Source: an uncultured Gammaproteobacteria bacterium (lineage in GTDB: Bacteria; Pseudomonadota; Gammaproteobacteria; Pseudomonadales; Pseudohongiellaceae). Taken from it: a stretch of 64,000 nt of DNA. Numbering within the stretch: position 1 is the first letter of the stretch; every line of letters starts with the position of its first letter. Location: NCBI GenBank assembly GCA_903853385.1, contig CAINTJ010000027.1, forward strand, positions 62,001 through 126,000, in the 5' to 3' direction. Shown piece by piece: positions 1-64,000 of this stretch. A program made the position numbers and the translations under genes. The notes below the pieces were generated by a model. That model saw only the letters and a list, made by a program, of their open reading frames with translations, searched no databases and was not told where the DNA came from.

Positions 1-553
1 GTTCATTCAGCAGCCTCAGCACTTTGAGTCCGGCAATGCGGGCAGCGGCACGCGTCGCTTGCCGCTGCGACTCGTCAAAATAGGCCGGCACCGTGATGAC
101 CACACCATCAAGTTCTCCACCGGATTCGGTTTGCGCGCGCTCCGCCAGGCTTTGCAGAATATCGGCAGCCACCTGCACGGGCGAGACCGGACCTGCCACT
201 GTTTCGATACGTACCATGCCTTCCTGTGCGGACGCGTCCAGCACATAGGGCAGTTGATAAGTGATATCGGCGCGACTTCTGCCCAGCAAACGTTTGGAAG
301 AAGTAATGATGGTGGCATCCGCCACAGGTGACATCGCATCACTACCCACTACGTGGCTGCCGTCAGCGCGGTATTGCACGACTGATGGCAGCAAGCGCTG
401 GCCATGTACATCGGCAATCACTTCTGCCTTGCCCTCTCTCGCCACCGCTACCAATGAATTGGTGGTGCCAAGATCAATGCCGGCAGCACGCTTGCGGCGG
501 ATAACCTGGCGGGCACGACCCAGGCCGGGTTCTGCAATCGTGAAAAGCACCAT
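1..553 (-). CDS. hscA: Fe-S cluster assembly Hsp70 chaperone HscA (N-terminal part, cut by window edge)
   Basis: Specialised Hsp70 (Hsc66) that uses ATP to help IscU hand its Fe-S cluster to target proteins, working with HscB in the cytosol. Only the first 184 codons are present; the rest lies left of base 1. The product starts [10 protein letters not shown] and has the Hsp70 phosphate-binding motif GIDLGTTNS at about residues 25-33, followed by [16 protein letters not shown], both typical of HscA. The ATG at 551-553 is three bases from the hscB stop, so the two are probably translationally coupled. It is the most distal visible gene of the isc operon. The HscA call rests on the N-terminus and on the context. 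Confidence 0.95.
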
Positions 554-556
554 GGT

Positions 557-1081
557 TCAGTTATCCAGCCAACGATCTTCGAGATGATTGAGTTCTTCCT
601 GCAACTTGTGCAGAAATTGCAATTTTTGCAGACACAGGTGCGCATTGCACCAGTCGTGTTTGGCAATTCCGGCTTCGATCAGCTGCCAATGCTGCAGCAT
701 CAAAGCATCAACTGTCTGGCGCAAGCGGGCAAAGGCGTTTTCATCCCGCTTCTCACCCAGACGTTCCAGCTCTTCGCGCAATTCCAATTGCTGCAACAGA
801 AACCCGGGTTCCAGTTTGCCCACAACCACCTCACCTGATTCACAGATGCGCAGTGCAAGCAGGTGTTCAACCCGCCGCAGCGGATGTTTGAGAATGCTGT
901 AGGCATCATTGAGCAAACTGGTGTGTTGCATGGCCTGCATTTTTTCGGATTCTGAAGCATTCACGAAGCGGTCGGGATGCCAGACCGCCTGACGCTTGTG
1001 GTACTGCTCATCCAGCAGCACCCTGTCCAGCTGACAGCCGGCCGGCATGCCCAGGACTGCAAACAAATCGGTAACAGACAT
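557..1081 (-). CDS. hscB: Fe-S cluster assembly J-domain co-chaperone HscB
   Basis: J-domain protein (Hsc20) that brings IscU to HscA and stimulates the HscA ATPase. From the ATG at 1081 it has 174 codons, close to the 171 of E. coli HscB. The J-domain HPD motif is at residues 35-37 (VWHPDRF), and a helical IscU-binding C-terminal half follows. The frame stays open upstream to 1168, but the 29 extra residues would overlap the end of iscA and do not resemble HscB, so the MSVTDLFAVLG start is preferred. No strong Shine-Dalgarno sequence is visible. It lies between iscA and hscA in the standard isc order. Confidence 0.95.
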   Translation of the reverse strand: MSVTDLFAVLGMPAGCQLDRVLLDEQYHKRQAVWHPDRFVNASESEKMQAMQHTSLLNDAYSILKHPLRRVEHLLALRICESGEVVVGKLEPGFLLQQLELREELERLGEKRDENAFARLRQTVDALMLQHWQLIEAGIAKHDWCNAHLCLQKLQFLHKLQEELNHLEDRWLDN

Positions 1082-1137
1082 AGTGTGGGGAATTTCAGTA
1101 GCGGATTGGCATGGACTGCAGCTGGCTGGCCCCACCG

Positions 1138-1461
1138 TCAAACGGTGAAGCTTTCGCCGCAACCACATTCGCCTTTGATATTGGGATTGTGGAATTCAAA
1201 ACCTTCATTGAGGCCGGTCTTGACGAAATCCATCTCGGTGCCATCGAGATAAAGCAGGCTTTTCGGATCCACGATCACATTGATGCCGTGGTTGGCAAAA
1301 ACCTTGTCTTCAGCATTGAGCTCATCAACAAATTCCAACACATACGCCATGCCGGAACAGCCGGTAGTAGTGACGCCCACGCGGATGCCAACGCCTTTGC
1401 CGCGGGCAGCCATCTGGGAAGCGACATGTTTCGCTGCATTCTCAGTAAGTAAAATTGCCAT
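1138..1461 (-). CDS. iscA: Iron-sulfur cluster assembly protein IscA
   Basis: A-type Fe-S carrier that receives clusters from IscU and passes them mainly to [4Fe-4S] apoproteins. The 107-residue product has the three conserved cysteines, C35 (TTGCSGMAY) and C99/C101 (ECGCGESF), that bind iron or a cluster. Length and spacing are exactly those of the family. It sits 27 bp after iscU in the iscRSUA-hscBA order and should be transcribed from the IscR-controlled promoter upstream of iscR. Confidence 0.97.
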
Positions 1462-1488
1462 CGTGGTAGTCCTGTCTATGACTGGTAA

Positions 1489-1884
1489 TTATTGGGCTTT
1501 CGCCAGATCGCGTTTGTGTTTTACATCAGCGACTGCGGCCTTGATCGCGTCTTCAGCCAGCACCGAACAATGGATCTTCACCGGCGGCAGCCCGAGCTCT
1601 TCGGCAATTTCAGTGTTACGGATCTTGGCGGCATCATCAATGGAGCGACCCTTGACCCATTCCGTCAACAGCGAGCTGGAGGCGATCGCCGAGCCACAGC
1701 CATAAGTCTTGAACTTGGCATCTTCGATGATGCCGGCTGCGTTCACCTTGATCTGCAAGCGCATCACATCACCACAGGCCGGCGCGCCGACCATACCGGT
1801 ACCAACATTGGCATCGTTGTCATCGAGCTTGCCAACGTTGCGTGGATTCTCGTAGTGATCCAGTACTTTGCTTGAATATGCCAT
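1489..1884 (-). CDS. iscU: Fe-S cluster assembly scaffold IscU
   Basis: Scaffold on which IscS-derived sulfur and iron are built into [2Fe-2S] and [4Fe-4S] clusters. The 131-residue product has all expected ligands: C37 (PACGD), the conserved Asp39, C63 (YGCGSA) and C106 (IHCSV). The HscA-recognition motif LPPVK is at 99-103. Start and length match the family. It follows iscS by about 57 bp in the isc operon. Confidence 0.98.
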   Translation of the reverse strand: MAYSSKVLDHYENPRNVGKLDDNDANVGTGMVGAPACGDVMRLQIKVNAAGIIEDAKFKTYGCGSAIASSSLLTEWVKGRSIDDAAKIRNTEIAEELGLPPVKIHCSVLAEDAIKAAVADVKHKRDLAKAQ

Positions 1885-1941
1885 CTTGATTGCCTCATTA
1901 CTGCTTTTAACTGGTTATTTCGTTTTCATATTGTGACGCGA

Positions 1942-3153
1942 CTAATGGGCGGCCCACTGGACTTTGGTAAAATCCACGCCGTCCTTGTACATATCCCACA
2001 GCGGCGACAGTTCGCGCAATTTGTTGACGGCATCATGGAGACGGCCGATAGCGTGATCAATGTCCGCTTCGGTGGTGAAGCGGCCAATCGAGAAGCGCAA
2101 GGAGCTGTGGGCAAGTTCATCGTTAAGCCCCAGGGCTCTCAGCACATAGGACGGCTCGAGACTGGCAGAGGTACAGGCGGAGCCGGAGCTCACAGCCAGA
2201 TCCTTGAGCGCCATGATCAGCGACTCACCTTCAACAAAATTGAAACTCACATTGAGATTGCCGGCAATGCGATGCTCAAGATCACCGTTCACATACACTT
2301 CCTCCAGATCCTTGAGTCCATTAAGCAAGCGGTCTCGCAGCGCTTTCACGCGCACGGCTTCTTCATGCATTTCAAGGCGGGCGATCCGGAACGCTTCACC
2401 CATGCCAACAATCTGGTGAGTGGGCAAGGTGCCGGAACGAAAACCGCGTTCATGACCACCACCGTGCATTTGTGCTTCCAGGCGTACGCGTGGTTTGCGA
2501 CGCACGAACAAGGCTCCTATGCCTTTCGGACCATAGGTTTTGTGGGCGGAAAACGACATCAAATCCACTTTCATGTCTTCGACATCAATATCCACTTTGC
2601 CGGTGCTCTGGGCCGCATCAACATGAAACAGCACTTTCTTTTCACGACAGATAGCGCCAATGGCCTTGATGTCATTGATGACACCAATCTCGTTGTTGAC
2701 GTGCATGATGCTGACCAGAATCGTGTCGGGCTGGATGGCAGCCGCCACTGCTTCCGGATGAATCAGGCCGTTTTTATCGGGTTCCAGATAAGTAACAGAA
2801 AAGCCTTCACGTTCCAGCTGGCGGCAACTATCCAGCACCGCCTTGTGTTCAATTTTGGAAGTGATGATGTGCTTGCCACGGGTTTGATAGAAATGCGCTG
2901 CGCCTTTGAGAGCCAGGTTGTCGGATTCAGTGGCACCGGAAGTCCACACGATTTCGCGCGGATCGCATTTGACCAGGTCCGCCACATGCTGGCGAGCCTG
3001 CTCGACGGCCTCTTCTGCTTTCCAGCCAAACACATGCGATCGTGAAGCCGGATTGCCGAAATTGCCTTCCATGCCCAGGCAGTCAATCATCACCTTGACG
3101 ACGCGAGGATCGACCGGGGTGGTGGCGGAGTAATCAAAATAAATCGGTAACAT
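1942..3153 (-). CDS. iscS: Cysteine desulfurase IscS
   Basis: PLP enzyme that converts L-cysteine to alanine and holds the sulfur as a persulfide. It supplies IscU and also thiolation pathways such as TusA and TtcA, whose genes lie near 36-37.5 kb. The PLP lysine is K205 ([10 protein letters not shown]). The mobile persulfide cysteine is C327 ([10 protein letters not shown]), in the long loop typical of group I (IscS) enzymes. Its 403 residues match the usual 404. It lies between iscR and iscU. Confidence 0.98.
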
Positions 3154-3199
3154 GGCTTTGCTTCTTCGTCTGCTGGGATCAATGGTTCAGATAAATGGT

Positions 3200-3709
3200 T
3201 CAGATAGTAGACACGGCAATGGCATTGGGGTCGCGCCGGCGGGTTTCAAGTTGCTGCTGCTCCTTCTGCAAGGCGCGTTCACTCTGGTTCTGGGCTATCA
3301 GCACTATCTCCCGTTTCGACACCAGGTCGGCCAGCGAGATGTTGGTGAGAAAGTTGTGAATCTGGTCGCTGAGATCCTGCCACAGGTGATGGGTCAGGCA
3401 GGTTTCACCCAACTGGCAGTCGCCCTTGCCCAGGCAACGAGTGGTATCGAGCGATTCGCTCACCGCATCAATGATTTCGGCCACATGGATATCTTTTTCC
3501 GGGCGGGCCAAACGATAACCGCCGCCGGGGCCGCGCACGCTGCTGACCAGCTTGCGTTGACGTAATTTGGCAAACAACTGCTCAAGATAGGACAGCGAAA
3601 TGGCCTGACGATGGGATATTTCAGTCAGGTTGACCGGACCTTTGGAGGCATGGATGCTCAGATCCAGCATCGCGGTGACGGCATAACGTCCTTTGGTAGT
3701 CAGTCGCAT
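3200..3709 (-). CDS. iscR: Fe-S-responsive transcriptional regulator IscR
   Basis: Rrf2-family regulator that binds a [2Fe-2S] cluster. The holo form represses the isc operon; the apo form also acts at other promoters. The 169-residue product has an N-terminal winged helix (MRLTTKGRYAVTAMLDL) and the cluster ligands C92, C98, C104 and H107 in the order typical of IscR. It is the first gene of the isc operon, 46 bp upstream of iscS. Two tandem IscR-type boxes lie in its own promoter (3747-3794), consistent with autoregulation. Confidence 0.97.
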   Translation of the reverse strand: MRLTTKGRYAVTAMLDLSIHASKGPVNLTEISHRQAISLSYLEQLFAKLRQRKLVSSVRGPGGGYRLARPEKDIHVAEIIDAVSESLDTTRCLGKGDCQLGETCLTHHLWQDLSDQIHNFLTNISLADLVSKREIVLIAQNQSERALQKEQQQLETRRRDPNAIAVSTI

Positions 3710-3736
3710 GGCTGCGCCCTCTGGTTAAGTGGGCCT

Positions 3737-3765
3737 ATTTTGCCAAATCCTACTGTTTAACTCAA
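3737..3765 (-). promoter_or_regulatory. Putative sigma-70 promoter of iscR-iscSUA-hscBA
   Basis: On the minus strand a -35 element TTGAGT (3765-3760) is followed after exactly 17 bp by a -10 element CAAAAT (3742-3737). These lie 28 bp upstream of the iscR ATG. The -35 hexamer is inside the proximal IscR-like box, so bound IscR would block RNA polymerase. The promoter is inferred from sequence only. Confidence 0.6.
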
Positions 3766-3769
3766 GTAT
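3747..3769 (-). promoter_or_regulatory. Proximal IscR type 1 binding site
   Basis: Read on the minus strand the box begins ATACTTGAGTTAAACAGTAG. It matches most positions of the type 1 IscR consensus as I recall it (ATASYYGACT, RWWWY, AGTCRRSTAT). It overlaps the -35 hexamer of the iscR promoter. Confidence 0.65.
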
Positions 3770-3771
3770 TA

Positions 3772-3794
3772 ACTGTACTGATTTACTCAGGTAT
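3772..3794 (-). promoter_or_regulatory. Distal IscR type 1 binding site
   Basis: The minus strand begins ATACCTGAGTAAATCAGTAC. It is closely similar to the proximal box, 25 bp upstream of it, and touches the trmJ stop codon. The 25-bp spacing is about two and a half helical turns. Confidence 0.55.
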
Positions 3795-4600
3795 TACGAA
3801 TCGCTGGTATTGGTTGGGTTTTCCACCGGAAATTTACCCGCACGCAGGGCCTGTTCCGTGGCGGTGAGCATGCCGCGCAGGATACTGACTTCCATTTTAT
3901 CCAGTTGCAGACGTTGATACAGACGCCGTAACCGCAGCATCAGCGGGCGTTTGTACTGCGGTTTGTGAAAGTCGAGGCGGATCAGCACCGCTTCCAGATG
4001 TGTCAGGTAACGATCCAGCTCTTCGGCGGTGGCCGGCTCCTGATCCCAGGCCCCCCCGTCATCCAGCTTGTTACCATGCAGGGTTGCCGGTACGGGAAGC
4101 AACTGTGGCCGGGTGAGGGCGTACTTGCGTAATTCATAACAAAGCACCATCACCGCTGCGGCCAGATTCAGGGAACTGTAATCAGGATTGACCGGGATAT
4201 GAACGTGATAATGGCAACGGTGCAGCTCTGCATTGGTAAGGCCACTGATCTCGCGACCAAAAACCAGTGCTACTTGCTGAGGCGGCGGCATCGACAGCGC
4301 TTTGGCAGCACATTGTTCCGGGTCCAGCAGCGGAATTGGCATGGTGCGCAAGCGGGCACTGGTGCCAATCACGACATGACAATCCGCCACCGCCTCTTCC
4401 AAAGTATCAACCACCACGGCAGTTTCGAGCAGGCTGACGGCGGAAACCGCCATGCTGATGGCGTCTTGTGACGGCCACTGGCGTGGTTTGACCAGCACCA
4501 GCCGTGTCAGGCCCATGTTCATCATTGCCCGTGCAGCCGAGCCAATGTTGCCGGAGTGGGAGGTTTCGACCAGCACTATGCGTATGTTGGAAAAATTCAT
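3794..4600 (-). CDS. trmJ: tRNA (cytidine/uridine-2'-O)-methyltransferase TrmJ
   Basis: SPOUT-class methyltransferase that makes 2'-O-methyl at position 32 of the tRNA anticodon loop. The 268-residue product has the N-terminal TSHSGNIGSAARAM segment (13-26) and the knot motifs GREISGL (115-121) and DYSSLNLAAAV (140-150) that bind SAM. A C-terminal helical region follows. It is divergent from suhB, and its stop codon touches the distal IscR box. In Pseudomonas, cysE usually lies between trmJ and iscR; it is absent here. Confidence 0.93.
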   Translation of the reverse strand: MNFSNIRIVLVETSHSGNIGSAARAMMNMGLTRLVLVKPRQWPSQDAISMAVSAVSLLETAVVVDTLEEAVADCHVVIGTSARLRTMPIPLLDPEQCAAKALSMPPPQQVALVFGREISGLTNAELHRCHYHVHIPVNPDYSSLNLAAAVMVLCYELRKYALTRPQLLPVPATLHGNKLDDGGAWDQEPATAEELDRYLTHLEAVLIRLDFHKPQYKRPLMLRLRRLYQRLQLDKMEVSILRGMLTATEQALRAGKFPVENPTNTSDS

Positions 4601-4734
4601 CGTGGTATTTTCAGCAAATCAGCAGCGATGATGGTAAACAGCCTGCTGCGCATTTGCTATCATGGCGGCGCTTTACGCAAAACTGTGTAAAGGTTCTTCT
4701 ATCAACTTGAGCTGATCCCACCCGACTGCATTCC

Positions 4735-4740
4735 AAGGAG
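4735..4740 (+). promoter_or_regulatory. Ribosome binding site of suhB (supports a GTG start)
   Basis: AAGGAG ends five bases before the GTG at 4746. This good Shine-Dalgarno match supports GTG as the initiation codon. Confidence 0.8.
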
Positions 4741-4745
4741 CAATC

Positions 4746-5525
4746 GTGCATCCCATTGTCAATATCGCCCTGCGCGCAGCCCGCGAAGCTGCCACCGTCA
4801 TTGTGCAAGCCAATGCCCGCCCCGACCGCATCAAGATCAGCCAGAAAGGCAAGAACGACTACGTCACCGATGTCGACAAAACTGTCGAAGACATGCTGAT
4901 CGCCAGCCTGCGTAAAACCTACCCCGACCACAGCTTTTTGTGTGAAGAAAGCGGCCTGCAACAAGGCGCGGACAAGGATACCTTGTGGATCATCGACCCC
5001 ATCGATGGCACCCGCAATTTCATGATGGGTATTCCCCACTTCTGCATTTCCATCGCCTGTGTTCAGCGTGAAAAAATACAACATGCCATCATCGTCGACC
5101 CCATCCTCGGCGAAGAATTCACTGCCAGCAAAGGCAGCGGCGCCCAGCTCAACGGCAATCGCATCCGCGTCAGGAACCGTGCCGTGCTTGAGGGCGGCAC
5201 CATCAGCCTGAGCTGCGACGGTTTGCGTAATTTTGAAGCGATGATGGATTTGCAAAGCAAATTGAAAGAAGTGGCCGGCGGCTTGCGCTTTACCGGCTCC
5301 ACTGCGCTGGATCTGGCCTATGTCGCGGCCGGCCGGCTGGATGCCGGCTGGACTGCCGGCATAAACCCGTGGGATAGCGCCGCCGGCATCTTGCTGGTGC
5401 AGGAAGCCGGTGGCTTCGTCAGTGATTTGCAAGGCAATCCTGAATGCCTGCACAGTAACTCGCTGGTGTTCGGCAACCCGAAATGTTTCAAGTCGCTGCT
5501 GCAACTGGCATCCAGCAAGGTCTGA
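4746..5525 (+). CDS. suhB: Inositol-1-monophosphatase family protein SuhB
   Basis: Mg2+-dependent phosphatase of the inositol monophosphatase family; in E. coli SuhB also joins the rRNA antitermination complex. It starts at GTG with AAGGAG upstream. The N-terminus (MHPIVNIALRAAREA) aligns with E. coli SuhB. Metal-binding motifs are EES (67-69) and DPIDGTRNF (84-92), with GINPWDSAAG near the C-terminus. The length of 259 is normal. It is divergent from trmJ and converges with secF. Confidence 0.95.
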   Translation: MHPIVNIALRAAREAATVIVQANARPDRIKISQKGKNDYVTDVDKTVEDMLIASLRKTYPDHSFLCEESGLQQGADKDTLWIIDPIDGTRNFMMGIPHFCISIACVQREKIQHAIIVDPILGEEFTASKGSGAQLNGNRIRVRNRAVLEGGTISLSCDGLRNFEAMMDLQSKLKEVAGGLRFTGSTALDLAYVAAGRLDAGWTAGINPWDSAAGILLVQEAGGFVSDLQGNPECLHSNSLVFGNPKCFKSLLQLASSKV

Positions 5526-5561
5526 TCAGTGCACTATCGTTGAAGTAATTGCCTGGAGGTT

Positions 5562-5580
5562 GCCGACCCATCTGGTCGGC
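5562..5580. terminator. Hairpin between convergent suhB and secF
   Basis: Perfect 7-bp stem GCCGACC / GGTCGGC with a 5-base loop in the 60-bp spacer between the two gene ends. Neither strand has a clear U-tract, so it may be a transcript 3'-end structure rather than a classical intrinsic terminator. Confidence 0.4.
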
Positions 5581-5585
5581 TGCAT

Positions 5586-6542
5586 TCAGGGCATTGAATC
5601 CAGTTCTTCCTGCTTTTTGACCGGCACCACCAGGTCCAGCCTGCTGACATTCATGTACATCAGGATACTGGCCGCCACATAGATTGATGAGGTAGTGCCG
5701 AAAAACACTCCCACCAGCATCGCGGCCGAGAAACCCCGTACCACTTCACCGCCTACGAACAACAATGCCAGCAACACCAGCACGACCGTCAACGAGGTGA
5801 TGATCGATCGTGCCATGGTTTGGGTAATGGAAATATCGATGATTTCTGCCGGTTCCAGCCCGCGCAGCAAACGGAAATTCTCCCTGATACGATCAGCTAC
5901 CACGATGGTGTCGTTGAGCGAATACCCGATCACGGCCAATACCGCTGCCAACACCGTGAGATCAAAATTCATGCGGGTCAAGGCAAAGAATCCCAGGGTA
6001 AGGATCGTGTCATGCGCCAGTGATACCACTGCGCCTACCGAGAATTTGAACTGGAAGCGGAATGCGATGTACAGCATGATCATGAACAATGACAACAGCC
6101 CGCCCAGCACGCCCAGTTCTTTCATTTCCTGTCCGACTTGCGAACTGACGAAAGAGCTGCTGGTAATTGTCACATCCAGCTTGGTGGCCGCCTTGAGCAC
6201 TTCCACTACCTTGGTGGCGGTCCCTTTCGACAGATCTTCGTTGGAACTGCCTTTGGCAACCGCTTCCCCGCTATCCTGCACCCGGATCATCACATCCTGA
6301 TCATCGCCGACATTCACAACTTCATGGTTCGGAAAACCATTGGTAGTCAACGTAGACCGAATTTCGTCCAGCGAAGGCACGCCTGAATAATGCAGCGACA
6401 CTTGTGTGCCACCAGTGAAATCCAGCCCGTAATTGAGGCCACGCACCATCAACAAAATCAACGCCATCAGCACCAGCGCACCGGAAATACAGGCCGCAAT
6501 ATGCCGATAACGCATGAAAGGAATGGAAGAAATATTACTCAT
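5586..6542 (-). CDS. secF: Protein translocase subunit SecF
   Basis: Inner-membrane RND-type subunit that with SecD uses proton-motive force to help pull preproteins through SecYEG. The 318-residue product has TM1 at about residues 16-38, a periplasmic domain (LDFTGGTQVSL start), and a C-terminal block of five TM helices including the GYSLNDTIVVADRIREN segment conserved in SecF. It is the last gene of the tgt-yajC-secD-secF operon, 31 bp after secD. Confidence 0.97.
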   Translation of the reverse strand: MSNISSIPFMRYRHIAACISGALVLMALILLMVRGLNYGLDFTGGTQVSLHYSGVPSLDEIRSTLTTNGFPNHEVVNVGDDQDVMIRVQDSGEAVAKGSSNEDLSKGTATKVVEVLKAATKLDVTITSSSFVSSQVGQEMKELGVLGGLLSLFMIMLYIAFRFQFKFSVGAVVSLAHDTILTLGFFALTRMNFDLTVLAAVLAVIGYSLNDTIVVADRIRENFRLLRGLEPAEIIDISITQTMARSIITSLTVVLVLLALLFVGGEVVRGFSAAMLVGVFFGTTSSIYVAASILMYMNVSRLDLVVPVKKQEELDSMP

Positions 6543-6573
6543 GCTAACTCCGCTTGGTCAGACCCAGGCCTGA

Positions 6574-8460
6574 CTACTCATGTACCGCAGCATCGGCAAC
6601 CAGATGAATATTGGTGCCAATGGAAATTGATTTCACGTTGTTGCCACCGTACATCAGATTGATGATGGCCCTTGAATACATAATGGCAGTAAACATGGAT
6701 GTCAGGATGCCAAGCGTCAGTGTGACCGCAAAGCCCTTGACCGGGCCGGTGCCGATTGCGAACAGGATTACCGACACAATCAAGGTAGTGACGTTGGCAT
6801 CCACAATGGTGACAAAGGCTTTTTCATAACCGGCATTGATGGCGCGCGGGATGCTCATGCCATTCTCGATTTCTTCACGGATACGCGCAAAAATCAGCAC
6901 GTTGGCATCCACGGCTATGCCGAGCGTAAGCACGATGCCGGCGATGCCTGGCATGGTCAAGGTCCAGCCCACGAGGGACATGATGGCCATCATCAGCAAC
7001 AGGTTGCAGAACAACCCGATGATCGAGGCAAAGCCGCAAATACGGTAGTAACCGATCATGAACACCACCAGCAAGCCCAGGCCCAACAGCACGGATTTGA
7101 TGCCATTGTTGATGTTTTCCTGACCAAGGCTTGGCCCGATAGTGCTCTCTTCCACAAAATGCATGGGCGCCGCCAGTGCACCCGAGCGTATCAGCAACGA
7201 AAGGTCATTGGCTTCTGCATTGCCCAGCCCGGTGATACGGAATTGCCGACCCAACGCCGACTGGATGGTGGCAACACTGATGGCGCGCTCTTCCAGGGTT
7301 GGCTCGGATGTCGTCACCAGCGTACCGTCCGCTTGCGCCTTGGTCACGCTGCGGGTTTTGGTTTCGCGCAAAATGATGGCCATGCTCTTGCCGACACTTA
7401 CGCGAGTGACATCATTCAGCCGTTTGGCTCCGGCAGAATCCAGCGTGATGTTCACTTGCGGCGTACTGGTCTGTGAATCAATTGATGCCTGGGCGCCGGT
7501 CACACTGCTGCCTTCCATGATGACATCCTGGACCACTTTGTAATGCCGGCCCTGGTATTCATAATCCAGGGTAGTGCCGGGAGCGGCCCCGCTGTCAGCC
7601 ACCAGATGGAACTGCAAGGTTGCCACTGCGCTGATAAGGTCTTTGGCACGGGTAGTGTCCTGGATGCCAGGCAATTCGATGATGATGCGGTTGGCACCCA
7701 ACTGCTGGATCTTCGGCTCCTTGACACCGAGTTCGTTGACCCTGGATCGCAAGGTGGTAAGGTTTTGCTGGACCGCATATTTCTGCAGTTCCAGCACGCT
7801 GGCCGGCGACATCGAATATTGCAGGACAAAATCATCGCCGCTTTCGGTGGTCCCCATCACCAGATCAAATTTTGATTTCAGCTTGCTGATGGCAGCAGAT
7901 CGCGTCGCAGCATCCAGGAAACGGATGTTGATACGCTTTTGGCTATCCAGTGTAATCGGCGGGCGGTAACGGATTTTTTCATCTCGCAACACGTTGCGCA
8001 TCGAGGCAATGGTATCGGTCAGCTGTTTGGTAATCGCCTCATCCATGTCGACTTCCATCAGGAAGTGAACGCCACCCTGCAAATCCAGACCATAGGCCAT
8101 CGGGCCGGCATGCAATCTAACCAGCCACGCCGGCGTGGTCGCTGCCAAATTGAGGGCCACAATGTAATTTTTCGGCAATTTGAAATTCACAACTTGCTGC
8201 GCCCTGCTCTGCTGGTTCTGATCATGCAGACGAATCAGCGCGACACCGTTTTTTTCAATTACTGCCCCGAAGAAATCAATGCCATCTTCCTTGAGTGCCG
8301 CTGTGGCCAGGTCCAGCGCAGGCTGATCCATGACCCCGTTGTCATGCGAAATCTGGATCGCCGGATCGGCTTTGTAGAAATTGGGTGCGGCGTAAATCGC
8401 AGACAACACTGCGATCACGATCAGGAAAATGTTTTTCCAGAGCGGGTACTTGTTCAGCAT
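6574..8460 (-). CDS. secD: Protein translocase subunit SecD
   Basis: Partner of SecF in proton-driven preprotein export. The 628-residue product has one N-terminal TM helix (8-26), the GLDLQGGVHFLMEVD motif that opens the large periplasmic P1 domain, and a C-terminal bundle of TM helices with LGIAVDANVLIFARIREE. Length agrees with E. coli SecD (615). It lies between yajC and secF in the usual order. Confidence 0.97.
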   Translation of the reverse strand: MLNKYPLWKNIFLIVIAVLSAIYAAPNFYKADPAIQISHDNGVMDQPALDLATAALKEDGIDFFGAVIEKNGVALIRLHDQNQQSRAQQVVNFKLPKNYIVALNLAATTPAWLVRLHAGPMAYGLDLQGGVHFLMEVDMDEAITKQLTDTIASMRNVLRDEKIRYRPPITLDSQKRINIRFLDAATRSAAISKLKSKFDLVMGTTESGDDFVLQYSMSPASVLELQKYAVQQNLTTLRSRVNELGVKEPKIQQLGANRIIIELPGIQDTTRAKDLISAVATLQFHLVADSGAAPGTTLDYEYQGRHYKVVQDVIMEGSSVTGAQASIDSQTSTPQVNITLDSAGAKRLNDVTRVSVGKSMAIILRETKTRSVTKAQADGTLVTTSEPTLEERAISVATIQSALGRQFRITGLGNAEANDLSLLIRSGALAAPMHFVEESTIGPSLGQENINNGIKSVLLGLGLLVVFMIGYYRICGFASIIGLFCNLLLMMAIMSLVGWTLTMPGIAGIVLTLGIAVDANVLIFARIREEIENGMSIPRAINAGYEKAFVTIVDANVTTLIVSVILFAIGTGPVKGFAVTLTLGILTSMFTAIMYSRAIINLMYGGNNVKSISIGTNIHLVADAAVHE

Positions 8461-8488
8461 GGGAAGAGTCCGGGGTTGCTGTTCGAGA

Positions 8489-8824
8489 TCAGATGGATTT
8501 GAGAGTGCCTTTGGGCAATACCGCTGCCACTGAAGATTTCTGCATTTTCAGCTCAAGATTGTCGGATACCTGCAAACCCACATACAAATCATCCACCTTG
8601 GTGATACGGCCAAGAATGCCGCTGTTGGTAATGACTTCATCACCCTTGCTGAGAGTGGAGAGCAGGCTTTTATGCTCATTGGCGCGTTTGGACTGCGGGC
8701 GCCAGATCATGAAATAGAAGATTACACCAAAGCCGGCCACCATCAGATAGGTGTACATGGGTGAAGGTGCGGCGGCCGCATCAGTTGTAGTCTGGGCCAG
8801 TGCTGAGCTTATAAAGAAGTTCAT
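8489..8824 (-). CDS. yajC: Sec translocon accessory subunit YajC
   Basis: Small inner-membrane protein associated with SecDF. From the ATG at 8824 it has 111 residues: MNFFISSALAQ, one TM helix at about 24-41 (MYTYLMVAGFGVIFYFMIW), and a cytoplasmic segment with RPQSKRANEH and GDEVITNSGILGRI. The frame is open to 8980, but that extension overlaps the end of tgt and is not YajC-like. It is 28 bp upstream of secD. Confidence 0.96.
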   Translation of the reverse strand: MNFFISSALAQTTTDAAAAPSPMYTYLMVAGFGVIFYFMIWRPQSKRANEHKSLLSTLSKGDEVITNSGILGRITKVDDLYVGLQVSDNLELKMQKSSVAAVLPKGTLKSI

Positions 8825-8903
8825 GGGATTACCTAAAGTTCTGGAAAAATTATCGTTATTTTCGACTTTCTGCAGCCGCTTTGCTGGCAACAGGGATGTG
8901 GCT

Positions 8904-10031
<1,128 letters not shown>

Positions 10032-10122
10032 TTAGATGGAACCGGACCCGGGCAGTGAATGGGCAGCCACAGGCACCCGCTCACTGCCGGCCATTCACAC
10101 AATTGATTAACAATACCCGGAA

Positions 10123-11100
10123 TTACGGCAGCAAATGACTGACGGCGTCGCGTTCTTCGCTCAGCTCCTTTTCTGTTTTCTGCATCAGATCACGGCTGAA
10201 ATCACTGACCGGCAAATCCTGCACAATCGTGTAGGCGCCGTTGGCGCAGGTTACTGGATAGGAATAGACCAGCCCCTTGGATATGCCATAGCTGCCATCA
10301 CTTACGATTGCCATGCTGACGATCTTGCCGTTGGTACCCAAGGCCCAGTCGCGCATGTGTTCGATGGCGGCATTGGCAGCCGAAGCGGCACTCGACAACC
10401 CGCGCGCCTTGATGATGGCGGCGCCACGTTGCTGTACTGTCGGTATGAAGCTTTTTACCATCCAGTCGTTATCAACCAGCGCAGTGGCAGCTGTGCCGGC
10501 CACCTGGCAGTGATGGATGTCGGGATACTGGGTGGAACTGTGATTGCCCCAGATGATCATGCTGTCGACATCGGTGGAATGTTTACCGGTCTTCAACGCC
10601 AGCTGCGCCACAGCACGGTTGTGGTCCAGCCGGGTCATCGCGGTGAACTGGCCCGGCTGCAGATCAGGGGCATTACGATGGGCAATCAAGGCATTGGTAT
10701 TGGCCGGATTGCCAACCACGATGATCTTGACGTTGCGGGAGGCGTGGTCATTGATGGCCTTGCCCTGCGCCGAAAATATCTTGGCGTTGGCTTCCAGCAA
10801 ATCCTTGCGTTCCATGCCGGGGCCGCGCGGACGCGCACCTACCAGCAGGCAGTAGTCAGCATTCTTGAAGGCCACCGCGGGATCGTCGCTCTGCACAATG
10901 CCTTGCAGCAGCGGAAAAGCGCAGTCTTCCAGCTCCATCGCCACGCCTTTGAGGGCTTCCAGGGCCGGTGTGATCTCAAGCAACTGCAAAATAACTGGCT
11001 GATCCTTGCCAAGCATGTCTCCGGCAGCAATGCGGAACAAAAGTGAATAACTGATCTGGCCGGCCGCGCCGGTCACGGTGACTCTAGCAGGTGCTTTCAT
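10123..11100 (-). CDS. mdh: Malate dehydrogenase (325-residue cytosolic type)
   Basis: NAD-dependent interconversion of malate and oxaloacetate in the TCA cycle. The Rossmann motif is GAAGQI (11-16). Substrate-binding arginines lie in [12 protein letters not shown] (88-99), with the catalytic LDHNRA pair partner at 158-163 and His187 in IIWGNHSS. The length and sequence style are those of the cytosolic-type MDH found in many beta- and gammaproteobacteria, not the 312-residue E. coli type. It stands alone, divergent from pyk, about 100 bp upstream of tgt. Confidence 0.96.
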
Positions 11101-11263
11101 GTAGGGTTCCTATCAACAATAGTCTGAAAAATGTGAATGATGCATGCGCACTGAATTGATGCACATAGTGGCAATGTTGCGGGGAGGCATTATACCTCAA
11201 GCTTGCGGCTGACCATCCGGGGTGAATTTGCTATTCTCCGCAGACTTCAGCAAGGATCCCCAC

Positions 11264-12676
11264 ATGCGCAAAACCAAGATCATCTGTACGCTCGGCCCCG
11301 CCACCAGTACCTACGACATGCTGGCCAAAATGCATGAGGCCGGTATGGACATAATCCGCCTCAACATGTCACATGCCACCCGTGAATGGGCGGATGAGAT
11401 GATCAATCACGTCATTGAGCTCAACAAGCACACACCTTTCCCGGTGGGCATCCTGCTCGACACCCAGGGACCCGAGATCCGTACCGGTGTGCGCGACAGT
11501 GATCTGCATCTGAAAGCCGGCGACGAAATTTCCATTACTGTGCGCGACAGTGCCAACGTCGAAGAGACCTCGATCCGCATCAACTACGCCGAACTGATCG
11601 ACGACATGGATGTGGGTGACCACATTGCAGTCGACAACGGCCTGATCAATCTGGAAGTGCTTGCCAAAAACAAGAATCTGTTGCGCTGCAAAGTACTTGA
11701 CGGCGGCATGCTCGGCAGCAAAAAGCATGTGAACCTGCCTGGTATCCGCGTCAACCTGCCGGCCATCACCCAGAAAGACGAAGACGACATCAAGTTCGCA
11801 CTGGATCGCGAACTTGACTACATCGCGCTCTCGTTTGTGCGTGAAGCCAAGGATGTGCTGCAGTTGCAGGATTTGATCCGCAAGCACCATCCCGAAAAAC
11901 TCAACAACATCAAAATCATCGCCAAGATTGAAGACCAGGAAGGTGTCAAGAATCTGGAAGAGATCGTACAAGTCGCCGACGGCATCATGGTGGCGCGTGG
12001 CGATCTGGGTGTGGAAATTGATCTGGCCGACCTGCCCAAAACCCAGCGCCGCATAGTGCGTTTGTGTGCCGAATACGGCAAGCGGGTGATTGTTGCCACC
12101 CATTTGCTGGAATCCATGATTGAAAATCCGATCCCTACTCGCGCCGAAGTAACCGACGTGGCCAACGCAGTTTACGAGGAAGCCGATGCCATCATGCTGT
12201 CGGGCGAAACCACGGTGGGCAAACATCCGATCCGTTGCATCAAATACATGGATTCGATTGCGCGGGCCACGGAACCAAGCCCCGGACTCGGCTTCACCAA
12301 AAACCTGAAGAAAAATGGCGACAAGGAACATCTGGCTGCCACTGCCGTGGAACTGGCGGAATCACTGGAAGCCAAAGGCATTGTGGTAGTGACGCGCCAT
12401 GGGGTGATGGCCAACTACGTGACCAACTGTCATCCGCAAAGTTCACCGATCTTTGCGTTTACCAACATTGGCGTTACCCGCCGCATCATGACGATGAACC
12501 GCTATGTGTATCCGTTCAAAATCGAATTCAGTTCGGATCCGGAAGAAACGCTGGCACGCGCCTTTGCCGAGCTGAAACACAAGGCCAACTTTGTCAGCGG
12601 CGACAAGGTGGTGGTGATCTCCGACCTGCTGATCGACAAGGACAGCGTCGGCATCCAGATCCGCTATCTGCCCTGA
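11264..12676 (+). CDS. pyk: Pyruvate kinase
   Basis: Last step of glycolysis: PEP plus ADP to pyruvate plus ATP. The 470-residue product from the ATG at 11264 begins MRKTKIICTLGPATS, the canonical pyruvate kinase N-terminus. It has the signature IIAKIEDQEGV, the ARGDLGVEI substrate loop and MLSGETTVGKHP. The frame is open to 11222, but AAGGAT at 11252-11257 fits the 11264 start and the N-terminal homology. It is divergent from mdh and converges with sohB. I cannot tell PykA from PykF type with certainty. Confidence 0.95.
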   Translation: MRKTKIICTLGPATSTYDMLAKMHEAGMDIIRLNMSHATREWADEMINHVIELNKHTPFPVGILLDTQGPEIRTGVRDSDLHLKAGDEISITVRDSANVEETSIRINYAELIDDMDVGDHIAVDNGLINLEVLAKNKNLLRCKVLDGGMLGSKKHVNLPGIRVNLPAITQKDEDDIKFALDRELDYIALSFVREAKDVLQLQDLIRKHHPEKLNNIKIIAKIEDQEGVKNLEEIVQVADGIMVARGDLGVEIDLADLPKTQRRIVRLCAEYGKRVIVATHLLESMIENPIPTRAEVTDVANAVYEEADAIMLSGETTVGKHPIRCIKYMDSIARATEPSPGLGFTKNLKKNGDKEHLAATAVELAESLEAKGIVVVTRHGVMANYVTNCHPQSSPIFAFTNIGVTRRIMTMNRYVYPFKIEFSSDPEETLARAFAELKHKANFVSGDKVVVISDLLIDKDSVGIQIRYLP

Positions 12677-12762
12677 GCAATGCTTTGGTTGTTGTCATCG
12701 CGGATGTCACGCTTGGTGAAAGTATCATCATGGAACCTGTCGGGTTGTGCGCCGACTCCGGG

Positions 12763-13890
12763 CTATGAGAAGAATTTCTCCTTGTCGGCCCGATGCATCC
12801 AGTGCGTTAGCGACTTCGCAATTGCCGAGCGCAGTGAGCCTTCAAACAAGGAGCTGAGGCGGTCGGTGATGCCACGCTTGTGTTCCCAGCTCACTTCAAA
12901 CACATCCGCGTCCTTGCACTTGGCCACCAACCACTCATCACTGGTATCGAGCGAGTCGACCAGGCCTTTGGTCAACGCCTGGGTCCCGCTCCATACTTCA
13001 CCGGTGGCAACATGGGCCACATCAAGGGCCGGGCGGTATTCATGGATGAAAGCCTTGAACAGGCCATGCATCTCATCGACTTCCTCCTGCACCTTGGCGC
13101 GATCAGCGTCGGTGTTTTCCCCAAAGGTGGTGAGTGTGCGCTTGTATTCACCGGCGGTGATCATTTCGAAATCAATCTTGTTGTCTTTCAGCAAGCGATG
13201 CACATTGGGCAGTTGCACCAATACTCCGATGGAGCCGATATAAGCGAAGGGTGCAGCGATCAGGTCATTGGCGATGCACGCCATCATGTAACCACCACTG
13301 GCAGCCACTTTATCGACACAAATGGTGAGGTGGACACCGTGTTTGCGCAGGCGTGCCAGCTGCGATGAGGCCAGACCATAGGCATGTACCATGCCGCCAG
13401 GGCTTTCCAGGCGCAGCATCACTGCATCAACACCGCTGCGGGCTACCTGCAGCACTGCCGTGATGACATGGCGCAAATCTTCAACATCACTGGCGGCGGT
13501 ATCGCCGTCGAACGACAGCACGAAAATGCGTTTGCGGTCTTCGAGGAATTCGAGTGCACTATGCTCTTCGCCGGCCTTTTCGGCGGCAGCTTCTTTTTTG
13601 GCGGCTTCCTTCAAGGCTTTCACCTTGGCTTTCTTTTCGGCCTTGTCTTTCTTTTTCGCTTCCTTGGCTTCCAGCTTCAGCAATTCTTCATCCAGAATCT
13701 CATGGCGAATGTCTTCTTTCATGTTGTCGAGCTCATCATTGAGCTTGTACACCGTGATGTGGCCCTTGGGTTTGCCCTCGGGTTTCTGGCGGGTGGCATT
13801 GGCAAGCACAATCATGATGACAAACAGCAACGCCACAACCAGCGTGATGGTTTTGGCGAGAAACAAGCCGTATTCGTTGAGAAATTCCAA
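12763..13890 (-). CDS. sohB: SohB-like inner-membrane S49 serine protease, TTG start
   Basis: Signal-peptide-peptidase A-like protease of the inner membrane facing the periplasm; its substrates are poorly known. The 375-residue product starts at TTG, with GGAG seven bases upstream (13897-13900). The N-terminus (MEFLNEYGLFLAKT) aligns with E. coli SohB MDLLSEYGLFLAK. TM helix is about 9-30. A Lys/Glu/Ala-rich charged segment spans about 71-110. The catalytic dyad is S198 (KVAASGGYMM) and K250 (GEYKRTLT). It is slightly longer than E. coli SohB (349), because of the charged segment. Confidence 0.93.
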   Translation of the reverse strand: MEFLNEYGLFLAKTITLVVALLFVIMIVLANATRQKPEGKPKGHITVYKLNDELDNMKEDIRHEILDEELLKLEAKEAKKKDKAEKKAKVKALKEAAKKEAAAEKAGEEHSALEFLEDRKRIFVLSFDGDTAASDVEDLRHVITAVLQVARSGVDAVMLRLESPGGMVHAYGLASSQLARLRKHGVHLTICVDKVAASGGYMMACIANDLIAAPFAYIGSIGVLVQLPNVHRLLKDNKIDFEMITAGEYKRTLTTFGENTDADRAKVQEEVDEMHGLFKAFIHEYRPALDVAHVATGEVWSGTQALTKGLVDSLDTSDEWLVAKCKDADVFEVSWEHKRGITDRLSSLFEGSLRSAIAKSLTHWMHRADKEKFFS

Positions 13891-13896
13891 GACAGA

Positions 13897-13900
13897 CTCC
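13897..13900 (-). promoter_or_regulatory. Ribosome binding site deciding the TTG start of sohB
   Basis: GGAG on the minus strand, six bases upstream of the TTG at 13890. Together with the N-terminal alignment to SohB it argues that TTG is the real initiation codon. Confidence 0.65.
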
Positions 13901-13970
13901 AGCAGCTACAAAGAAAGGGATTTTGCCCGGATTCAACAGCCAGTGAAAGCTGGCAACGGGCGGTATTTTG

Positions 13971-14684
13971 CTATTCAGTCTTCAGCCACATGCATTTGCC
14001 ATCGCTGGACTTCTCGATTTGTTGCAAACGCTGCTGGTGGGCGGCCAGTTCTTCGTCGTCGGCCTTGATGACCCGCAGCGGCGGCCGGTCGGCAGCCAGC
14101 TTGTGCACATGGGTGGAGGCGCTGTTGTTTTCGCCGGTACCTTCATAGCCAAGTCCAAGTGTTGACTGCCCTCCGGTCATCATCAGATAGACATCGGCAA
14201 GGATTTCGGCATCCTTGAGCGCGCCGTGCAATTCCCGCTGGCTGTTGTCCACTTGGTAACGCCTGCACAAGGCATCCAGATTGTTTTTCTGGCCTGGGTG
14301 TTTTTTTCGCGCCATGGCCAGGGTGTCAAGCACGCTGCAATATTCGTTCATGGCCGCATGGCCTTTGTTCAGCAAAGCCAATTCGTTGTTGAGAAAGCCA
14401 ATGTCGAAAGGCGCATTGTGGATGATAAGTTCAGCGCCTTTGACAAACTCCAGGAACGTATCGGAGATCGCAGCAAACAAGGGTTTATCGGCCAGAAATT
14501 CATCGGTGATACCATGTACTTCCAGTGCCCCGGCATCCACTTCGCGCTCGGGATTGAGGTATACATGCAGGTGGCGACCGGTATGTTTGCGATTGAGCAA
14601 CTCAACGCAGCCGATCTCAATGATGCGATGGCCCTGGGACGGATCCAGACCGGTAGTTTCGGTATCTAGTACGATTTGTCGCAT
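13971..14684 (-). CDS. dnaQ: DNA polymerase III epsilon subunit (3'-5' proofreading exonuclease)
   Basis: DEDDh exonuclease that proofreads for the DNA polymerase III core. The 237-residue product has Exo I LDTETTGLD (D7, E9), Exo II HNAPFDIGFLN and Exo III HGALKDAEILADVY. The C-terminal tail that would bind the alpha subunit is present and length is normal (E. coli 243). It is 14 bp downstream of rnhA, on the same strand, unlike E. coli where dnaQ and rnhA diverge. Confidence 0.96.
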   Translation of the reverse strand: MRQIVLDTETTGLDPSQGHRIIEIGCVELLNRKHTGRHLHVYLNPEREVDAGALEVHGITDEFLADKPLFAAISDTFLEFVKGAELIIHNAPFDIGFLNNELALLNKGHAAMNEYCSVLDTLAMARKKHPGQKNNLDALCRRYQVDNSQRELHGALKDAEILADVYLMMTGGQSTLGLGYEGTGENNSASTHVHKLAADRPPLRVIKADDEELAAHQQRLQQIEKSSDGKCMWLKTE

Positions 14685-14698
14685 GTTGCAGCTCCGCT

Positions 14699-15139
14699 CT
14701 AAGGGTCACTCAGTTCATCAATGCCAAGGTTGGCAAGTTCATCTGCACGTTCGTTGCCATGATCGCCGCTATGGCCCTTCACCCACTGCCAGTCAATGTG
14801 GTGCTTGACTGCCAACTGATCAAGGGTCTGCCACAGATCAACATTGAGCACTGGTTTTTTGGCGGCTGTGCGCCAGCCTCGCAGTTTCCAGTTTGGCATC
14901 CACTCTGTGATGCCTTGCAGTACGTATTTGGAATCACTGATGAGGGTAATTTTGCAGGGCACCTTTACCGCCTGCAGGGCTTCGATAACTGCAGTCAGTT
15001 CCATACGGTTGTTGGTGGTGGCAATGGTGCCGCCGTAGAGTTCCTTGGTCTTATCGCCATATTGCAATACGGCACCCCAGCCTCCAGGGCCGGGATTGCC
15101 GCGACAGGCGCCGTCAGTATGAATGGTTACTTTTTGCAT
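14699..15139 (-). CDS. rnhA: Ribonuclease HI
   Basis: Degrades the RNA strand of RNA-DNA hybrids (R-loops, primers). The 146-residue product has the catalytic residues D9 ([13 protein letters not shown]), E47 (NNRMELTAV), D69 ([10 protein letters not shown]) and D133, with H123 in [16 protein letters not shown]. Its start overlaps the end of the upstream methyltransferase gene by 13 bp, so the two are probably co-translated. dnaQ follows 14 bp later. Confidence 0.97.
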
Positions 15140-15936
15140 TGAGGATGCTCGTGCGAGGCAGCTGCCGGTAAATCCGCAGCTTTGCCGGTTCTGGTCTCGG
15201 CCAGAGGAATGGTCAGTGGGGAAATGGCCAGGCGATGCCGTCTTTGGCTGACGGGAATCAGCGGCAATACCTGCTTGCGCGCGGCGATTGCATAGATGCC
15301 GCCCGTGGGCCAGTTAAGTTGGGACGCCAGACCTTCCATCCAGCTGGAATAACGGATTACTGCCGGGGTGTTGATAGGCAGCGCATATTCGGCATAGCGG
15401 ATTTCATCGACATGGAATTCCAGCAGTTTGAGCCAGTCGCACACGCGCAAACTACGCAGTATGTGGGCATGCCAGGGTGCTGCACGCTGGCCAAATTGCA
15501 ACTTGCTGCGCAGACCCCAGGTGCTGAGCGGGTTGAAGCCGATGATGATCACGTGGCCGCCGGCAATCAGCACGCGGGTAACTTCCCTCAACAACTGATG
15601 TTGGTCGAGCGCATAGTCAAGTGCGTGATGCAGCACTACACAATCAACGGAAGCCGTGGCCAGTGGAATGGCATCGGGTTCGGCGATGGCCTGAAAGCCC
15701 GCAGCCGCCTGGATAAAGGGGGTAAAGGCGAACTTGTGCCCCATTGGACTGCCTTGGTGCAGCTGCAGGTCGGCGCAGCCGAGTTGCAGCAGATGGTAGC
15801 CGAAGCGGCGGCTGAGGATGTCAGTGGTCAGCTTTTGCTCGCAACCCAGTAAATGCTGACCCAGCGGGGTTTGGTACCAGTGAGTCAGTTGCTGGTAGGC
15901 GCTTAGGTCGTGGGTGGGGAGTTGGGAGCTGAACAA
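15127..15936 (-). CDS. YafS-like SAM-dependent methyltransferase, TTG start
   Basis: Class I methyltransferase-fold protein; substrate unknown. The product aligns with E. coli YafS, which also sits between gloB and rnhA. Visible features are a weak SAM motif I ([12 protein letters not shown]), an acidic second strand, the [20 protein letters not shown] segment and [20 protein letters not shown]. The 269-residue frame starts at TTG (15936) and has no internal ATG before residue 65, so TTG is the best start; a GCAGG stretch lies about ten bases upstream. It overlaps rnhA by 13 bp and is divergent from gloB. Confidence 0.8.
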
Positions 15937-16028
15937 GGGCTGGACCTGCTGTGTTGATAGGCTGAATGTTATCAGTCTGCGGGGGAGCTGACAGCAACAG
16001 CTTTGCTTGTGTTAGATCAGCGCACGGC

Positions 16029-16132
16029 CTTGGGCCGGTACAGGTCCCTGCGACACCCGTGAACCCATCCTTGGGGGCTCGCTGCGGCCATCCATGGTCG
16101 CAGACGGTCGCTGAAACCTGTACCGGCCCAAG
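16029..16132. repeat. 104-bp inverted-repeat element between yafS and gloB
   Basis: Perfect 17-bp inverted repeat CTTGGGCCGGTACAGGT (16029-16045) / complement (16116-16132). Nested inside are CTGCGAC (16048-16054) / GTCGCAG (16097-16103) and a central CCATCCATGG. It lies wholly in the 273-bp spacer between two divergent gene starts. It resembles a short non-coding dispersed repeat (REP/MITE-like), but only one copy is visible in the window. Confidence 0.7.
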
Positions 16133-16209
16133 TCTCTCGCTATCAGTGCGTAATTCGTTCAACAGCTGGAGTTATACTCAGACCATCATTTTTTGTCTGG
16201 AACCGCCCC

Positions 16210-16989
16210 ATGTTGCATATCGAACCCGTCAAAGCCTTCCAGGACAACTATCTGTGGGTAGTACACCGCAGCGGCAGCAAACAGGCGGTAGTGGTGGATC
16301 CGGGCGATGCAGCGCCGGTGCAGGCTTATTTGCAGCAGCAGGGATTGCAGCTGGCGGGAATTCTGCTTACGCATCATCATGCCGACCATATTGGCGGGGT
16401 CGATGCACTGTTGCGGCATTGGCCGGTGCCGGTTTACGGGCCGGACACGGTCAAGATTCCGCAGGTGACGCATCCGCAGGAAGACGGCGATCTGGTGGAT
16501 GTGCTGGGTTTGGCGCTGCAAGTTATGACGGTGCCGGGCCATACGCTCGATCACATTGCCTATTTCGCCTGCTATGCCGAAGGCGGGCCCCTGGTATTTT
16601 GTGGCGACACCCTGTTTGCAGGCGGTTGCGGGCGCATGTTCGAAGGTACCGCACCCATGATGTATGCTTCGTTGCAGAAACTGGCGCAGCTACCTGCCGC
16701 GACCCGAGTGTTCTGCACCCATGAATATACCCTGTCGAATTTGAATTTTGCCAAAGCCGTGCTGAAAGAGTTGCCGGCCTTGACTGCGCGCATCGCCAGC
16801 GAGCAACTCAAACGGGCACAGAATCAGCCGACCGTGCCGAGTTCGATTGCGCTGGAACTGGCCACCAATCCGTTCTTGCGCTGTGAAGACCCGGAAGTAT
16901 TGGCTGCACTTGTTACACATCAGGGAACGATTGAACGTGATCCCGCGCAAGTATTCGGTGCGCTGCGTCGCTGGAAAGACGGGTTTTGA
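16210..16989 (+). CDS. gloB: Hydroxyacylglutathione hydrolase (glyoxalase II)
   Basis: Second glyoxalase step: S-D-lactoylglutathione to D-lactate plus glutathione. The 259-residue product has the metallo-beta-lactamase metal motif THHHADH (54-60). Further metal ligands lie in VPGHTLDHIAY and FCGDTLFAGGCGR, and CTHEYTLSNLNFA is the glutathione-binding segment typical of GloB. It is divergent from the yafS-like gene, as in E. coli. The opp operon follows 23 bp downstream. Confidence 0.96.
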   Translation: MLHIEPVKAFQDNYLWVVHRSGSKQAVVVDPGDAAPVQAYLQQQGLQLAGILLTHHHADHIGGVDALLRHWPVPVYGPDTVKIPQVTHPQEDGDLVDVLGLALQVMTVPGHTLDHIAYFACYAEGGPLVFCGDTLFAGGCGRMFEGTAPMMYASLQKLAQLPAATRVFCTHEYTLSNLNFAKAVLKELPALTARIASEQLKRAQNQPTVPSSIALELATNPFLRCEDPEVLAALVTHQGTIERDPAQVFGALRRWKDGF

Positions 16990-17012
16990 CTGCAGTATAG
17001 TCAAGACGGTTG

Positions 17013-18698
17013 ATGCTCTATCTTCTCTGGATACTTCCCTTGTTAGCTGACCATAAATCCCGTTCATATTTGCCTTGGCTGCTGCGACTGTTCGCCGCCT
17101 TGTGTCTACTGGCCACTGGCGTGCAGGTGTGGGCACAGACGCAGGACCAGGCGGTGGACTTTGCAACACAGTCGATCCAGCTGGCGATGAGTGATGAGCC
17201 GCGCAGCCTCAACAGCATCAAGGCCGTTGATGCGTTTGGAATCTATATTGTTGAACATATCATGGATGGTTTGCTGCGGCGTGATGCGAACCATCAACTG
17301 GTGCCAGCGGTAGCTGAACGCTGGGAAATGCATGGCACTACTGCACGGTTCTGGCTGCGCCACAACGCATTGTGGAGCGATGGCCGGCCCGTCACTGCCC
17401 ATGACTTTGTATTCGCCTGGCGCACGGTAGTTGATCCGGCCACCGCCTCTGAATATGCCTCGATGATGTATGTGGTCAAGAATGGCGAAGCCATCAACAG
17501 CGGCAAAATGCCGCTGGCGGAGCTTGGTGTCAAAGCGCTGGATGATTACACGCTGGAAGTGGAGCTGGAAAAGCCTACCGGCTATTTTTTGCAGTTGATG
17601 ACTTTCATTGTATTTTTCCCGGCCCGTGAAGATTTTTACACAGCCCAGCACGGCCGCTATTTTGCCGATGTGGAAAACATGTTGTTCAACGGCCCCTTCA
17701 CGCTGACCAAGTGGGTGCATGGCGCCGCGTTGCGGCTGGAGAAAAACCCCAGCTACTGGAACCGCGATGCGGTCCACCTGAACCTGATCAACATCCCCTA
17801 TATCACCAATGATTCGGCAGCCCGCTTCAGTCTGTTCAAGGATGGCAAGATTGCAGTGGAAGACGGCCTGGTCGGCATTGTCACCGAGCAATTGCACGGG
17901 GCACTGGAAAACCGTTTCCGCATCCATTCCCATTCGGACGGTTCACAATTTTACGTCGAATTCAATTTACGCCCGCAGCGACCCACCAGCAATCTCAATC
18001 TGCGCAAGGCCATGCAGGCGGTGTTTGATTCGCAAGAACTGGTCTACAAAGTGCTGGGCATACCTGGCTATATCCCCGGGCATTCTCTGTTTCCGGTGTA
18101 CTTGCAGGGCGTCAAAGCCAAGTTCAGGCAGGAATATCCGGTTCCACTGCCGTCGCTGGATCTGGCCCAGGCACGCCGGTATTTGCAGAAGGCCAAGCAG
18201 GAGCTGGGGGTCGACAACATTCCTCCGCTGTCAATTCTGGCTGACAACAGGGAAATTAATATTCTGCAAACCCAGTATCTGCAGTCCTTGTTCAAACGCA
18301 CACTCGATATCGATCTGCGCGTTGATGTACAAAGCTTCAAGCAGCGACTAGACAAAATGCACACTGGCAGCTTCGACCTGGTGATTGCCGGCTGGGGTCC
18401 TGATTACGACGACCCGATGACCTTTGCTGATTTGTTTGCCAGCTGGAATGGCAACAATCACGGCCTCTACAACAGCCCGCTCTACGACTCTTATATCAAG
18501 ACTGCGCAGGACACCGACGACCAGCAGATCAGGATGGATGCGATGAGCAAGGCCCAGCAGCTGCTGATTGATGAGGCGGTGATACTGCCCACCTATGAAC
18601 GCGTCATCAGTACGGTCCAGCATCCGCAACTGCAGGGTTTGGTGTTCCAGCAGACCGGCGCCCAGATGGTGCTGACCTATGCCAGAGTGGTGGAGTAA
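17013..18698 (+). CDS. oppA: Periplasmic peptide-binding protein of an Opp/Dpp ABC importer
   Basis: Solute-binding protein (family SBP_bac_5) that captures oligopeptides in the periplasm for OppBCDF. The signal peptide is at about residues 16-42, ending VWA/QTQ. The mature protein has the SBP_bac_5 hallmarks LSDGRPVTAHDFVFAW-like (WSDGRPVTAHDFVFAW) and NLNLRKAMQAVFD. The N-terminus before the signal is odd (hydrophobic MLYLLWILPLL, then basic HKSRS); an in-frame TTG at 17040 would give a more ordinary signal sequence. First gene of oppABCDF; oppB starts on the base after its stop. Peptide class cannot be told from sequence alone. Confidence 0.9.
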   Translation: MLYLLWILPLLADHKSRSYLPWLLRLFAALCLLATGVQVWAQTQDQAVDFATQSIQLAMSDEPRSLNSIKAVDAFGIYIVEHIMDGLLRRDANHQLVPAVAERWEMHGTTARFWLRHNALWSDGRPVTAHDFVFAWRTVVDPATASEYASMMYVVKNGEAINSGKMPLAELGVKALDDYTLEVELEKPTGYFLQLMTFIVFFPAREDFYTAQHGRYFADVENMLFNGPFTLTKWVHGAALRLEKNPSYWNRDAVHLNLINIPYITNDSAARFSLFKDGKIAVEDGLVGIVTEQLHGALENRFRIHSHSDGSQFYVEFNLRPQRPTSNLNLRKAMQAVFDSQELVYKVLGIPGYIPGHSLFPVYLQGVKAKFRQEYPVPLPSLDLAQARRYLQKAKQELGVDNIPPLSILADNREINILQTQYLQSLFKRTLDIDLRVDVQSFKQRLDKMHTGSFDLVIAGWGPDYDDPMTFADLFASWNGNNHGLYNSPLYDSYIKTAQDTDDQQIRMDAMSKAQQLLIDEAVILPTYERVISTVQHPQLQGLVFQQTGAQMVLTYARVVE

Positions 18699-19640
18699 AT
18701 GCTGAACTACATCCTCAAACGACTGGGCATGGGTGTGCTGACCGTATGGTTCATCGCCACCGCCACTTTTGCCGCCATGCATCTGGTGCCCGGCAATCCA
18801 CTCGCCAATGAAAAAGCCACCAATGCGGTCATTCGGGCCAATCTGGAACGACAATATGGTCTCGACCAGCCGGTGCTGACCCAGTATGTCATCTACATGG
18901 GCAACATGCTCAAAGGTGATTTTGGCATTGCCTTCAGTGAAGAAAACCGTTCCGTGAATGACATCATCCGCGAAACTTTTCCGGTATCAGCCACCCTAGG
19001 CTTGTTATCGCTCTTGTTTGCAACGGCGGGCGGCGTGATGTGGGGGGCGTTGACCGCTATTTATCGTAACCGCTGGCCGGATTACCTCATCATGTTCCTG
19101 GTGATTCTCGGCATCTCGGTGCCCAGCTTTGTGTTCGCCGGACTCAGTCAGTTTGCAATTCTGCATTTGAACAAGTGGACCGGCGTCTCGCTGCTGCCAG
19201 TGGCCGGCTGGGGCAGTTTCCGCGCGATGCTGGTGCCGGCGCTGGTGCTGGGACTCAGCACCATGGCCTACCTGACCCGACTGATGCGCTCCACCATGCT
19301 GGATGTGGCCAACACCGACTACATCCGCACGGCCCACGCCAAAGGCTTAAGTACAACACGCATTTTTTTGCATCACCAGCTGCGCAATGCAATCCTGCCG
19401 GTGATTACTGTGCTGGGACCTTCCATCGCCATCATCACCACCGGTGGTTTCGTGGTGGAGAGCGTGTTTGCGATACCGGGGCTTGGCCGATATTTCGTGC
19501 AGTCCGTGGCACAACTCGACTACACCGTCATCATGGGTACCACGGTGTTCTTCGGTGCATTTCTGGTGTTGATGGTCATTGCCGTTGACATTCTCTATGG
19601 CTTTATTGATCCACGCATTCGGGTGGAGGCCAGCCGCTGA
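18699..19640 (+). CDS. oppB: Peptide ABC transporter permease OppB
   Basis: Inner-membrane channel subunit of the peptide importer, paired with OppC. The 313-residue product has six TM helices, the N-terminal MLNYILKRLGMGVLTVW typical of OppB/DppB, and the EAA loop YIRTAHAKGLSTTRIFLHHQLRNA that contacts the ATPases. It abuts oppA and its stop overlaps the oppC start by one base (TGATG). Confidence 0.95.
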   Translation: MLNYILKRLGMGVLTVWFIATATFAAMHLVPGNPLANEKATNAVIRANLERQYGLDQPVLTQYVIYMGNMLKGDFGIAFSEENRSVNDIIRETFPVSATLGLLSLLFATAGGVMWGALTAIYRNRWPDYLIMFLVILGISVPSFVFAGLSQFAILHLNKWTGVSLLPVAGWGSFRAMLVPALVLGLSTMAYLTRLMRSTMLDVANTDYIRTAHAKGLSTTRIFLHHQLRNAILPVITVLGPSIAIITTGGFVVESVFAIPGLGRYFVQSVAQLDYTVIMGTTVFFGAFLVLMVIAVDILYGFIDPRIRVEASR

Positions 19641-21040
19641 TGAATCCCTATGCGCCCAAGGCCGGCGACTTCACACCGGTTGCACGCCAACCGGGACTGA
19701 TTACCAATCCACGTCCTTCACAATCGTACTGGCAGGATGCCTGGCTGCGTCTGAAGCAGAACAAACGTGCACTGCTGAGTTTGTATCTGATCGTTGCCTT
19801 GGTACTGATGACCTTGGTCGGCCCCTGGCTCTGGCAACAAGACCCCGCTTACCAGGACCTTGATCTGATTTCACAGCCTCCCGCCTACGGCGAAACCGCG
19901 TTGGTAGTAGCTGATCCAGGAATCTGGGCCGGCGTTAGCGTGGATCCCCCCACACTGATAACAGTGGACTCCAATGCCACCTCCAGCCTGGCAGCAACTG
20001 CGCAGATCCAGACAGTGGGCTCAGCCTCTACCCAATATGTTCGACTGCGCTGGGAACCGGTAGCGGGTGCAGGTTTTTATCTGGTCTATCGCAATGATCA
20101 CGCACCGGAATCATCGGAGGATCTTGGTCTGCCGCTGGGCCAGACCCTGACGGCTGCCGAAGTGAGCTTTGAAGATCGTTTGCAACTGCGGGCGCAGGAT
20201 TACTGGTACACGGTGCTTGCCAGTAATGGCTTGCAGGAAGCTCCCGGCTTCACCACGGTTCGCATTCCGGTACAACGCTCCATCACCGAGTCGCAGGCGC
20301 AAGACCGCAAGCTGCACGCCAACGCCGGCGACACTGTCACACTCCGCTCGCACCCTTTTGGAACTGATTCACTCGGCCGCGATCTGTTGGCCCGCATCAT
20401 AGAAGGTTCACAAGTCTCGCTGTTTATCGGCATCGTGGCGCCCTTCCTGTGGGTGTTGCTGGGCACTGTCTATGGCGGCATTTCCGGTTATTTCGGTGGC
20501 ACCATTGATGCGGCGATGATGCGCGTGACCGACTTCCTGATTGCCCTGCCGTTCCTGCTTTTCATGATTTTGTTTCGTATCGGCTTCGGCATTGGGCCCG
20601 GTGAGAGCGGCATTGTCCCGATGCTACTGGCACTGGTGCTGCTGCGCTGGGAAGACACCGCACGACTGGTTCGCGGTCAGGTGCTACAGATACGCGAGGA
20701 AGCCTTTGTGCAGGCCGCACGCCTGCTGGGCGCGCAGCCGCTCTATCTGATATTCCGCCATATGATCCCCAACACCATTGGACCGCTGCTGGTGAATCTT
20801 ACTTTCTCGATTCCGATGGCAATCTTCACCGAAGCCTTCCTGTCGTTTATCGGCATGGGCGTGGCACCACCGACCCCTTCGTGGGGCTCAATGAGCAATG
20901 AAGGTCTCAAGAGCATGCTGTCGAGCCCGCATGAGCTGTTGTTCCCCGCCATCTTCATCAGCCTGACGGTACTCACCTTCAACCTGCTGGGTGACGGCTT
21001 GCGCGATGCGCTGGATTCCCGCATGAGGTCACGCGAATGA
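19640..21040 (+). CDS. oppC: Peptide ABC transporter permease OppC with a large periplasmic insertion
   Basis: Second channel subunit of the importer. It has 466 residues against about 300 for E. coli OppC/DppC. The extra sequence lies between TM1 (about 43-65) and the conserved HPFGTDSLGRDLL motif (238-250). Residues about 130-212 (RLRWEPVAGAGFYLVYR, then YWYTVLASNGL) look like a fibronectin type III domain. Downstream is a standard five-TM permease core with the EAA loop EEAFVQAARLLGAQPLYLIF. Its stop overlaps the oppD start (ATGA). Confidence 0.93.
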   Translation: MNPYAPKAGDFTPVARQPGLITNPRPSQSYWQDAWLRLKQNKRALLSLYLIVALVLMTLVGPWLWQQDPAYQDLDLISQPPAYGETALVVADPGIWAGVSVDPPTLITVDSNATSSLAATAQIQTVGSASTQYVRLRWEPVAGAGFYLVYRNDHAPESSEDLGLPLGQTLTAAEVSFEDRLQLRAQDYWYTVLASNGLQEAPGFTTVRIPVQRSITESQAQDRKLHANAGDTVTLRSHPFGTDSLGRDLLARIIEGSQVSLFIGIVAPFLWVLLGTVYGGISGYFGGTIDAAMMRVTDFLIALPFLLFMILFRIGFGIGPGESGIVPMLLALVLLRWEDTARLVRGQVLQIREEAFVQAARLLGAQPLYLIFRHMIPNTIGPLLVNLTFSIPMAIFTEAFLSFIGMGVAPPTPSWGSMSNEGLKSMLSSPHELLFPAIFISLTVLTFNLLGDGLRDALDSRMRSRE

Positions 21041-22056
21041 GCAGCGAAATCATTCTGGAAGTCACTAATCTGGCGGTTGAATTCGCCACTTACGGCGGCA
21101 GTGTGCAAGCAGTGCGCGATGTCAGCTTCAATCTGCACAAGGGCACTACGCTGGCCATAGTTGGCGAATCCGGCTGCGGCAAATCAGTGACAGTACAAAC
21201 CCTGCTCGGACTGATCCCGATGCCACCAGGTCGCATCACGGCCGGTTCTGCCCGTTTGCGTGGCGCAGAATTGCTGGGGCTAAGTGCTGACCGGCTCAAT
21301 CACTATCGCGGCAAACGCATTGGCATGATTTTCCAGGATGCGATGAGTGCGATGAATCCCACCATGACCATCGGCGACCAGATTGCAGAGACGCTGATTG
21401 TGCATATGGGCATGTCCGCTGCTGCGGCTCGCCAGGAAGTAATCACCTTGTTGACTCAGGTGCAGATTCCCGAGCCGGAACGGCGCCTGCGCCAATACCC
21501 GTTCGAGTTTTCCGGCGGCATGCTGCAGCGCGCGATGATCGCTCTCAGTATCGCCTGCCAGCCGGAAGTATTGATTGCCGATGAGCCTACGACGGCGCTG
21601 GATGTGACTATCCAGGCGCAAATTCTGCAGTTGCTGGAATCGCTGCAACAGAGCCGCGGGCTCTCTATCATCCTCATTACCCACGATCTGGGGGTGGTAG
21701 CGCGCATGGCGCATGAAGTTGCGGTAATGTATGCGGGCCAGATTGTTGAGCAAGGCAGCGTGGATGACATCTTCTATCGCAGCGCCCATCCCTACACAGT
21801 CGGACTGAAAGCGGCGATGCCAGGCAGAAGCGCGCACAAGAGCGTGTTACAGGAAATTCCCGGTTCACCGCCTGATCTGTTCGCCCCCCCGGCGGGCTGC
21901 GGCTTCAATGCCCGTTGCCCGCACGTAATGCAGTTATGCACGAGCCAAGCGCCACCGCTGTTTGGCACAAGCCATCAGGCACGCTGCTGGTTGCAGCATG
22001 CTGCGGCTCCTGCGCAGGCGTTGTACCAGCAACTTATTGCTTCGGTACGGAGTTGA
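21037..22056 (+). CDS. oppD: Peptide ABC transporter ATP-binding protein OppD
   Basis: One of the two ATPases of the importer. Walker A is GESGCGKS (43-50), the signature is [12 protein letters not shown], Walker B is [14 protein letters not shown] and the switch is ITHDLG. The C-terminal oligopeptide domain has cysteines C288, C294, C301, C313 in the [15 protein letters not shown] pattern known to bind an Fe-S cluster in OppD/DppD relatives. Its start overlaps oppC and oppF begins two bases after its stop. Confidence 0.95.
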
Positions 22057-22058
22057 AC

Positions 22059-23006
22059 ATGCTGATCGAAGCCCGCAAGCTCCGCAAATATTTCAACCTC
22101 GGCCACGGCAAGCAAGTGCATGCCGTGGATGATGTGTCACTGGGCATAGGCGAACATGAAGTACTGGGTCTGGTCGGTGAAAGCGGGTCTGGCAAAACCA
22201 CTTTTGGCAAAACCCTGATCGGACTCTACGACAAAAGCGGTGGCCAGGTAATATTCCGCGACCGCGAACTGCCCCGGCATTACCAGACGGAAGATTACAA
22301 GCGGCAGGCTGGGCAGATCCAGATGATCTTCCAGGACCCCTACTCGTCACTGAATCCGCGCATGACCATCCAGGAAATCATCGCCGAAGGACTGTTGATC
22401 CGATCTGGCGGCAACCTCAGCAGTGTGCGCGACAAGGTCGTCTACTGGCTGGAGCGCGTCGGCTTGCACAGCGATCATCTGTCCCGCTATCCCCATGAAT
22501 TTTCCGGCGGCCAGCGTCAACGCGTTGGGATTGCGCGGGCCTTGATCGTGGAACCCCAGCTGCTGATATGCGATGAACCGATTTCTGCCCTTGATGTATC
22601 AGTGCAGGCGCAAGTTGTGAAACTGCTGGCAGAATTAAAGCAGTCGTTGGGCCTAGCCATGTTGTTCATTGCCCATGATCTGTCGATGGTGCGCTATGTG
22701 TCCGACCGGATGGCCGTAATGTATCTGGGTTCATTAGTGGAAGTGGGGCCGGCTGATGCGGTGTATTTCACCCCCCGGCATCCTTATACCAGAATGCTGG
22801 TCAGCTCCAACCCGCAACCTGACCCGCTGCATGAGCGTGCGCGTACGGATGTGATACTGAGCGGTGAAATTCCGTCACCGGTGAACTTGCAACCAGGATG
22901 CCGGTTTGCCGGTCGCTGCCCGCTGGTGGAGCCGCATTGCCGGCAGCAAACACCGGTACTGCGCACAGTGGCAGACAACCACCAGGCCGCCTGCCATCTT
23001 CTGTAA
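22059..23006 (+). CDS. oppF: Peptide ABC transporter ATP-binding protein OppF
   Basis: Second ATPase of the importer. From the ATG at 22059 it has 315 residues: Walker A GESGSGKT, signature FSGGQRQRVGIARAL, Walker B LLICDEPISALDVS and a C-terminal GCRFAGRCPLVEPHCRQQ cysteine motif. The frame is open to 21915 inside oppD, but that extension lacks ABC homology. It is the last gene of the operon and converges with ppiD with only 29 bp between stops. Confidence 0.95.
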   Translation: MLIEARKLRKYFNLGHGKQVHAVDDVSLGIGEHEVLGLVGESGSGKTTFGKTLIGLYDKSGGQVIFRDRELPRHYQTEDYKRQAGQIQMIFQDPYSSLNPRMTIQEIIAEGLLIRSGGNLSSVRDKVVYWLERVGLHSDHLSRYPHEFSGGQRQRVGIARALIVEPQLLICDEPISALDVSVQAQVVKLLAELKQSLGLAMLFIAHDLSMVRYVSDRMAVMYLGSLVEVGPADAVYFTPRHPYTRMLVSSNPQPDPLHERARTDVILSGEIPSPVNLQPGCRFAGRCPLVEPHCRQQTPVLRTVADNHQAACHLL

Positions 23007-23035
23007 ATTGACCTGGGCTTGCAGCTGGCTGGGAA

Positions 23036-24955
23036 TTACAACAAAGGATCCCTGACTGCCAGCTGGGTTTCGCGGCCTTTGATTTTGGCACGGGCTTCCA
23101 GACTTTTCATGTAAGCGGTAAAGTCATCAGAACCCGCCTGGGTGCTCAGGAAATTGCGCATCCCGCTTTCTTCGCCTTCCTTGAAGTCGGCTGTGGTGCC
23201 ATCAGCCACGCTCTGCAGCTCGATCACGGCATAGTCGCCGGCCCCCATGGCATAAGCTTCCAGCACAGGACCTGCTTGCGGCTTCTGCATGGTGAAGGCC
23301 TTGTTGGCGATTTCAGGATTCAACTTGGCTTCACTACGTTCAATGTTAGCCAGTGCGTTCCAGCCCAGATGCTGGACTGTCAGCAGAGCATCGATGTTTT
23401 CACCATTCTTCAGGCTCTTCATGAAAGTATCACCCAGTGCGCTCGCCTGGGCTTTGGCTTTTTGCTGACGCAGGGTCACTTCCACTTCACCACGCACAAC
23501 TTGTAACGGTCGCACCTGCGCCTGCTGATGCTCCAGCACGTGCAGCACAATGCTTTGTTTGTCATTGACTGTGATTACTTCACTGTTCAGGCCTTTTTCC
23601 ACCACATCGGCATTGAATGCTGCGGCAATGACCGGTTTTTCTGCACTGATACCGGCACCGCCGCTCCGACCGAACAGGCCGGTGGTCTGCTTGGTGAGTT
23701 TCAGGCGTACAGCCGGCTCATTCAGATCAGGCGATTCGAATGACAGGTTTTTAAGTTCTTCCAGCTTGCTGGTGAACAGCGCATCAGCGCCCTTCTGCTT
23801 GAGATCGCGCAACAGCGCAGCTTTACGTGCTTCGAACGATTCGATTTTGGTGTCCTGCAGTTCAGTGAGCTTGACCAGATGGATACCGAATTCGGTTTGC
23901 ACCGGCTCCGACACCTGATTTACCGTCAGGTTCTGCAAGGCCTTTTCAAAACCCTCGACGAAGCTGCTACCGGTAGTAAAGCCGACATCACCGCCTTTCT
24001 GGGCAGAATCGGTGTCCTTGGAAAATTGCTTCGCCAATTTGGCGAAATCTTCGCCGGCATCAAGCCGGACTTTGACTGCTACGGCTTCTTTGCGTGCAGC
24101 AGCCAGTTCTGCCTCGCTTGTGGCTGGCCAAAGGATATGGGAAGCGCGTCGCTCGGTCTGGGCTTTATAAGCTGCTACTTCATCCTGGTAAGCCGCTTTC
24201 ACTTGTTCGTCAGCGACCGCCACTTCCTCGCTCAATTTGTTCTTGTCGAGTTCAATATACTCGATGCTGACCTGCTCTTCCTGCTGGAACCGCTTCTGGT
24301 TCTGCTGGTAGTAATCCTGGATGTCTTGATCTGATACCGTGACAGAATCGGCAAACATCGCTGTAGGAACCACGAAAAAACGGAGGCTGCGTTTCTGGTG
24401 TATCAGAGCCGCGATTTTACTGATCTGGTCAGGAGTGGAAAAGCCACTGGCGTTATAGACCGCCAATTGCTGGTTCAATATTATTTCCTGGCTCAGCGTT
24501 GTGCGGTAGCGACTCGGTGTAAAACCGGCCCCCTGCAGAACGAGGGTGGCGCGCTGGGCGTTGTAGACGCCATCGATCTGGAAATCCTGGGTCTGACGTA
24601 TGCGGCTATCAATGGCATTGACTGATACCGCCATGCTGCTGGCTTGCGCTGACTGTTCCAGCAATTTGCGCTGGATCAGTTCATTGACTGCAGATTGACG
24701 GAACAGGGATTCATCCAGCTTGGAAATATCTGGCTTGTCGCCCAGTTTGGCAATCATTTCCTGGGTTTTTCGCTGGGCCAGCTTGTCGATATCGGCCGAC
24801 AGGATTTCATCGCCGTTAATGGTCAGTTCCGGTGTGCTCTGGCTAAGATTGCCGACCAGCCGGTCAACTCCCCACAGTGCAAACACGGCAATCAAACAGC
24901 CCACCACAATATTGGAGATCACTCCTTGGGTTTTATCTCGGATTTTCTGCAACAT
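23036..24955 (-). CDS. ppiD: Periplasmic folding chaperone PpiD (SurA-N / parvulin)
   Basis: Inner-membrane-anchored periplasmic chaperone at the SecYEG exit that helps outer-membrane proteins fold. The 639-residue product has an N-terminal anchor (MLQKIRDKTQGVISNIVVG, TM about 12-34), a SurA-N-like chaperone region, and one parvulin domain (about 264-360: RASHIL, GGDVGFTTGSSFVEGFE, FGIHLVKL). A second degenerate region follows. Same strand as hupB, 85 bp downstream of it. Length fits E. coli PpiD (623). Confidence 0.94.
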   Translation of the reverse strand: MLQKIRDKTQGVISNIVVGCLIAVFALWGVDRLVGNLSQSTPELTINGDEILSADIDKLAQRKTQEMIAKLGDKPDISKLDESLFRQSAVNELIQRKLLEQSAQASSMAVSVNAIDSRIRQTQDFQIDGVYNAQRATLVLQGAGFTPSRYRTTLSQEIILNQQLAVYNASGFSTPDQISKIAALIHQKRSLRFFVVPTAMFADSVTVSDQDIQDYYQQNQKRFQQEEQVSIEYIELDKNKLSEEVAVADEQVKAAYQDEVAAYKAQTERRASHILWPATSEAELAAARKEAVAVKVRLDAGEDFAKLAKQFSKDTDSAQKGGDVGFTTGSSFVEGFEKALQNLTVNQVSEPVQTEFGIHLVKLTELQDTKIESFEARKAALLRDLKQKGADALFTSKLEELKNLSFESPDLNEPAVRLKLTKQTTGLFGRSGGAGISAEKPVIAAAFNADVVEKGLNSEVITVNDKQSIVLHVLEHQQAQVRPLQVVRGEVEVTLRQQKAKAQASALGDTFMKSLKNGENIDALLTVQHLGWNALANIERSEAKLNPEIANKAFTMQKPQAGPVLEAYAMGAGDYAVIELQSVADGTTADFKEGEESGMRNFLSTQAGSDDFTAYMKSLEARAKIKGRETQLAVRDPLL

Positions 24956-24976
24956 TGTGTGACCTGCTGAAACGAC

Positions 24977-25006
24977 CTGACCGTGGACCAGTTGAGCTAC
25001 GGCCAG
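24977..25006 (-). other. Hairpin in the hupB-ppiD spacer with tRNA D-arm-like loop
   Basis: Eight-pair stem CTGACCGT (24977-24984) / ACGGCCAG (24999-25006), one pair being G-U in the minus-strand RNA, with a 14-base loop. The minus strand reads GTAGCTCAACTGGTC at 25000-24986, close to the tRNA D-arm consensus. No T-arm or anticodon arm can be built, so it is not a tRNA gene. Confidence 0.45.
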
Positions 25007-25040
25007 GAGCCCCAGCCGTTGTGCCGGATTTAGTTATTGA

Positions 25041-25316
25041 TTAAGAGTTGATCTCGTCTTTCAAGGCTTTGCCTGGTTTGAAACCAGCAACTTTGGTTGC
25101 TGCAATCTGGATGGCTTCGCCGGTTTTTGGATTGCGGCCGGTGCGGGCATCGCGGGCTTTGACGGAAAAGTTGCCAAAACCAACAAGGGAGACAGAATCA
25201 CCGGCCTTGAGTGCGGCCGTAACCGCTGCCATTACAGCTTCTACTGCTCTGGATGCCGATGCTTTTGGCAGGTCAGCGCTAACAGCAACAGCGTCAATCA
25301 ATTCTGATTTATTCAC
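25041..25316 (-). CDS. hupB: Nucleoid DNA-binding protein HU-beta, GTG start
   Basis: Small histone-like protein that bends and compacts DNA. The 91-residue product starts at [14 protein letters not shown] aligns with E. coli HupB MNKSQLIDKIA, which fixes the start. The DNA-binding arm [14 protein letters not shown] and the C-terminal [11 protein letters not shown] are intact. It lies between lon and ppiD, as in Pseudomonas and E. coli. The 180-bp spacer before it holds a strong hairpin. Confidence 0.97.
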
Positions 25317-25427
25317 AGGGAGTGCCTCATTATTTTAGGATGATGTAGGGGAATGCCGGGGTTGAAGTCTGAAGATTGTTAACGGTAATTTGTTCTGGCG
25401 GGAAAATGTAAAATTAAACCCAAGCAG

Positions 25428-25462
25428 TATAAAGCCAGACTGTTTTTCAGTCCGGCTTTATA
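25428..25462 (-). terminator. Strong hairpin downstream of lon
   Basis: 15-bp stem TATAAAGCCAGACTG / CAGTCCGGCTTTATA with a 5-base loop, 34 bp after the lon stop. The single imperfect pair is G-U in minus-strand RNA but A-C in plus-strand RNA, so it is built for the lon/hupB transcript. A U-rich stretch (GGGTTTAATTTT) starts only about eight bases after the stem, so it may terminate partially or stabilise the lon mRNA end. Confidence 0.6.
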
Positions 25463-25496
25463 TCAAGCCCAAAAAACCAGTGTCAAGGAACGAATG

Positions 25497-27923
25497 TTAA
25501 TGAGTATTGATTGATTTCTTGCCTTTTTCCTTGTTTTTGCCGGCGGCGGCTTTGCCAGGATTTTTTACCAGATTATCGGCCTTGTTTTCCACGATCGGTG
25601 TCGGCATGTATTTGAGGGCTATTTGCAGCACCTCGTCTATCCACTTAACCGGCTTGATGGTGAGGTCAGCCTTGATGTTATCGGGGATTTCCTTCAGATC
25701 ACGCTCGTTTTCCATCGGAATGATGATGGTCTTGATGTTTCCTCGATGTGCCGCCAGCAACTTCTCTTTCAAGCCGCCGATCGGCAGCACCTGGCCACGC
25801 AGGGTGATCTCGCCCGTCATCGCCACATCCTTGCGTACCGGAATCCCCGTCAGCACCGATACCAGGGCAGTACACATGCCGATGCCTGCGCTGGGGCCGT
25901 CTTTCGGGGTGGCACCTTCCGGTACATGCACGTGCAAATCCTTGTGTTCCTGGAAATTGTCATCGATGCCAAGGCTGGGGGCCCGGCTGCGCACGACAGT
26001 GAGTGCCGCCTGAATCGATTCCTGCATGACGTCACCGAGCGAGCCGGTCATGATGACTTTGCCTTTGCCGGGGATGACAACTGCTTCAATCGTAAGCAGT
26101 TCTCCACCAACCTGGGTCCAGGCCAGTCCATTCACTTGACCGATTACATCTTCTTCATCGGCCTTGCCGTATTCGTATTTATGCACACCTGCGTATTTTT
26201 CCAGCTCGGCCGGGGTAATCAACAACGGCTGCGTGCTGTTGGTCAGGCTGTGCTCCTTGACCACTTTGCGGCAGATCTTGGCGATTTCTCGCTCCAGACC
26301 GCGCACGCCGGCTTCTTTCGTGTAATGCTGGATCAGTGCCAGCAAGGCATCGTCACTGAACGATAGCTCGCCTGCCTTCAGCCCGTTGTTCTCCCGCTGT
26401 TTCGGGATCAGATAGCGCATCGCGATGTTGCGCTTTTCATCTTCGGTATAGCCGGGGATGCGAATCACTTCCATGCGATCAAGCAGCGGTGCCGGAATGT
26501 TCATGGAGTTGGAAGTGCAGATGAACATTACATCGCTGAGGTCATAATCAACTTCCAGATAATGGTCGTTGAAGTTGTGGTTCTGTTCGGGATCCAGTAC
26601 TTCCAGCAAGGCCGAGGCCGGATCGCCACGGTGGTCCATACCCATTTTGTCGATTTCATCGAGCAGTACCAGTGGGTTGCGTACGCCGACTTTAGCCATG
26701 CGCTGCACCACCTTGCCGGGCATTGAACCTATATAGGTACGGCGGTGGCCGCGGATCTCAGCTTCGTCCCGCACGCCTCCCAGTGCCATCCTGACAAATT
26801 TGCGGCCGGTAGCACGCGCAATCGATTCGCCCAGAGAGGTCTTGCCGACTCCGGGAGGGCCGACCAGACACAGAATGGGACCTTTTAATTTCTTGACCCG
26901 CTTTTGCACAGCTAAATATTCAAGAATGCGGTCTTTGACGTCCTTGAGACCATAGTGATCAGCCTCAAGCGTGGCTTCGGCTTTGGGCAGATCCGTCTGG
27001 ATCTTGGTGCGCTTCTTCCAGGGGACAGTGACCATCCAGTCCAGATATGTCCGCACAACCGAAGCTTCCGACGACATCGGTGACATCATCTTGAGCTTGT
27101 TCAGTTCAGCATTGGCCTTGTCACGCGCTTCCACCGGCATGCCGGCATCTTCAATTTTGCGTTTGATCTCTTCGGCTTCGCTGGGGGTCTCGTCCAGATC
27201 GCCCATTTCCTTCTGGATGGCTTTCATCTGCTCATTCAGATAGTACTCACGCTGGCTCTTCTCCATCTGTTTCTTGACGCGGCCACGGATGCGTTTCTCA
27301 ACCTGGAAGATGTCAATCTCGGATTCGATCAGCGCCATCAGGTGTTCAATACGGGGCTTGAGGTTGGCCAGCTCGAGGATGTTCTGCTTTTCCTGCAACT
27401 GCAGCGACATATGGGTGGCAATGGTATCCACCATACGGCTCGGATCATCAATGCTGGTGATGGAGGTGAGCACTTCCGGGGAAATTTTCTTGCTCAACTG
27501 CACATACTGGTCGAATTGCGACAGCAGTGAACGCACCAGGATGTCGATGTCTTTTTCTTCGGCGGCATGGCTGCTCATCGTGACGATATCGGACTTGTAA
27601 TAATCATCATCAAAATGGATGTTGCGGATATGCACTCGTTCCACGCCTTCCACCAGCACTTTGACTGTGCCGTCATTGACATGCATCAGTTGCAGCACTG
27701 TGGCGATCGTGCCAATGCTGTAAATATCTTCATTGCGCGGATCGTCATCGGAATGCTGTTTCTGTGCTGCCAGCACCACTTTTTTATCGGCCGCCATCGC
27801 GGCTTTCAAAGCCTTGATGGACTTTTCCCTGGCTACAAACAAGGGATGCACGATTTGTGGATAAACAACCACACCACGCAAGGGCAGGAAGGGGTATTGA
27901 TTCAGTGTCTGTGTTTTATCCAT
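25497..27923 (-). CDS. lon: ATP-dependent protease Lon
   Basis: Cytosolic AAA+ serine protease that degrades misfolded and regulatory proteins. The 808-residue product has the N-terminal LON domain (about 10-200), Walker A GPPGVGKT (355-362) and Walker [11 protein letters not shown]. The C-terminal protease has catalytic Ser in [10 protein letters not shown] and Lys in [12 protein letters not shown]. The tail after about 780 is Lys-rich ([10 protein letters not shown]). It lies 100 bp downstream of clpX. E. coli Lon is 784 residues. Confidence 0.98.
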
Positions 27924-27998
27924 AAAATTCGTTCGAACTAGAAATTGGTAAAATCATGGTTGGTAAAAAACATTCCGTACACTTTGCAAGTACAACAC

Positions 27999-28004
27999 TG
28001 TCAA
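27999..28004 (-). promoter_or_regulatory. Possible -35 element of a lon promoter
   Basis: A perfect TTGACA on the minus strand, 76 bp upstream of the lon ATG. At 16-18 bp downstream there is only a poor -10 candidate (TGTACG), and no sigma-32 match was recognised, so this is tentative. Confidence 0.3.
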
Positions 28005-28023
28005 TTAATACACCAAACTCATT

Positions 28024-29319
28024 TCATCCGCCTGCAAGCTTGTCTTTAATCGGCAACGCCATCGGTGTTTCCGTATTGTCATACACCAGCAAAGGTGAAG
28101 ATTCGCCGCGGATTACGGCTTCATCAATAATCACTTTGCTGACATTTTTCTCCGAAGGTATCTTGAACATGGTTTCCAGCAACACTTGCTCCATGATTGA
28201 ACGCAGACCGCGAGCACCGGTTTTACGCTCCTTGGCGCGGCGAGCCACTTCACGTAACGCATCATTGCGGAATTGCAGTTCGACTCCTTCCATTTCAAAC
28301 AGTTTTGCATACTGTTTGACCAATGCATTCTTGGGCTCTTTCAATATCCTGACCAGCGCTTCGACATCGAGTTCATTGAGGGTCGCTATCATCGGCAGTC
28401 GACCGACGAATTCGGGTATCAAACCATATTTGACCAAATCTTCCGGTTCAACATCCTGCAGCACTTCACTGGCAACTGCGGCATCCTGACTGCGCACTTC
28501 TGCGGTAAAACCAATGCCGCCTTTTTCCGATCTGGCCCTGATGATCTTGTCGAGCCCGGCAAAAGCGCCACCACAAATGAAAAGTATGTTGGAGGTATCG
28601 ACTTGCAGGAACTCCTGTTGAGGATGTTTACGACCACCTTGGGGCGGGACTGAAGCAATTGTGCCTTCAATCAGCTTCAGCAGTGCCTGCTGCACACCTT
28701 CACCGGAAACATCACGGGTAATCGACGGGTTGTCGGACTTGCGGGAGATCTTGTCGATCTCATCAATGTAGACAATGCCAACCTGTGCCTTTTCAACATC
28801 GTAGTCGCATTTTTGCAGGAGTTTCTGGATGATATTTTCCACGTCTTCGCCAACATAGCCGGCTTCAGTCAGTGTGGTTGCATCTGCAATCGTGAAGGGT
28901 ACATCCAACAAGCGTGCAAGGGTTTCCGCCAGCAGGGTTTTACCGGTGCCGGTGGGGCCGATGATCAGAATGTTGCTTTTGCCGATCTCGATATCTTCGC
29001 CTTTCTTGCCTTTGTAGTTCAGTCTTTTGTAGTGATTGTAGACAGCAACCGACAAGATCTTCTTGGCTTTGGCCTGGTCAATCACATACTCGTCGAGAGT
29101 GGCACAGATTTCGGCAGGAGTGGGCAGTTCCTTTTTTCTGGTCTCGGCAGTTTTTTCATGGATCTCTTCGCGGATGATGTCGTTGCAGAGATCAACGCAT
29201 TCATCGCAGACGAAAACGGACGGCCCGGCGATGAGCTTGCGCACTTCATGCTGGCTTTTTCCGCAGAACGAACAATAGAGCAATTTGCCAGAATCGTCTT
29301 TGGATTTGTCACCTGCCAT
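28024..29319 (-). CDS. clpX: ATP-dependent Clp protease ATPase subunit ClpX
   Basis: AAA+ unfoldase that feeds substrates to ClpP. The 431-residue product has an N-terminal C4 zinc finger (C16, C19, C38, C41), Walker A GPTGTGKT (121-128), the pore loop GYVGED, Walker B IDEIDKI, and an IGF-type ClpP loop ([11 protein letters not shown]). Length and start match the family. It is 144 bp downstream of clpP and 100 bp upstream of lon. Confidence 0.98.
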
Positions 29320-29377
29320 ACGGGCACTCCACTGCTGTGCTATTGAAAGTAAGATGCAGACAATTCTAGCGTTTTAC

Positions 29378-29459
29378 AAGCCCTGCCAATCAATGAAAAA
29401 CGCAGATTTGCCAATTCAATTGAGATATCGACAAATGGCAGGAAATGTTTAGAGGGCTT
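29378..29459. repeat. Bipartite inverted repeat in the clpP-clpX spacer
   Basis: AAGCCCTGCCA (29378-29388) can pair with TGGCA (29436-29440) and with AGGGCTT (29453-29459) on the other side of a bulge. This would form one large hairpin filling most of the 144-bp spacer. No U-tract follows, so a role in mRNA processing or partial termination is only a guess. Confidence 0.4.
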
Positions 29460-29463
29460 AGCT

Positions 29464-30126
29464 CTATTTTGTCGCTGCGGATGGCACCCGGCGGTCCAGA
29501 ACCTGGTCGATGAGACCATAGTCCACGGCCTGCGCGGAGCTCATGAAATTGTCGCGATCAGTATCCTTGGCGATCATTTCGATCGATTGACCGGTGTGAT
29601 TGGACAGGATTTTGTTGAGGCGCTCCCGCATCTGCAGAATTTCCTGGGCCTGGATATGGATGTCGGAAGCTTGGCCCTGGGCACCACCACTGGGCTGATG
29701 GATCATGACCCGCGAATGCGGCAACGCATAGCGCTTGCCTTTGGTGCCCCCGGCTAGCAACAAAGCCCCCATGCTGGCAGCCTGGCCGATACACATGGTG
29801 CTGACATCCGGCTTGATGAACTGCATGGTGTCATAAATGGACAACCCGGCTGTCACCACCCCGCCTGGGGAATTGATGTAGAAATGGATATCCTTGTCAG
29901 GATTTTCCGATTCCAGAAACAGCAGTTGTGCAACCACCAGGTTGGCCATGTAGTCTTCAACCTGGCCTACCAGAAAAATAATACGTTCTTTCAACAACCT
30001 GGAGTAAATATCATAAGACCGCTCACCCCTTGCCGTCTGTTCAACCACAATCGGCACCAGGGCTGAACGGATGTCATCCAGGGTCATGCCCTGGGTTGCG
30101 AAAAGTTCACGGTTACTTCTGTTCAT
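29464..30126 (-). CDS. clpP: ATP-dependent Clp protease proteolytic subunit ClpP
   Basis: Barrel-forming serine protease that works with ClpX. The 220-residue product has the catalytic S118 ([10 protein letters not shown]) and H143 ([13 protein letters not shown]). [19 protein letters not shown] forms the substrate strand. It starts 24 bp after the tig stop, so clpP is probably co-transcribed with tig; the N-terminal propeptide is short, as in other proteobacteria. Confidence 0.98.
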
Positions 30127-30150
30127 TGCATTATCTCAGACTGCTTGCCA

Positions 30151-31455
30151 TCAGGCAGCGGCGGGGGTCAGGGCATCTTCGTACGCGCAGGCGCTTTCTT
30201 CAACCTTCGCCTTACTCAGGATATGGTCAATTACAGCCTCTTCAAGGGCCATGGCTTCAATCTGCGCCAATTGATCCTTGTTGCTGTAATACCATTTAAC
30301 GACTTCCTGCGGATTTTCATAACTTTCAGCCATCTCTTCCACCAGCTTGCGGACAGCGGCCGGATCCACCTTCAACTGACTTTGCTGAACCACTTCATTC
30401 ATGATCAAGCCGAGGGTGACACGGCGCTGGGCCTGGTCCAGGAACAATTCGGCCGGCAATGACGATTCATCAAAATTGCGGTTACTGCCATATTGCTGAA
30501 TGGCCTGCTGACGCATCTGGTTGATTTCCCCAGCTACCAATGCCTTGGGCAGCTCAACTGTATGCAGACGGAGCAATTCACTTACCACCTGGTTTTTAAC
30601 ACTGTTACGGACCGCGTTCTTCATTTCGCGCGCCATATTGGCCTTCACTTCGGCGCGGAACTCGGCCTCACCACCGTTTTTGACATCAAAAGAAGCAAAG
30701 AATGCGGCATTCAGCTCGGGCAGTACGGGTTCGCTGACACTGACAAGTGTCACGCTGAACTCTACCTGTTTACCGGCGAGATCCTGTTTTTGGTAAGTCT
30801 CCGGGAAAGTCAGCGAAAGCACTTTTTGCTCTCCTTTGGCCATAGCGACCACACCGGCTTCGAAACCCTCGATCATACGGTTGGAACCCAGGATCAGACG
30901 TGAGCCATTGGCACTGCCTCCTTCGAAAACTTCCCCGTTCAGCTTGCCAACGAAATCAATGACAACCTGATCTCCATCCGCGGCGGGTCGATCCACTTCC
31001 TGCCAGGTCTGACGCTGCTTGCGCAGGGTATCGATCATTTTGTCGATATCAGCATCATTGATCTGTGCCACCTTGCGTTCGACATTGATCGTGGTCAGAT
31101 CGCCCACGGCTATTTCTGGATACACTTCAAAGATCGCAATAAACTGCAGATCCGACCCGGCTTCAATATTCTTGGCTTCAATTCTGGGCTGACTGGCCGG
31201 CCTGACTTTGTGCTCATTTAAAGCCTCATAGAAAGTCTGGCTCATCAATTCGCCCAGCACTTCTTGCCTGACACTGTTGCCATAACGCTCTTTAACGACT
31301 TTTACCGGCACTTTTCCCTGGCGAAACCCTTTGAGACTGATGGTGCGGGCAGCTTCATTGAGCTTATTCTGTACCTGAGATTCAACACGCGCTGCCGGAA
31401 CAGCGATGGTCATTCTGCGTTCAAGGGTCGAAATGGTCTCAAGGGATGCTTGCAT
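30151..31455 (-). CDS. tig: Trigger factor
   Basis: Ribosome-bound chaperone and prolyl isomerase. The 434-residue product has the N-terminal ribosome-binding domain with the signature GFRQGKVP (44-51), an FKBP-type PPIase region around 150-245 (GDQVVIDFVGKLNGEVFEGG) and a helical C-terminal chaperone domain. First gene of the tig-clpP-clpX-lon series. No tRNA gene is seen upstream. Confidence 0.97.
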   Translation of the reverse strand: MQASLETISTLERRMTIAVPAARVESQVQNKLNEAARTISLKGFRQGKVPVKVVKERYGNSVRQEVLGELMSQTFYEALNEHKVRPASQPRIEAKNIEAGSDLQFIAIFEVYPEIAVGDLTTINVERKVAQINDADIDKMIDTLRKQRQTWQEVDRPAADGDQVVIDFVGKLNGEVFEGGSANGSRLILGSNRMIEGFEAGVVAMAKGEQKVLSLTFPETYQKQDLAGKQVEFSVTLVSVSEPVLPELNAAFFASFDVKNGGEAEFRAEVKANMAREMKNAVRNSVKNQVVSELLRLHTVELPKALVAGEINQMRQQAIQQYGSNRNFDESSLPAELFLDQAQRRVTLGLIMNEVVQQSQLKVDPAAVRKLVEEMAESYENPQEVVKWYYSNKDQLAQIEAMALEEAVIDHILSKAKVEESACAYEDALTPAAA

Positions 31456-31908
31456 GTAGGTACCTTACTTCGTCATGGCCCTGCGCGCATTGCAGGGGCG
31501 GGTGAGAAAAACTTTTAAAATCAAAAGGTTATATTTAATGCTGGCGAAATTCAGCCGGCGATTCTGCCATAGAGGCTCTGCACATTCAACCAAGGAACCA
31601 TCTGCGTTCACGCAGAAAAACTTTCGGCTTATGACTTCCTGCGTGGCATGCAAATTGCGCTATTTTTTCTGGCTGTAAATGTCGCTAGCTTTGCCGCCAC
31701 TCGTTAGCCCGAGACAGCGAGATACGCAGCCACAGCGTATTAACAAAAGCACAACATCAAAAACATCAAAGTCTCGGGCTAACGGAGACCACTTTCCATA
31801 CTTGCGCCAGGCAGCACCTGGTCATTCTGGCATGTTTCTCTTGCCCCTGCCCAATCCAAGCCTTTCCAATTATTATGCAGGCAGGGACAGCCAAGGATCA
31901 GCTTCATC
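31456..31908. other. 453-bp intergenic region between divergent tig and the TPR/beta-barrel gene
   Basis: The only gene-free stretch over 300 bp in the window. It holds a short hairpin (CTGCG-TTCA-CGCAG, 31602-31615), the nested inverted repeats at 31702-31784, and presumably the promoters of both flanking genes, which I could not define. No conserved tRNA or small protein was recognised; short open frames here have no ribosome binding site or family resemblance. Confidence 0.6.
31702..31784. repeat. Nested inverted repeats upstream of the TPR/beta-barrel gene
   Basis: Perfect 14-bp outer arms CGTTAGCCCGAGAC (31702-31715) and its complement (31771-31784) enclose a second perfect hairpin ATACGC-AGCCACA-GCGTAT (31722-31740). 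The rest of the spacer is A-rich. No T-tract follows on either strand, so it is not a plain terminator. It may be a structured RNA, an attenuator or a small mobile-element remnant. Confidence 0.65.
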
Positions 31909-33291
31909 ATGCGTTTGCCAGCTCTGAATGCACTACGCCCTTTTGTCACAGGAAATCATCAAAATCGGCTCTTACTGGCCGCGGCCCTGTGTCTGCTCAT
32001 CGGGGCCGGCCAGTTGGCATTGGCAGCCTCTGCACAGGATCCGGATATCGAACACCTCAACCAATTGGTCGCAGCCAGCCGCTACGAGGAAGCGTTCAAC
32101 TATTCCAAACAACTAATGAAAGAGCATGAGGGAGAACCTGAATTTGATTTCCTTTACGGCTTAACCGCGCTTGAAATGGGCAAACCCAATGAGGCGGTGT
32201 TTGCGCTTGAGCGCATCACATTCACCTATCCTGACCAGATGCGGGTGAAACTGGAACTCGCGCGTGCGTACTACCAAATCAACAACTTCCAGGCTGCACG
32301 CAAAATGTTCAATGATGTGCTTGCAACCAACCCAACCGAAAATGTCAAAGCCAATATCAGGATTTTTCTGGATCTTATTGAAGATAAAGAAAACAACCTC
32401 GCCGGCAATTTCGACTTTTTTGTAAGTACCAATATCGGCTCGGATTCCAATATCAACAGCGCCACTGCCTTGGGCATAATCGCCATTCCGGGCTTCGGCA
32501 ATGTCACGCTCAGCACTAATGGCACTAACATTTCAGACAATTTCAATGATCTTGGCGCTGGTGTTATCTATAACAAGCCTTTCAGCAAAACCAGCGGCTT
32601 GACTCTCACAGGCAATATCAACCAGCACAACAATTTAAGCTCCAACGAATTTGACCTTGATGTTTTGGCAGCAGATGCCACCTACTCCGACATCTATGGC
32701 AATACCAGGATGAGCTATGGCATCAAAGACCAGCTGGTAAACCTTAACAGCGATCCCTTTCAGGACAGCCGCAGTTTTATCGTTGCCATGCAACGCTCGC
32801 CCGGTGATGGCTGGTCCCAAGGCCTCACCGGCGCCTACACACAAGTCCGTTATGATGATGGTCTGAACAAAAATGCCAATTTGCGCGATGTTAACCAGAC
32901 CCTGCTATCGGGTGTACTCGGCAAAGCCATCGGAAAATTCAGCCATACTTTCAGCATCTATTACGGTGATGAACAGTCCGCCAGAGTGGGTGGGGAAAAT
33001 TACGCCCAGAAATTCTACGGCCTTGGATTTTCCGAGCAATACCAGCTGAACAGCACCAATGTGCCTTACTTTCACATTGCCATGCATCACAGCAATAACA
33101 AAGGCGCTGATGTTTTCTTTAATTTTGACCGTGAAGACAAGACCTTTTCCACATCAGTGGGCTGGATGTGGCTGATGAACAGCAACATCAACGTTACTAC
33201 CGACCTGTCTTATACCAATAACAGCAGCAATATCCCTTTGTATGAGTATGACCGTGTAAAAGTCCAGACCGGGCTACGTTATCAATTCTGA
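31909..33291 (+). CDS. TPR-containing outer-membrane beta-barrel protein (Slam/DUF560-like architecture)
   Basis: Predicted outer-membrane protein; function unknown. The signal region spans about residues 18-42 (RLLLAAALCLLIGAG, cut near LALAASA). TPR-like helices at about 45-155 contain YEEAFNYSKQL, GKPNEAVFALERI and LARAYYQINNFQAARKMFNDVL. From about 165 to the end come alternating polar/aromatic strands ending ..GLRYQF, the C-terminal Phe typical of beta-barrels inserted by BAM. The order TPR then barrel is that of Slam-type surface-lipoprotein modulators, but no lipoprotein partner lies nearby. AAGGAT lies 11 bases before the ATG. Confidence 0.7.
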   Translation: MRLPALNALRPFVTGNHQNRLLLAAALCLLIGAGQLALAASAQDPDIEHLNQLVAASRYEEAFNYSKQLMKEHEGEPEFDFLYGLTALEMGKPNEAVFALERITFTYPDQMRVKLELARAYYQINNFQAARKMFNDVLATNPTENVKANIRIFLDLIEDKENNLAGNFDFFVSTNIGSDSNINSATALGIIAIPGFGNVTLSTNGTNISDNFNDLGAGVIYNKPFSKTSGLTLTGNINQHNNLSSNEFDLDVLAADATYSDIYGNTRMSYGIKDQLVNLNSDPFQDSRSFIVAMQRSPGDGWSQGLTGAYTQVRYDDGLNKNANLRDVNQTLLSGVLGKAIGKFSHTFSIYYGDEQSARVGGENYAQKFYGLGFSEQYQLNSTNVPYFHIAMHHSNNKGADVFFNFDREDKTFSTSVGWMWLMNSNINVTTDLSYTNNSSNIPLYEYDRVKVQTGLRYQF

Positions 33292-33310
33292 GACAGGAAA
33301 TTGTCAGCCC

Positions 33311-33718
33311 TTAGCTGTCTTCCGGCTTCTCTGCAAAGTCCAGAGATGCTGAATTGATGCAATAACGCAGTCCGGTTGGTTGAGGCCCGTCAGGAAATAG
33401 ATGCCCCAGATGGGCATCACAGCGGGAGCAAACCACCTCTACCCTGCGCATCCCGTGTGAAACATCCACATGTTCTTCCAGATGATCCGCCTGTGCTGGC
33501 GAATGAAAACTGGGCCAGCCGCAACCCGAATCAAATTTGGCCTTGTAATCGAACAACACCTCTCCGCAACATTTACAGGTATAAGTGCCGGCTTTGCCCG
33601 TGGTTTGCCAGTAGGCGCCGGTGAAAGCACGCTCAGTGCCCTTGGCACGGGTTATCCGATATTCCTCGGGGGTCAGCTGCTCCCGCCACTGCTGGTCTGA
33701 TTTCCGGATCTTGCTCAT
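33311..33718 (-). CDS. msrB: Peptide methionine-(R)-S-oxide reductase MsrB
   Basis: Repairs the R epimer of methionine sulfoxide in proteins. The 135-residue product has the two zinc CxxC motifs (CKCC around residue 48 and CSRCDAH), GCGWPSF in the active site and the catalytic Cys in [13 protein letters not shown]. Cytosolic, no signal peptide. It converges with the TPR/barrel gene (19 bp between stops) and is divergent from alaA. Confidence 0.96.
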
Positions 33719-33822
33719 GATGACTCCTCAAACGGACTGCCCAGTAGAGAGTGGGCGGCTCCAGCGGTTACAATGTGACGATCAGGCACAATAATTGGCT
33801 CCAGTCACAACAGGTTGCTTCC

Positions 33823-35040
33823 ATGAGCAGTATCAAACAATCCGAAAAACTTCGCCACGTCTGCTACGAAATCCGCGGCCCTGCATTGCAGCAAGCCAAG
33901 CGCCTCGAAGAAGAAGGTTACAAGATCCTCAAGCTGAACATCGGCAATCCCGGTGCTTTCGGATTCGATGCACCGGAAGAAATCCTGCGCGATGTCATCC
34001 TCAAATTACCGGAATCACAGGCTTACTCGGATTCCAAAGGGCTCTTCAATGCCCGCAAGGCCGTCATGCACGAGACCCAGCGCCTGGGCATCAAAGGCGT
34101 GACCATCAACGATATCTATCTGGGCAACGGTGTCAGCGAACTGATCGTGCTGGCCATGCAGGCCCTGCTGAATAATGGTGATGAAGTCCTGGTACCGGCA
34201 CCGGATTATCCGTTGTGGACTGCTGCCGTCACGCTGAGTGGCGGGACCGCCGTGCACTACCGTTGTGACGAGCAAGCCGACTGGTTCCCCGATATCGAAG
34301 ACATCAAGCGCAAGATTTCCCCCAACACCAAAGCCATTGTTGTCATCAATCCCAACAACCCGACCGGTGCTGTCTACAGTGAAGAATTGCTGATGCAGAT
34401 TGTGGAATTGGCACGCCAGCACAACCTGGTTGTATATGCCGATGAAATCTACGACAAGATTCTCTATGACGGTGCCAAACATGTTCCGCTGGCAGGTCTG
34501 GCTGAAGATATCCTGATTGTCACTTTCAATGGCTTGTCTAAAAATTACCGGCTGGCCGGCTTCCGTGCAGGCTGGATGATTCTGAGCGGGGCCCGTCACA
34601 AGGCCAAGGACTACATTGAGGGCGTGGAAATCCTGTCCAACATGCGTTTATGTGCCAACGTTCCCGCCCAACAAGCCATCCAGACTGCGTTGGGCGGCTA
34701 CCAAAGCATCAATGAACTGATAGTCCCGGGCGGCAGACTGTGTGACCAGCGCGATCTGGCCTGGACAATGCTCAATGCCATCCCGGGGGTGAGCTGTGTG
34801 AAACCCAAAGGCGCCATCTACCTGTTCCCGAAACTGGACCCCAAAGTCCATCCCATCCACAGTGATGACAAGTTCGTGCTGGATTTCCTGCTGGAAGAGA
34901 AAGTACTGTTGGTGAAAGGCAGTGGTTTCAATATTCCGGATACCCAACACTTCCGTGTCGTGTTCCTGCCGCACAAAGAAGTGCTTGCGGATGCCATTAC
35001 GCGACTTGAGCGTTTCCTTAGTACCTATCGCCAGGGCTAA
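33823..35040 (+). CDS. alaA: Glutamate-pyruvate aminotransferase AlaA
   Basis: Class I PLP aminotransferase that makes alanine from pyruvate and glutamate. From the ATG at 33823 it has 405 residues, as in E. coli AlaA; the product starts MSSIKQSEKLRHVCYEIRGP and the PLP lysine is K240 (TFNGLSKNYRLAGFRAGW). NPNNPTGAVYS and DEIYDKILYDG are also present. The frame is open to 33751, but the extra residues do not fit. Its TAA overlaps the stop codon of the convergent pdxB. Confidence 0.95.
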   Translation: MSSIKQSEKLRHVCYEIRGPALQQAKRLEEEGYKILKLNIGNPGAFGFDAPEEILRDVILKLPESQAYSDSKGLFNARKAVMHETQRLGIKGVTINDIYLGNGVSELIVLAMQALLNNGDEVLVPAPDYPLWTAAVTLSGGTAVHYRCDEQADWFPDIEDIKRKISPNTKAIVVINPNNPTGAVYSEELLMQIVELARQHNLVVYADEIYDKILYDGAKHVPLAGLAEDILIVTFNGLSKNYRLAGFRAGWMILSGARHKAKDYIEGVEILSNMRLCANVPAQQAIQTALGGYQSINELIVPGGRLCDQRDLAWTMLNAIPGVSCVKPKGAIYLFPKLDPKVHPIHSDDKFVLDFLLEEKVLLVKGSGFNIPDTQHFRVVFLPHKEVLADAITRLERFLSTYRQG

Positions 35041-36170
35041 TCCGACACTTGAAATCCCAGTATCCGCGCAGCCGGGTGTATTGAAGTTTGCAGCTGCGCA
35101 GCCGCAACCCGGAAGTGACTGAATTCATTCCGCTCCGGGTAATGCTTGCGCAAGGCATCAAATGCTTCCGCGGGTGAACAACTGTGGGCTAGCGCCAGCA
35201 TGGCCTCATGATCCTTGCGCACATCATAGGCCGCCAGAATCAGGCGATTCAACTGGTCAGCGGGTTCGCAAGCGGCCTGAGCGTCAATCACGAGCTCATG
35301 CGCAAACTCTGGCGCGGTAGCCGCCGGCGCCAATCCGAAATGTTGGCAAAAATCCTGCAGGACCATGCGTGTGCCAGTCAATTTGCCTTGTTGGCTATAG
35401 CCGGCAATATGGGGAGTCGCCAACCTGACCCGCTGCAGCAGTTCCAGGTTGATTCCCGGCTCATTTTCCCAGGTATCAAGCACCACCGCTTGTGCAGGTT
35501 TGTGCTGCAGCCATTGCAACAGACCATGATTGTCGACCGTCGCGCCACGCGCAGCATTGATCAACAGCGAGTCAGCTGGAATTGCTGCCAGTTGCGATGC
35601 TGCCAGCAGGTGAAATGTGGGGGTGGCGCCATCATGGGTAAGTGGCACATGCAGAGTAATGATCTGCTGCTTCAGCACCTCCTGCAAGCTAGTGAAATAG
35701 CGGGAATATCGATGAGCGGCACCCAGTAAAGGATCGTAAATCCGGATCGGCATTCCCAGCTGCAACAATCTTTCCGCCAGCAAACTGCCAATCTGGCCAC
35801 AACCGATGATGCCAACGCTGGCATGTTGCCAATCCAGCCCGGCAGCCGGCGTCAACGCAGCCAGTACGGAAAAAAAATAATCCACCACCGCTTTACTGTT
35901 GCAGCCCCTGGCCCACGACAGTTTGATGTGCTTCGCAGCCAACCCTTCAACATCGATATGATCCAGACCGCTGGTAGCCGTCCCGACAAACTGGCAACGC
36001 GAGCCTGCCAGCATCTGTGCCGTGACTCGGGTGACAGAGCGCACCAGCAACGCATCGACATCGCGCAACATGGATGCATTGATACTGCGCCCGGGCACAG
36101 CCACCACTTCCCCGTACGGAGCAAACAGTTCCCGGACTTGAGACAGGTTTTCATCAGCAAGAATGCGCAT
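35037..36170 (-). CDS. pdxB: Erythronate-4-phosphate dehydrogenase PdxB
   Basis: NAD-dependent D-2-hydroxyacid dehydrogenase-family enzyme of pyridoxal phosphate synthesis, oxidising 4-phosphoerythronate. Begins MRILADENLSQVRELF, matching E. coli PdxB MKILVDENMPYARDLF. A Rossmann motif (VGIIGCGQIGSLLAERL) and the catalytic region (LDTWENEPGI, TPHIAGYSQQGK) are visible. Nearly all of the C-terminal PdxB dimerisation domain is present. An in-frame GTG at 36197 is possible but less likely. Last gene of ttcA-yheU-tusA-pdxB. Confidence 0.94.
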   Translation of the reverse strand: MRILADENLSQVRELFAPYGEVVAVPGRSINASMLRDVDALLVRSVTRVTAQMLAGSRCQFVGTATSGLDHIDVEGLAAKHIKLSWARGCNSKAVVDYFFSVLAALTPAAGLDWQHASVGIIGCGQIGSLLAERLLQLGMPIRIYDPLLGAAHRYSRYFTSLQEVLKQQIITLHVPLTHDGATPTFHLLAASQLAAIPADSLLINAARGATVDNHGLLQWLQHKPAQAVVLDTWENEPGINLELLQRVRLATPHIAGYSQQGKLTGTRMVLQDFCQHFGLAPAATAPEFAHELVIDAQAACEPADQLNRLILAAYDVRKDHEAMLALAHSCSPAEAFDALRKHYPERNEFSHFRVAAAQLQTSIHPAARILGFQVSD

Positions 36171-36190
36171 TGGCTTTTTGATAAATTGAC

Positions 36191-36442
36191 TCAGCACGCT
36201 TGCTTGCGTATGCGGTAGCGATAAATGCTGCCGTCGCTTTCACTGCTGATGAGCTCGTGGCCGAGGAAATGACAAAATTTGGGGATATCGCGTCCAGTGG
36301 AAGGATCAGTCGCCAGTACCAGTACTTCGGTTCCGGCAGCGATCTCGCGGAAAAGCTTGTGCAGCAGCATCACCGGCTCCGGGCAGAACAATCCGCATGC
36401 ATCCAGGGTAACCACATTGTCAGCTGCTGATTCAGGGCTCAC
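36191..36442 (-). CDS. tusA: Sulfur carrier protein TusA, GTG start
   Basis: Takes persulfide sulfur from IscS and relays it to tRNA 2-thiouridine formation and other sinks. The 83-residue product has the family motif LDACGLFCPEPVM with the carrier Cys at residue 20 in CPEP. The start is GTG and overlaps the yheU stop (GTGA), so translation is probably coupled. It stands between yheU and pdxB in a four-gene operon headed by ttcA. Confidence 0.93.
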   Translation of the reverse strand: MSPESAADNVVTLDACGLFCPEPVMLLHKLFREIAAGTEVLVLATDPSTGRDIPKFCHFLGHELISSESDGSIYRYRIRKQAC

Positions 36443-36678
36443 GAAATTTCCGCTGTTTGTTGTCTGGAGAAGCCATCACGCTGCTGAATGTGGCAGGTCT
36501 CAGTTTCGCTGTCATACACAATTACTGCCCGGCCCTGCTCCAGCTGGCGCATTACATGCCGAACCTTGTCATCCAGACTGAACACCTGCGCCCCATAATC
36601 GGTGCCTTCTCGCGTTACAAACTCCTCGACCAGATTACGCAAGGTATCAGGCGCCAGTGCAGTGTGCGGAATTTCCAT
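36439..36678 (-). CDS. yheU: YheU family protein (UPF0270)
   Basis: Small cytosolic protein of unknown function. The 79-residue product begins MEIPHTALAPDTLRNLVEEFVTREGTDYG, which is the YheU pattern (IPxxxLxxDTLxxLIEEFVTREGTDYG as I recall it). It lies five bases after ttcA and overlaps tusA by four. The tight position between two tRNA-thiolation genes hints at a link with sulfur or tRNA modification, but this is inference. Confidence 0.9.
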   Translation of the reverse strand: MEIPHTALAPDTLRNLVEEFVTREGTDYGAQVFSLDDKVRHVMRQLEQGRAVIVYDSETETCHIQQRDGFSRQQTAEIS

Positions 36679-36683
36679 TGCCT

Positions 36684-37577
36684 TCAGTCCAGCGCCAGCA
36701 CGTCGATGCGCTGGTACTGATCCTGCACAGGCATGGCGCTTGCCCGCTTGCTTTCCAGATTCCTGAAATCAAACAAACGGGTATCGCCAAGTTGTGATGG
36801 CGCCACATTCAGCAGGCTCTTGAATAGCACATCAAGCCGGCCCGGATGCTTGCGCTCCCAATCATTGAGCATGTTTTTGATTTCCTGGCGCTGCATGTTT
36901 GCCTGGGTGCCGCACAAATTGCACGGGATGATCGGAAATTGCTTCATTTCTGCATAACGGGCAATGTCGCTCTCCTTGCAATAGGCCATCGGGCGAATCA
37001 CGATATGGCGCGCGTCATCACTGAGCAGCTTGGGTGGCATTGATTTGAGTTTGCCGCCGAAAAACATGTTGAGGAACAGTGTTTCCATCAGGTCGTGGCG
37101 GTGATGACCGAGCGCAATTTTGGTGGCGCCGATGCTTTCGGCATAGGCATACAGATTGCCGCGGCGCAGTCGTGAACACAGCCCGCAAAAGGTTTTGCCG
37201 GGCTCGGTCTTGTCGAGCACGATCGAGTAGGTATCCTGCTCGATAACGTGATAATCCACGCCCAGTGAGCCGAGATATTCCGGCAGTATATGCTCGGGAA
37301 AGCCCGGCTGTTTCTGGTCGAGATTGACCGCCTTGATGCGGAAATCGATCGGCGCATGTTTCTGCAGGTTCAGCAGGATGTCCAGCATCGTGTAGGAATC
37401 CTTGCCACCCGACATGCAAACCATCACAAAATCGCCGTCCTGGATCATGTTGTAATCAGCGATGGCACGCCCGACATCCGCGCGCAGGGTTTTCTGCAAA
37501 CGATTCAAATTGAATTCGGATTTACGTGGATCCTGGGCTGGAGTGGTGTCGAGATCGCTTGGGTTTACGGCTGTCAT
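36684..37577 (-). CDS. ttcA: tRNA 2-thiocytidine(32) synthetase TtcA
   Basis: ATP- and Fe-S-dependent enzyme that puts sulfur on C32 of some tRNAs, using IscS as sulfur donor. The 297-residue product has the PP-loop SGGKDSY (56-62) and two CxxC motifs ([11 protein letters not shown] and PCNLCGTQ) that hold the [4Fe-4S] cluster. First gene of the ttcA-yheU-tusA-pdxB operon, divergent from the polysaccharide deacetylase gene. Confidence 0.97.
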
Positions 37578-37620
37578 GGGATAGTGGGGAATAAATGGAT
37601 GGCTGGTCTGGAAGCGTCAG

Positions 37621-37626
37621 TATAAT
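37621..37626 (+). promoter_or_regulatory. Putative -10 element of the polysaccharide deacetylase gene
   Basis: Perfect TATAAT 33 bp upstream of the ATG at 37659. No good -35 hexamer at 16-18 bp upstream, so it may need an activator or be fortuitous. Confidence 0.35.
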
Positions 37627-37658
37627 GGTCACCTTCAGCAATTGCCATTTGCCGACCC

Positions 37659-38720
37659 ATGCCACGCTTGTTTCGCAATACCCTGTTTATTTCAGTGCTG
37701 GCTTTCGTGCTGCCAGGCCAGCAGCTGTGGGCTCAAAACACTGATAATCAGGCAGTAGTCCTGCAATATCACCATATCAGTAGCACAACCCCTCGCTCCA
37801 CCAGTGTGACTGCCGATGAGTTCCGCCAGCACATGGAATACCTGCGCGACAACCATTTTACGGTGTTGCCACTGCCCGACATTCTTAAAGCACTCAAACA
37901 AGGGTTGCCTTTGCCTGACAAGACCGCAGCCATCAGTTTTGATGACGCTTATATCTCTGTGTACAAGACTGCGTTTCCCTTGCTGCGTGAATTTGGCTGG
38001 CCTTTTACGGTATTTGTGCCCTCCGGCCTGATTGGCAGCAATCCCAAACTTTATGCCAGTTGGGAGCAATTACGTGAAATGGCTGCGGCTGGCGCCACTC
38101 TGGCCAATCACAGTGTCAGCCATCCCTATTTTCTGGCCCATAACCCGGGTGAAACCGACACCGCCTGGCTGCAACGTATCGAGCACGAAATCGTGGATTC
38201 TGAACAGAAAATCCTGCAGGAAACTGGACAGAGTCACAAGATCCATGCCTACCCCTTCGGCGAGTACAACCCTGAAATAAAGCAGTTACTGGCCAAACTG
38301 GGCTATATCGGCATGGCCCAGAACTCCGGGCCTATTAATGCCGCCTCCGACTTTGAGGCCCTGCCCCGCTTTCCGTTTTCCGGGGTCTATACCCCGATCA
38401 GTACCTTTGCTCCCAAAGTGAACAGCCTGGCCTTTAACGTCACCATCACTGAACCAAGCAGTCTGGTCACCTCCGAGAAAAAACCTGGGGTTGTGCTGGA
38501 TTTCAATGGCAGCTACCGACTTGAGGCACTTACCTGCTTCGTCAACAACCAGCCGATGAAAGTGGCGGTGCTTGATGCTGCCCTGCAGCAATACCGGATT
38601 GTCAGCCTTACGGAAAATGGCGGGCGCCGCTTTCATTACAACTGTACAGCACCTGGTCGCGATGGGCGTCACTACTGGTTTTCAGTGCCTTGGCTCAACC
38701 CGGCCTTGCCCGATGGCTGA
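37659..38720 (+). CDS. Secreted polysaccharide deacetylase (NodB fold)
   Basis: Predicted periplasmic or secreted carbohydrate esterase 4-type deacetylase. Signal peptide about 1-25 (FISVLAFVLPGQQLWA/Q). The NodB motif 1 is ISFDDAY (D95 catalytic base, D96 metal) and motif 2 is NHSVSHPYF (H151, H155). Later motifs include AYPFGEYNPE. The C-terminal about 110 residues form an extra beta-rich domain not assigned to a family. Its stop codon abuts the stop of the convergent Bax-like gene. The substrate (peptidoglycan, PNAG or other glycan) is unknown. Confidence 0.85.
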   Translation: MPRLFRNTLFISVLAFVLPGQQLWAQNTDNQAVVLQYHHISSTTPRSTSVTADEFRQHMEYLRDNHFTVLPLPDILKALKQGLPLPDKTAAISFDDAYISVYKTAFPLLREFGWPFTVFVPSGLIGSNPKLYASWEQLREMAAAGATLANHSVSHPYFLAHNPGETDTAWLQRIEHEIVDSEQKILQETGQSHKIHAYPFGEYNPEIKQLLAKLGYIGMAQNSGPINAASDFEALPRFPFSGVYTPISTFAPKVNSLAFNVTITEPSSLVTSEKKPGVVLDFNGSYRLEALTCFVNNQPMKVAVLDAALQQYRIVSLTENGGRRFHYNCTAPGRDGRHYWFSVPWLNPALPDG

Positions 38721-39566
38721 TCAGGGGTAGAGGGTCTTGTCTCTCGCCAGCAGGTTGTTTGTGTAGATTACAGCCTGCAGGTCCTGAATGTACTTTTCAC
38801 CACGTTCCGAATATTTGACCAAACCTTCGGTCAACGATATGCCATCAATCGGTTTGGAGTCCTGCCGTAGCTCCTGCCTGATCAAACGCAAATCCTGGTA
38901 ACCGGGAAAGGTATTCAGATTGCGGAAATAGGCATTCACCGCAGCTTCCACACTGGTAAAGCTTTTCACTTCATGGCTGGCATAGGCACGACGACCGCCC
39001 GGGATCAGCCCGCAGCCTTCGGTATAGCACCATTGACCAAAAAAGTTATTGCCCTCTTGTGCAAAGCGCGAGGTGCCCCAGCCCGACTCGTTGGCGGCCT
39101 GCGCCAGCACCAGCGAAGGCGGCAACACATCCACCCTGTGCATCAGGCGATCAAGGAAACCGGCTTCATGCAGGTCATCTGCCCTGATTTCGTATTTACG
39201 GGCCAGATCCCACAAGAACACATTGTCATCATGCCTGAGCGCCACCCCTACCTTGATCCTGGCGACAATCAATTGCAGGCGCAGCCGCTGTTTACGTACT
39301 TCGGCGTTCTTAGCATCTATATAGGGTTGCAGGAAATCAAAAAACGCCTGTTTCTTGAGCTGGGTATCACGAATGGCAGCGAAATCCGGCAAGATCACCA
39401 CTGAGGGCTCAGGGATGTGGTAATCACTCAGCGAGCGGATAGTGAATTGGGGTTTCAACACTTGTGATGCTTGCGGTGCAGGCAAATGATATGCCCCGGC
39501 CACCATGGCTGCGACCAGCAAGGTTTGCATCAAGATTGCATGTCGTTGTTTGGTGCTTGTCGACAT
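38721..39566 (-). CDS. Bax-like exported glucosaminidase
   Basis: Glucosaminidase-domain protein of the Bax/FlgJ-type lysozyme superfamily, probably cutting peptidoglycan. The conserved pocket is PPSLVLAQAANESGWGTSRF (catalytic Glu in NESGWG), followed by GNNFFGQWCYTEGCG and SVEAAVNAYFRNLNTFPGYQ. The start at 39566 gives 281 residues with a membrane/signal segment at about 10-27. In-frame ATGs further up (39635, 39659) are less likely, because a TATAAT sits at 39642-39637, just before the first of them. Pairing with the deacetylase suggests shared cell-wall targets. Confidence 0.85.
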   Translation of the reverse strand: MSTSTKQRHAILMQTLLVAAMVAGAYHLPAPQASQVLKPQFTIRSLSDYHIPEPSVVILPDFAAIRDTQLKKQAFFDFLQPYIDAKNAEVRKQRLRLQLIVARIKVGVALRHDDNVFLWDLARKYEIRADDLHEAGFLDRLMHRVDVLPPSLVLAQAANESGWGTSRFAQEGNNFFGQWCYTEGCGLIPGGRRAYASHEVKSFTSVEAAVNAYFRNLNTFPGYQDLRLIRQELRQDSKPIDGISLTEGLVKYSERGEKYIQDLQAVIYTNNLLARDKTLYP

Positions 39567-39636
39567 AAGGTAGGTGGGGGGTTGCCTGATGGATGAATAG
39601 GGGGCCTTGCCAGTAGCCGTTGAAAGTTTAACCATA

Positions 39637-39642
39637 ATTATA
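39637..39642 (-). promoter_or_regulatory. Possible -10 element of the Bax-like gene
   Basis: Perfect TATAAT on the minus strand 71 bp before the preferred ATG at 39566. No convincing -35. If real, it rules out the upstream start codons at 39635 and 39659. Confidence 0.35.
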
Positions 39643-39735
39643 TCACACCGCTCATGCACAGCCGGAGGCCAGGAAACCTGGGGTAACTATAATTAATGTG
39701 TTTTATTAAATATTATTTGTATCTAATTGATAGTA

Positions 39736-40035
39736 TTATTTTTTACTAGAGCATAATGGAGAGGCAGGAACCGCAGCAACTTGCCACTCTGCCGGGGTAT
39801 AAAGATGCAGAGCCAGAGCATGTACCGGCCCTGCCAGCTCGGCGTTCAGGACTGCATACAGCTGCTGATGCCGCTTCACTTTGCTCATGCCCTGGAACTG
39901 CTGGGCCACCACCACCAGTTTGAAATGGGAATCCGTGCGTGGGCCAGAGTGCATATGACTTTCGTTTTCCACCTGCACCAGCACCGGCTGGAGTGCCTGC
40001 TGGACTTTTTGGGTGATAGCGTCTGCGACTGTCAT
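39736..40035 (-). CDS. bolA: BolA family protein
   Basis: Small cytosolic protein linked to stress response and, with monothiol glutaredoxins, to Fe-S handling. From the ATG at 40035 it has 99 residues with a BolA core: SHFKLVVVAQQFQGMSKVKRH, then VHALALHLYTPAEW and ASPLC near the end, parallel to E. coli BolA (VHALALHTYTIKEW, ASPPC). The frame is open to 40062, but MTVADAITQKV fits best. It is divergent from rbgA and 76 bp of AT-rich spacer follows it. Confidence 0.9.
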   Translation of the reverse strand: MTVADAITQKVQQALQPVLVQVENESHMHSGPRTDSHFKLVVVAQQFQGMSKVKRHQQLYAVLNAELAGPVHALALHLYTPAEWQVAAVPASPLCSSKK

Positions 40036-40131
40036 GTTCTGGATTCCCGGCATAGGCAACAATGGATAACGCTAAGGAATATTGGGGTTAGCGACTAAAA
40101 TAACAACTGTTCACGGATTCCAGGAGTAGTC

Positions 40132-41016
40132 ATGACCATAGGTTGGTACCCCGGCCACATGCACAAGGCCCGCAAGGATATAACCCTGGCCCTGCAGCAA
40201 GTGGATGCCGTGCTGGAAATTGTGGATGCCCGTCTACCCTATGCCAGTGAAAACCCTTTACTTAACCAGCTGATAGGCAGCAAACCGCGCCTGCGCGTGC
40301 TCAACAAGGCTGACCTTGCCGATCCGGCAGTATCCAAACGCTGGCTGGCCTGGTACGAAGCCCAGGGCATCCCCTGCATGTTGTTTGAAAAGGAAGATGC
40401 CACCGACCTCAAGATCCTGCTGCGTCGCAGCACTGCCAAGCTTGAGCGCAAAGCCAGCCGCGCCAACCGCTTGATGATCGTCGGCATCCCCAATGTTGGC
40501 AAGTCGACACTGATCAATCTGCTGGCCGGCCGCAAGATTGCCAAAGTAGGCGATGAGCCCGCGGTGACCAAGGCGCGTCAGGAAATCCAGCTGGGCGAAA
40601 ATCTGGTGTTGCTGGATACCCCCGGTATCTTGTGGCCCAAGCTGGAAGACCAGCAGGGAGCTTATCGCCTGGCCGCCAGTGGCGCCATCCGCAACACCGC
40701 GATAGAACTCGGGGATGTCGGCTTGTTCGCTGTGCAGTTTTTACAAGAGCGCTACCCAAGGGCTCTCAAGGACCGCTACGGCATTGATCCGGCCAGCCTG
40801 CAGCCGCTGGCCTGCCTGGAAGCCATTGGCAAGAAACGTGGCTGCCTGACCAAGGCCGGCATCGATTACACCAAGGCCGGTGAAGTTGTCATCAATGACC
40901 TGCGCACCGGCAAACTGGGCCGGATCAGCCTGGAAACTCCAGATGACATTCCTGCCGTATCACCACCAGAACCCAATTTCCCGGCCCAGGTACTTCCAGT
41001 CTCCCATGCAAGCTGA
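40132..41016 (+). CDS. ylqF: Ribosome biogenesis GTPase YlqF/RbgA
   Basis: Circularly permuted GTPase that helps assemble the 50S ribosomal subunit. The 294-residue product opens with WYPGHMHKARKDI. The G motifs come in permuted order: NKADL (G4) before GIPNVGKST (G1) and DTPGIL (G3). A C-terminal RNA-binding helical domain follows. The start of the cobalamin adenosyltransferase gene overlaps its last 11 bp. Confidence 0.93.
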   Translation: MTIGWYPGHMHKARKDITLALQQVDAVLEIVDARLPYASENPLLNQLIGSKPRLRVLNKADLADPAVSKRWLAWYEAQGIPCMLFEKEDATDLKILLRRSTAKLERKASRANRLMIVGIPNVGKSTLINLLAGRKIAKVGDEPAVTKARQEIQLGENLVLLDTPGILWPKLEDQQGAYRLAASGAIRNTAIELGDVGLFAVQFLQERYPRALKDRYGIDPASLQPLACLEAIGKKRGCLTKAGIDYTKAGEVVINDLRTGKLGRISLETPDDIPAVSPPEPNFPAQVLPVSHAS

Positions 41017-41602
41017 CAAATTCAACAAGACCATGGCCCTGCAAAAAGCCACCGTCGATGCCGGCATTGAGCGGGCCAATCAGGAGCGCAGTGTCATTGT
41101 GCTGCTCACTGGTGATGGCAAGGGTAAAACCACATCCGGCTTTGGCATGATTTTTCGAGCCTTGGGTTATGGGCAAAAGGTGGCAGTCGTCCAGTTCATC
41201 AAAGGCACCCAGGCCTCAGGGGAAGAACTACTGCTGCGCGATAGTTTCCCCGCAGTGCCTTTGGTGCAGATGGGTACCGGCTTCACATGGGACACCCAGA
41301 ATTTTACAGCCGACCAGGCGGCTGCCTGGCGTACCTGGCAAGCCGCTGCTGCGATGTTGAAAGATCCTGCGCTGGATGTACTGCTGCTGGACGAACTTAC
41401 TTATATGTTCGCCTACAAATTTCTCAACGAAGCGGAAGTGCTGGACGCCTTGCGTCAACGCTCACCGCAGCTAAGCGTCATCATCACCGGCCGCGGTGGC
41501 GGTACGCCACTACGGGAACTGGCGGATACAGTAAGCGAAGTGAAAAACGTGAAACATGCTTACGACAACGGCATCAAGGCACGAGCTGGCGTTGACTACT
41601 GA
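41006..41602 (+). CDS. cobO: Cob(I)alamin adenosyltransferase (CobO/BtuR type)
   Basis: Attaches the adenosyl group of ATP to corrinoids in cobalamin synthesis or salvage. The 198-residue product from the ATG at 41006 has the P-loop LTGDGKGKTTSGFG (34-47), VQFIKGTQASGE, VLLLDELTYMF and IITGRGGGTPLRELAD, all typical of the CobA/CobO family. It overlaps ylqF by 11 bp and converges with the class V aminotransferase gene. No other cobalamin gene is in the window. Confidence 0.94.
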   Translation: MQADKFNKTMALQKATVDAGIERANQERSVIVLLTGDGKGKTTSGFGMIFRALGYGQKVAVVQFIKGTQASGEELLLRDSFPAVPLVQMGTGFTWDTQNFTADQAAAWRTWQAAAAMLKDPALDVLLLDELTYMFAYKFLNEAEVLDALRQRSPQLSVIITGRGGGTPLRELADTVSEVKNVKHAYDNGIKARAGVDY

Positions 41603-41621
41603 CTTGTCAGCAAGCCGAACT

Positions 41622-42749
41622 TCAAATGATCTTGTCCAGCGCGGCTGCCAGTTGCGCAACTGTGCGATCAATATTCTGCAATTTGTCGAGACCGAACAGA
41701 CCGACGCGGAACGTCCTGAAATCAGCACGCTCATCGCACTGCAACGGGACACCTGCAGCAACTTGCAATCCCTGCGCAAGAAACTTGGAGCCGTTTTGCA
41801 ACTCTGCATCACCGGTGTAACTGACGACAACGCCAGGCGCCTTGAAGCCCTCGGCCGCAACACTGGCAAAGCCTTTGCTTTCCATTAATGCTCGTACCTT
41901 GTTACCCAGTTCCTGCTGCTGTGCTTTCAATTTGGCAAAGCCGTAAGCCTGCGTTTCCCGCATCAAATCCCGGAAAATGCGCAAACTGTCGGTAGGCATG
42001 GTGGCGTGATAGGCGTGACCGCCCTTCTCATAGGCTTCCATGATATGCAACCATTTGCCGAGATCGCAGGCAAAACTGGTGCTGGTGGTGGTGCGGGCGC
42101 GTTCCACAGCCCGGGTGCTGAGCATCACCAGCCCACAACAAGGTGAAGCACTCCAGCCTTTTTGCGGAGCACTGATCAACACATCAATGCCCAGCTTTTT
42201 CATGTCCAGCCAGATCGTGCCGGAGGCAATGCAATCGATTACCAACAGGCCACCGACTTCATGCACGGCATCGGCCATTGCACGCATATAGGAGTCCGGC
42301 AGCATCATGCCTGATGATGTTTCCACGTGCGGTGCAAAGACCACAGCCGGTTGCCGGGCTTTAATGGTGGCAACCACTTCTTCGATGGGGCAAGGCGCAA
42401 ACGGCGCCTGGCTTGCATCCAGGTCCTGACGAGCCTTCAGCACAATGGTTTCCGACGGCATCCGGCCCATGTCCAGAATCTGGGTCCAGCGATACGAGAA
42501 CCAGCCATTGCGAATTACCAGGCATTTTTGCGCAGTTGCAAACTGGCGGGCCACTGACTCCATGCCGAAGGTGCCGCTGCCGGGTACGATCGCCACTGCA
42601 TCCGCCTGATAGACCTCTTTCAGGAGTACGGAACAATCGCGCATCACCCCTTGAAAGGCCTGGGACATGTGGTTGAGAGCGCGGTCGGTATAGACCACTG
42701 AATATTCCAGCAGACCATCGGGGTCTACATTGGGGAGCAAGCCGGGCAT
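41622..42749 (-). CDS. Class V PLP aminotransferase (alanine/serine-glyoxylate type)
   Basis: PLP-dependent aminotransferase of the AGXT/serine-pyruvate group. The 375-residue product has VPGSGTFGMESVARQF (cofactor phosphate binding), DCIASGTIWLD (Asp that contacts the PLP ring) and the Schiff-base lysine K197 (SAPQKGWSASPCCG). The C-terminal FRVGLFGLDKLQNID is typical. The exact substrate pair cannot be read from sequence; alanine, serine or aminoethylphosphonate with glyoxylate or pyruvate are candidates. It stands alone, divergent from ppnN. Confidence 0.8.
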   Translation of the reverse strand: MPGLLPNVDPDGLLEYSVVYTDRALNHMSQAFQGVMRDCSVLLKEVYQADAVAIVPGSGTFGMESVARQFATAQKCLVIRNGWFSYRWTQILDMGRMPSETIVLKARQDLDASQAPFAPCPIEEVVATIKARQPAVVFAPHVETSSGMMLPDSYMRAMADAVHEVGGLLVIDCIASGTIWLDMKKLGIDVLISAPQKGWSASPCCGLVMLSTRAVERARTTTSTSFACDLGKWLHIMEAYEKGGHAYHATMPTDSLRIFRDLMRETQAYGFAKLKAQQQELGNKVRALMESKGFASVAAEGFKAPGVVVSYTGDAELQNGSKFLAQGLQVAAGVPLQCDERADFRTFRVGLFGLDKLQNIDRTVAQLAAALDKII

Positions 42750-42970
42750 GGAGTAATCCTGTTATCTTCGATTTGGCAATGTTAAGGGTTCCCTGCCAGA
42801 AAAGCACTGACACGCACCTCACACTGCAGCTCCAAGTTTACCTCATGCGTGGCTTAGACCTCCATCAACGATGCTAATACCGGCAATTACACGCCTCTAC
42901 AGCAGCACACGACTAGTATAAAGTCGAATCTGCACGGGTTTGCCTTCCGACCTCCTTCACAGAGAACTGC

Positions 42971-44380
42971 ATGAGTAATCCGCTTGAATCAACTTCTGTC
43001 ACCCAGTTGGACGCCGATGACTTTGTCCACACGCGGGTATCGCCCCTGGGCAGCCTGGAAAATCTGTCACAGCGCGAAGTCAATCAACTATTGTCGACCG
43101 AGCAGAGTGAGGTTTACCAGCTGTTCCGGCGCTGTGCATTGGCCGTGTTGAACTGCGGCAATGAAACCGATGATTCACGGGCCATCTTCGAAAAATATCG
43201 CGACTTCGAGATTCACCTGGGCCGAAAACCCTGGGGGGTCAAACTGAAGATCCGCAACGCACCCGCCAAAGCCTTTGTTGACGGACAGATGATAAGAGGC
43301 ATCAAGGAGCATCTGTTCGCCGTGCTGCGTGACATCATTTACATCCACGATGCCATTCTCGGAACCCAGCGTTTTGATTTGAAAGAAACCAACGGCATTA
43401 CCAATGCGGTTTACCATATCCTGCGCAATGCGCGCCTGCTTGACTATAAAGGCCGGCCCAATCTGGTAGTGTGCTGGGGAGGCCATTCAATCAGCGCCAG
43501 CGAATATGACTACACCAAGAAGGTGGGTTATGAACTCGGCTTGCGGGGCATGAGTGTATGCACCGGTTGTGGCCCGGGTGCGATGAAAGGCCCCATGAAG
43601 GGCGCGACCATTGGCCATGCCAAGCAACGTATCAACGATGGTCGCTATATCGGCATGACGGAGCCAGGCATTATTGCCGCCGAGCCTCCCAATCCGATTG
43701 TCAATCAACTTGTCATCATGCCCGATATTGAAAAACGCCTGGAGGCATTCCTGCGCGTGGGGCACGGCATTGTGGTATTTCCCGGCGGTGCAGGTACTGC
43801 TGAAGAAATTTTATATTTACTGGGCATCCTGCTTGACCCTGCCAATGCTGATCACCCTTATCCGGTAGTGTTTACCGGCCCTGCAGTTTCTGCCGAATAC
43901 TTCCACAAAATTGACCAGTTCATTGCCGGTACACTGGGGGAAGCAGCGCGCAAACGTTACAAAATAATCATTGATGATCCTGCCCAGGCCGCGCGCGAAA
44001 TGGCGCAGGGCATGGAGCTGGTGCGCGAACACCGCCGCTCCCATAGTGATGCTTACAATTTCAACTGGCTGATGAACATTCCGCTGGAATTCCAGAAGCC
44101 CTTTGATCCTACTCATGCGGCGATGGCAGATTTGACACTTAGTCGCGACTTGCCGGCACATGAACTCGCTGCCAATTTGCGACGGGCGTTTTCCGGCATT
44201 GTCGCGGGCAATGTCAAGGAAGTGGGCCTGCTGGCGATCGAAGCGCATGGCGTCTATGAACTGCATGGTGACCCCGTGGTGATGAATCTGATGGATGAGT
44301 TATTGGCCGGGTTTGTTGCACAAAAACGCATGAAACTGCAGGGTGACTACAAACCGTGTTACCGCCTGGTGAAAGCATAA
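42971..44380 (+). CDS. ppnN: Pyrimidine/purine nucleotide 5'-monophosphate nucleosidase PpnN
   Basis: LOG-family enzyme (YgdH) that splits nucleoside monophosphates into base and ribose 5-phosphate; in E. coli it responds to (p)ppGpp. The 469-residue product has an N-terminal PpnN extension (RVSPLGSLENLSQREVNQL) and the Rossmann-like nucleotide site VCWGGHSISASEYDYTKKVG. The LOG signature is FPGGAGTAEEILYLLGIL, and an extra C-terminal domain follows. Length matches E. coli PpnN (454). A bidirectional terminator follows. Confidence 0.94.
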   Translation: MSNPLESTSVTQLDADDFVHTRVSPLGSLENLSQREVNQLLSTEQSEVYQLFRRCALAVLNCGNETDDSRAIFEKYRDFEIHLGRKPWGVKLKIRNAPAKAFVDGQMIRGIKEHLFAVLRDIIYIHDAILGTQRFDLKETNGITNAVYHILRNARLLDYKGRPNLVVCWGGHSISASEYDYTKKVGYELGLRGMSVCTGCGPGAMKGPMKGATIGHAKQRINDGRYIGMTEPGIIAAEPPNPIVNQLVIMPDIEKRLEAFLRVGHGIVVFPGGAGTAEEILYLLGILLDPANADHPYPVVFTGPAVSAEYFHKIDQFIAGTLGEAARKRYKIIIDDPAQAAREMAQGMELVREHRRSHSDAYNFNWLMNIPLEFQKPFDPTHAAMADLTLSRDLPAHELAANLRRAFSGIVAGNVKEVGLLAIEAHGVYELHGDPVVMNLMDELLAGFVAQKRMKLQGDYKPCYRLVKA

Positions 44381-44396
44381 TCATTTCAAAACCCAT

Positions 44397-44434
44397 AAAA
44401 AAACCCCGCCGGTTAATACCGGCAGGGTTTTTAT
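44397..44434. terminator. Bidirectional rho-independent terminator (ppnN / fusA)
   Basis: Stem AAACCC-C-GCCGGT, loop TAAT, ACCGGC-A-GGGTTT, flanked by an A-run on the left and a T-run on the right. It can terminate ppnN transcription rightward and fusA transcription leftward. Confidence 0.9.
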
Positions 44435-44450
44435 CAACCAGTTAAATTGT

Positions 44451-46541
44451 TTATTTTTTAGCGGCTGCTTTCTTTTCTTTCTCTTTGGCGATTACCGTTT
44501 CAGAGACATTGCTCGGGCATGGAGAATAGTGCGAAAACTCCATTGAGAACTGACCGCGACCTGAAGTCATGGTTCGCAGGGTGCTGATGTAACCAAACAT
44601 GTCGGCCAGCGGCACGTTGGCTTTGATACGCACACCGGTCAGGTTCTTTTCCTGATCCAGGATCATGCCACGACGACGGTTCAAATCACCGATGACATCA
44701 CCTACGTGATCTTCAGGGCTGTAAACATCCACCTTCATGATGGGTTCAAGCAGTTGCGGGCCGGCTTTTGGCATGGTTTGACGGAACGCACCTTTGGCCG
44801 CGATTTCAAACGCAATGGCTGAGGAGTCGACGGCGTGGAAGGCACCGTCGATCAGATCGACTTCAACGTCCAGCACCGGGAAGCCTGCCAGGGTTCCCGT
44901 TGACATCATCAACCGGAAGCCCTTTTCTACGGCCGGATAAAATTCCTTGGGAACACTACCGCCCACCACCGAGGTAAGGAAGGTGAAACCGGAGTTGGGT
45001 TCACCCGGACGGATGATGTAATCAATCTTGCCGTATTGTCCCGAACCGCCCGATTGCTTCTTGTGGGTATAGCTGTCTTCGACTTCGCGGGTGATGGTTT
45101 CGCGGTATGCCACCTGCGGCTGGCCTACTACCAGCTCAACACCGTAGGTACGCTTCAGAATGTCGACTTTGATATCGAGGTGCAATTCACCCATGCCTTT
45201 GAGGATGATCTCGCCGGAGTCGATATCGGTTTCAACACGGAAAGTCGGGTCTTCTGCTACCATTTTGCCGATGGCGATGCCCATTTTTTCAGTGGAGCCT
45301 TTGTCTTTTGGCGTCACCGAGATGGAAATTACCGGCTCCGGGAACACCATCGCTTCCAGCGTACATTCGTGTTTGGGATCACACAGCGTGTGACCGGTTT
45401 GCACGTTCTTCATGCCAACGATGGCGATAATGTCGCCGGCTTCAGCATGGCTCAGTTCGTTACGTTCATTCGCCTGCATTTCAACCATGCGGCCAACACG
45501 GTCGGTTTTGCCGGTAAACGAGTTAAGGATGGTGTCACCTTTGTTCAATACTCCGGAGTAGATACGGCAGAAAGTCAGGGCACCAAAGCGGTCATCCATG
45601 ATTTTGAATGCCAAGGCGCGGAATGGCTCATCGGCTGAAACGATGGCAAATTTACCGTTGGGCTTGCCTTCTTCATCAGTCAATGGCTGCGGATTGACTT
45701 CGTGTGGTGCTGGCAAATAATCAACCACCGCGTCCAACAGCAGCTGCATGCCTTTGTTTTTGAAAGCCGAGCCACAGTAGGTGGGGAAGTAGACCAGTTC
45801 ACGCGTACCCTTGCGGATGCAACGTTTGATTTCTGCCTCGGAAATTTCTTCGCCTTCCAGGAACTTCATCAACACTTCGTCATCGACTTCAACAGCTGTT
45901 TCGATCAACTGGTTACGATACAACTCCACTTCATCAACCATCTCGGCTGGTACGTCACTGACGCTGTAGTTTTCCGGCTGGCCGGTTTCGTCCCAAATGT
46001 AGGCTTTACGAGCCAGAACATCGATCACACCTACGAAGGTTTCTTCGCTACCGATCGGCAAGGTCATGATCAGGGGGCGCGCGCCCAATACTTTTTGTAC
46101 CTGGGCGGTGACTTTCAGGAAATCGGCACCCACACGGTCCAATTTGTTTACGAATATCAAACGAGCCACTTTGGAGTCGTTCGCATAACGCCAGTTGGTC
46201 TCTGACTGCGGCTCAACTCCGCCGGAACCACAGAATACGCCGATGCCGCCGTCCAGTACTTTCAAGGAGCGATAGACTTCCACGGTAAAATCGACGTGGC
46301 CGGGGGTATCAATTACGTTGAAGCGGGTGCCTTTCCAGAAACAGCTCACCGCGGCAGACTGGATGGTGATGCCGCGCTCGGCTTCCTGGACCATGAAATC
46401 GGTAGTTGACTCACCTTCATGAACCTCACCAATCTTGTGGATTCTGCCGGTCAGCTTGAGGATGCGCTCAGTGGTAGTGGTTTTTCCGGCATCGACGTGG
46501 GCGAAGATACCAATATTTCTGTAAAGGGATAAATCAGTCAT
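44451..46541 (-). CDS. fusA: Elongation factor G paralogue (outside the str operon)
   Basis: Translocation GTPase. From the ATG at 46541 it has 696 residues: P-loop AHVDAGKT (14-21), switch [24 protein letters not shown], and domains II-V with the conserved GMGELHLDI and [16 protein letters not shown]. The C-terminus has a Lys/Glu tail ([11 protein letters not shown]). It differs from canonical EF-G at several usually fixed spots ([20 protein letters not shown] instead of AVVVFCAVGGVQPQSET). No rpsL, rpsG or tuf gene is near, so this looks like a second EF-G (EF-G2 type). The frame is open to 46580, but [17 protein letters not shown] is the natural start. Confidence 0.88.
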
Positions 46542-46656
46542 AGCGCTCTCTATAATGCTGGGGTGAAAAAGGCGCTGCACGATACACTAAATCAGGCCAA
46601 TTTGCCCGAGGGTATATAAGGAAAACCGCCCTTTTCGCAGGAAACCAGCCTGGACT

Positions 46657-46665
46657 CCCCCCCCC
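46657..46665. repeat. C9/G9 homopolymer in the C13 peptidase-fusA spacer
   Basis: Nine consecutive C on the plus strand, 116 bp upstream of the fusA start. It is not inside a convincing gene, so slippage here could only change spacing or regulation. Confidence 0.6.
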
Positions 46666-46761
46666 ACCACCTATTCGTCCCCTCCTGAAAGCTGCGGTCC
46701 AGCCTGCCAGTGCCGGACAGCAGTCCCGCCGGCCAGCATCAAGCCTGAAGTTGCATGGCTG

Positions 46762-47571
46762 TTAAAACACCCGACCCGTAGCCGGGTCCTGGGAGGCTTC
46801 AAGTGCGGGCAGTGCCAAATCGCGCATGTGAGGGCCGAAGAAGACTTGCGGCTTTGATGAAGGAAAATTATTGGTCCGCTCGGTCGAATTGACGCAAGTC
46901 CTGACATCATCCGCCAGCAATCCCCAGTTGTTGTGACGGGGCCAGGCATCGATAAAACACTGATCGAAAAACGTGTAATGCAGGTTGTTGGAGCATCCGA
47001 AAGAGGGCAAGTTGGCAGCGCTCGCAGACATCACAATCCGCTCCTCGCGGGTAATGCCTGGACGCATATAGGTACCGCTAAAACAGGCGGAAACCACCAG
47101 GATCGTCGGCCGTCCCGCGCACGGGTTCAGCATTGACTCCAAGCGCGAAGGGCGTACGAAATACTGGGGGGTATCTGCCGACATCGCAATGCCGTCCGGC
47201 GAGCCATGCCCGGTCAGATAAACCAGGCAACCCTCACCCTCCTGCGGACTGAGCATGGCCAGCGAACGCTCCAGTCCCTGCAAACCGCTGGCCAGCCACC
47301 GTTTGTCTGCGCTGGCATGCAGTTCTGTGAAGGAAGCAATATCACTATGACCTTTGAGCACCTGGGCAAAATCATTGACGAAGTTATCAAAGACGTTTTG
47401 CTCATTGCCCACTGCGGCCAGCACCACATGCCAACGTGTGGCGCTGTGTGCTGTCTGCGCCGCCACTGGCACGCCACTGTCCGCCTGCGCAAATAGACCG
47501 TCGCTCGGCGCTGCACCCGCGCCAGCAGCCAGCGACGCAGACAATATCAATAATATCAGGACAGTTTTCAT
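46762..47571 (-). CDS. Secreted C13-family (legumain-like) cysteine peptidase
   Basis: Predicted exported cysteine peptidase of clan CD, C13-like. Signal peptide about 1-20 (VLILLILSASLAAGAGA/A). The fold hallmarks are a hydrophobic strand followed by the catalytic His122 (LVYLTGHGSPDG), then the catalytic Cys163 after a second strand (ILVVSACFSGTY). Further cysteines at 151, 193, 205 and 226 could form disulfides in the periplasm. At 269 residues it is a minimal catalytic domain. Substrate unknown. It lies 59 bp downstream of the aldehyde dehydrogenase and 220 bp upstream of fusA, on the same strand. Confidence 0.8.
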   Translation of the reverse strand: MKTVLILLILSASLAAGAGAAPSDGLFAQADSGVPVAAQTAHSATRWHVVLAAVGNEQNVFDNFVNDFAQVLKGHSDIASFTELHASADKRWLASGLQGLERSLAMLSPQEGEGCLVYLTGHGSPDGIAMSADTPQYFVRPSRLESMLNPCAGRPTILVVSACFSGTYMRPGITREERIVMSASAANLPSFGCSNNLHYTFFDQCFIDAWPRHNNWGLLADDVRTCVNSTERTNNFPSSKPQVFFGPHMRDLALPALEASQDPATGRVF

Positions 47572-47630
47572 GGCATGGTTAATCCATGGCGCACCGTTCA
47601 GCTGAACACGTGCCGTTAGTTTTACCCGGT

Positions 47631-49112
47631 TTATCTAGGATAAAACACCGGAATCTTCGCATCGATGTTAACCCACACTGATTTCGGTTCGGTATATTCA
47701 TGCATCGCGAAATGACCCATTTCACGGCCATAACCGGAGTCCTTGACGCCACCAAACGGTGAACCCGGGTGAAAGCGCTTGTAACAGTTGATCCACACCA
47801 TGCCGGCCTCCATGTGGCGCGCCATCAGATGTGCACGTTGCAGGTTGTTGGTCCACAAGCCGCCGCCGAGGCCGTAGATGGTGTTGTTAGCCATCGCCAA
47901 CGCCTCTTCGTCGTTCTTGAAGGTGGAAACCACCACAAACGGACCAAATACTTCTTCCTGACACACGCGATCATTGATGCTTTTTGCCCGCACTACCGTT
48001 GGCTCCACAAAGCAGCCTTTCTGCAAGTCCGTATGGGACGGGGCCTTGCCACCCAGCAGCAGCTCACCACCTTCCTCCTGTGCCACCTTGCAATAGTTGA
48101 GCACACGTTCCTGATGCATCTTCGAGGTCAGCGGCCCCATCTCGGTGGTCGGATCCTGCGGATTGCCAAGCTTGATGGAGGCCGCCAGCTTGAGAAATTT
48201 GTCGAGAAATTCATCAGCGATTTTTTCATGCAGCATCAGCCGCGAGCCGGCGATGCATGCCTGGCCCTGGTTATGGAAAATCGCAAACGCTGAACCGTTT
48301 ACCGCCGCCATCAGGTTGGCATCCTCAAACACGATGTTGGCGCCCTTGCCGCCCAGCTCCAGTTGAATGCGCTTCAGGTTGCCGGCCGATGCCTGCACAA
48401 TCTTGCGGCCGGTGGCAGTGGAGCCTGTGAATGACAATTTGTCGACGCCCATATGCTCAGCCAGATATTGACCCGCGATATGGCCATAACCCGGAATTAC
48501 ATTGATTACGCCCGGCGGGAACCCCACTTCCCGGGCCAGTTCCGCCACCCGCAGGGTCGACAGTGGTGTCAGTTCAGCTTGTTTCATCACCACGCAGTTG
48601 CCGGCTGCCAACGCCGGCCCCAGTTTCCAGCTGGTAAACATCAACGGAAAATTCCATGGCACCACCTGCCCGACTACGCCGACCGGTACGCGCGTCACAT
48701 AATTCAGAAAGCCGGTATCGACCGGAATCACTGTGCCTTCATTTTTGTCACACATACCGGCGAAATAACGGAAAGTGGCCACTGTGCGCGCCACATCCAG
48801 ATTACGGGTATCCCGGATCGGATGGCCGGTATCCAGCGTTTCGATCAGCGACAAATTGTCACGATCTTTTTCAATCGCATCCGCCAGCTTGCCGATCAAC
48901 ACGCCACGATCCGACGGCGACATGGCTGACCACGCGGGAAATGCCTTGCGCGCCGCCGCTACCGCACGATCTACATCCGCAGGCTTGGCCTCCGACACTT
49001 TCGCCAACAGGGAATTGTCATAAGGATTGAACACATCAAAAGTACTGCCATCGAGCGCGTCAACGAATTCGTTATTGATAAACAGCTGAGTCTGAAAAAC
49101 GGGAAGAGCCAT
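47631..49112 (-). CDS. Aldehyde dehydrogenase, probable 4-hydroxymuconic semialdehyde dehydrogenase
   Basis: NAD(P)-dependent aldehyde dehydrogenase, 493 residues. Catalytic residues are E252 (LELGGKGANI) and C286 (NQGQACIAGS); the cofactor site is VVPWNFPL and SFTGSTATG. Position right after the two hydroquinone dioxygenase subunits suggests the HapE/PnpE-type step: oxidation of 4-hydroxymuconic semialdehyde to maleylacetate. Sequence alone would also allow a betaine- or phenylacetaldehyde-type substrate. The product would need a maleylacetate reductase, which is not in the window. Confidence 0.85.
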   Translation of the reverse strand: MALPVFQTQLFINNEFVDALDGSTFDVFNPYDNSLLAKVSEAKPADVDRAVAAARKAFPAWSAMSPSDRGVLIGKLADAIEKDRDNLSLIETLDTGHPIRDTRNLDVARTVATFRYFAGMCDKNEGTVIPVDTGFLNYVTRVPVGVVGQVVPWNFPLMFTSWKLGPALAAGNCVVMKQAELTPLSTLRVAELAREVGFPPGVINVIPGYGHIAGQYLAEHMGVDKLSFTGSTATGRKIVQASAGNLKRIQLELGGKGANIVFEDANLMAAVNGSAFAIFHNQGQACIAGSRLMLHEKIADEFLDKFLKLAASIKLGNPQDPTTEMGPLTSKMHQERVLNYCKVAQEEGGELLLGGKAPSHTDLQKGCFVEPTVVRAKSINDRVCQEEVFGPFVVVSTFKNDEEALAMANNTIYGLGGGLWTNNLQRAHLMARHMEAGMVWINCYKRFHPGSPFGGVKDSGYGREMGHFAMHEYTEPKSVWVNIDAKIPVFYPR

Positions 49113-49223
49113 GTTTGCACCAATGCACTGAAATGGATTGCAGCCTGCGCTGCGGTTTGGATGAAGCCAAATGCGACAAGGCCCGGCAAGCTTGCACTTC
49201 CGGGCCTTGTTTCTTTCAATTGC

Positions 49224-50219
49224 TTACCAGCGTGAAGCTGTAATCGGGAACGGTTCCAATTCCCCTTTGGCGTATTTCTCCTCCAGCCCAGGTGTGCCAT
49301 TCTCCAGCACCATCAGCATCGAACGCTTCGGCGAAAAGCCCTGGTGACGGATATCCGCAGGCATCGCACACACATCGCCTGCCTTCATCACAATACGTCC
49401 ACGTGGATTGCCGGTGTTCTTGTCCTGGATGTTCCACTGGATTTCATCTGTCAATTGAATAAACCACTCATTGCGGTCATTGCCATGGATCACCGGCAAC
49501 ATATGCTCTTCACTGGTCACGCAGCAAATGCAGGCACGCGTGATCGAAGTGAACGATGGATTCCAGGTAACGTCAGCGCGCGCAATATGATCAAACAGAT
49601 TGAACGCATGCACCTGATCTTCAAAGCCCGGTTCAATTTCGATATCCGGCTTGTCAAATGTCATATCAGCAAAGGCGCGATTGATCGGATGGCCTGAAGC
49701 ATCAGAACGCGGCTTGGTATCACCCGGCAACCCCATCATACGACGTGCGGGTTCAAAACCGCGAATCAACGGACCAGCCGCATCGCGGGTTTTGGGTCCC
49801 AGCGGCGAGCCGGTTTCCATTGGTGCACGCAAGGGATCGTAGCCTTCGTTGATCCAGTTGATGGAAATGGTTTCAAACGCTACCCGTACATCATCAGTGT
49901 TGAAGGTTTCCAGAAAATCCACGCCGGTGTCACGATGGCCTTTGCTATAGGTGCCCGCATAGATATCAACCGTACCGTAATGATTCTGGGTACCGAATAC
50001 ATCATCAAAGAAAATCCAGCCGTAGAAAAAGCCCCAGCCAATGTCACGCACCATCGCACGCAGGAAACGGTCGACTTCAACGGTGTGGGTGCCTTTGGGC
50101 CAGCTCACATGCACAAAATACATGTCGCGCTCGAAAGTGAAACTGCCAAACTGGAATTTTTTGTAGCCCAGCACCGGATCGGGTGCTGAAGCGATAAGTT
50201 TTACGCTGGCTATGCTCAT
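49224..50219 (-). CDS. Hydroquinone 1,2-dioxygenase large (catalytic) subunit
   Basis: Iron-dependent ring-cleavage subunit (HapD/PnpD/HqdB type) that opens hydroquinone to 4-hydroxymuconic semialdehyde. The 331 residues match the large subunit size of known two-subunit enzymes. Candidate iron ligands are N247 and E251 (HGNDRNEW) and H292 (ADIRHQG); the spacing N-4-E-41-H equals the Asn258/Glu262/His303 ligand set I recall for PnpD. A cupin-like C-terminal half holds them. It is 39 bp after the small subunit. The assignment is from memory of family sequences plus the ligand spacing and neighbours. Confidence 0.85.
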   Translation of the reverse strand: MSIASVKLIASAPDPVLGYKKFQFGSFTFERDMYFVHVSWPKGTHTVEVDRFLRAMVRDIGWGFFYGWIFFDDVFGTQNHYGTVDIYAGTYSKGHRDTGVDFLETFNTDDVRVAFETISINWINEGYDPLRAPMETGSPLGPKTRDAAGPLIRGFEPARRMMGLPGDTKPRSDASGHPINRAFADMTFDKPDIEIEPGFEDQVHAFNLFDHIARADVTWNPSFTSITRACICCVTSEEHMLPVIHGNDRNEWFIQLTDEIQWNIQDKNTGNPRGRIVMKAGDVCAMPADIRHQGFSPKRSMLMVLENGTPGLEEKYAKGELEPFPITASRW

Positions 50220-50258
50220 GGGAATCCTCTCAGAATATTGAAATATGGGTGACCGGAT

Positions 50259-50750
50259 TTAGTCGAGGACGCAGATCTTGGACCAGCGCTCCACACTTTC
50301 AGGGCCGGCTGAAGTCTGAATCAGACAGACTGATGGCTTGATTGCCGACAACTGATAGGCCGCACCTTTGGGCAACAAGACTTCATGGCCGCGCCGCGCT
50401 CGCACTTTACCCATACGCTTGCCTTTGGGCTCACCGTTGATCTTGATGGCACCAGCCTGATGCGTTGGTTTCTGGTCATCGCCCAACTGGAAGAATGTGA
50501 ACTCGATTTCACCATCCATCACGATGGCAAATTCATCGTGGGGAGCGGTGTACCAGGCTGAGGTTCCTTCAGCTCTTACCACTTCGGCAGCATATTCAAG
50601 GTTGGAAGCCACCATCACCCGCTCATAGGGTTTGGCAGCGTTGGCCACTTCGAAAATATTGGAAAAGGCATAGTGGCGCAAATCATCATTGAGATCGATT
50701 GAGCCTTTTTCGTAGGAGTTCAATGACCCTACTTTGGTTTTGAAACTCAT
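50259..50750 (-). CDS. Hydroquinone 1,2-dioxygenase small subunit
   Basis: Cupin-fold partner (HapC/PnpC/HqdA type) of the large subunit. From the ATG at 50750 it has 163 residues (about 18 kDa), the known small-subunit size; the cupin strands are HDEFAIVMDGEIEFTFFQL and RARRGHEVLLPKGAAYQL. GAGGGG-like AGGGG (CAAGAGGGG) lies about ten bases upstream of the start. The frame is open to 51002 inside the PQQ dehydrogenase gene, but that part is not cupin-like. It follows the PQQ dehydrogenase by about 74 bp. Confidence 0.85.
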   Translation of the reverse strand: MSFKTKVGSLNSYEKGSIDLNDDLRHYAFSNIFEVANAAKPYERVMVASNLEYAAEVVRAEGTSAWYTAPHDEFAIVMDGEIEFTFFQLGDDQKPTHQAGAIKINGEPKGKRMGKVRARRGHEVLLPKGAAYQLSAIKPSVCLIQTSAGPESVERWSKICVLD

Positions 50751-50824
50751 GGCATTACCCCTCTTGATTACAATTTTACCGAAAGATGATATGGACAGCC
50801 TCCCGACTTGGCAAGGCTGTTCCC

Positions 50825-52579
50825 TTATGGCAAGGCAAATACATACAAACGATTCTCGGTGCCGGCTTTCAGGCCCGGCAGCAAACGCCGCTGGCTGGCA
50901 GTAGTCACGGAGGAACCGGTGCTGGCCGCCACATATTGCTTGCCGTTCACCGCAAAGCTGATCGGATAACCGGTTAACGACGAACCCAGATTGACCTCCC
51001 ACACCACTGCGCCGGTATTCTGGTCGAACGCACGGAAATTACCCTCGATATCGCCTCCGAACACCAGACCGCCGCCGGTGGTGACCATCGACAGTGCCGT
51101 ACCTGCCATATCAAACTTCCAGGCAGTACGGCCAGTTTCGGCAGAAACAGCAAACACCGAACCGATGCCTTTGGCACCGGCTGCCAGCTTGTCTCGACCT
51201 GAAATGCCATATAACGCTTCCACATCCGGCTTGGCCAGGGTCACAGTGACATCTGAGCAGGTATTCTGCAAACCGTAATACATCATGTTGGTGAGGGGAC
51301 TATAAGCGCCTGCCCACCAGTTTTTGCCGCCGGTCAGGGCCGGGCACACTTCCGCGGTATCGCCCTTGGCGTGAAAGGTGGTGGCTGGATTGACGGTGAC
51401 TTCGCCGGTCTTGCCATCAATGCTGGCCACCACATTCTGCTGGACTGTGGGCCGCGCCCACAGGAACTTGCCTGTTTGCCGGTCCAGGGTATAAATGATG
51501 CCGGTCTTGCCAGGGATGCCGGTCAATACCTTGTAGGTTTTGCCCTTTTCGATGTCAGGGCTGATCCACGCCACTTGCTTGGGATCAGGCGCCACCTGGG
51601 TATCTACCAGCAAGCGTTCAAACGGATGATCCAGATCCCAATGATCCACAATATGCTGGTAATACCAGACGATGTGGCCATTATCCGGATTTATTGCCAG
51701 CGTGGAGTTGTGATAAAGATATTTGTTGTCATTGCCGGCCAGCAGGAATTTGGGGGCCGGCGCTGTCACCGAGGTGCCCATATAGATCAGGTCGAGTTCA
51801 GGATCGTAACTGGCCGTCATCCACGCCCCGACATGCCAACGCGATTCCCACGGCATGCCACCCCAGGTATCAACACCTTCGCCCGGTTTCTGGATGGTAT
51901 TGAGTCGCCATAGCTCTTTGCCGGTATTGGCATCATGGGCAGTGATGACACAGGCGTCAGGTCCGGCACTGGGCATGCAGGTGCGACCGGAAATGACCTT
52001 GCCCTTGATGATCAGCGGGCCGGCGCTTTGCTGAGCCGGATTCTTGCGGTAATCCAGTACCTGCGTCTGCCATTTTTGCTTGCCGGTGTTGGCATCCAGG
52101 CCCACCAGATAATCATCATTGCTGGGAAAAATAATGGTGTCTCCATAGATTCCCAGCGAACGTTTGGTTTCATAGGCTTGCAGGTAGTCGCCAATGTCTT
52201 CCGGAATGGCGCGATGGTGTTCCCACAACTGTTCACCGGTCGCGGCATTATGGGCACTGACCACATCGCCTGGATGCGGCATGTAAAGAGTGCCGTCATA
52301 GACCAGCGGCGTACCTTCCTGGATTGAGCCTTTGTGGAGCGGGATGCTCCAGGCCAGTTTCAATTGCTTGACATTCTTGCTGGTGATTTGCTTGAGCGGA
52401 CTATAACCCCAGGAGTTCAGGGTGCGCCGCCACATCAACCAGTCAGCATCGGCCGGGTTTACCAGCATTGCATCGTTTACCGGCACAAACGCGTGCTTTT
52501 GTGCTTGCACATCCGGCACCATTACTGTGCAGGCAGCTGCCAACCCAAGCACACACAACACCAGCCTTTTGGATGCCAT
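50825..52579 (-). CDS. Periplasmic PQQ-dependent alcohol dehydrogenase
   Basis: Quinoprotein of the methanol/ethanol dehydrogenase family: eight-bladed propeller using PQQ and a divalent metal, passing electrons to a separate cytochrome c. Signal peptide about 1-26 (VPDVQA/Q). The 584-residue product has the N-terminal family signature (DWLMWRRTLNSWGYSPL) and repeated W-motifs such as NAATGEQLWE, DANTGKQKW, DANTGKELW and DRQTGKFLW. The catalytic Asp region is DHWDLDHPF (312-320). The usual adjacent-Cys disulfide of MDH/EDH is not seen, and there is no C-terminal CxxCH cytochrome domain. The ATG at 52579 has AGGGG at 52590-52586. First gene of the leftward hydroquinone cluster, divergent from rapA. 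Confidence 0.85.
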   Translation of the reverse strand: MASKRLVLCVLGLAAACTVMVPDVQAQKHAFVPVNDAMLVNPADADWLMWRRTLNSWGYSPLKQITSKNVKQLKLAWSIPLHKGSIQEGTPLVYDGTLYMPHPGDVVSAHNAATGEQLWEHHRAIPEDIGDYLQAYETKRSLGIYGDTIIFPSNDDYLVGLDANTGKQKWQTQVLDYRKNPAQQSAGPLIIKGKVISGRTCMPSAGPDACVITAHDANTGKELWRLNTIQKPGEGVDTWGGMPWESRWHVGAWMTASYDPELDLIYMGTSVTAPAPKFLLAGNDNKYLYHNSTLAINPDNGHIVWYYQHIVDHWDLDHPFERLLVDTQVAPDPKQVAWISPDIEKGKTYKVLTGIPGKTGIIYTLDRQTGKFLWARPTVQQNVVASIDGKTGEVTVNPATTFHAKGDTAEVCPALTGGKNWWAGAYSPLTNMMYYGLQNTCSDVTVTLAKPDVEALYGISGRDKLAAGAKGIGSVFAVSAETGRTAWKFDMAGTALSMVTTGGGLVFGGDIEGNFRAFDQNTGAVVWEVNLGSSLTGYPISFAVNGKQYVAASTGSSVTTASQRRLLPGLKAGTENRLYVFALP

Positions 52580-52744
52580 GCAATTCCCCTGATGCCTTAC
52601 AATTATTGTTGATTTAATACGATCCAATCTAGCAAAGCCCTCCCCCAGTGTCACCAGCAAAGACGGTGCAAATCCGCCGACATGCCTTGGACATTGCCGA
52701 CTCTGGCTTTACTATAGCGCCTATTCGTTTGCATCCCCCCCGCC

Positions 52745-55474
52745 ATGCCAGAATTTGCAGTTGGTCAACGCTTTTTGAGTGATGCTGAGCCCGAACTCGG
52801 CCTTGGCATCATCACTGAAATTGAATTCCGCACGCTCAGCCTCAGCTTTCCTGCCACGCAAAGCATGCGGCGCTATGCCCATGCCAATGCTCCGCTCACC
52901 CGCATAAGCTTCGAAGCGGGTGATGTGCTGCGCGATTCCGCCGGTGCTGAAGCTGTGGTGCTGCAGATCCATGAGCGCGAAGGCCTGCTGTTCTACCACG
53001 TCCGCTTCCTGCTCTCCGGCCTTGACTCAACCCTCAGCGAAATCGAACTGTCGCCGTTGCTCAACCTGAGTCAGCCCTTGAAACGCCTGCTGGCGGGCCG
53101 GCTGGAAACCACGGCCTGGTATCAATTGCGGCGTTCAGCCCTGGCAGCCCAAAGTTTTATCGAAAGCTCGTCGCTGCTGGGCTTGTGCAGCGGCCGCACT
53201 GAACTCTTGCAGCATCAACTGCATATCGCCTATGAAGTATCACGCCGGCCGGCACCACGCGTGCTGTTGTGTGATGAAGTAGGCCTTGGCAAAACCATTG
53301 AAGCCTGCCTGATTCTGCAGCAGCAACTGTGGAGTGGCCTGGTCTCCCGGGTGCTGGTGCTGTTGCCGGAATCATTGATCCATCAATGGTTGGTGGAATT
53401 ACTGCGCCGCTTCAATTTGCGTTTCACCATCCTGGATGAAGAGCGCTGCCGTGCCCTCACCGAAGTGAACCCCGACAATCCGTTTGAAAGTGAACAGCTG
53501 GTGTTGTGCAGCCGCGAATTCATGGCCAGCGCCCGCCAGTGGCGTGAGGCCGCACTCAACACCCCCTGGGATCTGTTGATCGTGGATGAAGCCCATCATT
53601 TGCTGGCAGACTCAAAAAATCCCGATAACAGTCAGTACTCGCTGGTGAAAGAGTTCGCCACCAAAGTGCCCGGCATGTTGCTGCTGACGGCAACTCCTGA
53701 CCAGAGCGGCATTGCAAGCCATTTTGCGCTGCTGTCACTGCTGGATCCCCAGCGTTTCCATGACATGGAAGCGTTCCAGGCAGAGCAGCACAACTATCGT
53801 GAACTTGCTGCCAGGCTGGAAGCGCTGCCACCTGACGACGAAGCGCAGCTGAACGACCTGCTCGACCGTCATGGCACCGGCCGCATCGTGTTTCGCAACA
53901 CGCGCCGTACCGTCAGCGGCTTTCCCGAACGAGAGCTGCACCCCTATCCGCTGGCTGTGCCAGAACTTTATCTGGGAATGGAAGTTGCCCAGCAACCAGA
54001 ACGCAATTTCCTCCACAACGACAGCTGGCTGCGACAGGACCCACGCGTTGCGTGCCTCTATCAACTGCTGCAAGACTTGCGAGGCAATAAACTGCTGGTG
54101 ATTTGTCACCGCCGCTCCACTGCCGAACAAATCGAGGCCTGGTTGCGACTGAGCCAGGGCATACGCAGTGCGGTTTTCCACGAAGGCCTCAGCCTGGTAG
54201 AACGTGATCGCGCCGCTGCCTATTTTGCCGACTCCGAAGCCGGTGCGCAGGTGCTGGTGTGTTCGGAAATCGGCAGTGAAGGCCGCAATTTCCAGTTCTG
54301 CCAGCATCTCATGCTGTTTGATCTGCCCCAGAATCCGGATTTGCTGGAACAACGCATCGGCCGCCTGGATCGCATTGGCCAACAGCAGCTGATTCACTTG
54401 CACGTGCCCTATATGACCGGCACGGCCCAGCAAGTGCTGTTCGAATTGCATTTCACAGCACTCGGTTTGCAGCAGAAGCCCAACCCGGTGGCGGCCCGGG
54501 TGTGCATGCAACTGCCGGAACTCTTGCAAGCAGCACTGCAGGCACCGGCAGTTACCGCGTTGACACAAAGCTTGCTGCAACAAGCCCAGGCGCTCAATGC
54601 ACAGTTGCTGGAACAACATGCCGAGGGTCGTGACAAATTACTGGAGCTGAATTCCTGCCGGCCCCAAGCCGCCGCACGCATCCTCAAGACCATCCAGTCG
54701 CTGGAAAATGAGGCCACGCCGCGCCAGTTCCTGCGCAATGTCTTTGCCAGTTACGGTCTCGACAATGAAGAGAACAGCAACGGCACCTGGGTAGTGACGC
54801 CAGGTGCGGACATGCTGGTCAGCTCCTACCCTTCCATCCCTGATGATGGACTCACTTTCACCCTCAACCGGCCTCTGGCGCTCAAGCGCGATGATCTGCC
54901 GTTTGTGAACTGGCTGCATCCGATGGTGCTGCAAAGCATCGATCTGGTATTGCAGGACCACAGTGGCAAGGCCACCGTCGGCATTTTGCGCGATCCGCGC
55001 TTGCCAGTCGGCACTCTGGTGCTGGAAAGCCTGTATCGGGTCAGCGTCTCCGGCCCGGCCCGCCTGCAAATCAAGCGCTGGTTCCCGCTCACCACGCTGC
55101 GGGCGGTAGTCGATAACCAGAAACGCAGCCTTGGCAAGGCGCTGACTCCCGACTTGCTGGACCGGCAAAGCGAACCCTTGCCGAAGGCGCAACTGCGGGC
55201 ACTGCTGCAACAGCGGGAAACCATCGAGATGCTGGCCCGACTGTGCCAGAAAGTGGCGGAAAAGCAGTTGCCCGAACTGATTGCTGCGCGCAGCACTGCC
55301 ATGCAGCAACATCTGGATGAAGAAATTGCCCGGCTGACGGCGTTGCAAGCCATCAATCCGCAAGTAAAAGACGATGAAATCGACTATTTGCAGCAACAGC
55401 GCGTGCAGTTGGGCCAGTGCATGCAGGATGCCCGGCTGCATCTGGAGGCTTTGCGCCTGCTAGTGGTGCTGTAA
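52745..55474 (+). CDS. rapA: RNA polymerase-associated ATPase RapA
   Basis: Swi2/Snf2-family ATPase (HepA) that helps RNA polymerase recycle. The 909-residue product has an N-terminal Tudor-like region, Walker A DEVGLGKT (177-184), a DEAH box (IVDEAHHL), and the helicase C domain with CSEIGSEGRNFQFCQHLMLFDLP and the arginine finger IGRLDRIGQ. It is slightly shorter than E. coli RapA (968). Single gene, divergent from the PQQ dehydrogenase. Confidence 0.95.
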   Translation: MPEFAVGQRFLSDAEPELGLGIITEIEFRTLSLSFPATQSMRRYAHANAPLTRISFEAGDVLRDSAGAEAVVLQIHEREGLLFYHVRFLLSGLDSTLSEIELSPLLNLSQPLKRLLAGRLETTAWYQLRRSALAAQSFIESSSLLGLCSGRTELLQHQLHIAYEVSRRPAPRVLLCDEVGLGKTIEACLILQQQLWSGLVSRVLVLLPESLIHQWLVELLRRFNLRFTILDEERCRALTEVNPDNPFESEQLVLCSREFMASARQWREAALNTPWDLLIVDEAHHLLADSKNPDNSQYSLVKEFATKVPGMLLLTATPDQSGIASHFALLSLLDPQRFHDMEAFQAEQHNYRELAARLEALPPDDEAQLNDLLDRHGTGRIVFRNTRRTVSGFPERELHPYPLAVPELYLGMEVAQQPERNFLHNDSWLRQDPRVACLYQLLQDLRGNKLLVICHRRSTAEQIEAWLRLSQGIRSAVFHEGLSLVERDRAAAYFADSEAGAQVLVCSEIGSEGRNFQFCQHLMLFDLPQNPDLLEQRIGRLDRIGQQQLIHLHVPYMTGTAQQVLFELHFTALGLQQKPNPVAARVCMQLPELLQAALQAPAVTALTQSLLQQAQALNAQLLEQHAEGRDKLLELNSCRPQAAARILKTIQSLENEATPRQFLRNVFASYGLDNEENSNGTWVVTPGADMLVSSYPSIPDDGLTFTLNRPLALKRDDLPFVNWLHPMVLQSIDLVLQDHSGKATVGILRDPRLPVGTLVLESLYRVSVSGPARLQIKRWFPLTTLRAVVDNQKRSLGKALTPDLLDRQSEPLPKAQLRALLQQRETIEMLARLCQKVAEKQLPELIAARSTAMQQHLDEEIARLTALQAINPQVKDDEIDYLQQQRVQLGQCMQDARLHLEALRLLVVL

Positions 55475-55617
55475 GTCGTACCTGTACCCTCCACAAGCTT
55501 CGAAGAATTACGCGCTGGCCATGCGAGCCGTGCGCCAGGCTCATTTACTCTGCTGCCAAAGCCTCCTAGCATGGGCAGCAATTGATGGTTGTTCCAACTT
55601 GATCCAGGATAATTCAC

Positions 55618-58581
55618 ATGCAGTCACCCGGCACAAACCCGGCCGCCGCCACACCAATCACCCACCAGGCTTTCCGATTCAAACGCAGCCGGTTTCTGCC
55701 AACGCTCAATCTCAGTGTTGAAGAGTATGTGCATGTGGCTACCGGTGCTGTGCATTTCCATCTGGCCACCGATAACCCGGAAAACGTGTTCCTAGTGGCG
55801 CTGCGTACGGTGCCGCATGATTCCACCGGCGTAGCTCACATTCTGGAGCACACCGCCTTGTGTGGCAGTCGCCGTTTCCCGGTACGCGATCCGTTCTTCA
55901 TGATGGTGCGCCGCTCACTCAACACCTTCATGAATGCGTTCACCAGCAGCGACTGGACCGCCTATCCGTTTGCCAGCCAGAACCGCAAGGACTTCAACAA
56001 TCTGCTCGAGGTCTATCTCGACGCGGTATTTTTCTCGAACCTGGATGAACTGGATTTTGCACAGGAAGGCCACCGGCTGGAATTCCAGCAACCCGACAAT
56101 CCTGACAGCCCGCTTGAATTCAAAGGCGTGGTCTTCAATGAAATGAAAGGGGCCATGAGTTCTGCCACCAGTTTTATCTGGCAGCTGCTGACCGAGCAAC
56201 TGTTCCCCACCACCACCTATCACTACAACAGTGGCGGCGATCCGGTGCATATTCCCGAACTGAGTTATGCCGAGCTGCAAGCGTTTTATAAAACCCACTA
56301 TCACCCCAGTAATGCCATATTCATGACCTATGGCGATATTCCTGCACATGAACATCAAGCCAGGTTCGAAGCACATGCGTTGCATGAGTTCACCCGACTC
56401 GACGTGCATATCGCCGTGGGTGACGAACATCGCTTCCAGCAACCGAAAAAAGTTGAAACCACTTATCCGCTCGACGAAGCCGACATCAGTGACAAAACCC
56501 ATGTAGTGATGGCGTGGCTGCTCGGCAAGAGTGCCAATCTGGAGGACATGTACAAGGCACAGCTGCTGAGCTCGGTATTGATGGACAACAGTGCCAGCCC
56601 GCTGCAACAGGTGCTGGAAACCACTGAACTGGGCCGCTCGCCCTCGTCCTTGAGCGGACTGGAAGATTCGCAGCGCGAAATGAGCTTCATTTGCGGCCTG
56701 GAAGGGTGTGCCGCTGACAGCACCGAACAAGTGGAAGCCCTGATTCTGGCAACACTGGAGAAGGTGGCTCGTGAAGGTGTGCCACAGGAGAAAGTGGAAG
56801 CCGCCCTGCACGCACTCGAGCTGCATCAGCGCGAAATCAGTGGCGACTCCTACCCTTACGGTTTGCAGTTGATCCTGTCGGCACTTTCTACCGCCACACA
56901 TCGGGGCGACCCCATCGAGCTGCTCGACATCGATCCGGTCCTCGCCCATTTCAAGCAGTCCATCAAGAATCCGGATTTTATCCCGCAGCTGATTCGAGTG
57001 CTGTTGCTGAACAATCCGCATCGGGTGACGCTGACCGCCCGCCCCGACAATACCCAGAGCGAACGCGCCAAAGCCGCGGAAGCCGAGCGCCTGGCAACCA
57101 TCAAGAGCACACTCACCGCTGCTGACAAAGCGCGCATCGTTGCGCAAGCCGCTGCTCTGCAACAACGGCAAGGCGAAAAACCCAATGCCGAACTGTTGCC
57201 CAAGGTTGAACTCAGCGATGTCCCTGCTGACGTGCAATGGCCCACCAGGAAAGCCATCCACCTGCAGTCCAATGGCGCTGATCTGCCGGTGAGTTTCTAT
57301 GCCCAGGGCACCAATGGCCTCAGCTATCAACAAGTTGTACTGGCACTGCCCACGCTGAGTGAGGAGCAACTGGAATTGCTGCCCTACTGCACTACCTGCA
57401 TGTCTGAAGTCGGCATAGGCACACGCTCCTATCTTGACATCCAGGAGCATCAGTCATCGATCAGCGGCGGCCTCAGCGCCTATACCTCCATGCGCAGCAC
57501 GCTGGCCAGCGAACAGAATGTGCAGGCGGTGCTGGTGCTGTCGAGCAAGGCGCTGTACAGCAAGCAGAACGACGTCAGCACCTTGCTGCGTGACACCTTG
57601 CTGGATTGTCGTTTCGATGAAACCGATCGTCTTCACGAACTCATGGAACAAATTCTGGGCCGACGTGAGCAGAGCATTACCCAAAGCGGCCATGGCCTGG
57701 CGATGACGGCTGCCTGCAGCCGCATGAGTCCACTCGGGCTGATGGATCATCAATCATCTGGGCTGGAAGGCATCCGGCGCATGAAACTGCTGGTAAAAGG
57801 TTTGGAACACCCGGATCAACTGCAGGCCTTTGCCACGCAGCTGGCCGCAGTGCATCAGGCCATCATCCACGGTGAGAAACAGTTCCTGCTGGTGGCTGAA
57901 GCCAGCGAAGAAAACGCGCTACTGGATTCATTGCAGTCCACCTGGGCCGAGACCCTGCACATGAAAGTGGCAACCTCGCCGTTTGTGCTGCCGCCGATCC
58001 GCGACAACGTGCGGGAAGCGTGGGTGACCAGCACCCAGGTCAACTTCTGTGCGATGGCATTTCCGACCGTATGTGGCTCGCATGAAGATGCGGCCGCATT
58101 GAGCGTACTGGCCGGCTTCCTGCGCAATGGCTATCTGCACCGCGCCATACGTGAACAAGGCGGCGCCTACGGTGGCGGCGCCAGCCAGGACAGCGGCATG
58201 GCGGCGTTCCGTTTCTATTCCTATCGTGACCCGCGACTGAGCGAAACCCTCGATGATTTCCGCCGCTCCATCGACTGGATGTTGGGCCACCAACATGAAT
58301 ATGCCCAACTGGAAGAAGCCATTCTTGGCGTAATTTCCAGCATCGACAAGCCGGCGTCACCGGCCGGCACTGCCAAGCATGCTTTCCATAATGAGCTGTT
58401 TGGTCGCGACAAGTCGCATCGTTCGCGCTTTCGCCAGCAGGTGTTGAATGTGAGCCTGGAGCAGTTGAAAGCGGTGACTGAACGTTATCTGACTTTGGAC
58501 AAGCCGAGCGTTGCGATTGTCAGCAGCAAGGCCAAACAGAGTGAGTTGGAGAAGCTTGGGTTGCAGATACAGGTGTTGTGA
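55618..58581 (+). CDS. M16C metalloprotease (PreP/insulinase family)
   Basis: Zinc peptidase of the presequence-protease (M16C) type. The 987-residue product has the inverted zinc motif HILEH (H74, E77, H78) and the third ligand E175 (FNEMKGAM). An M16C-associated middle region and the C-terminal pseudo-catalytic half (REQGGAYGGGASQDSG) complete the clam-shell fold. No signal peptide is seen, so it is probably cytosolic, degrading small peptides. AGGA lies 11 bases before the ATG. It stands alone, 143 bp after rapA. Confidence 0.92.
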   Translation: MQSPGTNPAAATPITHQAFRFKRSRFLPTLNLSVEEYVHVATGAVHFHLATDNPENVFLVALRTVPHDSTGVAHILEHTALCGSRRFPVRDPFFMMVRRSLNTFMNAFTSSDWTAYPFASQNRKDFNNLLEVYLDAVFFSNLDELDFAQEGHRLEFQQPDNPDSPLEFKGVVFNEMKGAMSSATSFIWQLLTEQLFPTTTYHYNSGGDPVHIPELSYAELQAFYKTHYHPSNAIFMTYGDIPAHEHQARFEAHALHEFTRLDVHIAVGDEHRFQQPKKVETTYPLDEADISDKTHVVMAWLLGKSANLEDMYKAQLLSSVLMDNSASPLQQVLETTELGRSPSSLSGLEDSQREMSFICGLEGCAADSTEQVEALILATLEKVAREGVPQEKVEAALHALELHQREISGDSYPYGLQLILSALSTATHRGDPIELLDIDPVLAHFKQSIKNPDFIPQLIRVLLLNNPHRVTLTARPDNTQSERAKAAEAERLATIKSTLTAADKARIVAQAAALQQRQGEKPNAELLPKVELSDVPADVQWPTRKAIHLQSNGADLPVSFYAQGTNGLSYQQVVLALPTLSEEQLELLPYCTTCMSEVGIGTRSYLDIQEHQSSISGGLSAYTSMRSTLASEQNVQAVLVLSSKALYSKQNDVSTLLRDTLLDCRFDETDRLHELMEQILGRREQSITQSGHGLAMTAACSRMSPLGLMDHQSSGLEGIRRMKLLVKGLEHPDQLQAFATQLAAVHQAIIHGEKQFLLVAEASEENALLDSLQSTWAETLHMKVATSPFVLPPIRDNVREAWVTSTQVNFCAMAFPTVCGSHEDAAALSVLAGFLRNGYLHRAIREQGGAYGGGASQDSGMAAFRFYSYRDPRLSETLDDFRRSIDWMLGHQHEYAQLEEAILGVISSIDKPASPAGTAKHAFHNELFGRDKSHRSRFRQQVLNVSLEQLKAVTERYLTLDKPSVAIVSSKAKQSELEKLGLQIQVL

Positions 58582-58775
58582 GGTTAGGGCTTTAGTTCAC
58601 AGCACTGCTCTGACCAAAGCTGAGCATTGAGCCCAACAGGTTTTTTATTAAACGCAATAAATAATTGTGAAATCAGCACAAAAAAGAAGTCGCAGACACC
58701 GGAACTTTTTGGCCAACAGCAACACTAAGGAAGCAGGCAGGGCCTGTGGCCAGTGAACCCTGTCGCGCTGGTTTT

Positions 58776-58811
58776 GAAAGCCCGCACCATGGACACATGG
58801 AGCGGGCTTTC
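58776..58811 (+). terminator. Rho-independent terminator after the M16C protease gene
   Basis: 10-bp perfect stem GAAAGCCCGC / GCGGGCTTTC with a 16-base loop, followed by TTTTA. It lies at the end of the 232-bp spacer, three bases from the djlA stop, so it may serve both convergent transcripts. Confidence 0.75.
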
Positions 58812-58813
58812 TT

Positions 58814-63575
<4,762 letters not shown>

Positions 63576-63590
63576 AAGGTCGCAACCCGC

Positions 63591-64000
63591 CTACATGGCC
63601 GCCAACTCGGCAGCTTCTTCAATGTTCACGGTCACCAGCCGCGATACGCCAGGTTCGTGCATGGTAACCCCCAGCAATTGATTGGCAGCTTCCATGGTCA
63701 GCCGGTTGTGGGTGATGAAGATGAACTGTACGAATTCCGACATCTCCTTGACCAGCGCGGCATAGCGGCCGACGTTGGCATCGTCCAGCGGGGCGTCCAC
63801 TTCGTCGAGCATGCAGAATGGCGACGGGTTGAGCTGGAAGATCGAAAATACCAGCGCAATCGCGGTCATGGCTTTTTCGCCACCCGAGAGCAGATGGATG
63901 GTGCTGTTCTTCTTGCCGGGTGGGCGCGCCATAATGGCAACACCGGTGTCGAGCAAGTCTTCGCCTACCATGTCGAGATAGGCATGACCGCCGCCGAACA
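63591..64000 (-). CDS. smc: Chromosome segregation ATPase SMC (C-terminal end, cut by window edge)
   Basis: Condensin ATPase. Only the last 136 codons are here; the frame continues past base 64000. The ABC signature [16 protein letters not shown], Walker [17 protein letters not shown] and the H-loop [15 protein letters not shown] identify the C-terminal ATPase head. The product ends [12 protein letters not shown]. zipA starts 15 bp after its stop. Confidence 0.95.

Follow-up and report, generated by a model that had tools for sequence, protein, structure and literature searches.

A predicted quinoprotein dehydrogenase is co-inherited in two bacterial genera with a separate clade of putative hydroquinone dioxygenases found mostly without maleylacetate reductase

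The window, a stretch of 64,000 nucleotides from an uncultured gammaproteobacterium of the family Pseudohongiellaceae, carries four genes on its minus strand, in the order quinoprotein dehydrogenase (50825..52579, 584 aa), small subunit (50259..50750, 163 aa) and large iron-binding subunit (49224..50219, 331 aa) of a predicted two-component hydroquinone 1,2-dioxygenase, and predicted PnpE-type 4-hydroxymuconic semialdehyde dehydrogenase (47631..49112, 493 aa). The gaps between them are, in gene order, 74, 39 and 111 nt. In the ORF listing the first gene starts with a TTG (52660) and the small subunit gene with a GTG (51002); ATG 52579 and ATG 50750, each preceded by what by eye is a purine-rich stretch, fit better as the putative starts. 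The 111-nt gap folds strongly (z = -3.23) and contains an intercistronic hairpin with an 11-bp perfect inverted repeat (49176..49210, minus strand). Within the 74-nt gap, shortly before the small subunit gene, lies a weak promoter-like match, TTGCCA-17-TATCAT (50786..50814, minus strand), of a kind observed 7 times in the region compared with 4.0 expected. Given the hairpin and the promoter-like site, a single transcript of all four genes is not necessary. The locus is surrounded by the housekeeping genes rapA, M16 peptidase, ligA, zipA, EF-G and ppnN and occupies the corresponding place in relatives, which led us to reject a horizontally acquired island.

The small subunit resembles 4zxa_A (E 2.2e-46) and 5m21_A (E 4.8e-42) and was assigned to no family by Pfam or NCBIfam, and the large subunit matches 5m21_B (E 2.1e-113), 4zxa_W (E 7.3e-112) and PF18191 (155 bits). 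Homologous small and large subunit genes thus lie adjacent, the arrangement that marks two-component (type II) hydroquinone 1,2-dioxygenases. Positions counted on the alignment of the large subunit with its PDB relatives place H245, N247, E251 and H292 opposite H256, N258, E262 and H303 of PnpD (4zxa), which we take to be the iron ligands, and all four are invariant across the 15 rows. The window pair is, as predicted from these comparisons, a PnpCD/HqdAB-type hydroquinone dioxygenase. The aldehyde dehydrogenase matches 4o6r (E 5.9e-231), PnpE 4go4 (E 1e-226) and PF00171, with no NCBIfam match above cut-off among the best 25 listed. As 4o6r is deposited as 'Aldehyde Dehydrogenase', the closest named characterised relative is PnpE (4go4, 4go3), the NQGQAC segment of which is retained. 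The preliminary description, in which both dioxygenase subunits and a matching aldehyde dehydrogenase adjoin and a PQQ-type dehydrogenase comes first, is borne out in homology, strand and position.

The first gene product is best matched in the PDB by the sorbose-dehydrogenase-type PQQ dehydrogenases 9m2c, 4cvb, 7wmd and 4mh1 (E 2e-120 to 4.2e-108), its best solved relatives; five PDB sequences score 349-406 bits and all the rest at most 183. One of them, 22vi, was deposited under the name quinohemoprotein; the window dehydrogenase contains no haem-c motif CxxCH. It scores 267 bits with TIGR04528 against a cut-off of 650, and it keeps most of the residues aligned with those of 4cvb that presumably contact PQQ. 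On this basis it is a predicted sorbose-dehydrogenase-type quinoprotein, probably periplasmic or secreted, as its N-terminus looks by eye like a signal peptide. Whereas 4cvb, 7wmd and 9m2c carry WDxE, the window dehydrogenase carries WDLD at residues 314-317, a lanthanide-type D-x-D motif found in all 12 orthologs that cover the site (window included; a 13th ends before it). D-x-D at the catalytic aspartate suggests a putative lanthanide-type metal site. One report describes a putative lanthanide-type SDH clade that carries D-x-D and, in Gammaproteobacteria, often has numerous members in a single genome (PMC11996626); the window dehydrogenase shares the motif, and in its genome we count, by our own grouping, about 23 PQQ_2 frames.

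The search for pqq genes suggested in the preliminary description gave no support for PQQ synthesis. Above the cut-off, pqqC was found in none of the 17 genomes of genera g1 and g2, compared with 35 of 137 family genomes; pqqE was found in none of 17 genomes (15 of g1 and g2, 2 of g7), in a search that no genome passed, controls included. As neither gene was detected, the window protein could act as a 'PQQ dehydrogenase' only with PQQ taken up from outside, unless some other explanation applies. The Y/F/W99, R304, R365 signature, given for the PqqU-type PQQ importer in PMC12124388, was not seen in 20 aligned TonB-receptor-like loci, some of them partial and only 2 of the 10 matches in the window genome among them. 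An empty, PQQ-free quinoprotein may be an alternative state of the window dehydrogenase.

In the tree the window dioxygenase falls within a clade, here called B (support 100/100, 32 of 97 rows, stem length 0.79), that is separate from both solved hydroquinone dioxygenases, to each of which the window large subunit is 52% identical. The clade has 25 diagnostic residues, one of which, N250, adjoins the iron ligand E251 and is V in all 65 other rows and C in 5m21. It spans gamma- and alphaproteobacteria; its carriers include uncultured gammaproteobacteria and, judging by record titles, cultured strains of Erythrobacteraceae and of Sphingobium. The HqdAB enzyme from Sphingomonas sp. TTNP3 (5m21) shares subunit architecture and iron ligands with the window pair, yet the nearest row to its large subunit is non-B (70%) and the best B row reaches 56%. 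According to PMC3222310, HqdAB belongs to an alkylphenol pathway and accepts 2-methyl- and 2-methoxyhydroquinone.

An ortholog of the window dehydrogenase (at least 61% identity) is present in all 13 related genomes that carry a B dioxygenase and in none of the 5 that lack one (Fisher p 1.2e-4, with genomes treated without kinship correction; two of the five are incomplete, at 88% and 73%). It lies directly upstream of both subunits on one strand in all 10 genomes, from two genera, in which the contig covers the site, and 9 of these 10 hold all four genes in order. The dehydrogenase is therefore co-inherited with the B-type ring-cleavage genes, and this ties it to a ring-cleaving dioxygenase, unlike the sorbose-dehydrogenase-type enzymes with which it was compared. 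That an aldehyde dehydrogenase always follows is ruled out by G001 (99% complete), which lacks it at the locus and has an opposite-strand amidase-family gene after the large subunit. The earlier proposal that the PQQ dehydrogenase belongs with ring cleavage is supported within these two genera; against it stand two close B loci, L078 (a MAG, large subunit 89%) and L080 (a Nevskiaceae MAG, 86%), where no such dehydrogenase was found in 9.4 kb and 7.1 kb upstream, respectively; L078 has an intradiol dioxygenase in its place. At alphaproteobacterial B loci, most of whose other neighbours are unannotated, a PQQ dehydrogenase adjoining the dioxygenase was found only in L086 and L101; it is of a second type, different from that of the window, and as the two loci are 96% alike they probably represent one event. 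L087 and L095 have PQQ-type frames too, at a distance of 5-9 kb from the B genes. A GMC oxidoreductase was considered as a general alphaproteobacterial partner of clade B and rejected, as L089 alone has it beside the aldehyde dehydrogenase and in L092 it lies about 4 kb away.

Maleylacetate reductase (MAR) is the usual next step following hydroquinone ring cleavage. The cluster had been described as lacking both MAR and a hydroquinone-producing monooxygenase, and this is what we find: Pfam detected neither MAR nor a flavin monooxygenase among 15 flanking window proteins (the remaining ORFs of the 55 were inspected by eye), nor a PnpA-like monooxygenase among the 19 window proteins run, the four of the module included. 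A genome-wide search, the reach of which is orthologous MAR and leaves non-orthologous maleylacetate reductases outside, found none in the whole window genome; the lone Fe-ADH-like match is AroB, and a MAR elsewhere in the genome was accordingly rejected. Within the locus, MAR occurs in 1 of 31 B cases as against 29 of 49 others. At a presence cut-off of at least 45% identity, close MAR is absent from 23 of the 32 B-bearing genomes searched: it is found in 4 of 19 carriers outside the family and in 5 of 13 within it, all five of which also carry a non-B dioxygenase, and in none of the three B-only genomes (G000, which is the window genome, G001 and G009). Cultured B carriers with no MAR match include Croceibacterium selenioxidans and Alteraurantiacibacter aestuarii. 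The positive genomes of the family are G004-G006, G008, G010, G015 and five of genus g7. Of the 17 family genomes carrying a non-B dioxygenase, 11 have MAR and six do not (G007, G011-G014, G016). Lack of MAR is thus not confined to clade B, and the notion that MAR goes with every non-B dioxygenase was discarded.

The pnp clusters of Pseudomonas sp. WBC-3 and Burkholderia sp. SJ98 and the hap cluster of P. fluorescens ACB, all of the PnpCD-PnpE-PnpF type, have like the window a two-subunit Fe(II) dioxygenase followed by a 4-hydroxymuconic semialdehyde dehydrogenase. The window differs in having no MAR (PnpF), no PnpA among the flanking genes checked, a dioxygenase of a separate clade and a quinoprotein dehydrogenase at the front. 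A further comparison is the A-type cluster L058 of the same family (genus g7), where small subunit, large subunit and PnpE-like aldehyde dehydrogenase are present as in the window and are joined by MAR, an IclR regulator, a CoA-transferase, a thiolase, a Rieske protein and an intradiol dioxygenase.

We propose, at a little short of an even chance, that the four genes constitute one catabolic module. A quinoprotein, probably periplasmic, with a lanthanide-type site and PQQ from the environment, would oxidise an alcohol function on the precursor or a conjugate of a hydroquinone; the cytoplasmic clade B Fe(II) dioxygenase would then cleave the ring of the hydroquinone, which probably bears a substituent, giving a 4-hydroxymuconic semialdehyde that the PnpE-type dehydrogenase would oxidise to maleylacetate or a substituted maleylacetate. 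This product would bypass the classical MAR and be handled instead by another reductase, a hydrolase or an exporter. The sequence comparisons lend no support to the hydroxymethyl- or alkoxy-aromatic substrate proposed in the preliminary description. A wider version is unlikely and is offered as speculation: that clade B as such marks a MAR-independent route, in which the maleylacetate analogue from a substituted hydroquinone is split or exported and not reduced, and that in this genus an alcohol-bearing precursor is first oxidised periplasmically by a lanthanide-dependent quinoprotein on scavenged PQQ.

Ordinary hydroquinone degradation followed by gene loss, which we consider possible if doubtful, would have an unrelated reductase replace MAR and a 3-oxoacid CoA-transferase encoded elsewhere complete the pathway, the PQQ dehydrogenase being a travelling neighbour that serves another pathway. 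The window genome does encode a split PcaIJ/ScoAB-family CoA-transferase pair above the cut-offs, which removes a missing CoA-transferase as added evidence for the module, and MAR is missing as well from the six non-B carriers. Likewise, L078 and L080 keep dioxygenase and aldehyde dehydrogenase without a nearby dehydrogenase, the number of PQQ_2 frames makes a chance neighbour not unlikely, and the small subunit gene may have its own promoter. Yet MAR is absent throughout the B clade, in gamma- and alphaproteobacteria, which is not a single loss; clade-specific residues adjoin an iron ligand; and in two genera the dehydrogenase is present or absent jointly with the dioxygenase.

It is also conceivable, though quite improbable, that the module serves detoxification and not growth, removing redox-cycling (possibly substituted) hydroquinones with export of the ring-opened acid. 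The three MAR-less B-only genomes would agree with this, as would the sulfotransferase-family and TauE/SafE-family genes that follow the aldehyde dehydrogenase in 4 of 4 B genomes of genus g2 (gaps of 11 and 4 nt in L050); these genes, however, were not seen at g1 loci, the window included, and for detoxification alone an NAD-linked oxidation of the product would be unnecessary. Least probable, in our view, is that clade B cleaves a ring other than a 1,4-dihydroxybenzene (e.g. an aminophenol-like or polycyclic one), the hydroquinone label being inherited from relatives. The 52% identity to both solved enzymes and the 25 clade-specific residues favour such a substrate, as does an aldehyde dehydrogenase of non-PnpE type in 11 of 31 B loci, whereas the invariant iron ligands, the closeness of the window aldehyde dehydrogenase to 4o6r and PnpE, and the presence of some aldehyde dehydrogenase in 27 of the 31 B loci argue against it.

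Returning to the four-gene module, the locus appears to belong to a separate branch of the established hydroquinone route, one that mostly lacks the standard next enzyme, and it may start from a substrate, or lead to an end product, other than that of the textbooks. A well-supported dioxygenase clade found mostly without MAR in the searched genomes points to a lower pathway of which a limited literature search gave no description. The link to a D-x-D sorbose-type quinoprotein offers a substrate lead for a putative lanthanide enzyme class, and it arises in a genus without sign of PQQ synthesis. As to the fate of the ring-cleavage product, hydrolysis of the homogentisate type may be envisaged, with a 229-aa FAH-family protein of the window genome (best NCBIfam match PRK10691, under its cut-off) as the candidate.

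Four genes follow one another on the minus strand of the window, which spans C27:62001-126000 of its genome, in the order PQQ-type dehydrogenase (584 aa, 50825-52579), hydroquinone dioxygenase small subunit (163 aa, 50259-50750), large subunit (331 aa, 49224-50219) and aldehyde dehydrogenase (ALDH; 493 aa, 47631-49112). The large subunit matches PF18191 and the solved enzymes 5m21 (E 2.1e-113) and 4zxa (E 7.3e-112), with 52% identity to each, while the small subunit matches the small chains of the same two structures and no Pfam or NCBIfam family. The family's four iron ligands, located in the large subunit by alignment to the solved enzymes, are unchanged across 15 aligned relatives. The nearest relatives of the ALDH are 4o6r and PnpE, a 4-hydroxymuconic semialdehyde dehydrogenase. 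The 15 flanking proteins scanned belong to housekeeping or unrelated families. A strong intercistronic hairpin with a perfect 11-bp stem (49176-49210) lies ahead of the ALDH gene, with no T-run on the coding strand.

Of the family's 137 genomes, 20 encode a PF18191 protein, in two kinds of cluster told apart by identity and gene order. Kind B, that of the window, occurs in 13 genomes of genera g1 (the window's own) and g2, with large subunits 86-98% identical to that of the window; those of kind A are at most 55% identical, and in genus g7 (L058) the A set includes maleylacetate reductase (MAR), an intradiol dioxygenase, a CoA-transferase, a thiolase, a Rieske protein and an IclR regulator. 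The PQQ-type dehydrogenase, hereafter the quinoprotein, lies immediately upstream of the B dioxygenase in all 10 genomes with a contig long enough, and a PnpE-like ALDH lies downstream in 12 of 13, the exception being G001 (99% complete), in which an opposite-strand amidase-family gene (L039:1-1122) is in the position held by the ALDH gene in relatives.

Among named bacterial genomes 572 candidates were confirmed, and the best 80 of them make up the loci analysed; the non-B loci are a sample, and clade B may have further members beyond these. Clade B makes up 32 of the 97 rows of a large-subunit tree, on a long stem with support 100/100, the bootstrap being not fully settled and the tool warning of long branches that meet at L108. 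Its rows come from gammaproteobacteria, Erythrobacteraceae and other Sphingomonadales, Caulobacterales and one Stellaceae MAG. The solved enzymes are nearest to non-B rows (70% and 82%), the best B row reaching 56% for each. At 25 positions one residue occurs in at least 95% of B and at most 5% of A; one of them, N250, adjoins iron ligand E251, and at three others (127, 303 and 317) one solved enzyme carries the B residue.

The preliminary description had remarked that MAR (PnpF) is missing from the cluster, and its absence extends to our search of the window's genome, G000 (2.95 Mb, 143 contigs, completeness rating 100%), which gave no match to a g7 MAR query; the same query finds relatives of at least 45% identity in five genomes each of g7 and g1 and in one of g2. 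The only Pfam Fe-ADH match in G000, at 25 bits, is AroB and was ruled out as a MAR. Among the 13 B genomes of the family MAR is found in five (G004, G005, G006, G008 and G010), each of which also has an A-type dioxygenase. In the other eight none was found at 45% or more, G011 and G014 giving only relatives of ~31%; five of these eight (G007, G011, G012, G014 and G016) hold an A-type copy too, and three (G000, G001 and G009) hold B alone. Of the family's 17 genomes that carry an A-type dioxygenase, 11 have MAR, so that it accompanies A-type clusters often, not always. Outside the family, 19 B-bearing genomes of unstated completeness comprise four with MAR at 52-56% (those of L092, L096, L097 and L099), five with only distant Fe-ADHs (32-36%) and 10 without a match. 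Among the loci listed, MAR lies inside 1 of 31 B loci versus 29 of 49 non-B loci, a comparison that ignores kinship and in which the non-B loci are mostly Paraburkholderia and Variovorax. Since G000 encodes a split 3-oxoacid CoA-transferase of the PcaIJ/ScoAB families (over cut-off), a 3-oxoadipate route with another reductase is possible.

A PnpE-like ALDH is found in 16 of the 31 B loci listed; in 11, all alphaproteobacterial, the only ALDH is of a different type, sharing 71-100% identity with the L089 enzyme and 31-34% with the window's. The remaining four (L077, L085, L094 and L100) have none in the available sequence. ALDH is therefore the commonest companion of the B dioxygenase and the quinoprotein a lineage-specific one. 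Quinoprotein orthologs (at least 61% identity) occur in exactly the 13 B genomes of the family, and no relative above 42% was found in the B-less G002 (88% complete), G003 (73% complete), G013, G015 and G017 (Fisher 1.2e-4, kinship ignored). Two close B loci in MAGs, L078 and L080, show no quinoprotein in the 9.4 and 7.1 kb available upstream, respectively, and count against a strict need for it. As L080 (7137-10218, a Nevskiaceae MAG) carries the dioxygenase subunits and ALDH with no quinoprotein nearby and nests in the tree among the window's genus, it suggests that this trio was transferred alone.

The nearest solved relatives of the quinoprotein belong to the sorbose/alcohol dehydrogenase group. 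Its sequence contains no CxxCH, and WDLD stands at the catalytic aspartate in all 12 orthologs that cover the site, D-x-D being reported as a lanthanide signature (PMC11996626). According to that report, putative lanthanide sorbose dehydrogenases occur many per genome, chiefly in Acidobacteria and Gammaproteobacteria, and the sorbose dehydrogenases characterised are fairly substrate-promiscuous. PQQ synthesis genes, which the preliminary description had proposed to seek for this enzyme, did not turn up: pqqC passes its cut-off in 35 of the family's 137 genomes but matches nothing in the 17 from g1 and g2, and pqqE passes in none of 17 genomes (15 of g1 and g2, two of g7), scoring no more than 66 bits where the cut-off is 381, in a search with no positive control. 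Many Gram-negatives with PQQ enzymes reportedly make no PQQ and import it via PqqU (PMC12124388). The E. coli PqqU query gave weak matches in nine genomes, and its three-residue signature is present in 0 of 20 aligned loci, which include two of the 10 G000 matches. In G000, 53 PF13360 matches were grouped manually into ~23 PQQ-dehydrogenase-like frames, leaving out BamB and three short frames. Judged from its sequence, this genome of 2.95 Mb, with no detectable pqqC or pqqE, appears to be a quinoprotein-rich PQQ auxotroph.

HqdAB of TTNP3 is reported to convert hydroquinone to 4-hydroxymuconic semialdehyde, and to act on 2-methyl- (139%) and 2-methoxyhydroquinone (59%) (PMC3222310); in SJ98, methylhydroquinone is reportedly processed in vitro by PnpCD, PnpE and PnpF in turn (PMC4879640). 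As these characterised enzymes do so, the window dioxygenase would by analogy cleave the ring and the ALDH would then oxidise the product to maleylacetate or an analogue. We further infer an alcohol oxidation, its position in the pathway and a step after maleylacetate. A literature search, with most subscription journals outside it, found no paper linking a hydroquinone dioxygenase with a PQQ-dependent enzyme, nor one joining hydroquinone, maleylacetate reductase and pyrroloquinoline quinone. The kinds of enzyme are already known; the novelty would lie in their combination, the mostly MAR-free clade and a PQQ apparently supplied by others.

No sulfotransferase-family and TauE/SafE-family pair was seen at loci of the window's genus, and in all four B genomes of g2 (L047, L048, L049 and L050) the ALDH is followed by such a pair, at L050 (5369-6749; sulfotransferase-family PF17784) with gaps of 11 and 4 nt. 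At L078 the gene found where the quinoprotein would stand encodes an intradiol dioxygenase (7923-9395); a few genes away is a FAD_binding_3 protein (2356-3582). Downstream of the ALDH in the window is a Peptidase C13 protein (legumain-type, PF01650; 46762-47571) with a signal-like start, the sole relative of which among the compared family loci is near the G004 locus.
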